Origin: Bryobacterales bacterium
GTDB taxonomy: Bacteria > Acidobacteriota > Terriglobia > Bryobacterales > Bryobacteraceae
DNA length: 64,000 bases
Direction: 5' to 3'
Assembly (NCBI GenBank): GCA_003167495.1
Contig: PMSX01000050.1
Location: 24,718-88,717 of the forward strand
In this document: in pieces, positions 1 through 64,000 of the stretch
How positions within the stretch are numbered: the first letter of the stretch is position 1
Layout: every line of letters begins with the position of its first letter
The notes under the pieces: generated by a model
The model's input: the letters and a program-made list of their open reading frames with translations, nothing else
The model's database searches: none
Told to the model about the DNA's origin: nothing
Position numbers and translations under genes: made by a program

Positions 1-1
1 C

Positions 2-769
2 CTCGCCGCGTACCAACAGCAACTCGAAGCGGATCTCAGTCGATTTCGAATGGGACTCAAGCATTCGCACGACGAAAGCTTGGCCGCCTACAAACAGAAA
101 CTCGAGACGGATGCCAAATCCGACGAGAGGATACGGAGCGAGATCCTCTTGTGGGCTAATCCAATTCTCGATGCCGCAATAAGCCTCCAAAAAAGATTGG
201 AGAATATTCTTAGAGACGGAGCGCACCCGGCACTCGACCCGTCCTTTGTGCAGACTGACTGGTCAATTGCGAGCACCTACTTTGTGCCGAGTACGTTGTA
301 TCTCTTCGGGCGTTACTTCTGCTGGATCCAACTCCTTCGGCTGGAGTTAAATTTCGAGCTTTTCAAGTCGCTAAAGGAGATGGAGGAGTTCTTCTTGCGA
401 ATCGATGCTGTGGCGAAGGCCCTGGGGGACTATCCGCCCCTTCATGATGACGACGGAAATCCCCAGTACTACAAAGGCGATGGCAACGACACGCAGGTTT
501 TTCGCCTGCAACAGCAAGGGATCGGCGAGCTACTAGCGGTGCGTTGTAAGAATGGCAGAGCGTGCCAAAGTTATGCTCATTTCTGCTCTAAGTTAACCGA
601 CTCGAAATTCAACGACGCTAGGTATGAGAGCCTCTTCGGGCCGGTCTTTGGTCTGATCGATCGCCTGGCTCCGAATCAGAAACGATGGCGCAGATTGACG
701 GCCGTCAATGTGGCCTTGCTGGCGTTGATTGATCATTGCAGAGCGGTACTGAACATACATCGCCCCTAA
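2..769 (+). CDS. hypothetical protein, 5'-partial (reading frame is open to the window edge)
   Basis: The ORF at 50..769 has an in-frame upstream extension without stops from nt 2 (LAAYQQQLEADLSRFR-M...); helical, charged N-terminus. Confidence 0.6.
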   Translation, partial: LAAYQQQLEADLSRFRMGLKHSHDESLAAYKQKLETDAKSDERIRSEILLWANPILDAAISLQKRLENILRDGAHPALDPSFVQTDWSIASTYFVPSTLYLFGRYFCWIQLLRLELNFELFKSLKEMEEFFLRIDAVAKALGDYPPLHDDDGNPQYYKGDGNDTQVFRLQQQGIGELLAVRCKNGRACQSYAHFCSKLTDSKFNDARYESLFGPVFGLIDRLAPNQKRWRRLTAVNVALLALIDHCRAVLNIHRP

Positions 770-1186
770 AGACCATTGAGTCGGTCGCGGCCACATTCCC
801 AGTTTGCGCCATCCCGCATCGATAGATCCTGCCGGCTCAGCGTTTGCCTGACCGTTGAGTGGATCGTCCGCCACTCGGACAAAGGCGCCGGACGACCAGA
901 AAACAGCCCAACGGTCCCCGAATACGGCATTACGAAAACATCGCCCCGCTGTAGTCACAATGTGTTTAGAAATCTACTTGTCCGGGTAACGCGCAACCTG
1001 CCAATTTAAATCTCGACGCTGGCCGCACGTCCTCGTTTGGGAGATCATGGTATCCGACGGGCGCCTCATGTCACGCAACGCCGTTTCCGGCCAACCTCAA
1101 CAATCAAACTGGATTCCACACGCCGTGGCCTTTGTGAGAACTAATCCTTACCAGAGGCCTAATCCGATCTCAATGAGCGCCAAAAG

Positions 1187-1762
1187 TCAAAAGCTGCCCA
1201 AGAGAAAATCTCTTGCACTCGCTAGCACTTTCTCTCGCATCGCGGCTTCTGGCAGCATGCGAGCAATTTCAATTACCCCGATCATCGTTGAAAAGATCGA
1301 AAAGAAGGCGCGCTCTCTGTCTGCGGCTCGTCGGCCGGGCATAAAGGGAAGCATTCGATCTTTGTAGTTCACAAGCTCGGCGAAGATCTGGCCCCGCATC
1401 CTCTTGCCGACTCGCGCCAGTTCGGGCGCAAGTGCCGCCAGCGGGCAGCCGTGCTCAGCGTGATCGCAGTATTCCAAGCTTAGATAGACCTTTACAATCG
1501 CCTTCCAAGCTGTCTCAGGAGGCGACTGTTCGGCCGCGTGAACCAGGTTGTCGGCGATCTCTCGGAAAGCCTCGCGGAGTGACTCCAGGAGCAGCTCATC
1601 CTTGTTCTTGAAGTGTTTGTAAAAGCCTCCGTGCGTCAAACCAGTGTCACGCATAACCGCTGCAACCGCTGCGCCGTTCAGACCTTCGGTGCGTACCCGT
1701 CGCGAGGCGTCTTTCACAATCTTCTGATGGACTTCGGCCTTGTGTTCGGCTCGGTAACGCAT
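1187..1762 (-). CDS. TetR/AcrR family transcriptional regulator
   Basis: N-terminal HTH 'VRTEGLNGAAVAAVMRDTGLTHGGFYKHFKNKDELL'; 191 aa; divergent from the downstream membrane gene. Confidence 0.9.
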   Translation of the reverse strand: MRYRAEHKAEVHQKIVKDASRRVRTEGLNGAAVAAVMRDTGLTHGGFYKHFKNKDELLLESLREAFREIADNLVHAAEQSPPETAWKAIVKVYLSLEYCDHAEHGCPLAALAPELARVGKRMRGQIFAELVNYKDRMLPFMPGRRAADRERAFFSIFSTMIGVIEIARMLPEAAMREKVLASARDFLLGSF

Positions 1763-1770
1763 GGCTCATT

Positions 1771-1793
1771 ATAGGATGTTCGAAATCATCCCA
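1771..1793. promoter_or_regulatory. putative TetR operator O1
   Basis: ATAGGATG-N7-TCATCCCA, just upstream of the tetR start; same layout as O2. Confidence 0.55.
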
Positions 1794-1829
1794 CGGTGCA
1801 GCGCGGCAGCGCCTGAAAAAATCGAAACC

Positions 1830-1853
1830 ATAGGATGATCTTTGTCATCCTAT
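1830..1853. promoter_or_regulatory. putative TetR operator O2
   Basis: Perfect 9-bp inverted repeat ATAGGATGA-tctttg-TCATCCTAT in the divergent intergenic region. Confidence 0.65.
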
Positions 1854-1917
1854 ACACGAAAGGAGAATTCCAAGTGTCTCACCCGATTCTTGATCCTCCA
1901 ATCGCAAAAGAGGTCGC

Positions 1918-2430
1918 ATGTCTCAAGAAACTCTCTTCCAAATCCATCTCGTTTTAGGCTATGTTGCCTGGCTGCTCTGTTTTGGGGCATACATCCTGCC
2001 AAGGTTAAGGTCGATGGGCCGGGTCGAAGCGCACCGCGCCATCGCGACTCTGCACAGCTTTCGCTTCTTCGGGCTCGTCTTTATTCTTCCTGGCGTCGTC
2101 GGCCCCAATCTGCCGCCTGGCTTCGCCACTTTCGCGGCCTACGGCGATTTTGCAACCGGGTTGCTCGCCATGTTGGCGCTTCTCACAGTACGGGTACGTA
2201 CGCTTTTCTGGCCGTGCGTCGTTGCCTTCAATTTCGTAGGCGTGGCCGACATAATCCTCGACTATTACCACGCCGTCCAAACCGGCCTTCCTGCGATAGC
2301 CGGCCATTTGGCCGCCACATACGCCATCCCGGTCATCTACGTGCCTTTGCTGATGATCACGCACGTCGTCGCCTTCTATTGGTTGGTGCGGCCACCGGCT
2401 CGGCAAACAGCTGAGCATCATAAACCCTGA
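1918..2430 (+). CDS. small integral membrane protein of unknown function
   Basis: 170 aa with several hydrophobic segments; preceded by purine-rich RBS sequence; divergent from tetR. Confidence 0.7.
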   Translation: MSQETLFQIHLVLGYVAWLLCFGAYILPRLRSMGRVEAHRAIATLHSFRFFGLVFILPGVVGPNLPPGFATFAAYGDFATGLLAMLALLTVRVRTLFWPCVVAFNFVGVADIILDYYHAVQTGLPAIAGHLAATYAIPVIYVPLLMITHVVAFYWLVRPPARQTAEHHKP

Positions 2431-2518
2431 AGGCAGGTTTGGGGGAATGCTGGAAGAAATCCGTGATTGGTCGTATCAAGGCCGGTCTAAACTGGGTTTA
2501 GGCCAGAGGGGGGACGCG

Positions 2519-2908
2519 ATGAAGCGAACATGGACGATCATCGGGGTAGCCGACGTCCCCGGCAGCTTCAAATGGTATCAAGCGCTGTTCGGTCAGCCCG
2601 CCAGCCTTCCCGCCCATCACGACTTCGGGCAAATTCTCGATTCAGACGGAACCGTCTTGCTCTGCCTCCACGAGTGGGGCGCCCACGGGCATCCCTCCTT
2701 GATCAGCCCCAATCACGGGACACGCGGCAACGGCCTCCTGTTGTTCTTCCGGGTCGATGATTTCGACCTGGCGCTTCAAAGGGCGCGCTCTCTCGTCACT
2801 CGACTCGAAGAGGAGCCCCACGTGAATGCGAACACTCAAACCAAGGAGTTCTCGCTACGAGATCTGGACGGATATTACGTTACGATCAGTGCGCTCTCCG
2901 CAGCCTAA
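2519..2908 (+). CDS. VOC/glyoxalase-like protein
   Basis: Start chosen at MKRTWTIIGVADVPGSFKWYQALFGQPA; typical VOC pattern. Confidence 0.75.
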   Translation: MKRTWTIIGVADVPGSFKWYQALFGQPASLPAHHDFGQILDSDGTVLLCLHEWGAHGHPSLISPNHGTRGNGLLLFFRVDDFDLALQRARSLVTRLEEEPHVNANTQTKEFSLRDLDGYYVTISALSAA

Positions 2909-2938
2909 GAAGGCGTCGCAGCTCCCGAACGCTGCCCT

Positions 2939-2986
2939 CGCTTATCTGCGTTTCATCAGCCCTTATCTGCGGCTAATCATTTTTTG
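2939..2986. repeat. short interspersed repeat with two CTTATCTGCG units
   Basis: CTTATCTGCG at 2941-2950 and 2962-2971, followed by a T-rich tail. Confidence 0.4.
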
Positions 2987-3427
2987 TCTTGCCTGTGCTT
3001 CTTTTCAGTGACAAAAAACGAAAATAATCTTTCCCCCTTCTTTTCAACCCCTTACCTCGTTTTCTTCTCCATGTCGGTTCGGCCATTCACCTAACCTGAA
3101 AACGAAAAGGCGTTCTGCACAGAAGGGCTCTCAACCATGCGCGAAATCATCGAAGAAACCAACCGGCACGCACCCGCTGCAAACTCCCTGGCGGTGCTCC
3201 AAAAAATCTCGTCACGTACACCTACTCGGAAGAACCAAATACGGGCCTCAAACATCCGGCAAAACAACCGGCAAAATCCAACTCGCGGGCGCGCTGAAAA
3301 TGGGTCTTTTTTTCTTCAGCTGCCTATTATTTTTATAGAGCGCAAAAATTCCCCCAAAATCACCACTTTCGCAACCGGCAAAAATCGCGGCAATCCGGGG
3401 CAGCGAAAGCCACGTTCTACTCTCCGC

Positions 3428-4888
3428 TCACCGGCTCACTTTCAACACCCACGACGGTTGCGAAAGCAACACTTCTGGGAGATCGGGGAGCTCTATCGAG
3501 ACACTGCCGTTCGAGGCCTTGAACTTGAGAGGAGTCGCATCCCCGAGCAGTGCTACGGCTTTGACGCCTCCGACGTCCTTCAGCGTAAAGTGGCGGCCGG
3601 GCCAGCGCGGCAGAATAGCGTAGAGATCGCTCCCTTTGGTGGTGAAAAAAGCTTCGATGCGCGCTTTGCCGGGGGCCGGATCGGCTACCAGGGAATTGAC
3701 GTCGTATGCGGTGGCGTATTCAGCGTTGTAGTCGATTTTGGGAACTTCGCCGGAGCTCCACTGGCGAGTGGCTTTCCAGGGTTTCGTACCGTAGATGGCT
3801 TCGCCGTTGATTTTGAGCCAATCTCCCATTTGAATGAGACGCTCCTCCATGATGACGGGGATGGTGCCGTCGGCAGCGGGTCCGATATCCAGCAGGAGAT
3901 TGCCGCCGCGACTGACAAGATCCGAGAGCATGACGACCAGTTCGTGCCCCGTGTGATAGTGCTCGAGTCTTTCGGCGCGGTTGTAGCCGTAGCTGAAGCC
4001 CATGCCGCGGCTTTCCTCCCATGGGTGATCCATGCCGCTCATGCCGGGTGTATATTCAGTAGTCCAATAGCCGCCATGTTTGTGCCGCGTCTCTTTGCCC
4101 CAGCGGTCATTGACCACGACTTCATCCTTTACGGGCGACTCATTGAAAAGCCAGGCCAGCATTTCAGGACTGTGCCATTCGGCGGAAGACATCTCCCATT
4201 CACCGTCGCTGAAAATGATAGCTGGCTTGTAGTGAGTCACAAGGTCTTTAAACTGCGGAATCATGTGCTCCTTGACGTAGCGCGGCTTGTCCGAGAGCCA
4301 GAGTGGGTTGTACCACTCATACAGCGAATAGTAAACTCCCATGCGCAAGCCTTTGCGCCGGACGGCATCGGAGAGATCGCCTAATAGATCGCGTTTCGGC
4401 CCCGTCTCGACGGCGTTCCAGGGCCGTCCCCAAGTGGCGGAGGCTTCTTTGCTGGGCCAAAGAGCAAAGCCTTCGTGATGCTTGGAAGTAAGGGCGACGT
4501 ATTTAGCGCCCGAGCGCGCGAAGACATCGGCCCAGTGATCGGGGTCAAATAGCTCCGCGCGGAATTGCGGCGCGAAGTCCTGATACGGAAAGTCGGCGCC
4601 GTATTGTTTCTGATGGTAAGCCCAAGTGCCGGTTTGGATCGCGCTCGCTTTCGGATCGTTTTTGCCCTCGGTAAGAGCGTTCCAATACCATTCGGCGTAG
4701 GCAAGCTTGCCGGGGATGACGGGAGCATAAGAAGGCACTGAATAAACGCCCCAGTGAATGAAGATCCCGAATTTGGCGTCGGTGAACCAGGCGGGAGTAG
4801 CGCGCTGGTCGAGCGAGTCCCAGGCGGGCTGATAGGTCTGGGCGTTGAGGGCGGTTGCGAACAGACAGCAGAGGAGCAGGGGTTTCAT
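3428..4888 (-). CDS. alpha-L-fucosidase, GH29-type, secreted
   Basis: Signal peptide, then 'WFTDAKFGIFIHWGVYSVPSYAP', 'YVALTSKHHEGFALWPS' and 'GNLLLDIGPAADGTIP', typical of GH29. Confidence 0.93.
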   Translation of the reverse strand: MKPLLLCCLFATALNAQTYQPAWDSLDQRATPAWFTDAKFGIFIHWGVYSVPSYAPVIPGKLAYAEWYWNALTEGKNDPKASAIQTGTWAYHQKQYGADFPYQDFAPQFRAELFDPDHWADVFARSGAKYVALTSKHHEGFALWPSKEASATWGRPWNAVETGPKRDLLGDLSDAVRRKGLRMGVYYSLYEWYNPLWLSDKPRYVKEHMIPQFKDLVTHYKPAIIFSDGEWEMSSAEWHSPEMLAWLFNESPVKDEVVVNDRWGKETRHKHGGYWTTEYTPGMSGMDHPWEESRGMGFSYGYNRAERLEHYHTGHELVVMLSDLVSRGGNLLLDIGPAADGTIPVIMEERLIQMGDWLKINGEAIYGTKPWKATRQWSSGEVPKIDYNAEYATAYDVNSLVADPAPGKARIEAFFTTKGSDLYAILPRWPGRHFTLKDVGGVKAVALLGDATPLKFKASNGSVSIELPDLPEVLLSQPSWVLKVSR

Positions 4889-4951
4889 AAGAGATCCTGC
4901 CCATTAAATCAAATGGCGCAGAGCTGAGCCGTGACCAATGCGCTCACCCGC

Positions 4952-4997
4952 CTGTAGGGCAGGATGGCATCCTGCGCGCCGATTGGCAATCGGCGCT
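4952..4997. repeat. twin-hairpin dispersed element, copy A
   Basis: Hairpins GCAGGAT-GGC-ATCCTGC (4959-4975) and GCCGATT-GGC-AATCGGC (4978-4994); second copy at 55264-55309 in inverse orientation. Confidence 0.75.
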
Positions 4998-5022
4998 AAG
5001 TCTCGTGTCGCACACCCAGGCC

Positions 5023-5475
5023 TCAGTGAACCTTGGCAACCTTCTGAAGGGCGACGGCATTCATGCAGTACCGGAGACCGCTAGGCTTGGGGCCATCCGG
5101 GAAGACGTGGCCAAGGTGGGCGCCGCAGGTGTTGCAGACGGTTTCAACGCGCGTCATGCCATAGGTGTCGTCGCGGTGATACGCAATGGCGTTGGGTTTC
5201 ACAGGCTGAGTGAAGGAGGGCCAGCCGGTGCCGGAATCGAATTTTTCAGAGGCGTCGAAGAGCACGGTATCGCAGCAGAGGCAAGAGTAAATGCCGGGTT
5301 CAAAGAGATTGCACATCTCTGAACTGAAGGCGCGTTCGGTGCCTGCCTGGCGAGTCACCATATATTGCTCGGGAGTTAGTTGTTTTCGCCATTCGGCCTC
5401 CGTCTTGACCACCTTGCGATCTGGCGCCGGGGTACCGTCTTTGGCGTAGGTTAGAACTTGTTTCCAATCCAACAT
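5023..5475 (-). CDS. msrB: peptide-methionine (R)-S-oxide reductase
   Basis: 'TGTERAFSSEMCNLFEPGIYSCLCCDTVLFDASEKFDSGTGWPSFTQP' and 'GAHLGHVFPDGPKPSGLRYCMNAVAL' are MsrB signatures; start at MLDWKQVLTYAKDG. Confidence 0.92.
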   Translation of the reverse strand: MLDWKQVLTYAKDGTPAPDRKVVKTEAEWRKQLTPEQYMVTRQAGTERAFSSEMCNLFEPGIYSCLCCDTVLFDASEKFDSGTGWPSFTQPVKPNAIAYHRDDTYGMTRVETVCNTCGAHLGHVFPDGPKPSGLRYCMNAVALQKVAKVH

Positions 5476-5807
5476 TTCGATGAGTCTCCTTTCTAAGCTT
5501 AAGCCACACTCAAACACCATTTTCGGAGGAAAGTTCTGCAAGTCGTTCACAGAACTCAAAAAATATTTTCTCGCTTCACCCATCTGAAAACTAAGCCTCT
5601 ACCCATTTCGCCCGCTAAATTCTCCATCCCGCCCAACCGGGCCGCGCGCTACTTTCAAACCAGCTTCACGGCGGTCGTGTCTGTCGGCGTCTTTCGTTTA
5701 CCACGGATCGCGCCCCTTCCGCCCAACCGGGGCAACCCGGCTCAGATCTTTGCAAATCGAATATTTCACGTTCACTTCCCGAGCCAGGTGGGAATCAACC
5801 TGAGCCG

Positions 5808-5975
5808 GTTTGGGTTCGTTTTTTCAAAACCGGGCGATCCCCATCCCAATTGGGTTCGTAGCGCAAAATCCGCACAACGAGTGAAAGCCCGGAACATCGC
5901 TTCGCCAGGTGGCTTCGTTTTTGCAAGTCCTTCAGCATCCATCAACGTGTTGGGTTCGTTGCGCAAAACGCCTCC
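5808..5975. repeat. cluster of degenerate GGGTTCGTT...GCAAAA repeats
   Basis: Four related units, e.g. tttGGGTTCGTTTTTTCAAAA, aTTGGGTTCGTAGCGCAAAA, gtGGCTTCGTTTTTGCAAg, gTTGGGTTCGTTGCGCAAAA. Confidence 0.5.
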
Positions 5976-6058
5976 TTTACAAATTCCGTTTCGTAAAAAA
6001 CGCCTTCTCTTCGCCTCCTAAGTCGCGAGGGCAGTTTTTCGCGTGGGATAATTTGGGC

Positions 6059-7567
6059 ATGTCAGACACGAGCCGGGTGGAGCAGGTTGTGCGGTCCGCT
6101 TGGGAACGGCGGCTGTTAGTAGTAGCGGTGGAGCGCACGGCCATTGCCGTCGCTGTCGTACTGGCAACGCTCGTGCTGATGCTGCTGGTGGGCACCCAAG
6201 TCTTAGACTGGCGCTGGATGTTGATCCTCGCCGCTGTCGGCCTCGGCATTGCGGGCTATCAGGTCCGGCAGCAATTGCTCGGCCATTACCGGGTCGCGCA
6301 AATACTCGACAGGCGGCTCCAACTGGCGGATTCGCTCTCGACGGGGTGGTATCTGCTGACGTGTCCGGGACACACGCCTGATCCGATTACCGAATACCAG
6401 CTCAGAGGCGCGGACCGAGCGGCGCGGAGCGTGAATGTGGCGGCGGCGTTTCCGTTTACCGGGCGTCGCTTGTGGTCGATTGCGGGAGGACTGGCGCTGG
6501 TGGCGGCAAGCCTCTTCGGCGTGCGGTACTTTGTCACGAACAGTTTGAGTCTGCGGCATTCTTTGATTCCCTTCCAACTGAGCGATGTGTTTGAACGCCG
6601 CGATAAAGATTCGGAAGAAACAAAACGGCAGCGCGAGGATGGAACGGATGCATCGCAAAGCCAGAAGAGCACGCAGAAAGCAGACGGCCAGAAAGATGCG
6701 AAAGACCAGCGCGCCAATCCGCCTCCCGCTGCGCAGGGGAACGCGCCGGGTGCTGGACAGAATCCCAATGACCCCGCGGAAATGCGCGAAGCAAAAGAGG
6801 GACAAGACAGTCAGAACAAGCAGAGCGCCGACGGAGCCGCAGGCAGCGCGCAACCGAAGGCGGGCGACAAGCAAGGTGATGATGGCGAGAAGACGCCGGG
6901 TTCCCAAAAGCCATCGAGCGACGATGCGGCGAACAGCCCAAAGAGTTCGAATGGTTTGATTGACCGAATGAAGGACGCGCTTTCGAGTCTGGCGGCGAAG
7001 ATGCGGCCCAACAGCCAAGGCAAGCAACAACCCAACGAGCAAAAGTCGGGCGAAGAGAAGTCGGGAGATCAGCAAAGCGCATCGAAAGAACAGAACAATG
7101 CGTCGCAGCAGGCCGCTGCTAACCGCGAGGCCAGCGAACAGCAGCAAGCCTCCGAGGGTCAGGCGCAAGGACAAACGCAGGAAAAGAGCCGGTCGGGTCA
7201 AGGGAGGTCGGCGGATCAGTCCGCCGACAAGAGCAAATCCGACTCACACTCCGGCATCGGCAGCCAGGACGGCGACAAAGCGACGAAAGACGCCGAGCAG
7301 TTGAAAGCGATGGGAAAGCTCGCGGAGATTATTGGAAAGCGATCGGCCAGCGCCACGGGAGATGTGATGGTGGAAAACCCGTCGGGCAAGCAGCGGTTGC
7401 AAACGGATTACTCCCAACGTGTGGGACATCATGCCGATTTGGGAGGCGAGATCAATCGCGATGAGATTCCGCTCATGTATCAGCAATACATTCGGGAGTA
7501 CATGAGTCAGGTGAGGCAGCAAGCGAAGCGGCGGAAGCCGTCACCCGCAAGCCCTGAGGAACCTTAG
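6059..7567 (+). CDS. membrane protein with long Q/S/K/D-rich low-complexity region
   Basis: Start at MSDTSRVEQVVRS; N-terminal TM segments, ~290 aa low-complexity section, then ordered C-terminus 'DLGGEINRDEIPLMYQQYIREYMSQVRQQ'. Confidence 0.75.
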   Translation: MSDTSRVEQVVRSAWERRLLVVAVERTAIAVAVVLATLVLMLLVGTQVLDWRWMLILAAVGLGIAGYQVRQQLLGHYRVAQILDRRLQLADSLSTGWYLLTCPGHTPDPITEYQLRGADRAARSVNVAAAFPFTGRRLWSIAGGLALVAASLFGVRYFVTNSLSLRHSLIPFQLSDVFERRDKDSEETKRQREDGTDASQSQKSTQKADGQKDAKDQRANPPPAAQGNAPGAGQNPNDPAEMREAKEGQDSQNKQSADGAAGSAQPKAGDKQGDDGEKTPGSQKPSSDDAANSPKSSNGLIDRMKDALSSLAAKMRPNSQGKQQPNEQKSGEEKSGDQQSASKEQNNASQQAAANREASEQQQASEGQAQGQTQEKSRSGQGRSADQSADKSKSDSHSGIGSQDGDKATKDAEQLKAMGKLAEIIGKRSASATGDVMVENPSGKQRLQTDYSQRVGHHADLGGEINRDEIPLMYQQYIREYMSQVRQQAKRRKPSPASPEEP

Positions 7568-7569
7568 CT

Positions 7570-8601
7570 CTACTTTTTGTCGCGGTTATCGAGGACAGAT
7601 TTGGCGTAGTAGTTCGTAATCTTAGCTTCGCTTCGGGCTACTTCATAAAAGGCGGCGCGCAGCATCTGTTGTTTGCCTTGAAACAGTTCGCCGCGGATTT
7701 GTTCCTGAACGCGCGGATCGTTGAAGGCACGCTGGCCGGCCATTTCGCGGGCAATCAGCTTGATAATGCGATAGCCGTCGGGCGTGTGAATCACTTGGGA
7801 AATTTGGCCCGGGGTCATGCCGAAAATTTGCCGGCGCAGTTCCGGATTGGCCCCTTTTTCAAGGGTCGATTCCAGAATGAAGCCCGCATCGCCGCCGTTT
7901 GCGGCCGTGACATCGTCTTCCGAATAGTTAGACGCCAGCGTGGCGAAGTCTTCGCCCTGGCGCAATTTCGCCGCAATCATGTCGATTTTTTCACGCGCTT
8001 GCTGATCATTCTGGGCCTTGCTGTTCTTCAAATTTATAACGTTGGGATCGGGCGTTGCGGTGACCAGAATCTCCGCCAGGTGAACCGTGTTTTCGGGCAG
8101 ATTGTAGTTGGCTTTGTTGGCGCGATAGAAACCCGCGACATCGTTGTCGGAGATGGAAATGCGTGAACCGATCTCCTTGGCGAACAGTTTTTCCACACTC
8201 AATTGACGCCGGAGTTCAGCTTTGAAATCGGTCTCGCTCATCTTGCGTTTCTCGAACTCCTTTTCAAGTTCTTCCTTGGTATATGGCGCTTTGTATTCAT
8301 TGAACTTCGCTTCAACGTCTGAGTCCGACGCAAGCAGGCCCTCTTTTTCGGCGCGCTGCATCATAATCTCCTGATCGATGAGAGCGCGCAGAACCTCGAG
8401 CCGCAATTGCACTCTCTGATCGGCAGTGACTTTCTGGTTCGATGCCGGGAACTGGATGGCAATGGCGCGATCGAGCGACGTGTAGGAGATGGCACGGCCG
8501 TTCACTGTGGCGGCGACGTCCCTGGAAACAGGCTTTTCACAACTGGCGAGGACGATGAGAGCGGCAGCACTGAGCAGCGCGCGGAATGTGAAAGTCTTCA
8601 T
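7570..8601 (-). CDS. peptidylprolyl isomerase (SurA/PpiC type), probable lipoprotein
   Basis: Lipobox-like 'LIVLASC', 'VNGRAISYTSLDRAI' SurA_N-like, parvulin core 'LRQGEDFATLASNYSEDDVTAANGGDAGFI'. Confidence 0.88.
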   Translation of the reverse strand: MKTFTFRALLSAAALIVLASCEKPVSRDVAATVNGRAISYTSLDRAIAIQFPASNQKVTADQRVQLRLEVLRALIDQEIMMQRAEKEGLLASDSDVEAKFNEYKAPYTKEELEKEFEKRKMSETDFKAELRRQLSVEKLFAKEIGSRISISDNDVAGFYRANKANYNLPENTVHLAEILVTATPDPNVINLKNSKAQNDQQAREKIDMIAAKLRQGEDFATLASNYSEDDVTAANGGDAGFILESTLEKGANPELRRQIFGMTPGQISQVIHTPDGYRIIKLIAREMAGQRAFNDPRVQEQIRGELFQGKQQMLRAAFYEVARSEAKITNYYAKSVLDNRDKK

Positions 8602-8609
8602 CGGAGGTA

Positions 8610-9587
8610 TTATGCTTTTGCCTTTTTGATCGCCTCAACCAACGCCGGGACTACTTCAAATAAGTCGCCCACAATGCCATAGTCGGCGGTTTCAAAAATG
8701 GGGGCGTTCTCATCTTTGTTGATGGCTACCACCATTTTCGATCCTTTCATACCGACCAGGTGCTGGATCGCGCCGGAGATACCTATGGCGAAGTATACTT
8801 TCGGCGAGACAGTCTGTCCCGAGCTGCCGACTTGGCGTTCCATCGGAAGCCAGCCGTTATCGCAGATAGGGCGCGAAGCGGCGAGTTCGGCGCCCAGAGC
8901 TTGAGCCAGTTCTTCTACTACATGGAGATTGTCTTTTTCCTTGATGCCGCGGCCTACCGAAACGATAAGTTCGGCGGCGCTTAAATCGACGGAGCGCTGG
9001 GCCTCGCGGAAAGGATCTTCAGGCTTGCTCCGAATCTTGGCGGCGTCTAGCTGCGGGGCGAAGGCTTCGATGCTCGCACCCGACGTTTGTGACGGTTCGG
9101 CAGCTCGGAAGGCACCGGCTTGCACCGAGACGAATTGCGGTTCGCCCGTGGCTTCTACGGCAGCGTTGAGTTTGCCTTGGAACAGTTGTCGAACGAAGGT
9201 GACTTTGCCGGAGTCGAGCTTAACGTCAACCACGTCGCTCACGAAGGCTTGGCCAAAGCGGGTGGCCAGTTTCGGGGCGTAATCGCGCACCTGGTATGTG
9301 TGAGGAAAAACGACCGCTTCCGTCTTGGACGCCTTGATGAGTTGTTCGAGGGCGGAGGTGTAGCCATCGGCCGTGTAGCTCGCAAGCAGATCGTGTTGCA
9401 ACGTGAAAACTTTGGCGACGGGATATGCGCCGGCTTCTTTGGCTAGTGAGTCGGCAGATAAACCAATGACCGCGGCATTGAGCGGTACGCCCAGCGCTTC
9501 GGCCATCGTTTTGGCTGCGGCCAGCGCTTCAAACGACATGCGGTTCCACTTACCCGCGTTTTGTTCTAAGACAACGAGAACACTCAT
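8610..9587 (-). CDS. etfA: electron transfer flavoprotein alpha subunit
   Basis: C-terminal FAD domain 'VGSSGQTVSPKVYFAIGISGAIQHLVGMKGSKMVVAINKDENAPIFETADYGIVGD'. Confidence 0.95.
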   Translation of the reverse strand: MSVLVVLEQNAGKWNRMSFEALAAAKTMAEALGVPLNAAVIGLSADSLAKEAGAYPVAKVFTLQHDLLASYTADGYTSALEQLIKASKTEAVVFPHTYQVRDYAPKLATRFGQAFVSDVVDVKLDSGKVTFVRQLFQGKLNAAVEATGEPQFVSVQAGAFRAAEPSQTSGASIEAFAPQLDAAKIRSKPEDPFREAQRSVDLSAAELIVSVGRGIKEKDNLHVVEELAQALGAELAASRPICDNGWLPMERQVGSSGQTVSPKVYFAIGISGAIQHLVGMKGSKMVVAINKDENAPIFETADYGIVGDLFEVVPALVEAIKKAKA

Positions 9588-10342
9588 ATGACGCGCGCCT
9601 CGAATTTGAGCTTTTCAACTAACTGTTTAGCGACGTCCTTAGGATCTCCCTTGAGTATCTGCGATTGCTTGCTGCGCTGCGGCAGATAGACCTTATCGAT
9701 GTGCGCGCTCGATTTTTCAGGGGCGGCCGCAATGGTTTTGACTTCTTTGGTTTTAGCTTTCTTGATGCCCATGAGCGTGGCATAGCGGAGCTTTTTGATG
9801 CCCGATTGAATGGTGAGAACGGCGGGCAGTGGCAGAACGACGTTTTGAAACCAGCCGTCTTCAAGTTCCCTCTTGACGCGCACCGTTGTGCCAAGAGGCT
9901 CCACTTCCATCACGATCGTGGCATGCGCAAAGCCGAGCAACTCGGCAAGCACGACGCCAGTTTGACCGTAACCTAAATCATCGGACTGGAGACCGGTGAG
10001 AATCAAATCGGGCGATTCGCCTTCGAGTGCTTTGGCGAGAATGTGCGCGGTGGCCAAGGCATCGAGTGCGCCTGCATCATCCACTGCAACATGGATAGCC
10101 CGATCGGCGCCTTTCGCCAAGGCTTCGCGGATCGTTTGGGCGACGCGTTCGCCGCCGGCGCTCAGCACCACCACTTCGCCGCCGAGCTTTTCTTTGAGCT
10201 GCAACGCTTCTTCGAGCGCGTAGGCATCGGGCTCGTTCATTTCGAAGCTGAGGTCCGATTCCTCGAGCCATTTCCCGCTAGCGTTCACTTTGAGCACGGA
10301 ATCGCGAGCGGGCACTTGCTTAACAGAAACAATGATCTTCAT
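9584..10342 (-). CDS. etfB: electron transfer flavoprotein beta subunit
   Basis: 'MKIIVSVKQVPARDSVLKV', 'FEMNEPDAYALEEALQLKEK'; 4-bp overlap with etfA. Confidence 0.95.
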   Translation of the reverse strand: MKIIVSVKQVPARDSVLKVNASGKWLEESDLSFEMNEPDAYALEEALQLKEKLGGEVVVLSAGGERVAQTIREALAKGADRAIHVAVDDAGALDALATAHILAKALEGESPDLILTGLQSDDLGYGQTGVVLAELLGFAHATIVMEVEPLGTTVRVKRELEDGWFQNVVLPLPAVLTIQSGIKKLRYATLMGIKKAKTKEVKTIAAAPEKSSAHIDKVYLPQRSKQSQILKGDPKDVAKQLVEKLKFEARVI

Positions 10343-10418
10343 TACGTTTCACTAACAGTATGACGAATCGTCGTAGAGGATTGGGATAGAATCGCGGGGA
10401 AAGCGCTAGAGGACGCGA

Positions 10419-12026
10419 ATGCTGAGCTATTCAAAGGGCCCCGACCTTCCGTTGTTGGATTCGACGATCGGCGAACAACTGGCGGAAACAGCGAGGCGGT
10501 GGCCAGACCAGGACGCAGTGGTCGCGCCGCACCAGCAGCAGCGGCTGACCTGGAGTCAGTTGTTGCGGGCCGCGGACAGCGTGGGCCGAGGACTGCGCGA
10601 CATAGGTTTGCGCGAAAACGATCGGGTCGGTTTGTGGGCGGCGAATTGTGTTGAGTGGGTCATTGTCCATTTTGCATGCGCGCGGGCGGGCTTGGTACTG
10701 GTGAACGTTAATACTTCGAGCCGGACGCATGAGCTCGAGTTCATTCTGCACAAATCGGGATTGAAAGCGCTGTTTCTCAATGAGCGCGACAACCGGGCGA
10801 ACTACCTGGAGATTTTGGACGAAGCGCGCAAGGGGACGGCGCTCGAACACGCAATCTGTTTCGGAAGTCTCGAATGGCGGCGGCTCCGCCAGGCGCCCGC
10901 CTGCGTTTCAACCGCTATCGCACAAAACGATGTTTGCAATATTCAATACACGTCGGGCACAACAGGTTCGCCAAAAGGTGTTTTGTTAACCCATCGGAAT
11001 TTGTTGAACAACGGGTTGCTCATTGCAAGGGCATTACGTTACACTGAGCGTGACCGCATCTGTGTCCCGGTGCCGATGGCTCACTGTTTCGGCTGTGTGA
11101 TTGGCACGATGGCGGCGTTGGCAAGTGGCGCGGCTTTGATTTTGCCGAGTGCGTTTTTCGATGCGGGTGCTACGCTGGCGTCGATCGACGAAGAATGCGC
11201 GACTGCTATTTATGGCGTGCCAACAATGTTTATTGCCGAGTTGCAGCATCCTGATTTTGCCCGATTCAGTTTGCAGACCCTCCGGACGGGGATGATGGCT
11301 GGAGCTCCCTGCCCCGTCGAAGTGATGAAGCGCGTGATTGGCGACATGCACTGCGGGCAGATGTCGATTGGGTACGGGCTGACTGAGACGTCGCCGGTGG
11401 TGACGATGTCCGAAATTGATGATGACCTAGAGCGGCGGGTGCATACGGTGGGCAAGGCGATGCCGTGCACCGAATTGAAGATTGTTTCGATGGCTACCGG
11501 AGAAGTGGTGGAAGCCGGTATGCAAGGCGAGATCTGCGCCCGCGGTTACATGCTGATGAAGGGCTATGACGCCGACCCGGAAGCGACGGCGCGCGTGGTT
11601 GATCGCGACGGTTGGTTTCGCACCGGCGATTTGGGAGTGATGCGGGAAGACGGCTACTTCAAAGTGACGGGCCGGGCGAAGGACATGATTATTCGCGGTG
11701 GCGAAAACATTTATCCGCGCGAAGTTGAAGAGTTTCTGTATACGAATCCAAAAGTGGCGGAAGTGCATATCACTGGTTTGCCGGATGAGAGGCTGGGCGA
11801 AGCGGTTCTGGCATGGATCAAGCTAAAGGCGGGCGAAACGGCGACGGCTGAGGAGATCAAGGCGTTTTGCCGCGGGCGAATTGCGCACTTCAAGATTCCC
11901 GAACACATTCGTTTCGTGGAGGCGTTTCCCACTACGCTAAGCGGCAAGATTCAGAAGTACAGAATTCGCGAGAATGAGATTCAGGCACGCGGGTTGGAGC
12001 GCGCGGCGAGTGTGGAAACAGCGTGA
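10419..12026 (+). CDS. AMP-binding acyl-CoA synthetase
   Basis: 'IQYTSGTTGSPKGVLLTHRNL', 'GYGLTETSPVV', 'GWFRTGDLGVMREDGYFKVTGRAKDMIIRGGENIYPREVEE'. Confidence 0.95.
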   Translation: MLSYSKGPDLPLLDSTIGEQLAETARRWPDQDAVVAPHQQQRLTWSQLLRAADSVGRGLRDIGLRENDRVGLWAANCVEWVIVHFACARAGLVLVNVNTSSRTHELEFILHKSGLKALFLNERDNRANYLEILDEARKGTALEHAICFGSLEWRRLRQAPACVSTAIAQNDVCNIQYTSGTTGSPKGVLLTHRNLLNNGLLIARALRYTERDRICVPVPMAHCFGCVIGTMAALASGAALILPSAFFDAGATLASIDEECATAIYGVPTMFIAELQHPDFARFSLQTLRTGMMAGAPCPVEVMKRVIGDMHCGQMSIGYGLTETSPVVTMSEIDDDLERRVHTVGKAMPCTELKIVSMATGEVVEAGMQGEICARGYMLMKGYDADPEATARVVDRDGWFRTGDLGVMREDGYFKVTGRAKDMIIRGGENIYPREVEEFLYTNPKVAEVHITGLPDERLGEAVLAWIKLKAGETATAEEIKAFCRGRIAHFKIPEHIRFVEAFPTTLSGKIQKYRIRENEIQARGLERAASVETA

Positions 12027-12033
12027 TTGAGAT

Positions 12034-12810
12034 CTACTTGCCGAACCAAGTCGCGGCGCGTTTTCCGAGAAAAGCGGAGATGCCTTCTTGTGCGTCTGTT
12101 GCCATGGCGTTGTTGGTCATGACTTCTTTGGTGAGAGCGTAAGCGCGCTGCTGATCGAGATCGATTTGTGAGTAGAACGCGCGCTTGCCGATGCCGAGCG
12201 TATAGGGACTGGCCTCCGTAATGCGTTTGGCAAGCGTCAAGGTAGCTTCGCGCAGTTCGTCGGCGGCAACGGTAAAGTTGACAAGACCCCACTCGGCGGC
12301 AGTTTGCGCATCAATCGGCTCGCCGGTGAGCAGCATTTGCATGGCACGCTTGCGGCCAATGGCGCGGCTGAGCGCAACCATGGGAGTGGAACAGAACAAG
12401 CCGATCCGTACGCCGGGCGTGGCGAAAGTGGCCTCATCGGCGGCGACGACGAGATCGCAGGTGGCCGCAAGCTGGCAACCAGCGGCAGTGGCGATGCCTT
12501 GCACTTCGGCAATGACAGGCTGTGGTATGGATTGCAGCTTCTCCATTAATTCCGTACAGCTATCGAAAAGTTGCCGGTATTCGCCTACGGAACAGCCCAC
12601 CATTTCGCTGAGATCGTGTCCAGCGGAGAATGCTTTACCCGAGGCGGCGAGAATGATGCAGCGCACTTCGGGATCTTGCTCCAGCGATCCCAGCAGACCG
12701 ATGAGTTCCTGCATGAGTTCCAGAGAAAGAGCGTTGCGTTTGCTCGGCCGATGGAGTATGGCGATGGCAGTGGAGCCTTCAAATTCGAGGATTAAATTTT
12801 TGAACGACAT
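12034..12810 (-). CDS. enoyl-CoA hydratase/isomerase family protein
   Basis: Start at MSFKNLILEFEG; 'SAGHDLSEM', 'GIATAAGCQLAATCDLVVAADEATFATPGVRIGLF'. Confidence 0.92.
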   Translation of the reverse strand: MSFKNLILEFEGSTAIAILHRPSKRNALSLELMQELIGLLGSLEQDPEVRCIILAASGKAFSAGHDLSEMVGCSVGEYRQLFDSCTELMEKLQSIPQPVIAEVQGIATAAGCQLAATCDLVVAADEATFATPGVRIGLFCSTPMVALSRAIGRKRAMQMLLTGEPIDAQTAAEWGLVNFTVAADELREATLTLAKRITEASPYTLGIGKRAFYSQIDLDQQRAYALTKEVMTNNAMATDAQEGISAFLGKRAATWFGK

Positions 12811-12853
12811 CAATATAAACCTTGCAGCTACTAGTGAATCACGAACGGCTAAT

Positions 12854-13148
12854 ATGTGGGTCATGGCAGAAGCGATTGATGCGAACCTTGAGGCGGGCAT
12901 CCGACAGGCATTTGCGAAGCAAGGGCTGATGCAGAGTATTGGCGCGAGTTTGGAATGCGTGGAAGCAGGACGCACGACAATCCGGCTGCCTTTCAGCGAG
13001 CGGATTACGCAGCACAACGAATTTGTGCATGCGGGGATTATTACGGCGATCGTGGACAATGCGTGCGGGTTTGCGGCGATAACTTTGGCTCGGGGGGGGA
13101 ACCGGAGTGCTGACTGTGGAATGGATAGTGGCCGGCCGGAAACCGTGA
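12854..13148 (+). pseudogene. PaaI-type hotdog thioesterase, frameshifted and truncated
   Basis: 'HNEFVHAGIITAIVDNACGFAAITLA' then a frameshift at G8 (13092-13099) into 'GTGVLTVEWIVAGRKP*'; C-terminal half of the hotdog fold missing. Confidence 0.7.
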
Positions 13149-13170
13149 CGCCTATGTATGATAGTCGGCA

Positions 13171-14178
13171 ATGGCCGCTGAACCGAACCCTGAACGAATC
13201 CGCAGCTTGATGACAGGCTATCAGAAAACAGCGGCGCTTCGTGCGGCCGTGGATCTAGGTGTGTTCACTGCAATTGGGGCAGGCGCGACCATCGTTGAGG
13301 CGATTGCCGGAGAGTGCAAAGCATCGCAAAGGGGCATTCGGATTCTTTGCGATTACCTGGTGATTGAAGCGCTCCTCGAGAAGGAAAATAACAATTACCG
13401 GCTAACGTTGGACAGCGCCGCGTTGTTGGACGAAAAGTCCGGGCAGTATATGGGGGGGATGTTGCAGTTTCTCAATGCCCCGCGATTTTGGCAGGCGGCG
13501 ATGGGCCTCACAGAGACAGTGCGACAGGGGCATACTACATTGTCCGGCGATGGCATCGCGGGCGATGAGGCCGAAGAATGGGTGGCGTTTGCGCGGCACA
13601 TGCAGCCAATGGCGGCCGGCCCTTCGCAATTCATTGCGCAACTGCTGGTTGGGGAACGGCAACCGGCGCGGGTTTTGGATATTGCCGCGGGGCACGGATT
13701 CTATGGAATCGCGGTTGCTTCGCGCGCACCCAACGCCGTAATTGTGGCGCAGGATTGGCCCAAAGTGCTGGCGGTGGCCGAAAGCAATGCACGCGCAGCC
13801 AGTGTTGGGGAACGCCATCACCTATTGCCGGGCAGCGCGTTTGAGGTCGATTTTGGGACGAGTTTCGATCTTGTGCTGGTCACAAATTTCTTGCATCACT
13901 TCGACGAGCAGACATGCATCGCCTTTCTGGGTAAAGTGCACAGGGCGATGGAGCGGGGCGGGCGGTTAGTGACGCTCGAGTTCATTCCAAATGAAGACCG
14001 TGTCACACCTGCGCAGGCGGCAGCGTTCAGCCTAAACATGCTGCTGCAAACGCGTGCGGGTGATGCTTACACGGAATCAGAACTTTTTCGGATGCTCACA
14101 GCCGCCGGGTTCACCTCCCACAAGGTTGCGGAGGTGCCAAGGTCGGCGGAAAAAGTGATTGTGAGCTACGCCACATGA
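13171..14178 (+). CDS. SAM-dependent methyltransferase with dimerisation domain (O-methyltransferase family)
   Basis: 'ARVLDIAAGHGFYGIAVASRAPNA', 'LVLVTNFLHHF', 'GGRLVTLEFIPNEDR'. Confidence 0.88.
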   Translation: MAAEPNPERIRSLMTGYQKTAALRAAVDLGVFTAIGAGATIVEAIAGECKASQRGIRILCDYLVIEALLEKENNNYRLTLDSAALLDEKSGQYMGGMLQFLNAPRFWQAAMGLTETVRQGHTTLSGDGIAGDEAEEWVAFARHMQPMAAGPSQFIAQLLVGERQPARVLDIAAGHGFYGIAVASRAPNAVIVAQDWPKVLAVAESNARAASVGERHHLLPGSAFEVDFGTSFDLVLVTNFLHHFDEQTCIAFLGKVHRAMERGGRLVTLEFIPNEDRVTPAQAAAFSLNMLLQTRAGDAYTESELFRMLTAAGFTSHKVAEVPRSAEKVIVSYAT

Positions 14179-14195
14179 TAAGTTAGTCCAATCCG

Positions 14196-14684
14196 ATGAT
14201 TGACGGGAAGTCTCATGGATTGGGGTGGGTAAAGCTGGGCATTCTGCTGGCTGCGATGGTGACAGCGCGCGCACAGCAGCCGGTCGCTTTTCCACACAAC
14301 ACGCATATGAGGATGGGTCTCGATTGCATCGATTGCCACATCGGGGCCGATACTAAGGCCGAAGCGGGGATTCCTTCAGTGACGAAATGCATGTTGTGCC
14401 ACGCGAAGCTGGGCCGCGATAAGGCGGAAGTGAAAAAAGTGATCGACTACGCCAATCAGAAGATTGAAATTCCGTGGCAGCGGGTGTATGAGTTTGCGCC
14501 TTCGGCCCACGTGACGTTTAAACATGCGCAGCACTATCAAGCGGGCGTTGGGTGCGCCACATGCCATGGGGACATGACGCAAGCGACAGTGGCGGTAAAA
14601 CTGGTGAACCACAATATGGGAAGTTGCCTGACTTGTCACAGGCAAAAGAATGCTTCGGAGGATTGCGCCACATGCCATTATTAG
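14196..14684 (+). CDS. pentaheme cytochrome c (ActA-like / cytochrome c3-7 class)
   Basis: Five CxxCH motifs: CIDCH, CMLCH, CATCH, CLTCH, CATCH; N-terminal signal/anchor. Confidence 0.9.
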   Translation: MIDGKSHGLGWVKLGILLAAMVTARAQQPVAFPHNTHMRMGLDCIDCHIGADTKAEAGIPSVTKCMLCHAKLGRDKAEVKKVIDYANQKIEIPWQRVYEFAPSAHVTFKHAQHYQAGVGCATCHGDMTQATVAVKLVNHNMGSCLTCHRQKNASEDCATCHY

Positions 14685-14701
14685 GGGCTTTCGGCGGTTA
14701 A

Positions 14702-16747
14702 ATGGATCGCCGCAATTTTTTCAAGATCGTTTCCACCGTTTCAGCAGGCGTAGCCACAAGCGCGTGCGGAAGTAAGACCAATCAGCTTATTCCGCTGCTA
14801 GTGTCCGATAAAGAGGTTGTGCCGGGTGACGAGCAGTGGCATGCGGCGGTTTGCACGGAATGCGGCGCGGGGTGCGGCACGTTGGCGCGCGTAATGGCGG
14901 GTGAGCGCATAGTGGAACAAGCAGGCAAGCAGTTTCGCGAACGCATTGCGTGTGTGAAGAAGATTGAAGGCAACCCCGATGATGCGGTGAGTGGTGGGCG
15001 GCTGTGTGCGCGGGGACACGCCGCGCTGCAAGGTATATACAACCCTGATCGGCTACGCGGACCAATGATGCGCACGGGTGAGCGGGGCAAGGGTGAGTTC
15101 AAAGCAGTTTCGTGGGATGAAGCGATTGCGGCGGTTGCCGGGAAATTGGGCAAAGCACAAGGCAAAATTCTGTGTTTGAGCAGGCCTGAAATAAGCGCGC
15201 GGTCGGAGACGATGGCGGCGTTCCTGAGAGCGCTGGGCGCGCTACCGACACGAAGCGCTGGATTCGATGGTTTTGCGCTGGAACAAAAAGCAGCAGAGAT
15301 GGTTTTGGGCTGGCGCGCGATGCCGGTTTATGACATAGCCTCGGCGCGTTACGTTTTGAGTATTGGCGCGGACTTTTTGGGCGGTTGGGTTTCGCCGGTT
15401 TATTATGCACGGCAATTCGGACAACTGCGGCAGGGGCGTTCCGATATTCGCGGGCGGTTAGTGCAAGCAGAATCGCGCATGTCGTTGACGGCAGCGAGCG
15501 CGGATGAGTGGCTGCCCGTGCGTCCGGGAGCGGAACCGCAGTTGGCTGTGGCGCTGATGCGGTTTTTGTTGGATGGGAAGCTGTCACGGCATGCGGATGC
15601 GCTCCCTACGGGTACCAGAGAGTCAGTTGAATCGGCGGACTTAGCGGGTTTAGTCAGTGCGACCGGTATTGACGAGAGGAAGCTGCGGCGCGTGGCGCAG
15701 GAACTGGGCGAATCGGAAGGGCCACTGGTTTTGGCGGGCACATCTACCGTTCATAGCAATTCGCTCGATGGGCTTGTGGCTGCGCACTACCTGAATCTCA
15801 TGCTGGGCGTTTCGGCCAAGCCTGGCGCGGAGATTCCGTTGGCGGACGGCAGCACATCGGAGGCCCTGCAGCAGGCGCGTATACTTCTGCTCGATGGCGA
15901 AAACCCGGTTTACACTTTGGGCGCGTCTCTGGGAGACAAAGATCTGATTGTTAGCTTCAGCGGTTTTATCGATGACTCGGCAGCTTATGCGGATGTGATC
16001 TTGCCGGATCATCACGCATTGGAAGCGGAGGCCGCGGTAATGTCCCCGGTGACTCAGACGGTGGCCGCTGGCGAGCAATTTGTGCAACCGCTTTACAACA
16101 CACGCGCGCTGGCGCAAACACTGGCAGATATTGCAGTTAAGCTAAACGTGCCGTTCACTGGGCAAAATGTTAAAGATTTCGCGGCGGCCCACGCGGCGTT
16201 GACGCCCGCAGTCCCTCGGACAAGCGTGGCCAATCTCCGCATACAGGCACGGCCTTCGCAAACCGCCGGAACCACTGAACAGTTTCCGTTTGAGTTTCAG
16301 CCCTATCTTTCGCTGCAGTATCATGACGGGCGCGGTGCGAATCTGCCGTGGATGCAGGAACTGCCCGATCCGGCATCGAGCGCGATGTGGGATCTGCCGG
16401 CGGAGATTGATCCAAAGACTGCCGCCAAGTTTAACATTGCGAACGGCGACCGGGTGCGTATCACTTCCCTTAAAGGCTCAGTTGAAGCTTTCGCATATGT
16501 ACACCCTGCTGCCCGGCCGGGCGTGATTAGTATGGCGATTGGCCAAGGACACACTCATTATGGGAGATACGCATCAGGCCGCGGTTCGAATCCATTGGCG
16601 ATTCTATCTCCCATTTGGGAGGAAGCGACGGGAGTTCCGGTTACAGGAGGAACGCGGGTGCGGCTGGAACGCATCGGCGAAGGAACGAGTGAATTCATTC
16701 AATTCTCTCCGCTAGACCGCGAACAAGGACCGTGGGGGCGATCATGA
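14702..16747 (+). CDS. molybdopterin-oxidoreductase-like subunit of ACIII-like complex (ActB1)
   Basis: TAT-like 'DRRNFFKIVSTVSAGVATSACG', Cys motif 'CTECGAGC...GRLCARG', MopB fold; followed by separate FeS subunit and NrfD. Confidence 0.88.
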   Translation: MDRRNFFKIVSTVSAGVATSACGSKTNQLIPLLVSDKEVVPGDEQWHAAVCTECGAGCGTLARVMAGERIVEQAGKQFRERIACVKKIEGNPDDAVSGGRLCARGHAALQGIYNPDRLRGPMMRTGERGKGEFKAVSWDEAIAAVAGKLGKAQGKILCLSRPEISARSETMAAFLRALGALPTRSAGFDGFALEQKAAEMVLGWRAMPVYDIASARYVLSIGADFLGGWVSPVYYARQFGQLRQGRSDIRGRLVQAESRMSLTAASADEWLPVRPGAEPQLAVALMRFLLDGKLSRHADALPTGTRESVESADLAGLVSATGIDERKLRRVAQELGESEGPLVLAGTSTVHSNSLDGLVAAHYLNLMLGVSAKPGAEIPLADGSTSEALQQARILLLDGENPVYTLGASLGDKDLIVSFSGFIDDSAAYADVILPDHHALEAEAAVMSPVTQTVAAGEQFVQPLYNTRALAQTLADIAVKLNVPFTGQNVKDFAAAHAALTPAVPRTSVANLRIQARPSQTAGTTEQFPFEFQPYLSLQYHDGRGANLPWMQELPDPASSAMWDLPAEIDPKTAAKFNIANGDRVRITSLKGSVEAFAYVHPAARPGVISMAIGQGHTHYGRYASGRGSNPLAILSPIWEEATGVPVTGGTRVRLERIGEGTSEFIQFSPLDREQGPWGRS

Positions 16748-17451
16748 GTGAACAACCGCCCAAATCGCATCACAGCTGGGGCATGGCCATCGACCTAGAC
16801 CGCTGCACCGGTTGTCAGGCGTGTGTGGCGGCGTGCCATGCGGAAAACAATCTGTCCGTTTCAGACGCGGCGTCGGCAGTTAAGGGGCGCACAGTGCATT
16901 GGATTCGCGTGGATCGCTACTATGAGGGCGAATTTCCGGATGTGCGCGTGAAGTATCGGCCAGTGTTGTGCCAGCAGTGCGATGAGGCGCCATGCGAGCC
17001 GGTGTGTCCGGTTTACGCTACGTATCACAACGATGAAGGTTTAAACATACAGGTGTACAACCGCTGCGTTGGTACACGATATTGCGGCAATAATTGCCCG
17101 TATTCGGTGCGTTTCTTTAACTGGTTCGACCCGGTGTGGGCTGAGCCCCTGCAACTGCAACACAATCCCGATGTTTCCATCCGTGAAGGCGGAGTGATGG
17201 AGAAGTGTACGTTTTGTGTGCAGCGCATCAACCGCGCGAAGGACAATGCGCGCACAGAAGGCCGACCAGTGAAAGATGGGGATGTGCAGACCGCCTGTGT
17301 GCAATCTTGCCCAGCGGAGGCAATGGTATTTGGAGATTTGAACGATCCAGAAAGCAGGGTCTCCCAGTTAGCCAAGAGTGGCCGTGCCACGCAGTTGCTG
17401 GGGGAACTCGGGACCAAGCCGAAGGTGTTTTACCTGGAGAGGGCTAAGTAG
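16744..17451 (+). CDS. 4Fe-4S dicluster subunit of ACIII-like complex (ActB2)
   Basis: 'DRCTGCQACVAACHAENN', 'CQQCDEAPCEPVCP', 'CVGTRYCGNNCPY', 'CTFCVQRI...CVQSCP'; ATGA overlap with the preceding gene. Confidence 0.93.
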   Translation: MSEQPPKSHHSWGMAIDLDRCTGCQACVAACHAENNLSVSDAASAVKGRTVHWIRVDRYYEGEFPDVRVKYRPVLCQQCDEAPCEPVCPVYATYHNDEGLNIQVYNRCVGTRYCGNNCPYSVRFFNWFDPVWAEPLQLQHNPDVSIREGGVMEKCTFCVQRINRAKDNARTEGRPVKDGDVQTACVQSCPAEAMVFGDLNDPESRVSQLAKSGRATQLLGELGTKPKVFYLERAK

Positions 17452-17452
17452 T

Positions 17453-18763
17453 TTGGCGCCGGCCGCAGTTCCGTATCAGCAGGTTCGGGACGATTTGTGG
17501 CGTCCTTTAGCGGGCGCGAGCAAACGCTATACGCTGACGCTGGCGCTGCTAAGCGCGGTGGCATTGTGGGGTTTGATTGCGTGGGGTTATCAGATTCACA
17601 AGGGCATTGGCGTAGCTGGCATCCGCCGACCAGTGTTTTGGGGTTTCTACCTGGTCGATTTCGTATTCTGGATCGGCATCTCCCATGCGGGCACACTGAT
17701 CTCGGCGATTTTGCGACTGACTGACGCCGATTGGCGCAAACCGGTAACGAGGGCCGCGGAGGCGATTACGGTTTTCGCACTGATGATTGGAGGGATGTTT
17801 CCACTAATCCACTTAGGTCGAGTGTGGGTCTTTTACTGGCTGTTTCCCTACCCGAACTCCCGTTTGTTGTGGCCGAATTTCCGGTCGCCGCTGATGTGGG
17901 ACGTGATGGCGATTTCGACCTATCTGACTGGGAGTGTAATTTTTCTCTACCTCCCGCTGATTCCCGATGTGGCGCAACTGGCGGAAAACGCGAAGGGCTG
18001 GCGACTCCGCCTCTATCGGGCAATGGCACTCGGGTGGAGCGGCAGCGATCGAGAGTGGCATGCGCTTGAACGAGCCATGAAACTGATGGCGGGCATTATT
18101 CTAGCAGTGGCCGTGTCAGTTCATAGCGTGGTGGCTTGGGATTTTGCCATGGCCATTGCCCCCATGTGGCACAGCACTATTTTCGCGCCGTATTTTGTAG
18201 TGGGGGCGATTTTCAGCGGATTAGCAGGGCTGATCGTGGCGCTGAACATCATCCGCCGGACCATGCATTTGGAGCAATATCTGACGCCGCACCATTTCGG
18301 CAATCTGGCGAAACTGCTGCTGTTGATGAGCTTACTCTGGTTGTATTTCACGTTTTCGGAGCATCTCACAATTTGGTACGGCAACGAGCCCAAAGAAATG
18401 AATGTGTTTGGTGCGCGCCTGCAGGGACGCTTCTCGCCGGAGTTCTGGGTAATGGTGTTTGTGAACTTCGTGGTGCCATTTGTACTGCTGGGGATACGGC
18501 GATTACGCTCCATCAAGACCGCCACAATCGCTGCGATTGGAGTGCTGATCGGCATGTGGCTGGAGCGCTACCTGATTATTGTTCCGACGCTGAGCATGCC
18601 GCGCTTATCGGCGGCGTGGGGACGGTATTCGCCGAGTTGGGTGGAGATTTCAATTACGGTGGCTACGTTTGCCGCGATGGCTGCGCTCTACCTGGCATTC
18701 TCTAAACTCTTCCCAATCATCTCCTTGTGGGAGTTTGAACCGCATGGACAGGGGGAAGAGTGA
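17453..18763 (+). CDS. NrfD/PsrC-like integral membrane subunit (ActC)
   Basis: Multiple TM segments; 'HKGIGVAGIRRPVFWGFYLVDFVFWIGISHAGTLISAILRL' NrfD signature; TTG start just after the ActB2 stop. Confidence 0.9.
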   Translation: MAPAAVPYQQVRDDLWRPLAGASKRYTLTLALLSAVALWGLIAWGYQIHKGIGVAGIRRPVFWGFYLVDFVFWIGISHAGTLISAILRLTDADWRKPVTRAAEAITVFALMIGGMFPLIHLGRVWVFYWLFPYPNSRLLWPNFRSPLMWDVMAISTYLTGSVIFLYLPLIPDVAQLAENAKGWRLRLYRAMALGWSGSDREWHALERAMKLMAGIILAVAVSVHSVVAWDFAMAIAPMWHSTIFAPYFVVGAIFSGLAGLIVALNIIRRTMHLEQYLTPHHFGNLAKLLLLMSLLWLYFTFSEHLTIWYGNEPKEMNVFGARLQGRFSPEFWVMVFVNFVVPFVLLGIRRLRSIKTATIAAIGVLIGMWLERYLIIVPTLSMPRLSAAWGRYSPSWVEISITVATFAAMAALYLAFSKLFPIISLWEFEPHGQGEE

Positions 18764-19272
18764 CTCTCTATCTGACTGGGAGGTTTGCGGAGAAAGACGC
18801 AGTGATTGGGGCGATCGAGCAGCTTAAGGCGAGCGGTTATGGACCGGATGATCTGACCGTTTTTTCGGATGAGCCCGTCGAATTCCCGCAAGGTGTACTG
18901 GACCGCAAGAGCCATATGTCGTTGGTGGCAGTGTCAGGCGCGGCGACGTTTTTTGTGCTCGCGGTAGCATTTGTGTATTTCACGCAATACAACTATCCCC
19001 TGGTCACGGGAGGGATGCCGATTTTCTCTTTCTGGCCCACGGGCGTGATCTTCTATGAGATGACAATGCTGGGGGCAATTCTGACAACGCTGGGCTGGTT
19101 CATTTGGGAGAGTGGATTACTTCGGAGGGACAAAAGCGTTCCGGTTCCCGCGATTGAGCCTGAAACGATTTGCCTGCGGGTGCGGTGCGCGGCGGAACAG
19201 TTCGAGACGGTCGCCGCGGTTTTAGAGAACGCCGGCGCAAAGAATGTGGCCAAGCTCGAGAAGGCTGCATGA
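18760..19272 (+). CDS. DUF3341 family protein (ActD)
   Basis: 'LTGRFAEKDAVIGAIEQLKASGY' plus two TM segments; 4-bp overlap with actC; position in operon. Confidence 0.85.
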   Translation: MTLYLTGRFAEKDAVIGAIEQLKASGYGPDDLTVFSDEPVEFPQGVLDRKSHMSLVAVSGAATFFVLAVAFVYFTQYNYPLVTGGMPIFSFWPTGVIFYEMTMLGAILTTLGWFIWESGLLRRDKSVPVPAIEPETICLRVRCAAEQFETVAAVLENAGAKNVAKLEKAA

Positions 19273-19604
19273 AGTATTTTCTTGCGGTGCTTGCGATGGT
19301 GACTCTTCTCCAGGCAGCAGATTCGGAAGCCCAAAAGACGCACTTAGCGGTGGGGCGTGATCTTTACCGCGAGAACTGCTCGGTTTGTCATGACATCGAT
19401 AAGGACAAAGCACATTCGCACAAGCTTGGCCCGAGCTTGAATCACTTATTTAAGAATGAAACGCTGCCCTTGAGCCACGGCAAGCCGACCCGGCAGTACG
19501 TAGAAGTGAGGATCAAATTTGGCGGCGCGATTATGCCTGCATTCGGCAAGCGCCTGACGCCGGACGAAATTACGGCCTTGATCGACTATATCGATTCGAA
19601 GTAA
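19269..19604 (+). CDS. monoheme cytochrome c (ActE-like)
   Basis: Signal peptide, 'YRENCSVCHD', distal Met 'GGAIMPAFGKRLTPDEITALIDYI'; overlaps the actD stop. Confidence 0.88.
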   Translation: MKYFLAVLAMVTLLQAADSEAQKTHLAVGRDLYRENCSVCHDIDKDKAHSHKLGPSLNHLFKNETLPLSHGKPTRQYVEVRIKFGGAIMPAFGKRLTPDEITALIDYIDSK

Positions 19605-19630
19605 ATTTCTTGGCCCCTCTAAATCGCGCT

Positions 19631-20272
19631 TCACGGTAGAAGTCGCGTTTGTGCTACCAGTTGACTCAGACGGTTCTTCACATCAGGCCATTCTTGGGCG
19701 AGGATTGAGTAGCGCACTGAATCGCGAGCGGTAAAGTCCGTAGCCATTCTATGTGCACGGAGTATTCCCTCAAACCTCCCACCTATCCGTTCAAGTGCTG
19801 CGCGTGAACGGGCGTTGCGCGCGTCTGTGTGAAAGCAGACGCGAAGAACCTCCCAAGACTCAAAGGCATGGGTCAACATGAGGAGTTTGGCCTCCGTGTT
19901 CGCCCCGGTGCGGATTGCTGAACGAGTCAGCCACGTGTGACCGATCTCACACACATCCGGGAAATGGCGGCCATGGCGCGCGGCGCCTTCGGGCCAAGCC
20001 CATTGTTCTAAATTCCAGAAGCGAGTGGAGCCGACGACCTCGCTGTCACTCACACGCACAATTGCGAATGGGAACGCAGTTCCGGCGTCTCGCCAAGCTA
20101 GAGCGGTTTCGATATATCTGTCTACCGCGATCTTGCCCTGTGGCACGGGACTCCACTTATAAAGGGATGGGTCGGTTGCCGAGGCGGCTACTAGAGCATT
20201 AGCGAAACTGTGGTTCAACGGTTCAAGACGAACCAGCTTGCCCGAAAGTGCAAAAAGACTTTTTGTTCCCAT
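19631..20272 (-). CDS. GNAT-family N-acetyltransferase (RimJ/RimL type)
   Basis: 'GKLVRLEPLNHSFANALVAAS', 'EIGHTWLTRSAIRTGANTEAKLLMLTHAFESWEVLRVCFHTDARNARSRAALERIGGRFEG'. Confidence 0.9.
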   Translation of the reverse strand: MGTKSLFALSGKLVRLEPLNHSFANALVAASATDPSLYKWSPVPQGKIAVDRYIETALAWRDAGTAFPFAIVRVSDSEVVGSTRFWNLEQWAWPEGAARHGRHFPDVCEIGHTWLTRSAIRTGANTEAKLLMLTHAFESWEVLRVCFHTDARNARSRAALERIGGRFEGILRAHRMATDFTARDSVRYSILAQEWPDVKNRLSQLVAQTRLLP

Positions 20273-20319
20273 CTGTAGCGGATTGAACAGGCGGTGGGCA
20301 GCGCACCACCTTTGCTAGT

Positions 20320-20700
20320 CTACTGGGCGTTCTTCAATTCCACAACCATCACTTCAATTGGCTCCTTCCCGACATTGACATCGGCGTGCATGGTGCCTGG
20401 CTTGCTCGTCGTCAGCCAGTAGGCCTTGCCAACCTCCCAATGGTTCATTTCGCTTTCGCCGGTTTGTTGGACAATTTTCATGTCGCCGCCGACAAGCGGT
20501 ATGATCACGCGCGGGTGTTCGTGGCGATGCATAGCAAGAGGCGCGTTGGGCGTGACAGTAGCTTTCCAGACGCGGACGTCGCTGTTCTCAAACTGGGGGA
20601 TACGGACAGTGCCGCCGGTTTGGCCCGTGGGCGTGGCCGCACCGCCGCTCGCCAGCAAAAGAATAGCCGCCGCCGCAACACTACCCCAAAACGTTTTCAT
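20320..20700 (-). CDS. secreted cupin-like protein
   Basis: Signal peptide, 'MHRHEHPRVIIPLVGGDMKI'. Confidence 0.7.
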   Translation of the reverse strand: MKTFWGSVAAAAILLLASGGAATPTGQTGGTVRIPQFENSDVRVWKATVTPNAPLAMHRHEHPRVIIPLVGGDMKIVQQTGESEMNHWEVGKAYWLTTSKPGTMHADVNVGKEPIEVMVVELKNAQ

Positions 20701-20702
20701 GT

Positions 20703-21926
20703 TCAGGCTCCCGCCGCGCGACGCTGCTTGCGCAGAATGGCCGGCATTTCGTAATCATCATCGCTGAGCAAATCTTGCTGCGCCAGCGCGGGTTCAGGCT
20801 CAGGCTCGACCGCAGCGGGGACGAAAGGCTCTGGATCGGCCACATATGCCGGCTCTTGTTGTGGCATCGGAGGTGGCATTGTGGACACTTCGGCGCCGAT
20901 AGTTGGACTAAAGGGGAAGTGTGAACCGCGGCGATCGATCTCCGGCAGCGAATCGCGCTGAAAGCCTGTGGCGATGACCGTCACCTTCACATCCTTGCCC
21001 ATGCGCTCATCCATCACCACGCCGAAGTTGATTTGGACATCCTCATTCTTTGTAGCGGCGCGAATGAGGTTGCATGCTTCATTCACATCATGAATGCCAA
21101 GCTCGCTAGACGCCGTAATGTTGATCAAAACGCCGCGCGCACCAAGCACACCGCCCTCTTCCATCAGCGGACTATTAATAGCCTTCTGCGCCGCTTCGAC
21201 AGGGGCGTTATCGCCAGAGGCGATGGCCGTACCCATCATGGCGTAACCCATGCCGAGCATGATGGTGCGGATATCGGAAAAGTCGCGGTTGATGATGCCG
21301 GGTGTTGTGATGATGTCGGCAATGCCCTGCACAGCTTGCCGGAGAACATCGTCGGCCATGCGGAACGCGTCCATGAACTTAGCGCCTTTGGGCACCAAGG
21401 CCAGCAGCTTTTCATTCGGGATGCTGATGACGGTATCGCAGCAGCCGGCCAGCTCGGCCAATCCTCGCTCAGCTTGGCGCATGCGGCGCGGCCCTTCAAA
21501 AGAGAACGGCTTGGTGACAACCGCGACTGTGAGGGCGTTGAGCTCTTTGGCAAGAGACGCCACCACAGGCGCAGCGCCAGTGCCCGTGCCACCTCCGAGT
21601 CCGGCCGTGACAAAGACCATGTCCGCGCCTTCGAGAATCTCGATGATCTGCTCCGTGTCTTCGAGAGCAGCTTGACGCCCGACGGCCGGGTCGGCGCCCG
21701 CGCCCAAACCGCTGGTGAGTTTTTTCCCAACCGCGAGTTTGTTGGCCACCGGCGAGGCTGCCAGGGCCTGCTTATCGGTATTGAGAATGAAGAATTCAAT
21801 GCCGCTCAGACCTTCCTGCAACATCCGGCCGACCGCGTTTGACCCGCCGCCGCCCACGCCTACAACCTTAATGCGTGTGCCTAGATTTACTTCCTCGGCC
21901 ATGAGGAACTTCAGATCGTCTGCCAT
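20703..21926 (-). CDS. ftsZ: cell division protein FtsZ
   Basis: '[17 protein letters not shown]', '[20 protein letters not shown]', '[11 protein letters not shown]'. Confidence 0.98.
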
Positions 21927-21948
21927 ATCGTTTACACTCCCTTCCTGC

Positions 21949-23145
21949 TTACTTGACTGCGGAACCAGATACGCTGGTCGACGTTCTCTTCCAATCTCGT
22001 TTCAATTTCAACCGTCCGGAATACATCGCCAATCCGCCAGCCGTGGTCCACGTGGGATTGTCGAGTTCAGCGGGCCAGTCTTCAATGCCCAGGGCCAAAC
22101 CTTTACGCGCCTGACAGTGTATGATGCGCTCGGCCACGTCGCACATGCCGGGCAACAGGGCGCCGCCGCCCGTTACAACGACGCCTTCTAACAGGTTCTG
22201 CTCCATGCCCAAGCGCAGCACCTCTTCATAAACCCGTTCGAAAATCTGCTCAGCGCGCGCTTCCAGAATTTCGTTCAACTGCCGGCAACTGGCTTCGCGG
22301 ATGCCGCGGCCATCGGCCGAAGGCAACTCAACCAGTGTATTTTCGGGCGCCGAATCGGCGATGGCCGAACCGAATTCACGCTTCAATCCTTCGGCGAAAT
22401 CGACGTTCACTTTGAACAGACGCGCCACATCGCGAGTGAAATGGTCCGCGCCAATGGGCAGGCTCGTGGCCAGCAGCAAAGAATCGCCATCGTAGATCAC
22501 AACTTCCGTGGACTGTGCGCCGATATCGACTATGACAGCGCCCCGCGCGCGATCTTCCGGCAAGACCGAAGCATAAGCGGCGGCAATGCCTTCGAAAACA
22601 GACTCTTCCACAGCCAGATGGGAACGGTGAACCGCCGACACAATGGCTTGATGCTCATGCAGCGAGACGGTGACAACCAGGATATTCGCTTCCAAGCGCG
22701 CGCCGAGGATTCCTTTAGGATTGCGATAACCGGAGCGGCCGTCGAGAGTAAAGTCCTGCGGGCAGATTTGCAGAATCTCACGGTCTTCTTCGAGGCGCAC
22801 GCGAGCGGCGAGTTCCACAGCGTACTTTAAATCTCCGGGTTCGATCTCACGCCGCCTGCCGAACTCATAGATGCCGCGGCTATTGACGCCGGCGACGCAA
22901 CCACCTACGCCAATCAACGCTGAGTCAGGCGAGGCCTGCGCTTTTCTCTCCGCTTCGTGTAAAGCGACACGAATACTCTCGGCCAGCGCTTCCTGGTCTC
23001 CCAGGCGCGCTTTGGTCCAGGCTTGGACAGGAGCTTCGCCATAGCCCAAAAAGCGCGTGCTGAAGTCTTCCAACGCGCAGATAACAACGCGCGTGCTGCT
23101 GCTGCCCAGATCCAGACCAACGGCCAATTTGGTTTTACTGCTCAA
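21949..23145 (-). CDS. ftsA: cell division protein FtsA
   Basis: '[15 protein letters not shown]', '[17 protein letters not shown]', '[14 protein letters not shown]'. Confidence 0.97.
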
Positions 23146-23989
23146 ATCTCTTATCCCCTACTGCTGTAATCACGCCATCTACCCGCAGATCAAGCGTCGT
23201 GGCGTCTGGACGCTTCTCTCTGATTTCGCTATAGTTCGCCAAGAAATTGCGCAGCCTCTCGGCGTAGTTTTCTTCTCCCAGCATCAAATTCACAACTTGA
23301 TTACCCACGTGCTCGGCCACTATAAGGTTGTTGGGGTCGGAGGCGTCGACCTCCGAGACTTGTGCTCCCAATGGGCCGATCTCGCTCAGCAAGGCAGTGG
23401 CTCGCATCACGCGGGCGCGCCGGCCTTCGATAGATTCGTTCTCGCGCAAGCCAGAGATGACTGGGAGAGTAAACTTGGCGGCTACGCGCGGACGCAGAAT
23501 ATGCCCGTAGCGATCGATCAACGCCAGCCTGGCCACACCGTCGACGTTGTGAGCCTGTGACAGGCGGACAAAGGCCACGGGTTCGCGCTCGTGAATGGCC
23601 ACTTTCAGCGTGTCCGGCCATACCTTCGAAACAGCCGCATCCTGCACCCAATCGATCGCAAGCAATTGCTCGCGCCGGGCTTGTAGCGGAACCAGATAAA
23701 GACTCCGCCCGAAGTCTTGTGCGAAGACGTGACGGACTTGGGAAGCTGACGCATAATGAACTCCCTCCACTACCAGATTTGGACTTTGCCCTGCCAACTC
23801 TTCCGCTTCCGCCACACGGAAACGGTCGTCTTTGATCAAAAATTCTTCTGCCAGATGCCATGCGAACAAAGAACCCACCATGAGGACGATGCCGGTAAAC
23901 AGCCAAAACGCCAAGCGGCCCCAATGCATGCCGGCGAACAAGCTTGGAGTCGCATTTGCATCGTCGATAGGTAATCTGCGGCGCGCCAA
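23135..23989 (-). CDS. ftsQ: cell division protein FtsQ/DivIB (POTRA)
   Basis: Single N-terminal TM, POTRA-like region, position between murC and ftsA. Confidence 0.9.
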   Translation of the reverse strand: MARRRLPIDDANATPSLFAGMHWGRLAFWLFTGIVLMVGSLFAWHLAEEFLIKDDRFRVAEAEELAGQSPNLVVEGVHYASASQVRHVFAQDFGRSLYLVPLQARREQLLAIDWVQDAAVSKVWPDTLKVAIHEREPVAFVRLSQAHNVDGVARLALIDRYGHILRPRVAAKFTLPVISGLRENESIEGRRARVMRATALLSEIGPLGAQVSEVDASDPNNLIVAEHVGNQVVNLMLGEENYAERLRNFLANYSEIREKRPDATTLDLRVDGVITAVGDKRFEQ

Positions 23990-25369
23990 TTATGCTCCAC
24001 CTCGCAGTGTTTCCAAAATCTTTTCGGCGGCCTGCGAAACACTGCCTGCGCCGAGCGTCACAATCAAATCTCCTGGAGCGGCAGCGGATGCAATGGCGGC
24101 CACTCCTTCGTCCATAGTGGCCGCGTAATTCGCTGAACGGTGTCCGAAAGAACGGATTTTCTCCACCAGGGCTTGCGCGGTGACTCCTTCAATCGCCGGC
24201 TCAGAGGCGGCGTAGATATCCAAAAGGTACAAGCTGTCGGCCTGGTTGAAAGCGCCGGCGAAATCGTCCATCAAAAACTTGGTGCGCGAAAAGCGATGGG
24301 GCTGAAACAGCACGTGGATCTTCTTGTAGGGACCCAAGCGAGCTGCCGCGAGCGTAGCCTTCACTTCGGTGGGATGGTGGCCGTAATCGTCCAACACGGT
24401 AATGCCGTTTTCGACACCGCGCACGGAGAAACGGCGGTCCACACCACTGAAGGCTGCCAGGCCTTCGCGAATCTGTGCTACGGAGGCGTCCATTTCCAAA
24501 CCAATGCCAGCAGCGGCCGTAGCATTCAAGACGTTGTGAAGGCCGGGCGAGTTCAGGTGAAAATCTCCCAACTCGGTGCCATGCCTGCGCAACGAAAAGT
24601 CACTGCCAGCGGGGCCGAGGCGGACGTTCAGAATCTCCAAATCCACTTGCGCCGCACGGCCATAAGTAATAGTGCGCCGCCGAATGTTGGGGAAGATTTT
24701 TTGAATATTCTCGTCTTCCATACACAGAACCGCAGCTCCATAGAAGGGCACCTTGTTTACGAACTCAGTAAAAGCGGTTTGAATTTCTTCGAGCGAAGCG
24801 TAGTGATCCAGATGTTCGCGGTCGATATTCGTCACCACCGCCAAAATGGGCGCGAGTTTGAGGAATGAGCCATCGCTTTCGTCGGATTCTACGACGAGGA
24901 TGGTGCTCTTACCGACTCGCGCATTCGAACCCTGCATAGCGGCGACGCGCCCGCCCACGACGACTGTGGGATCGAGGTTGGCCGTATTCAAAATCGAAGC
25001 CACCATGGACGTGGTGGTAGTCTTGCCGTGGCTGCCCGCGATAGCGATACCGAACTTCAAGCGCATGAGTTCCGCCAAAAGTTCGCCGCGCGGAATAACA
25101 GGAATTTGAAGACGACGCGCCTCTGCCACCTCCGGATTGGCCGGATCAAGGGCGGACGTGACGACCACCGCTTTGGCGCCGGCGACATTTTCGGCGCGAT
25201 GACCCACCTGGACGGTAGCGCCCAGTTTGGTGAGCCGTTCCGTTATCGGGCTCAATTTGGCGTCCGATCCAGAAACCTGGTATCCGAGAGTGAGTAGAAC
25301 TTCAGCGATCGCACTCATTCCAATGCCCCCGATGCCAACGAAGTGGACGTGCTGGGGCTTAAAAAACAT
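23990..25369 (-). CDS. murC: UDP-N-acetylmuramate--L-alanine ligase
   Basis: 'HFVGIGGIGMSAIAEVLLTLGYQVSGSD', 'AIAGSHGKTTTTSM', 'DDYGHHPTEV'. Confidence 0.98.
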   Translation of the reverse strand: MFFKPQHVHFVGIGGIGMSAIAEVLLTLGYQVSGSDAKLSPITERLTKLGATVQVGHRAENVAGAKAVVVTSALDPANPEVAEARRLQIPVIPRGELLAELMRLKFGIAIAGSHGKTTTTSMVASILNTANLDPTVVVGGRVAAMQGSNARVGKSTILVVESDESDGSFLKLAPILAVVTNIDREHLDHYASLEEIQTAFTEFVNKVPFYGAAVLCMEDENIQKIFPNIRRRTITYGRAAQVDLEILNVRLGPAGSDFSLRRHGTELGDFHLNSPGLHNVLNATAAAGIGLEMDASVAQIREGLAAFSGVDRRFSVRGVENGITVLDDYGHHPTEVKATLAAARLGPYKKIHVLFQPHRFSRTKFLMDDFAGAFNQADSLYLLDIYAASEPAIEGVTAQALVEKIRSFGHRSANYAATMDEGVAAIASAAAPGDLIVTLGAGSVSQAAEKILETLRGGA

Positions 25370-25425
25370 TTCTTGCCACTATTGTTTCGGCTTTATTGTC
25401 TGGTGTCAAATAAAAACCCATATTT

Positions 25426-26508
25426 TTATAAGCGGGGCTTACTCTGGGCCGCTTCTTCCAGTACCATAGCGGCGCGGTCGGCCGCGCCAGGATGGGCAAA
25501 CTGTCGTACTTGTTGGCGCATGGCGGCCAGCATTTCGGGTTTGCCGCGCAGATCGTCTACTTCGCGAAACAGGCGCTCGCCGCTCATTTCCGAATCCAGA
25601 ACCATGCGCGCCGCAGCGGCATTTACCAGCGTTTTCGCGTTTTCTTTCTGATGGTCGTCGGCGGCGAAGGGCAGCGGCACCAAGATGGACGCCATGCCCG
25701 CGGCGGCAATTTCGTTGACGCCGCCCGCACCGGCGCGGCCCACCACGATATCCGCGCCCGAGAAAGCAGCCGCCATGTCTTTGATGAAGGGCACAACTTC
25801 GCCGGCAACGCCGGCAAAGGTGAACTCGCGGGCCAGGGATTCATGCTCGGCGGCGCCCGTCTGATGAACAATGCGCACCTGCAGCCGGCTTGCGCGGAAA
25901 TAGGGCCAGCTTTCTTTGGAAGCCCGATTTAACGTGCGCGCCCCGCGGCTGCCGCCGGTGATCAGAACCGTAAATTGCTGGCTCGGCTTGTGAGTGAGAG
26001 CGAAAAACTCGGGCCTCACGGGCAGACCTGTCACTTCAGCTCGATCGGCGGGAAACCAGCGACGGGCGGCTTCGAAACCGAGCAAAGCACGATAAACACG
26101 CTTGGCCATTTTGCGATTGGCGAAGCCCGGAACGGAATTGGGCTCCATAATAACGAGCGGAATTCCAGCGAGCGCGGCGGCGAGCATCACGGGTCCAGCC
26201 ACATATCCACCCATGCTGAACACGGCTTGCGCACCGAACTTGCGCAACAGACTCCAGGCTGCAGCAATGCCACCCGGCAACTGCGCCGCGCTGCGGATTT
26301 GCTTGGCTAGCCCCACGCGATTTAAACCGCTGCTGCGTACAAATTGAATATCAAAACCAGACTCTGGAACAAGGCGCGCCTCCATGCCCTCTTGGGTGCC
26401 GATGAAGAGTAACCGATGGCCGCGCGCTTGCAAAACGCGCGCCACAGCCAGAGCGGGAAAGACATGCCCGCCCGTACCGCCACCAGTCAAAACGAACGAA
26501 TAGGCCAT
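25426..26508 (-). CDS. murG: undecaprenyl-PP-MurNAc-pentapeptide-UDPGlcNAc GlcNAc transferase
   Basis: 'LTGGGTGGHVFPALAVA', 'GGSRGARTLN', 'GRAGAGGVNEIAAAGMASILVP'. Confidence 0.97.
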   Translation of the reverse strand: MAYSFVLTGGGTGGHVFPALAVARVLQARGHRLLFIGTQEGMEARLVPESGFDIQFVRSSGLNRVGLAKQIRSAAQLPGGIAAAWSLLRKFGAQAVFSMGGYVAGPVMLAAALAGIPLVIMEPNSVPGFANRKMAKRVYRALLGFEAARRWFPADRAEVTGLPVRPEFFALTHKPSQQFTVLITGGSRGARTLNRASKESWPYFRASRLQVRIVHQTGAAEHESLAREFTFAGVAGEVVPFIKDMAAAFSGADIVVGRAGAGGVNEIAAAGMASILVPLPFAADDHQKENAKTLVNAAAARMVLDSEMSGERLFREVDDLRGKPEMLAAMRQQVRQFAHPGAADRAAMVLEEAAQSKPRL

Positions 26509-26510
26509 GG

Positions 26511-27653
26511 TCAGGGTGTATTCTCGCTTACGCTCAGCAGCATTCCCATGAGCAATAACGTGCTCAACAGAGAGCTTCCGCCGTTACTGATGAACGGAAG
26601 CGGAATGCCTTTGTTCGGGATCAAATCCAACACGACGCTAATGTTAATGAGTGCCTGCGCTACTACGCAAACAGTAACGCTCAGTGCCAGGTAGCGGCCA
26701 AAATTGTCATTGGCGCGCAGCGAAACGCTCAGACCGCGCCATAAAATGACGACAAAACCAGCAACCAGCCCGGCGGCTCCAAGGAACCCGGTTTCTTCGC
26801 CCACGACGGCGTAAATGAAATCGGTATGCGCCTCTGGAAGGTACAGCATCTTCTGCTTGCTCTCCATCAGGCCAACTCCTAACAAGCCGCCGGAACCGAG
26901 AGCGATACGCGCCTGCATTTGCTGATAACCGGGGTCGCTGGTGGAAGCGGTTTTGTGGGCATAAGCAAGCACGTGGCCAGCGGGATCGATTTTGCTGAGA
27001 ATGGCGTGATCTTTATCGACGAAGTCTAAGACCCGAGAGAGCCGGTAGGGCTTCATCGCGACAAAGGCAACGACCAGAAGCAGACCTAACACGGCACAGA
27101 CGGCCAAATAGCGCAGATCGACGCCGGCAACGAAGATGACGATAAACGTTGTAACGACTAAAACCACAGCCGTTCCAAGATCGGCGACGGCGACAAAGAG
27201 CGCCATGGCGGAAATAGAGATGGCGATGGGCGCGAGCGTGGAGCGATCGTTCACAGCGCCCAGCCTGCGGCAGAGAAAGAAGGCGAGGAATAGCGCGAGG
27301 GCCGGTTTAGCCAGTTCTGAGGGCTGCAGGGAGAGCGGCCCGCCACGCAACCAGCGGTGGCTGCCACCATCGGTGACATAAACGACAAGCAAGAGAAGCA
27401 CAACGACGCCGAGGGCGGTAAACGCATACTTAGGTGTGTTCCAGCGCCGGTAATCGCGTTTCATGCAATAGAGCAGAACAATAAACGAGAAGACGGCCCA
27501 GCCAAGCTGGCGCACAAAGAAGTGCGTGCTGGGCCAGTGGTATTTCAACAAAGCCACACTCGAAGAGGCACTGTAGACCATCACCAAGCCAAAGCAGACC
27601 ATGGTGAGGACAGCGAGAAACAGAATCCAGTCGGTTTTGAGTCTTTGGGCCAT
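26511..27653 (-). CDS. ftsW: SEDS peptidoglycan polymerase FtsW
   Basis: Multi-TM, 'LQPSELAKPALALFLAFFL', 'NISVVLDLIPNKGIPLPFISNGGSSLL'. Confidence 0.96.
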   Translation of the reverse strand: MAQRLKTDWILFLAVLTMVCFGLVMVYSASSSVALLKYHWPSTHFFVRQLGWAVFSFIVLLYCMKRDYRRWNTPKYAFTALGVVVLLLLVVYVTDGGSHRWLRGGPLSLQPSELAKPALALFLAFFLCRRLGAVNDRSTLAPIAISISAMALFVAVADLGTAVVLVVTTFIVIFVAGVDLRYLAVCAVLGLLLVVAFVAMKPYRLSRVLDFVDKDHAILSKIDPAGHVLAYAHKTASTSDPGYQQMQARIALGSGGLLGVGLMESKQKMLYLPEAHTDFIYAVVGEETGFLGAAGLVAGFVVILWRGLSVSLRANDNFGRYLALSVTVCVVAQALINISVVLDLIPNKGIPLPFISNGGSSLLSTLLLMGMLLSVSENTP

Positions 27654-27660
27654 TTTTTGC

Positions 27661-29019
27661 TTACAACAATTGTGTCACTAAATGTTTAAAGTGTTTTCCG
27701 CGTTCTTCATAGTTCTGAAATTGATCGTAACTGGCGCAGGCAGGGGACAGCAGCACGGTATCGCCGGAGGACGCGTGGGCGCGGGCATAGGCAACGGCGC
27801 GTTCGAGCGTGCCGCAATCTGTTAAGGCAACGGAGCCGTCCAGTGCTTTGTGAATAATGGGCGCGGCCGCATAAGCATAAGGCGGTTCGGCGCCTATCAA
27901 AAGAACACCCTTGGCCCGTTGGCGCAGGGGCGCGCGGAGCGGGGTGTAATCGCTGCCTTTGTCTTTTCCACCTAAGATAACCCAGAGACCGCACGGAAAC
28001 GCGTCGATTGCTTTGAGAGAAGCGTCGACGTTGGTGGCTTTGGAATCGTTGTAGTATTCCACGCCGTCGAGAGTACGGACGAATTCGATACGATGCTCGA
28101 CGCCGGGGAAAGAGGCGACGGCCGGACCAAGGGAAACGAGGGGCGCGCCCGCCAGATGAGCGAGAGCAGCCGCGGCCATTACGTTTTCAACATTGTGAAG
28201 GCCGCGCAATTTGATTTGCGAACGGTACATAAATGGCGCGTCGTTCCAAAGAAGTTGTTCGCCGTTTAGACAAACACCGTTGGGAACAGGTTGGGTGGCG
28301 CTGAACCAGGTCACTGTGGCTTTTGTGAGCGCGGCAAATCCGCGGCAGGTGGCATCGTCGTAATTCAGAACCGCCGCATCGCCGGCCTGCTGCGTTTCGA
28401 ACAGGCGGGCTTTGGCGTGGGCGTATATTTCGAAGGTGTGATGGCGGTCGAGATGGTCGGGTGTGACGTTGAGGCACGCGGCGATCTGCGCGCGGAAATG
28501 GCTGATGGATTCGAGTTGAAAACTGGATAGTTCGAGGACGTTCCAGCGCTGCTCAGAGGAGGAATCAATCAAGGTAGTGACTGCCGTGCCGATGTTGCCG
28601 CCCACCTGGCACGAAATACCTGCTTGTTGCAAAAGGTGCTCGGTCAGCGCGGTGGTAGTGGTTTTGCCGTTAGAGCCGGTAATGCCGAGCACTGGGCCTT
28701 TCAGAAAGAAGGAGGCGAGTTCGACTTCGCCGGTGGTTGGAATGCCACGTTCGCGCGCTGCGATCAGCATGGGCAGGTCATAGGGCACGGCGGGTGAAAG
28801 GACGACCATGGTGGCCGCACCAATATTCGATTCATCCTGCGATAGAACCGGAACGCCCAGCTTGGCAAAATGTGCGTGCTCCTCCGGGGTAAGGGGCGAC
28901 GAATCCATAGCGCGGACGCGCGCACCGTATTTGAGCAACAGTTCGATAGCCGCCACACCGGAGCGCTTGGTTCCGATAACGAGGATGTCTTGACCCGCGA
29001 ATCTTGTTGGCGTGTGCGT
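27661..29019 (-). CDS. murD: UDP-N-acetylmuramoylalanine--D-glutamate ligase; start codon non-canonical or unresolved
   Basis: 'GITGSNGKTTTTALTEHLL', 'EYYNDSKATNVDASLKAI'. The conserved 'AGQDILVIGTKRSGVAAIELL' begins upstream of the first canonical start (GTG at 28956). The frame is open from an ACG (29019) right after the mraY TAA. Confidence 0.9.
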   Translation of the reverse strand, partial: THTPTRFAGQDILVIGTKRSGVAAIELLLKYGARVRAMDSSPLTPEEHAHFAKLGVPVLSQDESNIGAATMVVLSPAVPYDLPMLIAARERGIPTTGEVELASFFLKGPVLGITGSNGKTTTTALTEHLLQQAGISCQVGGNIGTAVTTLIDSSSEQRWNVLELSSFQLESISHFRAQIAACLNVTPDHLDRHHTFEIYAHAKARLFETQQAGDAAVLNYDDATCRGFAALTKATVTWFSATQPVPNGVCLNGEQLLWNDAPFMYRSQIKLRGLHNVENVMAAAALAHLAGAPLVSLGPAVASFPGVEHRIEFVRTLDGVEYYNDSKATNVDASLKAIDAFPCGLWVILGGKDKGSDYTPLRAPLRQRAKGVLLIGAEPPYAYAAAPIIHKALDGSVALTDCGTLERAVAYARAHASSGDTVLLSPACASYDQFQNYEERGKHFKHLVTQLL

Positions 29020-30156
29020 TTACCTCAACTTCAAAGTAGTGAGCGCAAAAAGCGCCATCACCAGGCCGACAATCCAGAAACGGACGATGACTTTCGATTC
29101 AGACCAACCGAGCGCTTCGAAATGGTGGTGAATGGGCGCCATCTTGAAAATGCGTTTTCCATTGCGCAGTTTGTAGCTGCCAACCTGCAGGATGACCGAG
29201 AGCGCTTCAATAACGTAGACCCCGCCGATAAAGACGAGCAACACCTCCTGCTTGATGAGCACGGCCACGATACCGAGTCCGCCGCCGAGCGCTAAGGAAC
29301 CCACATCGCCCATAAACACCTGGGCCGGGTGACTGTTATACCAGAGGAACGCCAAACTGGCTCCCATCATGGATGCGCAGAAAATAGTAAGTTCCTGAGA
29401 ACGGGGCAGGCGGGCCAATCCGAGGTATTGCGAAAACGCGGCATTGCTCGAAACGTAAGTGAGGATAGTCATGGCACCGGAGGCAATGATCATCAAGCCG
29501 ATAGCGAGACCATCGAGACCGTCGGTTAGGTTAACCGCGTTGGAAGAGCCCACCATGACGAAGACGATGAAGGCGTAGAAGAGCACGAAGGCCAGCGGAT
29601 AAGTCCAGAAGTTTTTGGTCCACGATTCAATGAGCAGATCGGGCTTGAACTGTTTGAAAAACGGCACGTTGACCGCGGTGGAATAATTCTGATGGGCGTG
29701 GAGTACAAGAAGACAGAAACTGATGAGCATGGCAACGACAACCTGCGCCCAGAATTTCTCCAAAGTCGTAAGGCCGAGGTTCTGCTTTTTGGTGACTTTG
29801 GCGTAATCATCAAAAAAACCGATGAAGCCAAACCCAACCAGCCCCAACAGGGCGAGCCAGTTGTAAGGATTCCGCAAATCGGACCAAAGCAAAGTGGGAA
29901 CGACGATGGACGCAACAATGAGCAAGCCCCCCATGGTGGGTGTGCCGGCTTTCTTGCGGTGAGATTGCGGGCCGTCGTCGCGGATATACTGGCCGAAACT
30001 CAATTCGCGCAGTCTGTTGATAACCCAAGGACCGCATAGAAGGCCAATGGCGAGCGCTGTCAGGCTAGCCAAGGCGGTTCGGACGGTGATGTAGCCGAAA
30101 ATACGGAAGACCGGCACATATTTGCGAAGAACCTGAAACAGAAGCCAGTAGAGCAT
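29020..30156 (-). CDS. mraY: phospho-N-acetylmuramoyl-pentapeptide-transferase
   Basis: 'DDGPQSHRKKAGTPTMGGLLI', 'FFDDYAKV', 'NAVNLTDGLDGLA', 'PIHHHFEALGWSESKVIVRFWI'. Confidence 0.98.
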   Translation of the reverse strand: MLYWLLFQVLRKYVPVFRIFGYITVRTALASLTALAIGLLCGPWVINRLRELSFGQYIRDDGPQSHRKKAGTPTMGGLLIVASIVVPTLLWSDLRNPYNWLALLGLVGFGFIGFFDDYAKVTKKQNLGLTTLEKFWAQVVVAMLISFCLLVLHAHQNYSTAVNVPFFKQFKPDLLIESWTKNFWTYPLAFVLFYAFIVFVMVGSSNAVNLTDGLDGLAIGLMIIASGAMTILTYVSSNAAFSQYLGLARLPRSQELTIFCASMMGASLAFLWYNSHPAQVFMGDVGSLALGGGLGIVAVLIKQEVLLVFIGGVYVIEALSVILQVGSYKLRNGKRIFKMAPIHHHFEALGWSESKVIVRFWIVGLVMALFALTTLKLR

Positions 30157-30162
30157 TTGCGA

Positions 30163-31509
30163 TTAGGACTCCATTCTGGCCAACGCGGTTTCTACTTGAG
30201 TGCCGCGCGAACCCTTAAATAGGATGGCATCGCCCGATTTGACAAAATCTTTGAGGAAATCGCCGGCGGCTTCGGGCTGGTCAAAAAAGAAAGCGGCGCT
30301 GCAAGGTGCCCCTGCTTTAACGGCACTTTCGACCAGGAAATGGGCCGCGCCGTGGATGCCGATGACGACGTCAATTCCCGCTCGCACGGCGTATTCGCCT
30401 AACTGGCTGTGTAACTGTTCCGACATTTGTCCTAACTCGCGCATTTCACCCAGCACAGCAATGCGGCGTTGGGCAGGCTCGGTGCGCAGCACATCGAGCA
30501 TGTTGCGAGCAGCTTCGGGATTGGAATTGTAGGAGTCATTCAGAACAGTGGCTCCGCGCCAGACTTTTCTCTCACCGCGCATTTTGCCGGGAGCGAGCGC
30601 TGCCACGGCTTGAACGAGTTCGCACGGCTGGACACCAAATATGCCGGCGACGGCAATGCCAGCTAAGATGTTCGAAACACTATGGCGGCCGGAGAGAGAT
30701 GTCTCGAAACGGACGCCTTGAACGGTGAAGGTGGCGTGGTCGGCGGCGATTTCGGCGTTTTCGGCGCGGATTTCAGAGCTTGCGGCGAAGCCGTAGGTCA
30801 AAGTGCGGCCCTTGTGGGTCGGAGCGAAGGCGGCGACAAGCGGATCGTCGGCATTCAGTATGGCGACCCCTGGGATGCCTTCGATCAGCTCGCGCTTGGC
30901 GGCCGCGACGCCTTCGATGGAAGAGAAGTTTTCGATATGCGCGTAGCCGACATTCGTGATAACTCCGTGGTTAGGCTCGGCGATCGAGACAAGCTGGCGA
31001 ATTTCTCCAGCGTGATTCATGCCCATTTCGAGCACGGCCACTTGCGAATCGGCCGGTAAACGGAGGATAGAGAGTGGGAGACCGATGTGGTTGTTGAAAT
31101 TGCCGACGGTTTTTCCAACCCTATGACGGACGGCGAGCAGCGCCGCAATGATGTCTTTCGTGCTCGTCTTACCGGCACTGCCAGTGATGGCAACGATCTG
31201 TCTCGCCCAACGGCGGCGCGCCCAGTGAGCGAGAGAATGCAAGGCTTCGAGAGTGTCTTTGACGAGGAGAAGTGGGCCCTTGGCGCCGGGTACAGGTTCA
31301 CTGACAACTGCGGCGGCTGCGCCTTGACTTAGAACCGTATTTACGAATGCGTGCCCGTCCAGGCGTTCGCCCTTGATGGCGAAAAAGAGATCTCCTGGGG
31401 CAGCACTGCGCGAATCGATGGACCAACCCGTTATGTTCGTTTCGCCGGCGGCGCCTGCTAGGAACTGCGCTCCGGTCGCTGCCTGGACCTGCGCGAGTGT
31501 GAGCTGCAT
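30163..31509 (-). CDS. murF: UDP-MurNAc-tripeptide--D-alanyl-D-alanine ligase
   Basis: Start at MQLTLAQVQAATG; 'ITGSAGKTSTKDIIAALL', 'LNDSYNSNPEAARNML'. Confidence 0.97.
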   Translation of the reverse strand: MQLTLAQVQAATGAQFLAGAAGETNITGWSIDSRSAAPGDLFFAIKGERLDGHAFVNTVLSQGAAAAVVSEPVPGAKGPLLLVKDTLEALHSLAHWARRRWARQIVAITGSAGKTSTKDIIAALLAVRHRVGKTVGNFNNHIGLPLSILRLPADSQVAVLEMGMNHAGEIRQLVSIAEPNHGVITNVGYAHIENFSSIEGVAAAKRELIEGIPGVAILNADDPLVAAFAPTHKGRTLTYGFAASSEIRAENAEIAADHATFTVQGVRFETSLSGRHSVSNILAGIAVAGIFGVQPCELVQAVAALAPGKMRGERKVWRGATVLNDSYNSNPEAARNMLDVLRTEPAQRRIAVLGEMRELGQMSEQLHSQLGEYAVRAGIDVVIGIHGAAHFLVESAVKAGAPCSAAFFFDQPEAAGDFLKDFVKSGDAILFKGSRGTQVETALARMES

Positions 31510-31510
31510 C

Positions 31511-33046
31511 TCAGGCTGATCCGTTCTTCTTGCGGCCGTAGCCGAAGCCACGCAAGACGCGGCGCGCCACTTCGCGGTCGTCGAACGGAATGGGGCCGTC
31601 CTTGAGAATCTGATAGGTTTCGTGGCCTTTACCGGCGAGAATGACAACGTCGCCGGGTTCGGCCATTTCAATAGCTTTTTTAATAGCGCGTTCGCGGTCG
31701 GGATCGGCAATGTTGGGCGTATCGAAGCGGCCCACACCAACACTGGCATCGTTCATGATGGCGAGCGGATCTTCGCTGCGTGGATTGTCGGACGTGAGCA
31801 CGACATAATCGCTCAGCTCCGCAGCGGCCATACCCATGAGCGGACGCTTGGAACGATCGCGATCGCCGCCGCAGCCAAAGAGAGTGATGATGCGCTTGGG
31901 ATTCATGGCACGCGCCACGGAAATCACGTTGCGCAGAGCGTCGTCAGTGTGAGCGTAATCGACAACTACCATGAAGGGTTGCCCTTCTTCGACGCGTTCA
32001 AAGCGACCAGGAACTCGGGCGGTTTCACGCAGACCTTTTTGAATTTGGGCGTCGGTGAGGCCGAGTGAAATAGCTGAACCGCAAGCGAGCAGAATATTGT
32101 AGGCGTTGATGTGGCCGACGAGTTGAGACTCGATGGGGAACTTACGGTCACCCGCGACAACGGTCATGCGCAGACCATTGAAAGACATTTCCAGATTCGC
32201 GGGCTTGATCCACGTCGTTTTTGAACCGGTGGCTTTTAAACCGGCAGTGGTCGGCGGCTCCTGTTTGAGGCCGTACCAAAAAACGTGCGTCTCGGGGGCC
32301 AGTTCGATTTTGCGCGCCCATTCGTCATCGGCATTGAGCACCGCGAAGCGGGGGGGAGGGCCGCTTCGCGGTTTAAACAACAATTGTTTAGCAGCAAAGT
32401 AAGCTTCCATCGTGTGGTGGTAATCCAGATGGTCGCGCGTGAAATTGGTGAACCCCGCCGTATGTACGTTCATGGCGTAGATGCGGCCGAGATCGAGCGC
32501 GTGAGAAGATGCTTCGAACGTGACGTGCGTTCCGCCGAGGCGTTCGAGTTCGGCGAACATAGCGAAGAGATCGAGCGATTCGGGCGTGGTGTTCACGGCG
32601 GGCAAAACGCGGCCCGCCAAGTGATATTCGATAGTGCCGATGAGCGCGGTGGTTTTACCGGCGGCACGGAGCATGGCGTCAATCAGCGTGGTGGTAGTGG
32701 TTTTGCCGTTTGTTCCAGTGATTCCGGTGAGCGCTAAGCGTTCATCGGGCTTGTTAAAGAAGTTGCGGGCGGCAAGCGCCAAGGCTTCGCGCCCATGAGC
32801 GACTTGCAGCCAAAGTCCGGAAAAACCGCCGGGAGCGGGACGGTCACCGACCACGGCGATTGCGCCTTTTTGGAGAGCGACCGCGGCGAATTGCGCACCG
32901 TCTGTTTTGGCGCCGGAAAAGGCGAAGAACAGGAAACCGGCCTCCACTTTGCGGCTGTCATACGCGATGCCGCGCACTTCCGCAGCGGGCAACGGAGCTG
33001 TGGAACGTAGCAACGTAACGCCCGCCAGAACCTCAGACAGGTTCAT
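31511..33046 (-). CDS. murE: UDP-MurNAc-L-alanyl-D-glutamate--2,6-diaminopimelate ligase
   Basis: 'GITGTNGKTTTTTLIDAML', 'VVDYAHTDDALRNVI', 'TSDNPRSEDPLAI' (DNPR, mesoDAP-type). Confidence 0.97.
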   Translation of the reverse strand: MNLSEVLAGVTLLRSTAPLPAAEVRGIAYDSRKVEAGFLFFAFSGAKTDGAQFAAVALQKGAIAVVGDRPAPGGFSGLWLQVAHGREALALAARNFFNKPDERLALTGITGTNGKTTTTTLIDAMLRAAGKTTALIGTIEYHLAGRVLPAVNTTPESLDLFAMFAELERLGGTHVTFEASSHALDLGRIYAMNVHTAGFTNFTRDHLDYHHTMEAYFAAKQLLFKPRSGPPPRFAVLNADDEWARKIELAPETHVFWYGLKQEPPTTAGLKATGSKTTWIKPANLEMSFNGLRMTVVAGDRKFPIESQLVGHINAYNILLACGSAISLGLTDAQIQKGLRETARVPGRFERVEEGQPFMVVVDYAHTDDALRNVISVARAMNPKRIITLFGCGGDRDRSKRPLMGMAAAELSDYVVLTSDNPRSEDPLAIMNDASVGVGRFDTPNIADPDRERAIKKAIEMAEPGDVVILAGKGHETYQILKDGPIPFDDREVARRVLRGFGYGRKKNGSA

Positions 33047-35127
33047 CGTTGAAACCTCACCCGGATGTGCTCGCCCGGGTTTAGGAGTGTGCCTGCCGGG
33101 GGATTCTGTGCACGCGCCAAACCATCGCCTAACATGTCGACCTCAATTCCAGTAGCTGTTGCTTCCTGTATAACATCTCTTACTGTTTTACCGACAAAGT
33201 TCGGAGCCATTGGGGCGGAGCTATTGGTGACAGCGACAACTTCGTCTTGCAGAGAGCCAGTGTCGGAAGCAGAACTCATTTCTTCGGCGGTGAGGGGAGT
33301 GGTTAATTCGGCAACGGTGTCGCTATCGGAATCTTCATCTGGGCCTTCGGGCTTCGGCTTTAGACCCTTGTGGGCGATGAGCTCGTCAATCTCTTCGGGC
33401 ACATCGCGCACGATGCCAAGACGGTTCAAGGCGGAGGACATGAGCCGCACAAACGCGGGACCAGCCGCCGTACCGCCGAAACCCGCCGCACCGGTAGTGC
33501 CGCTCACGGTTACGACGATAACGATGGCTGGATTATTGGCGGGAGCAAAGCCAAGGAACGACGCGTTGTAGCGGTGGGTATAGACTTTGTGATCGTAATC
33601 GTAGATCTGCGCGGTACCCGTTTTGCCGGCGAGCGAGTAACCGATCAGGTGCAGACGGTGGCCGGTGCCGTGCGGTTCGGTAACGACGCGGCGCATCATC
33701 ATACGCATCTTCATGACAGTTTCAGGCCGCAAAACGGCCACGGGTTGCGCATGCTGCCGGGCTACGCGCGGGCCATTGGGCTCTTGTTCCCAGGCAACCA
33801 GATGCGGCGAAACCAGATAACCTCCATTCGCAATGACACTGCCCATCTGCGCCAGTTGCAGAGTGGTAACGCCGATTTCGTGTCCCATGGGGACGGAGCC
33901 GATGCTGGTGGGCTGCCAGTGTTTCAAAGCCCGCAGAATGCCAGGCGCTTCGCCGGGCAGTTCGATGCCAGTGCGTTGGCCAAAGCCAAAACGCCGGATA
34001 TAGCTATAGAGATTTTCGTTTCCTACCTCCATGCCGATTTTGATGGCGCCAATGTTGCTGGAAAACGCCAACACGTCTTGCAAGGAGAGCACGCCGTGCG
34101 GATGCGTGTCGTGAATGACCCGGTTGTACATGTGCATCGCGCCGTTGCCGCAATCGATGGGCGAATCAGGCCCCAGGTGAGTGGTTTCAAGCGCGGCGGC
34201 CAAGGTAACCACTTTGAATACAGAACCTGGTTCATACGGCGTGCCAACAGCCAGATTCTTACGGCCGAGATCTTTTTCGCCCGCCAACAGACGCTCGTTT
34301 GGATCGAAGGTAGGATAGTTTTCGAGCGCCAGAATTTCACCGGTGCGCGGGTTCATGGCGACGGCGCTGCCATGATCGGCGCCATTTTCTTTGACCGCTT
34401 GCTTTAGCGCTTCTTTGGCGATGAATTGCAATTCGCGGTCAATGGTGAGCCCGACGCTCTTGCCCATCACCGGCGACTTGACGATCTCACTTTCGTAAGA
34501 GACCTCCTTGCCGTCACGCTCGGTGCGGCGCAGGCCGGCGGTGCCGGCGAGATCTTTGTCTAGCTTGCGCTCAACGCCAGCAACCCCGATGCCTTGCCAA
34601 TCGACATTGCCGACGACGTGCGCAGCCACATCGTTGTTGGGGTAGGTTCTGACACTCAACTGACGAATTTCGAGCCAATCGAGGTGCATGCCTTCCAGGC
34701 TCGCGGCCTGTTCGTCTGTGAGGTGGTCGTTCACAACCAGATAGCCGCCGCGCGTGCGGGAGCCCGCAGCCTTTTCGAAATTGGCTTGGAGCTGAGTCGC
34801 ATCCTGTTGCAGAATGCCAGCGAGCATGGCGGCCGCCAGTTCCTCTTTCTCTTTAGGAATGCGCTTGGGGTTGACTACGGCGATGTGAGAGTTGGAGCTG
34901 ATGGCGAGGATGGCGCCATTGCGATCAAAAATAGAGCCGCGCGGTGCGTCAATCACTTCCAGATGTTCCTGCTGGCGGTGGGCCATTTTCGAGAGCGAAT
35001 CATGCTCTAGCACTTGCAGCGTGAATAAGCGCGCAAGAACAACGAAGGCCCACCCGAGAAGGATGAGCCCTGCGAGCAACGCGCGTTCTTGCGTCTTGCT
35101 TAGAGTGGAGAGCGGTGGTAAGTCCAT
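33043..35127 (-). CDS. ftsI: FtsI/PBP-like transpeptidase with C-terminal PASTA domain
   Basis: 'DAPRGSIFDRNGAILA', 'PGSVFKVVTLAAALE', 'FSSNIGAI', 'LAGKTGTAQIYD'; C-term 'MAPNFVGKTVRDVIQEATATGIEVDMLGDGLARAQNPPAGTLLNPGEHIRVRF'. Confidence 0.95.
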   Translation of the reverse strand: MDLPPLSTLSKTQERALLAGLILLGWAFVVLARLFTLQVLEHDSLSKMAHRQQEHLEVIDAPRGSIFDRNGAILAISSNSHIAVVNPKRIPKEKEELAAAMLAGILQQDATQLQANFEKAAGSRTRGGYLVVNDHLTDEQAASLEGMHLDWLEIRQLSVRTYPNNDVAAHVVGNVDWQGIGVAGVERKLDKDLAGTAGLRRTERDGKEVSYESEIVKSPVMGKSVGLTIDRELQFIAKEALKQAVKENGADHGSAVAMNPRTGEILALENYPTFDPNERLLAGEKDLGRKNLAVGTPYEPGSVFKVVTLAAALETTHLGPDSPIDCGNGAMHMYNRVIHDTHPHGVLSLQDVLAFSSNIGAIKIGMEVGNENLYSYIRRFGFGQRTGIELPGEAPGILRALKHWQPTSIGSVPMGHEIGVTTLQLAQMGSVIANGGYLVSPHLVAWEQEPNGPRVARQHAQPVAVLRPETVMKMRMMMRRVVTEPHGTGHRLHLIGYSLAGKTGTAQIYDYDHKVYTHRYNASFLGFAPANNPAIVIVVTVSGTTGAAGFGGTAAGPAFVRLMSSALNRLGIVRDVPEEIDELIAHKGLKPKPEGPDEDSDSDTVAELTTPLTAEEMSSASDTGSLQDEVVAVTNSSAPMAPNFVGKTVRDVIQEATATGIEVDMLGDGLARAQNPPAGTLLNPGEHIRVRFQR

Positions 35128-35227
35128 AATTGATTCATTCGTGGTTGGGGGGAGCGAAAAGGGGACACGCCTGCTCAAGTGGCGTAAGGGGAGGCGTTTG
35201 TGGGAGTCCGGAGTGTCCCCCCTTTTT

Positions 35228-35743
35228 CTAGCGAACGTTGACTGCCGAAGAAAACGGCAGGTTGATGCGCGCTTCGGCCGGAGAATCGGTCTTCGACATG
35301 CCGCTGAGGGTTTGCACTTGCTGGGGCTCGGGTTCGGACATCTTTAATGTCTTGGCGAGCTGGCGCAGGCGGTTTGGATTTACCAGAACCGCTTCCTGCG
35401 TTTCGAGAATGGCGCGCTGGCGCGAGAGTTCAACCTGCTCCTGGCGCAGTTGCTGGAGCGTAAAGCCAGCGGTGACGTTATAGGCGGTGGGTATGAGGCC
35501 GGCGATGATGAGCACCGCGGCGGCAAAGCCCGTGGCCATGCTCTTGCTGCGCGCGGCCTGCGCGGCGGGGTCGCTGGCGCGAATGACGGGGCTATTATCA
35601 ATGCGCTTAACGAAAAGATAAACATCTTCGTTGGCGAGGGGACGCAGGCGAGGAGCGTCTGTGCGAGTCCAGACCGCGGAGGGAGCCTCCGCCAGTTCTT
35701 TGGCGCCCACAAAGCGATTTACAAATGTAGCTAATGAAGACAT
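35228..35743 (-). CDS. ftsL: FtsL-like cell division protein
   Basis: Single TM with short coiled coil, between rsmH and ftsI. Confidence 0.75.
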   Translation of the reverse strand: MSSLATFVNRFVGAKELAEAPSAVWTRTDAPRLRPLANEDVYLFVKRIDNSPVIRASDPAAQAARSKSMATGFAAAVLIIAGLIPTAYNVTAGFTLQQLRQEQVELSRQRAILETQEAVLVNPNRLRQLAKTLKMSEPEPQQVQTLSGMSKTDSPAEARINLPFSSAVNVR

Positions 35744-35760
35744 GTCAATTTTGTCCCTTC

Positions 35761-36651
35761 TTACAACCACTGAAGCGCCCGCAGCTTAGCGCTGCGCGAC
35801 GCGGCATTCTCTGAGGTTTCCTGCTCACGGGGCCGGATCACATGTTTGGTCAGGATCTTCGCCTGCCCAGCGGCGGCGAGCGCTTGAAACGCCCGCTTCA
35901 CTATGCGATCTTCGAGCGACATAAAGGTGAGCACCACAAACCTTCCGCCGGAGTTAAGGTGTTCCGGCACGGAGCGAAGCAACGCCTCAAGCTCCTCAAA
36001 CTCTTCATTCACCTTCAGCCGCAGCGCCATAAATGTCTGGGTCGCCGGGTGGATTCTCCCCGTTCGTGGCGCGGCTTGCTCAACCACTTGAGCCAAACGG
36101 CCAGTGGTTTGAATGGGCCGCGCACGAACGATTGCTCTGGAGATTCTTCGCGACCTCCTTTCTTCGCCGTACTCATAGATAAGATCGGCGAGTGCCTTCT
36201 CGGGCAGTTGATTGACAAAATCGGCGGCAGACGCACCCTGACTGCGGTCCATTCGCATGTCTAAAGGTCCGTCTTCCATAATTGAAAATCCTCGTTCTCC
36301 CTCACTGAACTGATAGCGACTGACTCCCAAGTCAGCGAGCACACCATCCACCTTCGAAACTCCAAAGCTTTCGAGCGCTTGCGGCCACTTCGAAAAAGCT
36401 CCGTGAAAATAGCGGATGCGCTCCGCCCAGGCGACCGTGTTGCGGCGCGCCAACTCGAGTGACTCGGCATCGCGGTCGCAGGCAATCACCAGCCCCGTTG
36501 TGAGCTGCTGCGCGATAGCTCCCGTATGACCTCCGAGTCCCGCCGTCACATCTGAATAGATCCCTTCCGGCCGAATCGCGAGATACTCGAGCGACTCGTT
36601 GAGAAGAACCGAGTAGTGCCAAGGCTCGCGGTCGTTCGCAGGTTGTTGCAT
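35761..36651 (-). CDS. rsmH: 16S rRNA (cytosine1402-N4)-methyltransferase
   Basis: 'HYSVLLNESLEYLAIRPEGIYSDVTAGLGGHTGAIAQQL', 'VDGVLADLGVSRYQFSEGERGFSIMEDGPLDMRMD'. Confidence 0.97.
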   Translation of the reverse strand: MQQPANDREPWHYSVLLNESLEYLAIRPEGIYSDVTAGLGGHTGAIAQQLTTGLVIACDRDAESLELARRNTVAWAERIRYFHGAFSKWPQALESFGVSKVDGVLADLGVSRYQFSEGERGFSIMEDGPLDMRMDRSQGASAADFVNQLPEKALADLIYEYGEERRSRRISRAIVRARPIQTTGRLAQVVEQAAPRTGRIHPATQTFMALRLKVNEEFEELEALLRSVPEHLNSGGRFVVLTFMSLEDRIVKRAFQALAAAGQAKILTKHVIRPREQETSENAASRSAKLRALQWL

Positions 36652-36765
36652 ACATTTGCGCGATCTTAGAAGACGCGCAAAACGGGCTCGGTGTCAAGCA
36701 CGCCGCCTCAGGGACGCCTGAGTTCTTGGTCTGTCCAGCGGCTCGCATCCTCGCCCTTTGCGCTC

Positions 36766-37248
36766 TCACAAAGCTTTCCTTTGCAAAACTTTTACCTTGT
36801 CGGCCAAACCGGTCTTGGCGGCGGCGAAACGCTTTTCGTATTCCGCGCTTCCCAAAATATTGATGCGGTTTTGAAAACAGCGCATCCGCACTTCGTCTTT
36901 TTCCAGACCCAATGTCTTGCGTAACGTGTCGGGCAAGGTCAGACGCCCTTGCGCGTCAACATCGACATCCTTCCCGTAGTGATCGGCGATCCGCGCTAAC
37001 GCATCGAGCGCTTCGAAATCATCGCCCGGCTCTTGCAGCTTCTTTGCTGTTTCGCGCCAGACCGAAATCGGATATATTCGAGCTTCGGATTCGTCGAACG
37101 TTGTGATGAACACTTTTCTTTCTTCTTTAAAACTTTCCAAATACGTGAGCATGGAAGCGGGCAATTTAAGCCTACCTTTGTCGTCAACAGTAACGGCAAA
37201 GACGCCATTAGGCGCGCCTGGAGAGACGATTTGGCCGTTTTCTTCCAC
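36766..37248 (-). CDS. mraZ: division/cell wall cluster transcriptional repressor MraZ
   Basis: Two AbrB-like motifs 'VTVDDKGRLKLPASM' and 'VDAQGRLTLPDTLRK'; first gene of the dcw cluster. Confidence 0.93.
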   Translation of the reverse strand: MEENGQIVSPGAPNGVFAVTVDDKGRLKLPASMLTYLESFKEERKVFITTFDESEARIYPISVWRETAKKLQEPGDDFEALDALARIADHYGKDVDVDAQGRLTLPDTLRKTLGLEKDEVRMRCFQNRINILGSAEYEKRFAAAKTGLADKVKVLQRKAL

Positions 37249-37449
37249 TACAATCCAATTTGGGCCGATTTAGGCCACAACTGATGGTCACATGTAGTCG
37301 ACAGGGATTGCAAGGGAAATTTGACAGGATTTTTCTTGTAAGTTGTTGTATTCGCCTTTCTTACGCCATTTTGAAGTACTGAAGCGCGAGGTTGAGTACG
37401 AGGGTACTGGGAGTGGGCGGTGGGCGAATTTTAGACTGCCGGAATCTCC

Positions 37450-37570
37450 GATTTTTGCCGGTTGGGAAAAGGGTAAAAAGGGCGACTTTTTACCGTCCCT
37501 TAATATATGTAAACAGGCGCGGTAAAAAGCCGGACTTTTTACCGCGCGGCGGAGTGATTTTTGCCGGTTC
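37450..37570. repeat. composite repeat: two tandem GGTAAAAAG/CTTTTTACC hairpins flanked by direct GATTTTTGCCGGTT motifs
   Basis: Hairpin 1 at 37472-37494 (9-bp arms), hairpin 2 at 37518-37548 (13-bp perfect arms), each with 5-nt loop; GATTTTTGCCGGTT at 37450-37463 and 37557-37570. Confidence 0.65.
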
Positions 37571-38009
37571 GTTTTTGAGGAAATAGAGGGCGTTTTTGGC
37601 GCGGGGATTTGGGTGAAGATTGTGGTCATATGGCTGAGTTTCCTTTTGCTTTTACCGGGTGGAGAATGCTTTCTGGGTTCAGGATGGAATGCGGGTGTGC
37701 GGGGCAATGGGCGAAAAGGCGGCAAGTGATTGAGGGGAAGAGAGATAGAATTTTCTGGGTCTTTGTCACCCACGTAATGGGCAACGCTGAGGGGCTGGCG
37801 TAGGCGAAATTACGAAACGAACTTGGATTGGTTTGTTTTTGTGAAAGGGCGATTGCGACGCTTGGTTAAGGATTGCTGACGCTTTATGCTGAGAGGCAGG
37901 GACAAGGCGCTACCACGGCTCTGGATTACGAGCCGGCCGATTACTTCGAGTGGGTAAGGCAATCCATGGCGTAGATTGGGCCGACGTGATGCGGGACGAT
38001 ATGGGTGTT

Positions 38010-38263
38010 ATGTCGATCACACTAGAAATTGCCGAAACTGTGCTCGACAAGTTGAGGGCTTGGCCAAGCAGCAGGACCTGACTTCGGACGAGTTGATTCG
38101 GCAGATTGTCGACGCTCACGTGAATGCCTGTCACGGCACTGCAACCCCGCTTGGCGAAGACGTTCCGTTGCCGCCGATCGCCGCATCTGAAACCGGCCCG
38201 ATTGGGCCTTTCCACGGTTCCGATATAGACGAGCTCCGCTTTGGCGACCATTTCGCTTCCTGA
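38010..38263 (+). pseudogene. VapB-like antitoxin, frameshifted
   Basis: 'MSITLEIAETVLDKL' (frame from 38010) continues in another frame as 'EGLAKQQDLTSDELIRQIVDAH...' to 38263; restored by one base near 38054. Confidence 0.6.
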
Positions 38264-38411
38264 TGTGAACGTCTGGATCGCCCTGACGGCGGAAGGGCAC
38301 ACTCATCACAAGCGCTCGCGCGATTGGTTCCATGTGCGACCTGACACATCGGTTGCAGTTTGCAGAATCACCCAGATGGGAGACTCGCGGCCAGCATGCG
38401 CATGCATCCTC
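38240..38411 (+). pseudogene. truncated PIN-domain (VapC-like) toxin
   Basis: Reading frame 'ATISLPDVNVWIALTAEGHTHHKRSRDWFHVRPDTSVAVCRITQMGDSRPACACIL*'; 'DVNVWIAL...H..H' is the PIN N-terminus, but the rest is missing. Confidence 0.6.
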
Positions 38412-38610
38412 TGAAAGTGATGCAGTACCCCAAAGCGGGGCGGCGTTGCCGACTCCTTTACAGTCGCGGTTCGGCTAGAAGTTGGGCGGTAAAAGAGATG
38501 GTCGAGACGTATTAGCAAGGCAGTGCCGAATTAGGTCGCGTACGCTCGGTTTCGGAGTTCGTCGTGTGTCAGGAAATGTTGAAACTCCAGAATGCACTAC
38601 AATGTAGTGC

Positions 38611-38892
38611 ATGAAGACCGAGGTGTATAGCTGGCGCGTTTCCGCCGATCTCAAGAGTGCTTTGGAGCGTGAAGCTCGACGGCGAAAGGCGTCGTTGTCT
38701 GCGCTTCTTGATCTTGCTGCGCGCGACTGGCTCAGCAAAGGTTACGCGGAAACACAAGGCGATGAAGAGCAATTGCGTCTGCAGAAGGCGGCAGCGCAGT
38801 GTTTTGGCGCGTTTGCTGGCCGTGATGCTCACCGATCGGAGAACGTGGGTCAAGAGTTACGGCAGAGACTGCGAAAGAAATATGACCGCTAA
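38611..38892 (+). CDS. VapB-like antitoxin (ribbon-helix-helix type)
   Basis: 'MKTEVYSWRVSADLKSALEREARRRKASLSALLDLAARDWL'; overlaps the downstream PIN gene. Confidence 0.75.
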   Translation: MKTEVYSWRVSADLKSALEREARRRKASLSALLDLAARDWLSKGYAETQGDEEQLRLQKAAAQCFGAFAGRDAHRSENVGQELRQRLRKKYDR

Positions 38893-39307
38893 CGGTCTGG
38901 TCGATACAGGCGCGATTTTGGCGCTACTGGACAGAAAGGATCGGTGGCATCGGATTTGTGTGGATGCGTTTGCGCAACTCCGGTTACCTTTGGCGACCTC
39001 CGAAGCAGTTCTCGCGGAGCTGTTTCACTTGGTTGGCGACAGTCGACATGAGATGGATGCGGCCTGGCGGCTCGTGTGCTGTGGGGCGGTTGTCCTCGCG
39101 ACGATCGAGGATTCGGAACTAGGTCAGATCAGAGCGCTGATGTTACGCTACGCGGACCGGCCGATGGATTTCGCGGATGCGACGCTTGTGCACATCGCTA
39201 AACGTGAGGGTCTTACTACGGTATTCACCGTCGATCATGCGGACTTTGATACCTATCGAATAGACGGGCGGCGGCGATTCCGGGTAGTTCCGGCGAAACG
39301 ACCATAG
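38882..39307 (+). CDS. PIN-domain toxin (VapC-like)
   Basis: 'GLVDTGAILALLDRKDRWH...', 'LRYADRPMDFADATLVHIAKREGLTTVFTVDHADFDTYR'. Confidence 0.88.
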   Translation: MTANGLVDTGAILALLDRKDRWHRICVDAFAQLRLPLATSEAVLAELFHLVGDSRHEMDAAWRLVCCGAVVLATIEDSELGQIRALMLRYADRPMDFADATLVHIAKREGLTTVFTVDHADFDTYRIDGRRRFRVVPAKRP

Positions 39308-39407
39308 GCGGAGGGACGTCAGCATGACGAACTAGCCTAGGTCGCTGACGCTTCCCGCTCGGTTTCGATATTGGATGGGTTTCAGATTCGTCGCGAGTGG
39401 CGAGTTA

Positions 39408-40160
39408 CTAACCTTGAAAGGGCCACACGGCCGTTGTGGTATATCCGCCGTCGATGGCAATGACTTGACCCGTGATGTAATCCGCGCCGGGGCCGCACAG
39501 GAACGCTGCCATGGGAGCGATATCTTCGGGCGTGCCCATGCGAGGATTTGCCTGCGCGCCGGCGAGCCAATTCTTCATTTCAGGCGATTGCCACATTTGG
39601 CGGTTCAAATCTGTGAGGATGAAGCCGGGCGCAATGCAGTTGACCTGAATGTTGTGCCGTCCCCACTCGGCGGCCAGGACACGCGTGAGTCCAGCGAGTG
39701 CACTCTTGGTGATGGCATAGACGCTCAGATAGGGCAAGCCGAGGAGGGACATCAGGCTTCCAATGAACACAATCTTGCCGCCGGCGCCGCGTTCTTTCAT
39801 GCGGCTTCCGACCTTTTGAGTCAGTATTGCGAGGCCGGTTAGATTGGTTTGGAGGAGATAGTCGATTTCTTCTTTTGTGTATTGCTCGAACGGCTTGCGG
39901 ATGTTTGTGCCGGTGACGTTCACTAGTATGTCGACATCGGGGAGTTGCGAAACAGTTTGGGCTTGGTTGACGTCCAGCTGCAGGGCGGTGGCTTGATGGC
40001 CGTCTTTGACCAAGGCTGCTGCTTCGGCTTCCAAGGCGTCTACGTTTCGAGAGGCAAGGATGGTATTTGCGCCGGCCTTGGCGATTTCACGCGCGATGGC
40101 AAGACCGATTCCGCGGCTGGCTCCGACAATCAGGGCCGTTTTGTTTGTGAGTGGCTGCAT
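39408..40160 (-). CDS. SDR-family oxidoreductase
   Basis: 'ALIVGASRGIGLAIAREIAKAG', 'LSVYAITKSALAGLTRVLAAEWGRHNIQVNCIAPG'. Confidence 0.93.
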   Translation of the reverse strand: MQPLTNKTALIVGASRGIGLAIAREIAKAGANTILASRNVDALEAEAAALVKDGHQATALQLDVNQAQTVSQLPDVDILVNVTGTNIRKPFEQYTKEEIDYLLQTNLTGLAILTQKVGSRMKERGAGGKIVFIGSLMSLLGLPYLSVYAITKSALAGLTRVLAAEWGRHNIQVNCIAPGFILTDLNRQMWQSPEMKNWLAGAQANPRMGTPEDIAPMAAFLCGPGADYITGQVIAIDGGYTTTAVWPFQG

Positions 40161-40197
40161 AGAGAATAGATGGCTCGCGGCTATCGTATCTCATGCG

Positions 40198-40587
40198 TTA
40201 GTGCATGACCCAAACTGTGCCATTGCAGTAGACCGGGAGATGGATTGATCCGCCACCTTGCGGGGCTGCATTGTAGGTAGCGACAGTGGCGTCGGTGACG
40301 CCTTCCATCTGCCCTTCGAGCCCCGAATTGCACGTGGGAAGGCTGCTGACAGTGTAGAGTGAAACTCGCAGTTGCTGAAAGGTCCACGCGCCGGTGATGG
40401 TGTTTGCATTTGCTTTCAGCGGCACAACCGCGGTGACTACATCACAAACGCCGCGGCCGAAGTCCACACAATCCAATGCGCCGGATGGACCCGTGGCGAT
40501 GGTTACTCCGCGCTCCGGCGTGCCTCTAGTGGTAACCTGAAACCCCGCCAAGGAAGCAAAGAACAGGATCCCATACATAATTTTCAT
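40198..40587 (-). CDS. hypothetical secreted protein
   Basis: 129 aa with N-terminal signal peptide; no recognised family. Confidence 0.5.
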   Translation of the reverse strand: MKIMYGILFFASLAGFQVTTRGTPERGVTIATGPSGALDCVDFGRGVCDVVTAVVPLKANANTITGAWTFQQLRVSLYTVSSLPTCNSGLEGQMEGVTDATVATYNAAPQGGGSIHLPVYCNGTVWVMH

Positions 40588-40662
40588 TGCACTATTTCAG
40601 CATGAGAAGAACAGGCGCACAGGGAGAGCTGTAAAATCTTTCGAAAGGAATTGCGAATCGTC

Positions 40663-41052
40663 ATGAAACATAAGAAGCCGCAAGACGTAGACGAATATCT
40701 TGAACAAGTTTCGGAACCGGCACGCGAGACGCTGATTAAATTACAAGCCACGATTCGATCGGTTGTGCCGAAAGAGACGACGGAGAAAATTAGCTATGGG
40801 ATGCCGACGTTCCACTACCTGGGAGCGCTAGTTGGGTTCGCTGCATTTTCGAAACATTGCAGTTTCTTCCCATATAGCGCGGCGCTGATTCGGGAGTTCC
40901 AGGATGAGCTCAAGACCTACGAGACATCGAAGGGGACGATTCGCTTTACGGTGGACAAGCCACTGCCGGCGTCTTTGGTGAAGAAATTGGTGAAGGCTCG
41001 AATTGCACAGCAGATCGCACAGAATGAGAGAGACAAGAAACGCGCTGGTTAA
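40663..41052 (+). CDS. DUF1801 / YdhG-like protein
   Basis: 'DVDEYLEQVSEPARETLIKLQATIRSVVPKETTEKISYGMPTFHYLGALVGFAAFSKHCSFFPYSAALI'. Confidence 0.85.
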   Translation: MKHKKPQDVDEYLEQVSEPARETLIKLQATIRSVVPKETTEKISYGMPTFHYLGALVGFAAFSKHCSFFPYSAALIREFQDELKTYETSKGTIRFTVDKPLPASLVKKLVKARIAQQIAQNERDKKRAG

Positions 41053-41394
41053 GGTCACTCAGTTCGGAGCTTCTTACTTACCGAAATGCTACGACTTAGT
41101 GGGAGTCGCGGCGACTTCGCGTTGATCCGGCGTAGGCGTTGAAACACGACGCAGAAGGCGCATTTGACTACGACGAACGCGGCGCTTGCCAGCGATTTTG
41201 TGGGCGCGAGCTCGATCTCCAGAACGAAACGACATATAACTCCGTGTTTGACGTGGTACCGCGCAGGCGGCACGTTAAGCGGGGATGGATGGATTCGAGC
41301 GTCGGCCTTAAGTAGCGACGAACGGACGGCTTGGAAAGATTTCGAGAGCCGTATTGAGTATACACGCCGCGGATATTGTCTACGAATGAAGAAC

Positions 41395-41487
41395 GCAAAA
41401 TGGGGACGGACAACTGTCCACTGAAGAAGAAGCTCGGGCAGGGATCGAACAGTGGATTTGGGGCCGGGAAGTCCGTCCCCATTTTGC
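41395..41487. repeat. REPIN/MITE-like element with 17-bp perfect inverted termini
   Basis: GCAAAATGGGGACGGAC (41395-41411) and GTCCGTCCCCATTTTGC (41471-41487), 59 bp apart. Confidence 0.6.
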
Positions 41488-41879
41488 TTGCGCTTACTTG
41501 AATGAACTGGGTGATAGGTTACAAATTAGATCGGGGACATAGGAAACACTTCAGCGATCCCGTTTAGATCATCGTTGTTTTCGAGCATCTCCACAAGCAA
41601 CAGGAACTGATCGCTGAATTGCGGTTGCCAGGGCGAGGGTTGTTTGACCTTTGTATGAGTGTAGTTGTCGAAGCTGTGGGCTGTTATTTCCACAGTTCCA
41701 TTGTTAGGCGTCGCGGCGATTCGTAAAACCTGCGCCGTTACTCGCGACAATATCTGCACTAGGCATTGTCCAATGTTATTCTTGGCCCGTGATGCGCGCC
41801 TTTGCTGATCGATACAGGTAGAAGATCGCCTTGCCGTGTTCGTTTGTCGGAGCGGCCATCCCCGCACAGGCAGGTTTTC

Positions 41880-44121
41880 CTAAGCGAAGCTAAAGCCCTG
41901 CTTTGTAATTGGCATGGTCCGAATACGCTCACCGGTAACAGCAAAAACTGCGTTGGCAACCGCCGGTAGAATCGGTGGCAGAGGCGGCTCACCCAGACCG
42001 GTGGGCAGATTACTGCTTTTCAAGAAGTGGACTTCAATCGACGGCGCTTGCGAGATTCTCAACAACGGATGCTGGTGAAAGTTTGCCTGTGTGACTCGGC
42101 CATCCTTAAATGTGATCTCTTGAATCATTTCGCTCAAACCATCAATGATGCCTCCTTGTACCTGGCTTTCTGCTCCACTGGGATTCACGATTTGGCTGCC
42201 GACGTCACCCACGGCCCACACTTTGTTGACCTTTATCTTCTTATTCGGCAGCACGGTTACCTCTGCAACCTCGGCGAAATAGCCTCCCATACAGGTGTGG
42301 AACGCGAATCCGAGTGCAGTGTCCTTCGGCAGCTGCCTCTTGCCCCAGCCCGATTTTTCCGCCGCTAGTTGGATGACATCCGCGGCTCGAGAAGCATTGA
42401 AGCCCGGCATTCTTGGCCCGCGCGGTCCGGGTTGCGGAGCGACATCCGTCTTGGGCGGCACATGTCTTTTCAGAAGATCGAGACAGAATTGCACGGGATC
42501 CTGCCGGGCGGCGCTTGCGAGTTCGTTGAGGAAAGACTGAATGACCCACGCCATGCTGTTTGATCCGGGAGCGCGCAACGCGCCTGTTTTCAAACCCAGC
42601 GGCAAGGTCGATGACTGCACCAGGAAGTTCTCTACATAGTCTGCCGGGAACTCGTTCGCGTTGAATCCGCCATCGTGCACAAAGGTCTTCTCATCGCCAT
42701 AGGCGACAAAATGATCCTGCCAGGCTACAATTTTGCCGGTACCATCAACCGCAGCCTTCAGATACTGAAAGCCGCCGCAGCGATAGTAGTCATGCCTGGT
42801 ATCGTCCTCGCGGCTCCATAACAGCTTCACTGGAGCTCCAACGGTCTTCGAAATCCATGCGGCTTCGCACATGCAATCGTTGTAAGCGCGCCGGCCGAAT
42901 CCTCCTCCGGCGCGAACCATGTGGATCGTAATATCAGCTTCGGAAATGTTCAGCAAGCGGGCAACCGTGTTGCGGCCAGGCGCTGGAAACTGGCTGGTGG
43001 ACCAGATCTCCAACTTGCCGTCTTTGAAATGCGCCGTGCAGTTTTGGGGCTCCAACGTGGCGTGCGCAATGAAGGGAAATGTGTAGCGCGCTTCCAGGAC
43101 CTTGACGCCGTCTTGCTTGAATGCTGCTTCCACATCTCCGTCGTGACGCAAGGTTCGGCCAGCGGCTTGTTTGGATAGCTCCTCTGCTTTCCTGGCGTTC
43201 TCGTCGCTGTCCTGCGATGCCCACTTGCCGAGGTCCCACTTCACATCGAGCTTGCGTCTAGCGGATTGCGCGGCCCACCAACTGTCCGCCACGATCGCCA
43301 CGCCAGCCTCGAAACCGGGGCCTTCGAACAGGTAGTTGGGATAGCTGCTGGCGAGGGGTATACCTTCCACCACGAAGGCATGCCGCACGCCTTTCATACC
43401 CTTAATGACGTCGAGATTTGCTGCCGATACCTTGCCGCCCATCACAGGCGTTTTCTCAAACACCGCGTACAGCATGCCCGGCACTGTCACGTCGATGCCA
43501 AAATTGGCTTGCCGACAACGATGTCCTTTGTTTCTACCCCAAGAGTGCTTTTGCCGATGATCTTGTAATCTTTCGGATCTTTGAGCTTTAGTGATGCAAG
43601 TTCAGGCACTGGGATACCAACGGCTTTAGGCGCCAGTTCGCCATAGCTCAGTGACCGGTTGGAAGTGTGGTGGTGCACATTGCCGCTTGCAGTTGAGCAT
43701 TCGTCCGGAGCAACGCCCCAGGACTTTGCTGCAGCCGCAACCAGCATGGACCGAGCGGCAGCGCCAATCTGACGCATGGTTTCCCAACCCATGGGCGTGG
43801 CACTACTTCCGCCCGTGATCTGCATGCCAAACTTCGGTCCCACACCGGAACGAACAACCTTTACGGCACTCCAATCCACGTCGAGCTCTTCCGCAATTAA
43901 CATGGGCAGCAGGTTCAGCGCGCCCTGTCCCAATTCCTGGTTGCGCGCAACGATGGTGGCTTTGCCGTCGGACCCTATGCTGACGAAATCTGTAGGCGAC
44001 AACGCCTGGTTTTGCCCCGGAAAGCCTTGCGCCTTCAATTCATCTTAGAGTAAAGACCGAGCACGAGACCGCCGCCTACCAATGCAGAAGCACGCAGAAA
44101 GAAACGTCTGTCGATTATCAT
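41880..44121 (-). pseudogene. isoquinoline-1-oxidoreductase beta-like (xanthine dehydrogenase family) molybdopterin-binding subunit, split by two frameshifts
   Basis: TAT start '[28 protein letters not shown]' (44121), then 'KAQGFPGQNQALSPTDFVSIGSDG...VVGKPILAST*' (44038..43487), then 'TVPGMLYAVFEK...' (43490..41880); each break is repaired by adding one T. Confidence 0.85.
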
Positions 44122-44633
44122 TTCGCTCTCTTGTTGTTGCCGTTGTGTGCCCCGACGGTTGAGTCGGCTGTGAGTTTCGCTTTCGATATTTGTGCCGCAT
44201 GATGGACTGCGGCTCGTACCCTTACATATGTGCCACAGCGACAGAGATTCCCACTGAGGGCCGAGTCGATCTCACCATCAGTAGGGTTCGGATTCTTTGC
44301 CAATAGGGCGCACGCGGCCATAATCTGGCCAGCTTGGCAATAACCGCACTGCGGGACATCGATATCGACCCAGGCCGTCTGCACGGGATGGGAGCCATCA
44401 GAAGAGATGCCTTCAATTGTCGTAATTGACTTACCAACTGCATCCGACGCCTTCATCACACATGAGCGTGTAGGCGCGCCGTTCACATGAACTGTGCATG
44501 CGCCGCAAAGCCCCATGCCACAGCCAAACTTGGTTCCTTTCAGGTTCATCTCATCTCGAAGAACCCAGAGGACTGGCATTTCAGGATCGCCTTCATAGTG
44601 TTGCGGTTTGTCGTTGATCGTAAGCGTTATCAT
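44118..44633 (-). CDS. (2Fe-2S)-binding subunit of molybdenum hydroxylase (IorA-like)
   Basis: '[20 protein letters not shown]', '[48 protein letters not shown]'. Confidence 0.95.
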
Positions 44634-44677
44634 CAAATCCTCCATTGCCGGAATTCCTTAGCATTTCTGGGCTTCGG

Positions 44678-45139
44678 TTATCTCACCCTGTCATAGTCTT
44701 TGCCGCTCACGGGCTCTAACCAAATAGTCTTTCCTTTTTGGGTCGGAGTCACGGCTATATAGGCAAAGCCGCTTTGCGGTGAGGCGCCGTGCCAATGCTC
44801 TACGCCTGGAAGACATTTAATTACATCTCCCTTGTGAACGATTCGGCCCGGCTTTCCGCGTTCCTGATAAAAACCGGTACCTTCGGTGATTAATAGAACT
44901 TGACCGCCTGGATGAGAATGCCAATCCAGCTTCGCACCGGCATCATAGGTTGCTATAGCGATACTGGGATCGAAGGTGCTGTCTCCCACGTTGAGTTCCT
45001 TGAGCCAAATATGACCCGTGTGATTTTTGACCGTGGACAATTCGCCTTTGGGGAATGCCGAATCAGCGGTTTGTGCCTGCGATTGCACTACGAAGACAAA
45101 GCTCAGCGCGACGGCTACGATTTGAAAAGTTCGTTTCAT
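44678..45139 (-). CDS. secreted cupin-domain protein
   Basis: Signal peptide, 'DWHSHPGGQVLLITEGTGFYQERGKPGRIVHKGDVIKCLPGVEHWHG'. Confidence 0.85.
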   Translation of the reverse strand: MKRTFQIVAVALSFVFVVQSQAQTADSAFPKGELSTVKNHTGHIWLKELNVGDSTFDPSIAIATYDAGAKLDWHSHPGGQVLLITEGTGFYQERGKPGRIVHKGDVIKCLPGVEHWHGASPQSGFAYIAVTPTQKGKTIWLEPVSGKDYDRVR

Positions 45140-45186
45140 GGTTTACGTTTTCCTTAACCTGGGTATGTCTCGCTTGGGTGTCTGTT

Positions 45187-46917
45187 TCAAAAATCAGCTC
45201 GCTTCCCTGATTCGGTGGCTAACTGCATCACATCAAGCCGCGCTTTCCAGGGATCAGGAATCGCGCTGGCCGAACCGTCGGGATGGAATTCGAAGATCAA
45301 ATCTTTGTTCGGGTCGTAACGTGGCCACGGCGGCAAGCCCGTATTGTTCGGATCTCCGGTCCTGGCGAAGTTCACCCAGTAGCTTTGCGCCATTCGAGAG
45401 ACCGCCTGATCCTGGGCGCTTGGCGGTGGAGGGGGAGGCCCGAAGCCACCCGTACCCAGCGTGCCAAACACGAAAGCAATTTCGCCACCGTGTGGCGTTC
45501 CGGCGCGAAGCATTTCCCGCATCGCAGTCTGAACGTAGGAAAACCTGTAAAGATAGACGGGCGAACCGTTAGAGGCAAAGGCACTGGCAGCGAAGCGCGC
45601 CGGCTCCGCCTGGCCGAAGTCGTCGTTTGCCCTCGATAGCAGTGTGGCTAAATCAGTCGATCCGTCGGGATCGTAGGCTGCCTTCGCCTGGGCGCTCCAC
45701 TGGCCGAACCTAGCGAAAAACTGCTCTTTCGTAGTCGCTCTGATTCGATTTCCTGCGCTATCGGCGCTGTTGCTGCCGAGCATGAGCGGAACCCGCGGCT
45801 GGCGGTGTGCCTTGTAGGCGGTCTCCGCAGTCTCCGTGATCAGTTTGCCGTCAAGAATCGGCATCGTTTCGTAGGACTGAGCGCCCGCCCCCGGTTGGAC
45901 AGTGGCACCGCGAAGGACTTCTTCGGCACTGAGGGCACGCAGTTTGGCGAGCGCGGACTGATCGGTTCCCTCCACTCCCATCGAATGAGCGAAGTTAACC
46001 CCGATCGTCTCGGCAGACACCGGATAGTTCGGATCGACGCCATCCCTGCTCATCGGCCGGGCGGTGAGCACGCTGTCACGTGAACCGCCAGATTCGACGA
46101 TCGCCTTTTGGAACAAGCCTCGGGCCATCGGCGAAACAAGCAGGCTGTGAACGGAAACGCCGCCAGCGGAGAATCCAAAGATGGTGACATTGTTTGGATT
46201 GCCTCCGAAGGCAGTAATGTTCTGTTTCACCCACTGTAGGGCCGCGATCTGATCCATGTAGGCGTAGTTGCCTTTGGGTTCATCAGGATGTTCGTGGTTA
46301 AGGGCTGGAAAGGCGAAAAATCCGAAACGTCCAACCCGGTAGTTGAAGGTAATCAAAATGACGCCTTGTTTGGCGAACTGATCCCCTGAATTGGCGGGTT
46401 GGGATCCGCTACCAAAAACGAACCCGCCGCCGAAGATCCAAACCATCACTGGCAGTTTTGCCGCTGGCGTAGCGTTTGCAGGCCGCCAAACGTTTAGAAA
46501 CAGGCAATTCTCCGACGAAGTTGGTGACATCGAAACGGTGCCGGGACGGAATGCGCCTTGCGGACAATCTGCGCCGAACTTACTCGCATCCTGTTCGCCC
46601 TGCCATGCGGGCAAGGGTTGAGGCGGACGCCAGCGGTTGTCGCCGACTGGTGCAACAGCGAAGGGAATTCCCTTAAAGCTGGAGACATCTCCCTGGGTAA
46701 CGCCACGCACGATCCCGGAAGTTGTGTGAACTCTTGGCCCTGCGACTGGGCCACTGGCGCTGCTGGCGCCGCCCGGTCTAGCCTGTGCAAACGTCCATTG
46801 CACACTCACCATCGAGAGAAGGCCCAATCCAAAGATCTGTAGAATCAATTTCACGTTCGCATTCTTTCTTGCCTTTCGGCTAGCTTCGAAATGAAGAGGG
46901 TGCCGGCAACGGGGCAA
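45187..46917 (-). CDS. carboxylesterase type B, secreted
   Basis: 'TSSENCLFLNVWRP', 'NVTIFGFSAGGVSVHSLL', signal peptide; N-terminus probably begins nearer 'VKLILQIFGLG'. Confidence 0.92.
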   Translation of the reverse strand: MPRCRHPLHFEASRKARKNANVKLILQIFGLGLLSMVSVQWTFAQARPGGASSASGPVAGPRVHTTSGIVRGVTQGDVSSFKGIPFAVAPVGDNRWRPPQPLPAWQGEQDASKFGADCPQGAFRPGTVSMSPTSSENCLFLNVWRPANATPAAKLPVMVWIFGGGFVFGSGSQPANSGDQFAKQGVILITFNYRVGRFGFFAFPALNHEHPDEPKGNYAYMDQIAALQWVKQNITAFGGNPNNVTIFGFSAGGVSVHSLLVSPMARGLFQKAIVESGGSRDSVLTARPMSRDGVDPNYPVSAETIGVNFAHSMGVEGTDQSALAKLRALSAEEVLRGATVQPGAGAQSYETMPILDGKLITETAETAYKAHRQPRVPLMLGSNSADSAGNRIRATTKEQFFARFGQWSAQAKAAYDPDGSTDLATLLSRANDDFGQAEPARFAASAFASNGSPVYLYRFSYVQTAMREMLRAGTPHGGEIAFVFGTLGTGGFGPPPPPPSAQDQAVSRMAQSYWVNFARTGDPNNTGLPPWPRYDPNKDLIFEFHPDGSASAIPDPWKARLDVMQLATESGKRADF

Positions 46918-46924
46918 GAAGTCA

Positions 46925-47932
<1,008 letters not shown>

Positions 47933-48175
47933 CTAAAGAAACAAAAAGTTTTCACAAAAAACACCTGCCGAGCGCGGACTAAGTTGATTTCATGCCTGAC
48001 TCTTCTGCACGCCGCCAGGGAATTGTGTCTTCCGTTATCAAGATAAGCGGAATATGTCATCGGGCGGTATCCTGATCCTGCCGAATGATTGCCTGATTCC
48101 GCCGATCCGTATTCCCGCACTTGCGCGTCCCCGGTCATTCATCGTTATGCTTGTATAGAGGAACATCGAGGTTTG

Positions 48176-49138
48176 ATGATGAAAAAGAACAAGAATCAGG
48201 CTGAGGTAATCACGGGCCGCGTCCCCGAGCTTCAGGCGGAACTGGCCTCAAAGGTTGCGCATCTTATCGGTTCAGCAGAGAAGATGGCAACAGCCATTCC
48301 TCGCGTGACACTGGCACGGAGGACCGCCGCTACGGCTACTTGCCCCGTAACCTATGAGCCGAGCGTAATCGTAATCGCGCAAGGTCGCAAGCAGGTGCAG
48401 GTTGGTAGCGATTTCCTCACCTACGATCCTTCACGTTATTTGCTCACTGCGGTCGACCTGCCCACTGTCACTAGAGTAGTGGAAGCAAGCAACGAAGCGC
48501 CCTGTCTTGCCATTGCACTAAAGCTCGACCTCTCGATTGTTCGCGAATTTCTGAGCCGCGAAGAGTTCCACACACTAGAGGCATCGCCTGACGGTCCTGC
48601 AATGACGACGGGTTGTGTCACTGAGCAATTCCTGGGCGCGTGGTTTCGTCTGCTAGACCTACTTGTAACTCCCGAGGACATACCCTTTCTGAGCGGCTTC
48701 ATCGAACGTGAAATTATCTACCGAGTCCTGCGGGGAAAAGAGGGAGCGCGGCTTCGAGCAATCGCGACATTAGGAGACCAGAGCCATCGCACCGCTAAGG
48801 CCATCGCCTGGATCAAAGCAAATTATGCAAGGCCACTTCGCGTTGAAGAGCTTGCAGAGGTGGCGGGGATGGCGGTATCTACACTTCACCACCATTTCCG
48901 CTCGCTCACAGCGATGGGTCCGCTGCAGTACCAAAAGCAAATCAGATTGCAGGCGGCGAGAGCACGCATGCTCGCCGATGATGTGGATGCGGCGACTGTC
49001 GCTTTTGAAGTTGGATACGAGAGCGCAAGTCAGTTCAATCGTGAATACAGCCGCTTGTTCGGCCAGCCGCCTATCCGTGATATGCGGATGCTCCGGTCGC
49101 CCAGTTCTCCAGCACTCGAACTTGCCGGTTCAGCTTAG
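48176..49138 (+). CDS. AraC-family transcriptional regulator
   Basis: N-terminal AraC-type ligand domain; 'RVEELAEVAGMAVSTLHHHFRSLTAMGPLQYQKQIRLQAARARMLADDVDAATVAFEVGYESASQFNREYSRLFGQPP'. Confidence 0.95.
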   Translation: MMKKNKNQAEVITGRVPELQAELASKVAHLIGSAEKMATAIPRVTLARRTAATATCPVTYEPSVIVIAQGRKQVQVGSDFLTYDPSRYLLTAVDLPTVTRVVEASNEAPCLAIALKLDLSIVREFLSREEFHTLEASPDGPAMTTGCVTEQFLGAWFRLLDLLVTPEDIPFLSGFIEREIIYRVLRGKEGARLRAIATLGDQSHRTAKAIAWIKANYARPLRVEELAEVAGMAVSTLHHHFRSLTAMGPLQYQKQIRLQAARARMLADDVDAATVAFEVGYESASQFNREYSRLFGQPPIRDMRMLRSPSSPALELAGSA

Positions 49139-49373
49139 GGCGTGCGCAAGGCGTTTTTAGTGTCTGAAACTTCACTCCGATGTCATGGAGTTCATTGGCT
49201 CTTGGGATTGATCGCGAGTAGTCACAAAGGGTAGAATTACCCTTCGCCGTTACCGTGGATCAATCGGCGTCGGCCACTCCTCGTCGTCGGGCGTTACGCA
49301 ACCGGGTGCACACAGCAGGCGCTCTTTTGATCAACCGGCCCAATGCCGGCTGGCGCCACCAGCGCGCAGCCCG

Positions 49374-51800
49374 TCACTCCTGGCGGAGCGCGCGAATCGG
49401 GTCAACCCTCATGGCTCGCAGCGCTGGGATCAGGCTCGCGAGTACCGCGACCACAATAAGGAACAGCGCTGCGCCCGCTATGCTCACAGGGTCGGCTGGA
49501 CTGACATGGTAAAGCAGAGGCGCCATCTGCGGGGCCGCTACGAGGGCGATGGCGAGGCCGGCGGCGATCCCCAATAAAGCCAGCAGCAAGCCTTCTCTCA
49601 TGACAATCCGAAGCACGCCCCCAGGGTCGGCCCCCAGCGCCATGCGGATACCCATTTCCCGAGTCCGTTGACTTACCGAATGAGCCATAACTCCATAAAG
49701 ACCTACCCCGGCGAGCAGCATGGAAATGGTGCCGAGCACTGCGAGGAACGACGAGGCGATCCGCGACCCAAACCAGGCAGCCGAGATGTAATCCGACAAG
49801 GGCATGGCTGTGAGGCCGGTGGAATTTGGATCGATGGCCAACATTTCGCGGCGGAGTACGGGGACTAAATCGCGCGCGTCACGGTCGGTCCGAACGTAGA
49901 GCGCCACTCCGTTTTCGCCACTGCCGTAGTGCACCTGGTCGAAGGACATGTAGAAGTACGGCTGCGGAGCTTCCGACAAATTGTAGTACTTGCTGTCCTT
50001 GACCATTCCTACGATCTTGAACGGTTTGCCGTAAATCTGCACCCGGTGCCCCACGGGGTCGCGCCCGTCGAAAAAGCGCCGTGCGAAAGACTCGTTGACG
50101 ATCATGACACGCGGTGCCGTTTCGTTATCCTCGGCCCGGAAATCGCGGCCGGCGAGAAACGGGATCCGCAGCAAGTCGAAGTAGCTGGGCGACACCGAGG
50201 CGTAATGCAGATCCAGGTTCTCGCCGGGCCGCGACGCATACCCTTCCACCACGATGGTGGCCCACTTTCCCAGCCCGAAGCCGAGCGGGATGGAGTCGGA
50301 ATAGGCGGCGCTTGTCACCCCTGGTGCAGCCAGCAGGTGCTGGCGGAGCCGCCGCGAGAACTCCTGCTCCTCGCTGGCGGTGTAGTTGTTCGTCGACAGA
50401 AAAAGACGGCCCACCGTCACGTTGCGGTGATTGAAACCGGCCGATGTGTTCTCTAACCCGTAAAGGCTCCGAACAAATAGTCCGAGCGTCACCAGAGCCG
50501 CGAGCGCCAGCCCCGTTTCGGCTACCACCAGCGCCCCGGAGATGCGCTGCGCGTGCCCGCTCCGGGTAGCGCCTCTTCCACCTTGCTTCAGTGCATCCAG
50601 CAGGCTGCGCTGCACCAACTGAAACGCGGGCGGAATTGCGGAAAACAGCGCGGAAGCCAAGCAGACCAGAGCGGCAAACAGGAACACCCGGGCGCTCGGC
50701 TGTACGTTGAAACTCACCGGCACCCCGGTGGGCGGTACGAAATAGATGAGGACATTCTCAAGCCACAGAGCCAGCGGCAACCCGACAAGCGTTGCCAGAG
50801 CCGCCAAAAGCAGGCTTTCACAAATCAACTGGCGGCTCAAACGACCCGGACTAGCGCCCAGGGCAGCACGTATGCCGAACTCCGTCTGCCGGGCTGCGGA
50901 ACGAGCCAGTAGAAGATTGGCGACGTTGGCGCATGCAATCAGCAGCACGAGTCCACACGCCGCACCGAGGATGGCCAGCGGCCATGCCACAATGCTCGAC
51001 GCACCCTCCTGCGCCTTCCAGATCGGTACGATCTGGGCGCCGATCCCCTGGTTGGTCTTCGGAAAGGCATGGGCAAGGCGCGCCGCAACCGTCGCCGCCT
51101 CGGCGTTTGCCTCCGAGACGCTAACGCCGGGTTTGAGCCTGACTATGGCCTCGAAGTGCCGCGCATCGCGCTCGCGTTCTCCGGCCAGCCGCACTGGAAC
51201 CCAGATGTCGAGCGCCACTCCCGGGAAATCGCCGCCAAATCCCGGAGGCGCTACCCCCACGATGGTGACCGGGTACCGGTTGATCCGCACGGTGCGCCCG
51301 AGGACGGACTTGTCGGCATGAAAATAGTTCTTCCACACCCGGTAACTGATGACTGCCGTGAACGCTTTGGCCCGGTCGCCGTATTCGTCGCGAGTGAACG
51401 CGCGACCCAGGACCGGCTTTACGCCCAGGACGTCGAAGTAGTTTCCAGAGACCGATTCGTACCACGCGAAATAGGGCTTTTCTCCCTCGCCGATGGAGGC
51501 GGGGCCTTTTTGGTTCAGCTCCAATCCGGAAATACTGCCAAGGCTGTCCTGGAAGTCCCGGGAGTCGGCGTACGAAACCTGATGCTGCATGCCGCTGGCA
51601 CTGGTGGACTCAAGCACGGCGAGTTGTCCGTCGTCCCTAGCGCCGCGGAACGGGTGTAAGACCATTCCGTCGATCCAGCCAAAGACGGTCGTGATAGCGG
51701 CAATACCTAGCGCCAGAGTAAGCACTGCGACCGCTGTCAGGGTCGGGGTCCGGCGCAGGACACGCATCGCATACCGGAGGTCTTCAAGGACGTTTCGCAT
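49374..51800 (-). CDS. ABC transporter permease, ADOP-type FtsX/MacB-like duplicated permease
   Basis: 'MRNVLEDLRYAMRVLRRTPTLTAVAVLTLALGIAAITTVFGWIDGMVLHPF'; two FtsX-type permease domains. Confidence 0.93.
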   Translation of the reverse strand: MRNVLEDLRYAMRVLRRTPTLTAVAVLTLALGIAAITTVFGWIDGMVLHPFRGARDDGQLAVLESTSASGMQHQVSYADSRDFQDSLGSISGLELNQKGPASIGEGEKPYFAWYESVSGNYFDVLGVKPVLGRAFTRDEYGDRAKAFTAVISYRVWKNYFHADKSVLGRTVRINRYPVTIVGVAPPGFGGDFPGVALDIWVPVRLAGERERDARHFEAIVRLKPGVSVSEANAEAATVAARLAHAFPKTNQGIGAQIVPIWKAQEGASSIVAWPLAILGAACGLVLLIACANVANLLLARSAARQTEFGIRAALGASPGRLSRQLICESLLLAALATLVGLPLALWLENVLIYFVPPTGVPVSFNVQPSARVFLFAALVCLASALFSAIPPAFQLVQRSLLDALKQGGRGATRSGHAQRISGALVVAETGLALAALVTLGLFVRSLYGLENTSAGFNHRNVTVGRLFLSTNNYTASEEQEFSRRLRQHLLAAPGVTSAAYSDSIPLGFGLGKWATIVVEGYASRPGENLDLHYASVSPSYFDLLRIPFLAGRDFRAEDNETAPRVMIVNESFARRFFDGRDPVGHRVQIYGKPFKIVGMVKDSKYYNLSEAPQPYFYMSFDQVHYGSGENGVALYVRTDRDARDLVPVLRREMLAIDPNSTGLTAMPLSDYISAAWFGSRIASSFLAVLGTISMLLAGVGLYGVMAHSVSQRTREMGIRMALGADPGGVLRIVMREGLLLALLGIAAGLAIALVAAPQMAPLLYHVSPADPVSIAGAALFLIVVAVLASLIPALRAMRVDPIRALRQE

Positions 51801-51889
51801 GTGGTTTCCTGCCCGTTGGGTGCAAGTTGACTTCCTAAGTAGGTGCCTGATTCTATTGAACGGTAAGGTCAGTCGGTGGTCGATTTTCG

Positions 51890-52663
51890 GGGTTCAGGTG
51901 TCCGAAAATGGGACCCGCCCTTCGCGATTTCTAGCTGATTGCAACGTATCCGGTCAGGGACACCAAACTCACGCATCGCCGCGTCACAAACGGCGTCCAC
52001 ATGCTCGAAATTCATCTTCGGAACGGTCTGGCAGCGAATGATATAGCGACTGTACCCGTCGGTGATCGTGAAGGGATCGCAGCGGTCTCTATTCCCGCAA
52101 CGAAAATATCCTTTGAAGTCCATGCACCAAACCTGATTCGGGGCCGTAATGACTGCCAGCGGCGAACTCGAAGGTGTTACCTTCTCTTGCGCTTTTGCCG
52201 TGTGCAGCAAGCCAGATCAGTGCAGTATAGCCGGGATGGTACTAGTGGCTGGCCATTCAGTTCCACTCTTCGTCTCTTCCAGGCGAGCGCGGAGCTTCCG
52301 TGCTCCCCAAGTGGGATGCTTGAACCGCAATTCCAAAATCTGTTTCACGATCCGATCCGGTGTCGCATGAGGACAGTTTTGCGGTCGTCGGTCCAACTCT
52401 TCCAGTCCAGACGCTCCAGATTCCCGAAACCGCTCGATCCACTTATAGCCGGTTTTCCGGGAAATGTTATAGATCTGGCAAAGTTCTGTCATGTTGTGAC
52501 GCCTCTCAATATGTCGGCGATGAATTTAATTCTTTCGTCCACGATTCGACTATCTTTCCATCGCATGCAAGGTATTTTTCGCTGTTGCCATTTACGTTTT
52601 TGAGTCGCTGAAGGGTCACCTATGTGCCCGGTCTGTTTTGTTAACCATGTGCCCGGTATGTAC
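51890..52663 (-). mobile_element. IS481-family element, decayed and truncated
   Basis: 'MRWKDSRIVDERIKFIADILRGVTT*' / 'MTELCQIYNISRKTGYKWIERFRESGASGLEELDRRP...HPTWGARKLRARLEE' / 'PNQVWCMDFKGYFRCGNRDRCDPFTITDGYSRYIIRCQ...EFGVPDRIR' in broken frames; end with two TGTGCCCGGTNTGT motifs. Confidence 0.85.
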
Positions 52664-53680
52664 CTACTTTGCGGAGCGGAAGGCGCGCTCCACCATGTCG
52701 TTGGGATCGGTGCTCACTGGGCCGTCGCGCCAGAGCCAGCGCATCATGTCGGGCATGATGGCGCCGCCGAATTTCTGGCCGTGCAGGTTCATGCCCCAGG
52801 TGTAATTCACGTCGTAGCCTTTCTGCGTGAGGGCCTTCATGAGGCGGACGTTTTGATAAAACCAATCGCGGTTCTCATTGTATTTGCCGTCACGGCCGAA
52901 GCCGCGATGATCGTTGCGGCCATCACAAAGAAATACGCGGATTGGCTTTTTGTCAGTGGCGAGCACGCGTTCGGGATAAACATAGCCACCTCGGAGATCG
53001 ACAAAACTGCCAACGTTGCTCAGCACTTTTCGAAAGTCGTTGGGGCGCTCCCAAGCGACAGTGAATGCGGCAATGGCGCCGGAACTCGATCCGCCAATGC
53101 CATGCATCTCAGGGTCTTTGGAGATGTTGTACTGCTTGTAAAGAACCGGCATGAGTTCTTCGGTGATGACGCGGGCATACTTGTCGTCGAGCGTGTTGTA
53201 TTCGGTGGCGCGATTGGTGGTGCCGTCGCCCCAGCCGGTTTCTGGCGACGGTTCTGCCTGTTCGGGCGTGCGTCCCGGATTGATGAAGACACCCAGCATC
53301 ACGGGAATTTCGCGACGGTAAATCAGATTGTCCATAACGTTCTGTGCGCGAATATCGCCGTTTTCGTCTTTGAAGGCTTGGCCGTCCTGATAGATCATGA
53401 GAGCCGCGGGCACGGCGGGATCGTACTGGGCAGGAACATAAACCCAGTAAGTGTGCTGAGTGCCGGGATAGGCTTGACTCGGGAGATGATAGGGGCCGCG
53501 AATCTCACCTTTGGGAACGCCTTCCTGCGGCAGCGAATCGGGACCAAGCCGGTACTGGGAATTCGGATTGGGGCCGGGCGGCATGGGCTCCCGAAATTTT
53601 GGGGCAGGCGGCGGAGTTTGCGCAAGAGCGGCGACGGCGATGAGCGACACGAGGATAGATGAGATTGTCTTCTGCGACAT
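52664..53680 (-). CDS. secreted alpha/beta-hydrolase esterase (enterochelin-esterase-like)
   Basis: '[26 protein letters not shown]', 'RDRE..' region '[43 protein letters not shown]'. Confidence 0.88.
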
Positions 53681-53764
53681 GGAAATTGGCCTCTCGGAAT
53701 ACACTATCGTATGAAGAAGATGAAACTACAACACCGCGCCGCTCAGCAAGTGGAGAGTTAGCGC

Positions 53765-54340
53765 TTGCCCTGGACCCATCGGAGTTTTTGGATTGGACCG
53801 CTGATCATTGCTTCCATCCTGACCGTTCTATTCCTTGTCTTTTCGCGCGGACGCCTGCGGGCGATCTACCAGGAACGATTTCCGGAATCGAAACGCGAGC
53901 GCCTGTTCCTGGGAGCGCTCGGGTTTTTCGTGACTGCGTTTGTGGTGCGCGCCATCACACTCGCGATTCATTATCATATTGGGCCGTTTCATGATGTGTC
54001 GATGCACGGGCGGCATATTCACCACATGGTTTGGGGTATTTTCTTGTTGCTCACAGTGGGCTATTGCTGGCTGACGGAAATCGGGACAGGCGCCAAAAAC
54101 TCGTGGCCGATCGCGGGGCGGATTACCGCCATGCTTTATGGTGTGGCGGCAGCTTTGATTCTGGACGAGTTTGCCTTATGGCTTAACTTGAGTGACGTGT
54201 ACTGGCAGCGAGAAGGTCGCGAGAGCTACGAGGCGATGGCTTTGTTTGGGAGCCTGTTGGCCCTGGGGCTGTTTGGGAGGTCGTTGCTAGAGGGGTTACT
54301 GAGAGAGTTGGGAGGAGTGTTCCGCAGGCGTGTTTCGTGA
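53765..54340 (+). CDS. hypothetical integral membrane protein
   Basis: 191 aa, several TM segments, His-rich 'SMHGRHIHHMVWG'. Confidence 0.7.
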   Translation: MPWTHRSFWIGPLIIASILTVLFLVFSRGRLRAIYQERFPESKRERLFLGALGFFVTAFVVRAITLAIHYHIGPFHDVSMHGRHIHHMVWGIFLLLTVGYCWLTEIGTGAKNSWPIAGRITAMLYGVAAALILDEFALWLNLSDVYWQREGRESYEAMALFGSLLALGLFGRSLLEGLLRELGGVFRRRVS

Positions 54341-54398
54341 GGCTAAGCGCTAACAAAACTTAACTGACGTGCACCGGTTTTTCCAATAACATGGGAGC

Positions 54399-55214
54399 AT
54401 GATGAATCGCCGAACATTTCTGGTTGGTGGCGCGGCGCTGGTTGGCGCATTTCGAGCTATGCCATCCACTCCCGCCTGTACCTTAACTGCTGAGCAGGAA
54501 GAGGGGCCATACTACGTTGACTATGAAAAAGTACGACGCGACATAACGGAAGGCAAAGCAGGCGTGCCACTGCGATTGCGAGTCGCATTGATGGACGCGA
54601 AACGCTGTGCGCCGCTCACCAACGCATCTTTAGATATTTGGCATTGTGATGCGGAAGGGGTTTATTCGGGCTTTACCGCCATGCGCGGGCCGGGAGGACC
54701 TGGAGGTCCGGGAGGACCCAGACCTACTGGCAGTGGATTTCCTCCGGGTCCACCTCCCGATGGTTTTCGACCACCACCTCCCCGGCCACACGGCGCGATG
54801 GATGCAACACGCTTCTTACGCGGCATTCAAGCGACAGACAGTAATGGCATGGTGGAGTTTGCAACTATCTATCCGGGTTGGTATCAAGGCCGTGCCATCC
54901 ATATTCATCTGAAAGTGCATACTGGTGGCCGCGTGGCACACACCGGACAGTTATTCTTTCCGGAAGAGATCACGGAGCGTGTGGCGAAGTTGCAACCGTA
55001 CGCGAAACATAGCGACGTACATCTGACCACGCAAGGCGAAGACCATGTATTCGAAGAGGAGCACGGTGCAGTGGGGATGTTGACGCTAAACCGAGTAGAG
55101 GCGAGATCGGACGAGGGCGGGTTCATTGCTACGGTCACGCTGGCCGTAGATCCGGAAGCGACTCCAGCGCCGGTGGGAATGGGCGGTCCAGGCTTCCCGG
55201 GAGCGCGTCCTTAA
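54399..55214 (+). CDS. intradiol ring-cleavage dioxygenase family protein with Gly/Pro-rich insertion
   Basis: 'EQEEGPYYVDYEKVRRDITEGKAGVPLRLRVALMD', 'LDIWHCDAEGVYSGF', 'YPGWYQGRAIHIHLKVH'. Confidence 0.9.
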   Translation: MMNRRTFLVGGAALVGAFRAMPSTPACTLTAEQEEGPYYVDYEKVRRDITEGKAGVPLRLRVALMDAKRCAPLTNASLDIWHCDAEGVYSGFTAMRGPGGPGGPGGPRPTGSGFPPGPPPDGFRPPPPRPHGAMDATRFLRGIQATDSNGMVEFATIYPGWYQGRAIHIHLKVHTGGRVAHTGQLFFPEEITERVAKLQPYAKHSDVHLTTQGEDHVFEEEHGAVGMLTLNRVEARSDEGGFIATVTLAVDPEATPAPVGMGGPGFPGARP

Positions 55215-55263
55215 ACGGCTCCCGGCGGGCGCGACGCGGCCAGAGGTTGTACGACTAGCTAAA

Positions 55264-55309
55264 AGCGCAGATTGCCAATCGGCGTGCAGAATGCCATTCT
55301 GCCCTACAG
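55264..55309. repeat. twin-hairpin dispersed element, copy B (inverse orientation to copy A)
   Basis: GCAGATT-GCC-AATCGGC (55267-55283) and GCAGAAT-GCC-ATTCTGC (55286-55302). Confidence 0.75.
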
Positions 55310-55345
55310 ATGGCCAATATCCAGCGGTTACCTAAAGCTTTGTAC

Positions 55346-55906
55346 TTACTTTTCAACCTGCAAGTTGTTGACGACTTTGAAGACGTTGGCTACGCCGTTC
55401 GCGCGCAAGTTGATGAGGTTCTTATCGCCTTCGTTGGCAACCACTCCCTCTAACGTGACATTTCCGTTCTTTACGATGATGTGAATAGAGGGAAGGGCGC
55501 GATAGCCGTATCTGGTGCTAATCGAAGGGTCGCCATAGATGGCGCGGGCCTCAGCCCTACGAACTTGATCGTCCATCGGCGAGAGAGGAAGAACCTCAAT
55601 CTCGTTGTTGACCTGTGTCACGCCTTCCACATTTTTGACTACTCCTTCGGCGTCACTCTTTAAGGTAGGCCGAACGACGGCGCCGAGCAGAGTCACAGTG
55701 GACCCGTCCACACGGAACGCCAAATCATCGAAAATTGAGTAGTACGGCAACATTACCAACTGATGGCGTACTTCCTGAGCTAGTTTGCTCATACCGGCGC
55801 CACCGGGCACGAAGGCATCGTTATGATCCTTCTGCGGTCCAGCGAGTAAAGAAAGCGGCAAAAGGACAAAGGCCGCGATAGTAGTGGGTTTCAATAAACT
55901 GCGCAT
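55346..55906 (-). CDS. BON-domain secreted protein (two BON domains)
   Basis: 'LAQEVRHQLVMLPYYSIFDDLAFRVDGSTVTLLGAVVRPTLKSDAEGVVKNVEGVTQVNNEIEVLP' and 'IHIIVKNGNVTLEGVVANEGDKNLINLRANGVANVFKVVNNLQV'. Confidence 0.93.
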   Translation of the reverse strand: MRSLLKPTTIAAFVLLPLSLLAGPQKDHNDAFVPGGAGMSKLAQEVRHQLVMLPYYSIFDDLAFRVDGSTVTLLGAVVRPTLKSDAEGVVKNVEGVTQVNNEIEVLPLSPMDDQVRRAEARAIYGDPSISTRYGYRALPSIHIIVKNGNVTLEGVVANEGDKNLINLRANGVANVFKVVNNLQVEK

Positions 55907-55993
55907 TTGAAAATCTTTTCTCCTACTATGTTGGATTCGGAGAACCTGGGGAAGTTACATACCGGCGCGGTGGTAAAACTTCCGGCGAAATGT

Positions 55994-56734
55994 TTACGTT
56001 AGGTTTCGGTGAAACACTTCAAGCATCAACCCCTGGCAAAGGTGGGCGAGCGCGGGGTCGTAACGGTAACCTTCGTCGCGCATGAAGGCGTGTGCGCCAT
56101 TCACTTCCACCCATTGGAAATTGACGCCTGTTTCTTCCAGGCGAGATTTGATGCGGTTACGGCCTTCGAGCGGGACGTGGGGGTCTTGGCGACCCCAGAT
56201 ATGGAGGAGTTCACCTTTAATTTCGACAGCGCGTTCGAGGGAGTTATCTTTCTTGCCTTTACCCAAAGAGCCGGAATGAATGTCAGTGGCGTAGAAACAG
56301 ACAGTAGCCAGCACGCCGGGATTCATGGCGGCGCGAAAGGCCAAGTGACCGCCCAAACAAATGCCCACAGCGCCTAACTTGCCCGTGCAATCGGGGCGTG
56401 ACTTGAGATAGTCGAGTACGGCGCGGGCGTCCGAGTCATAGGAGGAGAGTTCCTTGGCGTACTTATCGTCGTTGCCTTTATCGGCGCCGGCTTGATCGTA
56501 CGGGAGCACCGCGCCGGAAGGTTCGAGTTCGTGATAGACCTCGGGAACGGCGACCAGGTAACCGTGGCCGGCAAGAAAAGCGGCAGTGCGGCGGATAGGT
56601 CCGGTGATCTGAAAAATCTCTGAGAACAGAACGATGCCGGGATAACGGCCCTCCGCCGCTGGGCGGAAAAGGCAGGTGCGCATGAGGCCCGTGGGCGTGG
56701 GGATTTCTTCGACGAGATCGTCCTTGATGATCAT
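55994..56734 (-). CDS. dienelactone hydrolase family protein
   Basis: 'GYLVAVPEVYHELEP', 'GKLGAVGICLGGHLAFRAAMNPGVLATVCFY', 'HAFMRDEGYRYDPALA'. Confidence 0.93.
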   Translation of the reverse strand: MIIKDDLVEEIPTPTGLMRTCLFRPAAEGRYPGIVLFSEIFQITGPIRRTAAFLAGHGYLVAVPEVYHELEPSGAVLPYDQAGADKGNDDKYAKELSSYDSDARAVLDYLKSRPDCTGKLGAVGICLGGHLAFRAAMNPGVLATVCFYATDIHSGSLGKGKKDNSLERAVEIKGELLHIWGRQDPHVPLEGRNRIKSRLEETGVNFQWVEVNGAHAFMRDEGYRYDPALAHLCQGLMLEVFHRNLT

Positions 56735-56754
56735 GGAGGTGGTTCGTTTCTGAT

Positions 56755-57633
56755 TTATGGCTGTTGCGCGCGCGGGGCTTCTTCGAAGGCGACTAAGCCT
56801 TTGCCATTTGACAAATTCTTTTTCTTGCAGCGGACAACCTGCCCTGGAACGAACTCCCAATTCTCGTCGGAGGGCATTTCATCGACGATGACGTAGAAAT
56901 CGCGGCCCAGATGTTGGGCGCGCACGGTGCGTAAAACGTTCATGCCTTCGCCGAGCATGGTGACATAGATGTTGACTTCTTTGCCGGTAAGGGCGGGCAG
57001 AATGGGAGCGGCCAGTGGGACGGGCGCGGCAGCGGGAACGGGCGCCGTGGGGGCAGAGGGCGCAGCGACCGGGGCGGGAGCGGCGTAGACAGGCTCTGGT
57101 TCGACCTCTGGTTCAACGGCTGGCGGCGGTGGAGGTGGAGGCGCGGAAACGATCACTGGGGCAGGAGTGAATGGCCGCGTTTCATATGTCGGCCTCGGCC
57201 CGGCGGGTTGGGGTGGGGGAGCGACGGGCTGGGGCTGAGTATAGCCGCTAAAGCTCACGGGTTGCAGTTGGGGCTGAGGCTGGCCGGATTCCGAATGGGA
57301 TCGATCAACAAACCAGAACATGGTGCTCGCGGCAAGCCAGAATAGCGGTGGGAGAACGTCCTGCCCGCTGAAAAACACTAATGGGCCGAACAGGCTTTTT
57401 AGCGCGTAAGAACAAGTGCAAAGCAACGCCAAGCCGCAGATTAAAGCGAAGGCGAAGCTCTGGGTGCTAGTGCGGGTATTGTCTTGCCCGAAAGCGAATA
57501 TTGCGACGAGCAGTGTCAACCCAGCCACGCTGGTGAGAATGTTTTGCGTCTCGTGCAGAATTACCAGTCCGGCGATGAGCGCCACCACCAGAGTGGATAA
57601 ATTCACACGTGAGGTTGCCATTTGTGTTTCCAA
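56755..57633 (-). CDS. hypothetical membrane protein with Pro/Ala-rich linker
   Basis: TM-rich N-terminus, PAP-rich middle, ordered C-term 'KEVNIYVTMLGEGMNVLRTVRAQHLGRDFYVIVDEMPSDENWEFVPGQVVRCKKK'. Confidence 0.75.
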   Translation of the reverse strand: METQMATSRVNLSTLVVALIAGLVILHETQNILTSVAGLTLLVAIFAFGQDNTRTSTQSFAFALICGLALLCTCSYALKSLFGPLVFFSGQDVLPPLFWLAASTMFWFVDRSHSESGQPQPQLQPVSFSGYTQPQPVAPPPQPAGPRPTYETRPFTPAPVIVSAPPPPPPPAVEPEVEPEPVYAAPAPVAAPSAPTAPVPAAAPVPLAAPILPALTGKEVNIYVTMLGEGMNVLRTVRAQHLGRDFYVIVDEMPSDENWEFVPGQVVRCKKKNLSNGKGLVAFEEAPRAQQP

Positions 57634-57728
57634 GTCAGTCTCTCTAATCTACGAAATCCGGTTTCAGCCCGAGTAAGGAAAGACGTTCTAGCGGGCCGGT
57701 TTGGTTTCAGAGTGCGATTCTGGAAGGC

Positions 57729-58097
57729 ATGCCTCAACCAATTCTGATTGCCAAAGCCACCCGCATTACGGCGGCGGGAAACAAGCCTAAATTGATTGAC
57801 GAATACATTGGACGAGTGAACTCCGCGACAACAGCGGCCAGCGTGGCGCACATGCGGAGCCCGTCAGGCTGGGAAGAACCGGGGCAAACGCCGGAATTCG
57901 ACGAATTTACTGTTGTTCTGAAAGGCATGTTGCGAGTGGAATACGACGGCGGCGCTTTGGACGTGCGCGCCGGGCAAGCCGTCGTTGCGAATAAGGGCGA
58001 ATGGGTGCGCTACAGCACACCCGAGGCGGAGGGGGCGGAATATATTGCGGTGTGTTTGCCGGCGTTCTCAATAGATACGGTCCATCGCGACCAATGA
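57729..58097 (+). CDS. cupin-domain protein
   Basis: 'FDEFTVVLKGMLRVEYDGGALDVRAGQAVVANKGEWVRYSTPEAEGAEYIAVCLPAF'. Confidence 0.85.
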   Translation: MPQPILIAKATRITAAGNKPKLIDEYIGRVNSATTAASVAHMRSPSGWEEPGQTPEFDEFTVVLKGMLRVEYDGGALDVRAGQAVVANKGEWVRYSTPEAEGAEYIAVCLPAFSIDTVHRDQ

Positions 58098-58198
58098 GGC
58101 AGCAGATCGCTATAATGAGTATTTGGGGCGTTCGGGTTGCCGTCAGGCGCCAATTGAGTACACCAAAGAGACCCAAGCAGGAGATTCCTTAGTAAGCC

Positions 58199-60130
58199 AT
58201 GTTTGATCTGTTTCGCAGCCGCGAGAAAAGTGTGAAGATTTTGTTGGGCGTCATGCTGCTCCTGGTAGCTGCGTCGATGTTGATTTACCTGATTCCGGGC
58301 GGCATTGGCAGCACCGGCGTTACAGGCGGCGATAGCGTGATTGCGGCCGTGGGAAGCGAAAACATCACGAACCAGGACGTGCAGCGGAGCCTGGCGAGAG
58401 TGATGCAGGGACAAGCGAATCTGCCTAAAGGGTTGCTGGCGATGTACATTCCCAGGATTGTAGAGCAGCTGGTGGAGCAGAAAGCCATGGCCTATAAGGC
58501 CAAAGAGATGGGCTTGACGATCTCGGACACTGAGCTGGGTGATTCGATTGAAGCGGGATTTGCGCCACAGATGGGCGGCACCTTCGATAAAGATCAATAC
58601 GAAAGGTTTTTGGCGCAGCAAGGAATGACGCCGGCGACTTTTGAGAAGGAAGAACGGGATTCGATGCTGGCTTCGCGGCTAGACCAGATGGAACGGCAAG
58701 CGTTGGTGGTGTCGGACGCCGATGCGCGGGCGGAGTATCAGCGGAAGAATTTGAAAGTGGGTTTGCAATATGTGGCCATCGAGAAAAGCGCCTTTGTGTC
58801 GAAAGTGAGCAACGATCCAGCCGCGGTCAAAGCTTTCTTCGATAAGAACCGCCACCTGTTCCAAATTCCTGAAAAGCGCAGTTTCGATCTGGTTGCGGGA
58901 TCGGCGGCCGATTACATGCAAACCGCGCAGGTGCCCGAAGCGGAATTGCAGAAAAATTATCAAGAGGAGATCGACAGCTTCCGGACTCCCGAGCGGGTGC
59001 GCGTCCGGCATATTTTAATCAAGACGCAAGGCAAGCCGAAAGAGGAAGCGGCAGCATTGCGCGCGAAGGCTGAGCAGATCTTGAAGCAGCTGCAAGCGGG
59101 CGGCGATTTCGGCGAGATAGCGAAAAAGAATTCCGAAGATCCTGGGTCGGCTGTAAAAGGCGGCGAGTTGGGTTGGGTAACGCACGGCCAGATGGTGCCA
59201 AATTTTGAGAAGGCATGTTTCTCGCTCAAGCCGGGCGAGTTGAGCGGCATTGTGGATACCGAATACGGTTATCACATTGTTCAAGTGGAAGAGAGACAGG
59301 AAGCCCACACCCAGACATTTGAGGAAGCGCGGCCGCAGTTGCTGCTGGAAGCGAAGAAACAAGTCGCAGCGGACATGTTGCGGAAAAATATGGATGCCGC
59401 GCATGCGGAGGTTTTACGCAACCCGTCACAGGCTGCGGCGATTGCCGCGAAGTACGGCCTCAAGTACATCAAACAAGAGAACGTTGCGAACAACATGCCA
59501 CTGCCGGAGATGCCCAACGAGGCTGACTTGGCGAATGCGATCCGGACTGCCGCCAAAGGCGCCGTCACTGACATTTACACCAATGACAAGGACGCTAAGG
59601 CTGGGTTCGCGGTGGTTTTGAATATCTTTCCGTCGCGGACCGCCGACTTCAACGAAGTGCAAAGTGAAGTGACGCAAAAGTATGTGACGAGCGAGGCCGA
59701 CAGGCTGGCCCAAAATGCCGCAAAAGAGGCGGCGGACAGCGCGCGCAAAGGGGAGAGCCTGGAAGCGATCGCCAAACGTTATGGAACGACCGTGAAGACT
59801 GCCGCACCTTTTACGATTGATGGGGCCGCAGAGGGGATCGGCTCCGGTACGCAGTTGGCGGCGGCATTTAAGGGCAACGTGGGGGACATTATCGGGCCAG
59901 TGTTGACGGGCACAGGGCAGTTTGTTTGCAAAGTCTCCGAAAAGATTCCCGCCGACATGAATCAATATGCGGCCAACAAATCGGCAATCGTGCAGGGACT
60001 GGAACAGACGAAGCTACAGGTGCAGCAGCCATTGTTCCGCGATAGCGTGGTGAACGATTTGAAACGCCGCGGCAAAATCAAACTGAACGATGCCGCCATC
60101 AGCCACTTGATTGAACACTTCGAAGGATAA
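58199..60130 (+). CDS. PpiD/SurA-like peptidylprolyl isomerase
   Basis: N-terminal TM, 'VGSENITNQDVQRSLARVM', parvulin 'VRVRHILIKTQGKP...LQAGGDFGEIAKKNSEDPGSAVKGGELGWVTHGQMVPNFEKACFSLKPGELSGIVDTEYGYHIVQVEE'. Confidence 0.94.
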   Translation: MFDLFRSREKSVKILLGVMLLLVAASMLIYLIPGGIGSTGVTGGDSVIAAVGSENITNQDVQRSLARVMQGQANLPKGLLAMYIPRIVEQLVEQKAMAYKAKEMGLTISDTELGDSIEAGFAPQMGGTFDKDQYERFLAQQGMTPATFEKEERDSMLASRLDQMERQALVVSDADARAEYQRKNLKVGLQYVAIEKSAFVSKVSNDPAAVKAFFDKNRHLFQIPEKRSFDLVAGSAADYMQTAQVPEAELQKNYQEEIDSFRTPERVRVRHILIKTQGKPKEEAAALRAKAEQILKQLQAGGDFGEIAKKNSEDPGSAVKGGELGWVTHGQMVPNFEKACFSLKPGELSGIVDTEYGYHIVQVEERQEAHTQTFEEARPQLLLEAKKQVAADMLRKNMDAAHAEVLRNPSQAAAIAAKYGLKYIKQENVANNMPLPEMPNEADLANAIRTAAKGAVTDIYTNDKDAKAGFAVVLNIFPSRTADFNEVQSEVTQKYVTSEADRLAQNAAKEAADSARKGESLEAIAKRYGTTVKTAAPFTIDGAAEGIGSGTQLAAAFKGNVGDIIGPVLTGTGQFVCKVSEKIPADMNQYAANKSAIVQGLEQTKLQVQQPLFRDSVVNDLKRRGKIKLNDAAISHLIEHFEG

Positions 60131-60139
60131 GAGAACCAT

Positions 60140-60796
60140 TTGCTCATTCAGGCTTTGCACTTCCTCCGCAGTCTTACCGATCCACAGCAACTCATTAGCC
60201 TCCTGTCAACGGGGCTGAGCGGCTGGATCGGTTATGCCGCGCTTTTTCTGATTGTGTTCGCCGAAAGCGGCTTGCTGGTGGGCTTTTTTCTACCGGGCGA
60301 TTCGCTGCTCTTCACTGTGGGCGTGGTGGCGGGCGCGGGCAAATTGCCGATTGGCGCGACGATTGCCATGCTGGCGGCGGCTTCCATTCTGGGCGACGGT
60401 TCTGGTTTCTTATTGGGCGGCACCTTGGGTTACGCGCTGTTTAAGAACGGCAAATCGCGCATCTTCCGGCAGGAATATTTAGATCGAACGCACGAGTTCT
60501 ATGAACGGCACGGCGGTAAAACGATCATCTATGCAAAGTTTGTGCCCATTATCCGGACGTTTGCGGCTTTTATAGCGGGTGTAGGCAAGATGAACTACAC
60601 GCGCTTTTTGACGTTCAACGTTGTGGGCGCGATTGGCTGGGTCACGTCGATGATTTTGCTGGGGTACTGGTTGGGAAGCGTCCCGGTGGTGCAGCGGAAC
60701 TTCGAAAAGTTGGTGTTAGGGATCATCGTCGTTTCGCTGATTCCCCCCGTTATGCAGATTTTGAAGGGCTCGAAGAAGGCAGCGCCGGTTGTTTAG
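60140..60796 (+). CDS. DedA-family membrane protein
   Basis: 'LVGFFLPGDSLLFTVGVVAGAGKL', 'GDGSGFLLGGTLGYALF', 'KFVPIIRTFAAFIAGVGKMNYTRFLTFNVVGAIGWVTSMILLGYWLG'; TTG start. Confidence 0.95.
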   Translation: MLIQALHFLRSLTDPQQLISLLSTGLSGWIGYAALFLIVFAESGLLVGFFLPGDSLLFTVGVVAGAGKLPIGATIAMLAAASILGDGSGFLLGGTLGYALFKNGKSRIFRQEYLDRTHEFYERHGGKTIIYAKFVPIIRTFAAFIAGVGKMNYTRFLTFNVVGAIGWVTSMILLGYWLGSVPVVQRNFEKLVLGIIVVSLIPPVMQILKGSKKAAPVV

Positions 60797-60855
60797 ATGC
60801 GCGGTCCGCCATCGAGCTGGACCGCGATTGGCGGCATAACGGCAAAAAAAGATCA

Positions 60856-60908
60856 TTGACTTTTCGTGCGGCCAGCGTTACTATCTGTAGTGTTACACTT
60901 GGTAACAC
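60856..60908 (+). promoter_or_regulatory. blaI promoter with overlapping inverted-repeat operator
   Basis: TTGACT (60856-60861), 17-nt spacer, TACTAT (60879-60884); operator GTGTTAC-acttg-GTAACAC (60890-60908). Confidence 0.7.
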
Positions 60909-60915
60909 ACCAGGA

Positions 60916-61332
60916 ATGCCGCCTAAATCATCCCTTTCCTTTCTCGAAGAACAAATCATGAACGTCATCTGGCTGCGCGGCAAAGCGACAGCGGCAGATG
61001 TACAGACAGGACTCCTTCCGCAGCGAAACCTGAGCGATTCAGCCATTCGCACAATTTTGGGCCGCCTTGAAGAAAAGGGCTATCTCGATCATGAAGTAGA
61101 CGGCAGAACGTTCGTGTATCGCAGCCTTGAACCACCCACCAGCTTGGCCGTTCGCGCCGTGAAGCAGATCGTCGATCGCTTTTGTCAGGGTTCAGTTGAA
61201 TCCCTGCTGGCGGGCATGGTGGATAGCGAGATTGTCGATTCCGCGGAGTTGCAGCGAATTGTAGACCGGCTCGCCGCGCAAGCTCCATCCAACCCAAACA
61301 AGCTGCCGAAAAGAAAGGAACGCAAGAAGTGA
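60916..61332 (+). CDS. BlaI/MecI/CopY family transcriptional repressor
   Basis: Start at MPPKSSLSFLEEQIMNVIWLRGKATAADVQTGL; 'LSDSAIRTILGRLEEKGYLDHEVDGRTFVYRSL'. Confidence 0.93.
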   Translation: MPPKSSLSFLEEQIMNVIWLRGKATAADVQTGLLPQRNLSDSAIRTILGRLEEKGYLDHEVDGRTFVYRSLEPPTSLAVRAVKQIVDRFCQGSVESLLAGMVDSEIVDSAELQRIVDRLAAQAPSNPNKLPKRKERKK

Positions 61333-61400
61333 GCTCTCCATTTTGTTGCCTGCCTCCTGGAGGCTTTGGCCGCGAGACAAACTGAGTGCGGTTTTTAATC

Positions 61401-61489
61401 CACGAGATGGCGCACGTCGCAGTGACCCGGCAACAGCGTTCTTCGCATCGCTGGCTCTGTGCTTTTTCTGGATGCATCCGCTTGTGTAG
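61401..61489 (+). pseudogene. remnant of an M56 (BlaR1-like) metallopeptidase
   Basis: HExxH frame 'HEMAHV' (61401-61418) and, one frame over, 'RRSDPATAFFASLALCFFWMHPLV*' (61415-61489), which together resemble the M56 core. Confidence 0.65.
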
Positions 61490-61879
61490 CCGAGCTCAAG
61501 CTAGGCCATAACCAGATGCTGATAACTCCGGATACTAAGCGCAAATTGCGCACCGAAATAGAAACTTTGACTGATCCTGCCCTTCTCAGCCAGGTCGGAA
61601 CTCGATTTGTTCAGCTTGTCAGTGATAAAGAGATTCAAATAGGTCTAGATTTCATCCGGCGAGCCATCGACTCTAACCCAGGCAACCCAACGTGGACGGA
61701 AGCCCTGGAATCGGCGCAAGCCGAGCCTATTCGACGCCACAACTACCGGAATGGGAACAGACCAAGCGAAGGGACGGCGACCGAGCGCCCCTGACCTTGC
61801 TAACTCCCATAAGCCTCTATCCTCTTTTCAGCAACCCAGAATGAAACGCGGCTCCTTGGACCTACGTCTACCCACTTCC

Positions 61880-62614
61880 ATGCGTCTACTCATGTACACC
61901 GCCTTGAGTGCACTTTACGCGGCGCAACCCGCTAGCGAACCACTTCTCAGAATTCCGCCCGTAAGAACCTCTATTAATGTCGAAAACCAACCAATCGAAA
62001 TCACCGCGTGGGGAACGGTATTCGCCACTCCGGCGCATTCGTTGCGCTTGGAAACGACGCTCGATCTAGGAAATTTTCAAGACAATCTCACACCTATCAT
62101 GCGCGCGAAACTAAACGAGTCTGACAAGTGTGGAACGCGCATGTCCGTAGATCGGGCAGTACTCACGGCGACCGCGCCCTCCTCCGTGCTAACGGCGAAT
62201 CTGCATTACGAGCGCTACGGCTGCGTTAAAGCGCTTGGAAAGCAAATCGTGAAGAGACTCGTGGGCGGCAATGCCGTGGTGACAGTCAACCTCACGCCGT
62301 CGGTTGACCAGAATCACATCACGCTCACTGCCAAAGTTTTGAAGATCGATGCCGACGGCTCGCTCGGCGAAGTGCTGCGCTCCGGCTCTGTTGGCGAATC
62401 GATACGCAAGAAAGCGGCAGAAAGCATCGAGTCGGCCGTTCGGAAAGCTGCGAATCCGAAAGCGACACTGCCACCCGCTCTGGAAGAAGCCGCCACCATT
62501 CAAACGGTTCAATTCGCCGACGACGGCAGAGGCCGGCTCTGGCTCAATTTAATGGCCGATGTGCACCTCTCGCCGGAGCAATTGCAGGATCTTCAAAAGC
62601 GGCTGCCTCACTGA
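61880..62614 (+). CDS. hypothetical secreted protein
   Basis: In-frame start MRLLMYTALSALYAAQPAS with signal peptide; no family recognised. Confidence 0.6.
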   Translation: MRLLMYTALSALYAAQPASEPLLRIPPVRTSINVENQPIEITAWGTVFATPAHSLRLETTLDLGNFQDNLTPIMRAKLNESDKCGTRMSVDRAVLTATAPSSVLTANLHYERYGCVKALGKQIVKRLVGGNAVVTVNLTPSVDQNHITLTAKVLKIDADGSLGEVLRSGSVGESIRKKAAESIESAVRKAANPKATLPPALEEAATIQTVQFADDGRGRLWLNLMADVHLSPEQLQDLQKRLPH

Positions 62615-62985
62615 GAATTTCTGATCCGCAGTCGCTGGCCGAGTTCTTCTTGATTTTCCACGAACCAAACATGCTCGCCACGGTTGGATTCTATGACGAA
62701 GTCTCGCAGCGCGTTGCTCTCATCGACGTATCGGGAAATGTCTCCGACGATGGCAACCCGCATACCGTACATCAAGAATCTCTGAATAACTTCGCCGGCG
62801 ATGCGCGTGCTCAGACGAAAAAAGTCATCACCCAGCCGCGTGGTGGGGATCGCAACCAAGCTCGCGCGATGCGGCGACGCCTCTGCAATAATGTCGACCG
62901 CATCACGATCGCTGCCTAACTGCTTCCCACCTGCTTCGCATTCCATAACGCGGACGCCATGAAGGTCATAAGATTTGGCGGGCAT
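62608..62985 (-). CDS. DUF4180-like protein
   Basis: 'DDFFRLSTRIAGEVIQRFLMYGMRVAIVGDISRYVDESNALRDFVIESNRGEHVWFVENQEELGQRL'. Confidence 0.85.
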   Translation of the reverse strand: MPAKSYDLHGVRVMECEAGGKQLGSDRDAVDIIAEASPHRASLVAIPTTRLGDDFFRLSTRIAGEVIQRFLMYGMRVAIVGDISRYVDESNALRDFVIESNRGEHVWFVENQEELGQRLRIRNSQ

Positions 62986-63011
62986 AGACAGGAAAAGTAT
63001 ATGATGCGCAG

Positions 63012-63362
63012 ATGAAGAAATATCTTGTCTTATATCATTCCGAAGCCGCCTTAAGCGGCGTCTCAACCGCTGAAATGTTTGCGCAGACCACACCCGAGCA
63101 ACTGGCTGCCGGTATGGCCGCTTGGCGAGCGTGGCAAGAAAAGTGCAGCAGCGCGCTCACCGACGCGGGCGCGCCCGTTGACAAATCAACCACAGTGGCG
63201 GGAGGATCAACGGCTCCGAGCAAGACCAGCATTACTGGCTACACCCTTCTGCAAGCCAATTCCATAGAAGACGCGGTGGCTCTCATGAAAGATCACCCCC
63301 ATTTCCGCGCGCCCAGCGCCTCTGTGCAGGTTCTCGAATGCGTTTCGCTACCGGGAATGTAA
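63012..63362 (+). CDS. YCII-like domain protein
   Basis: 'KYLVLYHSEAAL...', 'AWRAWQEKCSSALTDAGAPVDKSTTV', 'GYTLLQANSIEDAVALMKDHPHF'. Confidence 0.7.
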   Translation: MKKYLVLYHSEAALSGVSTAEMFAQTTPEQLAAGMAAWRAWQEKCSSALTDAGAPVDKSTTVAGGSTAPSKTSITGYTLLQANSIEDAVALMKDHPHFRAPSASVQVLECVSLPGM

Positions 63363-63766
63363 ACCTTCGTGAAATCGCGGCCATGCGAGCGCAATACCAT
63401 TTTCGAAAGTCTCCGCAGGGTCTCTGTGCGTGGAATGTTCATCGTCTTGTTGAGCTCTCTCGCAGTCTGGTTCGCGAACGCGTACCGCTCTCAGCCATTC
63501 GTGAGCTGGACGAGCCCTACTGGGCAAATGAGAGGACTCAACAACTTACTTGCCGCGAAATAGTCGGGCATGCACGTCTGATTCTCGATTGTGATCTCGT
63601 CTTCCCGGTCATTCTTTCCAGTGACGGCGGGGTAATGGACGGAATGCATCGTGTTTGCAAAGCGCTCTTGCACGGCCTTGGCGACATCGAGGCTGTACGC
63701 TTTGTGAACGATCCCGAGCCCGACTATATTGGAGTTCATCCCGACGATCTGCCGTATTCGGATTGA
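63338..63766 (+). CDS. conserved hypothetical, ParB-like catalytic-fold region
   Basis: 'RVPLSAIRELDEPYW', 'DLVFPVILSSDGGVMDGMHRVCKALLHG'; the GGxxMDGMHR pattern resembles ParB-type proteins; internal Met (MRAQYHF) may be the true start. Confidence 0.65.
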   Translation: MRFATGNVNLREIAAMRAQYHFRKSPQGLCAWNVHRLVELSRSLVRERVPLSAIRELDEPYWANERTQQLTCREIVGHARLILDCDLVFPVILSSDGGVMDGMHRVCKALLHGLGDIEAVRFVNDPEPDYIGVHPDDLPYSD

Positions 63767-64000
63767 AAGACCCTAGCAAGGAACATGCCAGCAAATAGGC
63801 AAATTCCCGTCTTGAAAATCTTCGTTCACATGTCTCGAAAAAAATCATGGCATTTATTTACTTCTTCCGTTTCAATGCTTTGCAGGCATTTTTTGGGGCA
63901 ACAACCTTTTGTCATGGTTCGTTTTCCACCCTCGATTTGCTAACGTTCAACCAGGTCCGCCAGAGTGTCATCTCTGTTTGCGGGCCATTTTTATTTCTCA

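Follow-up and report, generated by a model that had tools for sequence, protein, structure and literature searches.

GTAG-tagged REPs with their RAYTs (REPtrons; Nunvar 2010, PMC2817692; Di Nocera 2013, PMC3733652; Quentin 2018, PMC6006769) are short palindromes with GTAG or GTGG at the foot, dispersed in many copies, with a class 2 Y1 transposase between inverted copies and with stems that change in pairs. These features are common to the Bryobacterales repeats described here, which differ in having a second hairpin that abuts the first and matches it in the loop. The model used to search for REPs in PMC6006769 describes a short hairpin, or a long one with a bulge, and the RAYT hosts accepted in PMC2817692 are gammaproteobacteria only, with no Acidobacteriota among them. 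Reading of the loop has been shown for only a few RAYTs. In one study, certain loop positions, among them a loop G, were critical for two RAYTs (PMC8266576).

The repeats are very probably single units of a Bryobacterales REP family that would have been spread by RAYTs and whose stems would be kept by recognition, the two copies in the window (the whole 64-kb stretch of DNA that was analysed) being immobile remnants. Each unit consists of a single GTAG or GTGG head, a hairpin, and a second hairpin 0-2 nt later. The head stands 0-2 nt before a short GC-rich palindrome, as is characteristic of GTAG-tagged REPs, and on the sequence features tested the elements of the unit agree with those of GTAG-tagged, RAYT-associated REPs.

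Both copies were found with the sequences, positions and strands that a sequence-only reading of the window had given them, copy A at 4952-4997 on the forward strand and copy B at 55264-55309 on the reverse strand. Copy A, which was recovered by pattern search, folding, covariance model and a strict scanner, carries a GTAG head at 4954-4957, a guide-like tetranucleotide that is GTAG or GTGG in the aligned copies, followed in folding and alignment by hairpin 1 at 4959-4975 (7 bp, loop GGC) and hairpin 2 at 4976-4996 (9 bp, loop GGC), all on the forward strand. Two 7-bp stems with 3-nt loops had been proposed; the two hairpins, the 7 bp of stem 1 and the GGC loops were borne out, but the second stem of copy A is longer, at 9 bp, with the arms GCGCCGATT/AATCGGCGC. 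Copy B (pattern search, folding and covariance model) has its GTAG head at 55304-55307, hairpin 1 at 55286-55302 (7 bp, loop GGC) and hairpin 2 at 55265-55285, all on the reverse strand; its proposed fold holds for hairpin 1, which is intact, but not for stem 2, which is interrupted by one uncompensated C-T mismatch. As single-stranded DNA, copy A forms two abutting hairpins at -17.5 kcal/mol (z -4.4, 0/200 shuffles as stable) and the fold of copy B is less stable (-9.9, z -2.1, 5/200 shuffles as stable). The strict scanner demands GTAG or GTGG, then, no more than 2 nt away, a perfect stem of 6 bp or longer, and after another 0-2 nt a second such stem; its sole match on both strands of the window was copy A, and 40 first-order Markov shuffles gave 0 matches. 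Copies A and B are not chance.

Both window copies were checked for position and are extragenic. Copy A lies outside any CDS, as had been read, in the intergenic space at 4889-5022 between msrB (SelR, 5023-5583, reverse strand) and the alpha-L-fucosidase gene (3428-4888, reverse strand), and copy B in that at 55215-55345, flanked by a dioxygenase-like gene and a BON-domain gene, which are convergent. In a genome of the same genus (G007), the genes on either side of both sites are collinear with the window, and 44 nt (A site) and 32 nt (B site) stand between the matches, versus 132 and 143 in the window; no twin unit was found in the G007 gap at either site. The sequences there are too diverged for the two alignments to give exact unit ends, and the comparison shows presence and absence between species, not direction or exact ends. 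A stretch of at least 170 bp over the msrB start and its upstream region (window 5532-5700) is repeated at several other places in the window's genome with 73-86% identity.

The window's genome is a 9.39-Mb draft in 396 contigs, estimated to be 7.6% contaminated. A genome-wide search for further copies, one of the checks that had been proposed, was performed with a pattern in which inner stem positions were left as N; it returned 19 rows, one being the other-strand reading of another row, and thus 18 distinct places, and the backward pattern had 0 matches in the same genome. A covariance model, also proposed, found at least 32 copies in this genome at E<=1e-6 (150 candidates scored), at least 94 in a genome of the same genus (G016), at least 36 in one of the same family (G017), 9 in G014 and 4 in G003; the 35 remaining genomes of the search gave no hit at this threshold. 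With one exact pattern, the GTDB genome collection gave 10 contigs, all from Bryobacterales MAGs, and a phylum-wide search of a 119-genome sample at a strict cut-off found no twin units outside the order. Inverted pairs about a short spacer, heads outermost, occur at several places in G016, G017 and several named MAG contigs, and such dimers often carry different stems in their two arms. Single units prevail in the window's genome, where they are nearly all that is found, and the window copies themselves are single. In the copies counted, the family-A loop begins with G; inversion of the loop from GGC to GCC was considered, and the counts are small.

Two side observations concern the surroundings of individual copies. 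Immediately upstream of the head, GGCC(A/G)TTT or a near match stands in 10 of 25 own-genome copies versus about 1% in the window, an example being window 55308-55320 on the reverse strand; since copies of another stem type (L099, L101) have this 5′ flank too, it could be a target preference or part of a mosaic. One twin unit (L064:1501-1549) lies in frame and without a stop inside a reading frame of 522 codons (1111-2679, reverse strand), in a histidine-rich stretch to which it adds roughly 15 residues.

Stem 1 does differ between the copies by the paired change that had been noticed, from GCAGGAT/ATCCTGC in copy A to GCAGAAT/ATTCTGC in copy B. This difference is not established as one compensatory event, because copies A and B may come from different subfamilies. 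The alignment of 18 copies has standard pairs in 95.8% of pair cells versus 92.5% when shuffled, and both sides are changed in 13 cells versus a shuffled mean of 3.9 (0/500). The two-sided changes fall in pairs 14/26, 16/24 and 29/50; within stem 1, pair 14/26 is A-T, G-C, T-A or G-T and pair 16/24 is G-C or A-T. The covariation of stem 1 is not circular, because the search pattern left these last two pairs free, and when the structure is slid by 1-3 columns just 30-43% of cells are paired. The expectation that stem changes in other copies would be compensatory was upheld by the additional paired changes, but not by stem 2 of copy B or by a few unpaired cells of the alignment. The description as a dispersed element with preserved stems stands, given the further copies and further paired stem changes in the genome; symmetric changes of this kind could also come from hairpin-templated repair.

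To look for a genome-encoded Y1 transposase had likewise been suggested. RAYTs between inverted units do exist in genomes of the same genus and family, but none flanked by family-A units was found among the nine Y1_Tnp genes of the window's own draft genome; such a RAYT could lie in its unassembled part. Units of the window's stem type stand inverted around the Y1 genes L148 (G016), L138 (G017) and L156 (G014), and the Y1 genes beside or between twin units with window-like stems include these three as well as L258 and L267. Other stem types of the twin unit border Y1 genes of the same type across the order, heads outermost, and the units that flank each RAYT gene carry stems of their own. One own-genome gene, L025, has an inverted pair of twin units around it whose stem type is not that of the window; the unit on one side is GTGGC-GCAGACACTCGTGTCTGC-C-GCGCCGAGACTCGTCTCGGCGC. 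At the protein level, NH(V/M/L)H, FWQ and YIExNP are conserved in the alignment (A3; one row with NF), and the family bears the HuH, WQ and Y--xNP type motifs of class 2 TnpA-Y1, the classes being those defined in PMC6006769. Among solved structures, the closest relative of the family is E. coli TnpA-REP (4er8, E 7.5e-10), and the top family is NCBIfam NF047646 (REP-associated tyrosine transposase), with 79.4 bits for L148 and 70.9 for L025 against a curated cut-off of 80.

Several other Y1 genes call for separate mention. The own-genome L023 and L024 were considered as cognate RAYTs, a family-A remnant adjoining L024, and were rejected: their own flanks are single-hairpin REPs and the proteins fall in the other clade of the tree. 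Arrays of twin units stand beside the RAYTs L272 and L273, and at L282 the heads of the twin units face the RAYT gene. The own-genome Y1 genes L020, L021 (a variant), L022 and L027 are flanked by inverted repeats with GGGGWSAS-like motifs (GGGGACAGCCCGCACGTTTCC, GGGGTCAGACACCATTA), which is the TIRYT type (PMC3733652).

In a maximum-likelihood tree of 76 RAYT-type proteins, the twin label is clustered. Of the 53 RAYTs in one part of the tree, 33 have twin units at their flanks; of the 23 that form a supported clade (99/95), none does. Nine proteins of this clade have single-hairpin REPs, and for the remaining 14 no REP was detected; it includes L023 and L024 together with the proteins from other families of the phylum. 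The labels were assigned by the scanner, and twin units are undercounted because it demands nearly perfect stems. Outside the clade of 23, three proteins were scored as single, and one of these, L274, has a mismatched second hairpin. A single clean origin of twin units is not established, since the tree needs 13 changes of the label.

The loops of the two hairpins were compared in copy A and in 30 units that stand beside RAYTs, 31 in all, each loop being taken with two closing pairs. Within a unit, the mean common string is 4.42 versus 2.83 with partners shuffled (0/5000), a count that overstates the evidence because related RAYTs are in the set; the result is unchanged by dereplication. At the five outermost bases of their stems, by contrast, the two hairpins are no more alike than shuffled partners (2.1 versus 2.2). 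Matching loop pairs recur with quite different loops, such as TGTCA, ACTCGT, CCCCTGG and GCTTCAGC, and about a third of units show little sharing. The correlation between the identity of RAYTs and the similarity of their loops is weak (r 0.20 and 0.23), and the sharing is partly inherited among related RAYTs. Shared loops next to unshared outer stems suggest that one protein may read both hairpins of a unit.

On this reading, the cognate RAYT would bind the single-stranded form of the unit, recognize its head and both of its hairpin loops, and cut and rejoin beside it, so that copies of the unit would spread. The stems would stay paired while their sequence drifts, through RAYT recognition and perhaps also hairpin-templated repair. 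That the window copies are immobile remnants is the most likely reading: nearly every unit in the genome is single, no RAYT flanked by matching units was detected there, and stem 2 of copy B is broken; PMC3116915 interprets single units as REPIN remnants. A bolder version, in which one RAYT lineage would read the twin hairpin with two protomers, one per hairpin, via the shared loop, so that a single unit would be movable without a REPIN partner, is tentative and in our judgement unlikely. If it were true, a single unit would already hold what IS200/IS605 splits between its left and right ends.

There is a small but real chance that these are ordinary single-hairpin REPs, consisting of hairpin 1, and that the second palindrome is irrelevant to recognition by the transposase. 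The GTRG head precedes hairpin 1 alone, and it is hairpin 1 that is intact and hairpin 2 that is damaged in copy B; related RAYTs, including L023 and L024 of the same genome, are flanked by single-hairpin REPs, and there is a precedent in two pseudomonads, whose degenerate GTAG units lie next to unrelated stem-loops (PMC3733652). A passive hairpin 2 is, however, difficult to reconcile with the agreement of the loops, but not of the outer stems, within a unit, and both hairpins are retained beside RAYTs with many different stems.

Alternatively, the double hairpin might act in RNA, stopping transcription or protecting mRNA 3′ ends at gene ends, with selection keeping the stems paired: copies A and B are intergenic, B between convergent genes, and hairpin clusters have been proposed as terminators (PMC8355165). 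This is improbable, as copy A is without a T-run and without a terminator-like site (scan of 4850-5100), Rfam gives no family at gathering score and one sub-threshold match at chance level, units are inverted around RAYT genes, and one copy lies in frame within the 522-codon reading frame; an RNA role might nonetheless accompany the units as a secondary effect in the host. Even less credence is given to the units being ends or parts of a larger mobile element, for example the MITE-like element with ends GGGTCAGAAAATGTAGAAACTCC. Such an element does sometimes adjoin hairpin 2, but its ends are absent from most copies, there is no constant sequence downstream of the copies, the 5′ side shares only a partial GGCCATTT, and it is the twin units themselves, heads outermost, that border RAYT genes. 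The module GGAGTTTCTACATTTTCTGACCC beside some copies proved to be the end of a separate MITE-like element. As for that element in its own right, GGGTCAGAAAATGTAGAAACTCC ends occur at 12 places in the genome, including a degenerate one at window 38566-38588 (reverse strand) and others at L045, L049, L091 and L096; about 200 bp lie between two inverted ends in L091, and several ends abut a stem-2-like hairpin.

The Bryobacterales REP family can finally be set against the systems described elsewhere. REPINs (Bertels and Rainey 2011, PMC3116915) have their counterpart in the inverted unit pairs, heads outermost, of G016, G017 and several named MAGs, but a REPIN is made of two REPs, whereas a Bryobacterales doublet has four hairpins, and the window's genome holds nearly all single units. 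The class 3 TnpA-Y1 structures of PMC6006769 are likewise found in this phylum, at high copy number (about 600 copies in Solibacter usitatus) and beside Y1 genes; they have a CnGA foot and a Y....Q type motif, in contrast to the GTRG foot and Y..xNP type motif of the Bryobacterales units, in which no CnGA foot is found, the foot being GTAG or GTGG. The GGGGWSAS motif of TIRYTs is absent from twin units. CGTC-tagged repeats carry CGTC at one end and have no linked transposase, whereas twin units have a GTRG head and linked Y1 genes. Two-hairpin REPs were not found described in the open-licence literature, and an earlier description outside it is possible. The many natural pairs of RAYT and twin hairpin, with loops that match within a unit and differ between units, would be ready substrates for work on loop recognition and protein stoichiometry. 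They also suggest that searches expecting one hairpin per REP describe such elements in part only. The closest precedent comes from pseudomonads, where around P. putida ORF 607 and P. fluorescens ORF 4255 a GTAG unit joined to a second stem-loop likewise flanks a Y1 gene and exists in many copies (PMC3733652). Compared by description, the GTAG-1 units there are degenerate and the stem-loop attached to them is unrelated, whereas the Bryobacterales units have an intact head, an intact hairpin 1 and matching loops; what distinguishes them is the second abutting hairpin with its shared loop, a feature associated with one part of the RAYT tree.
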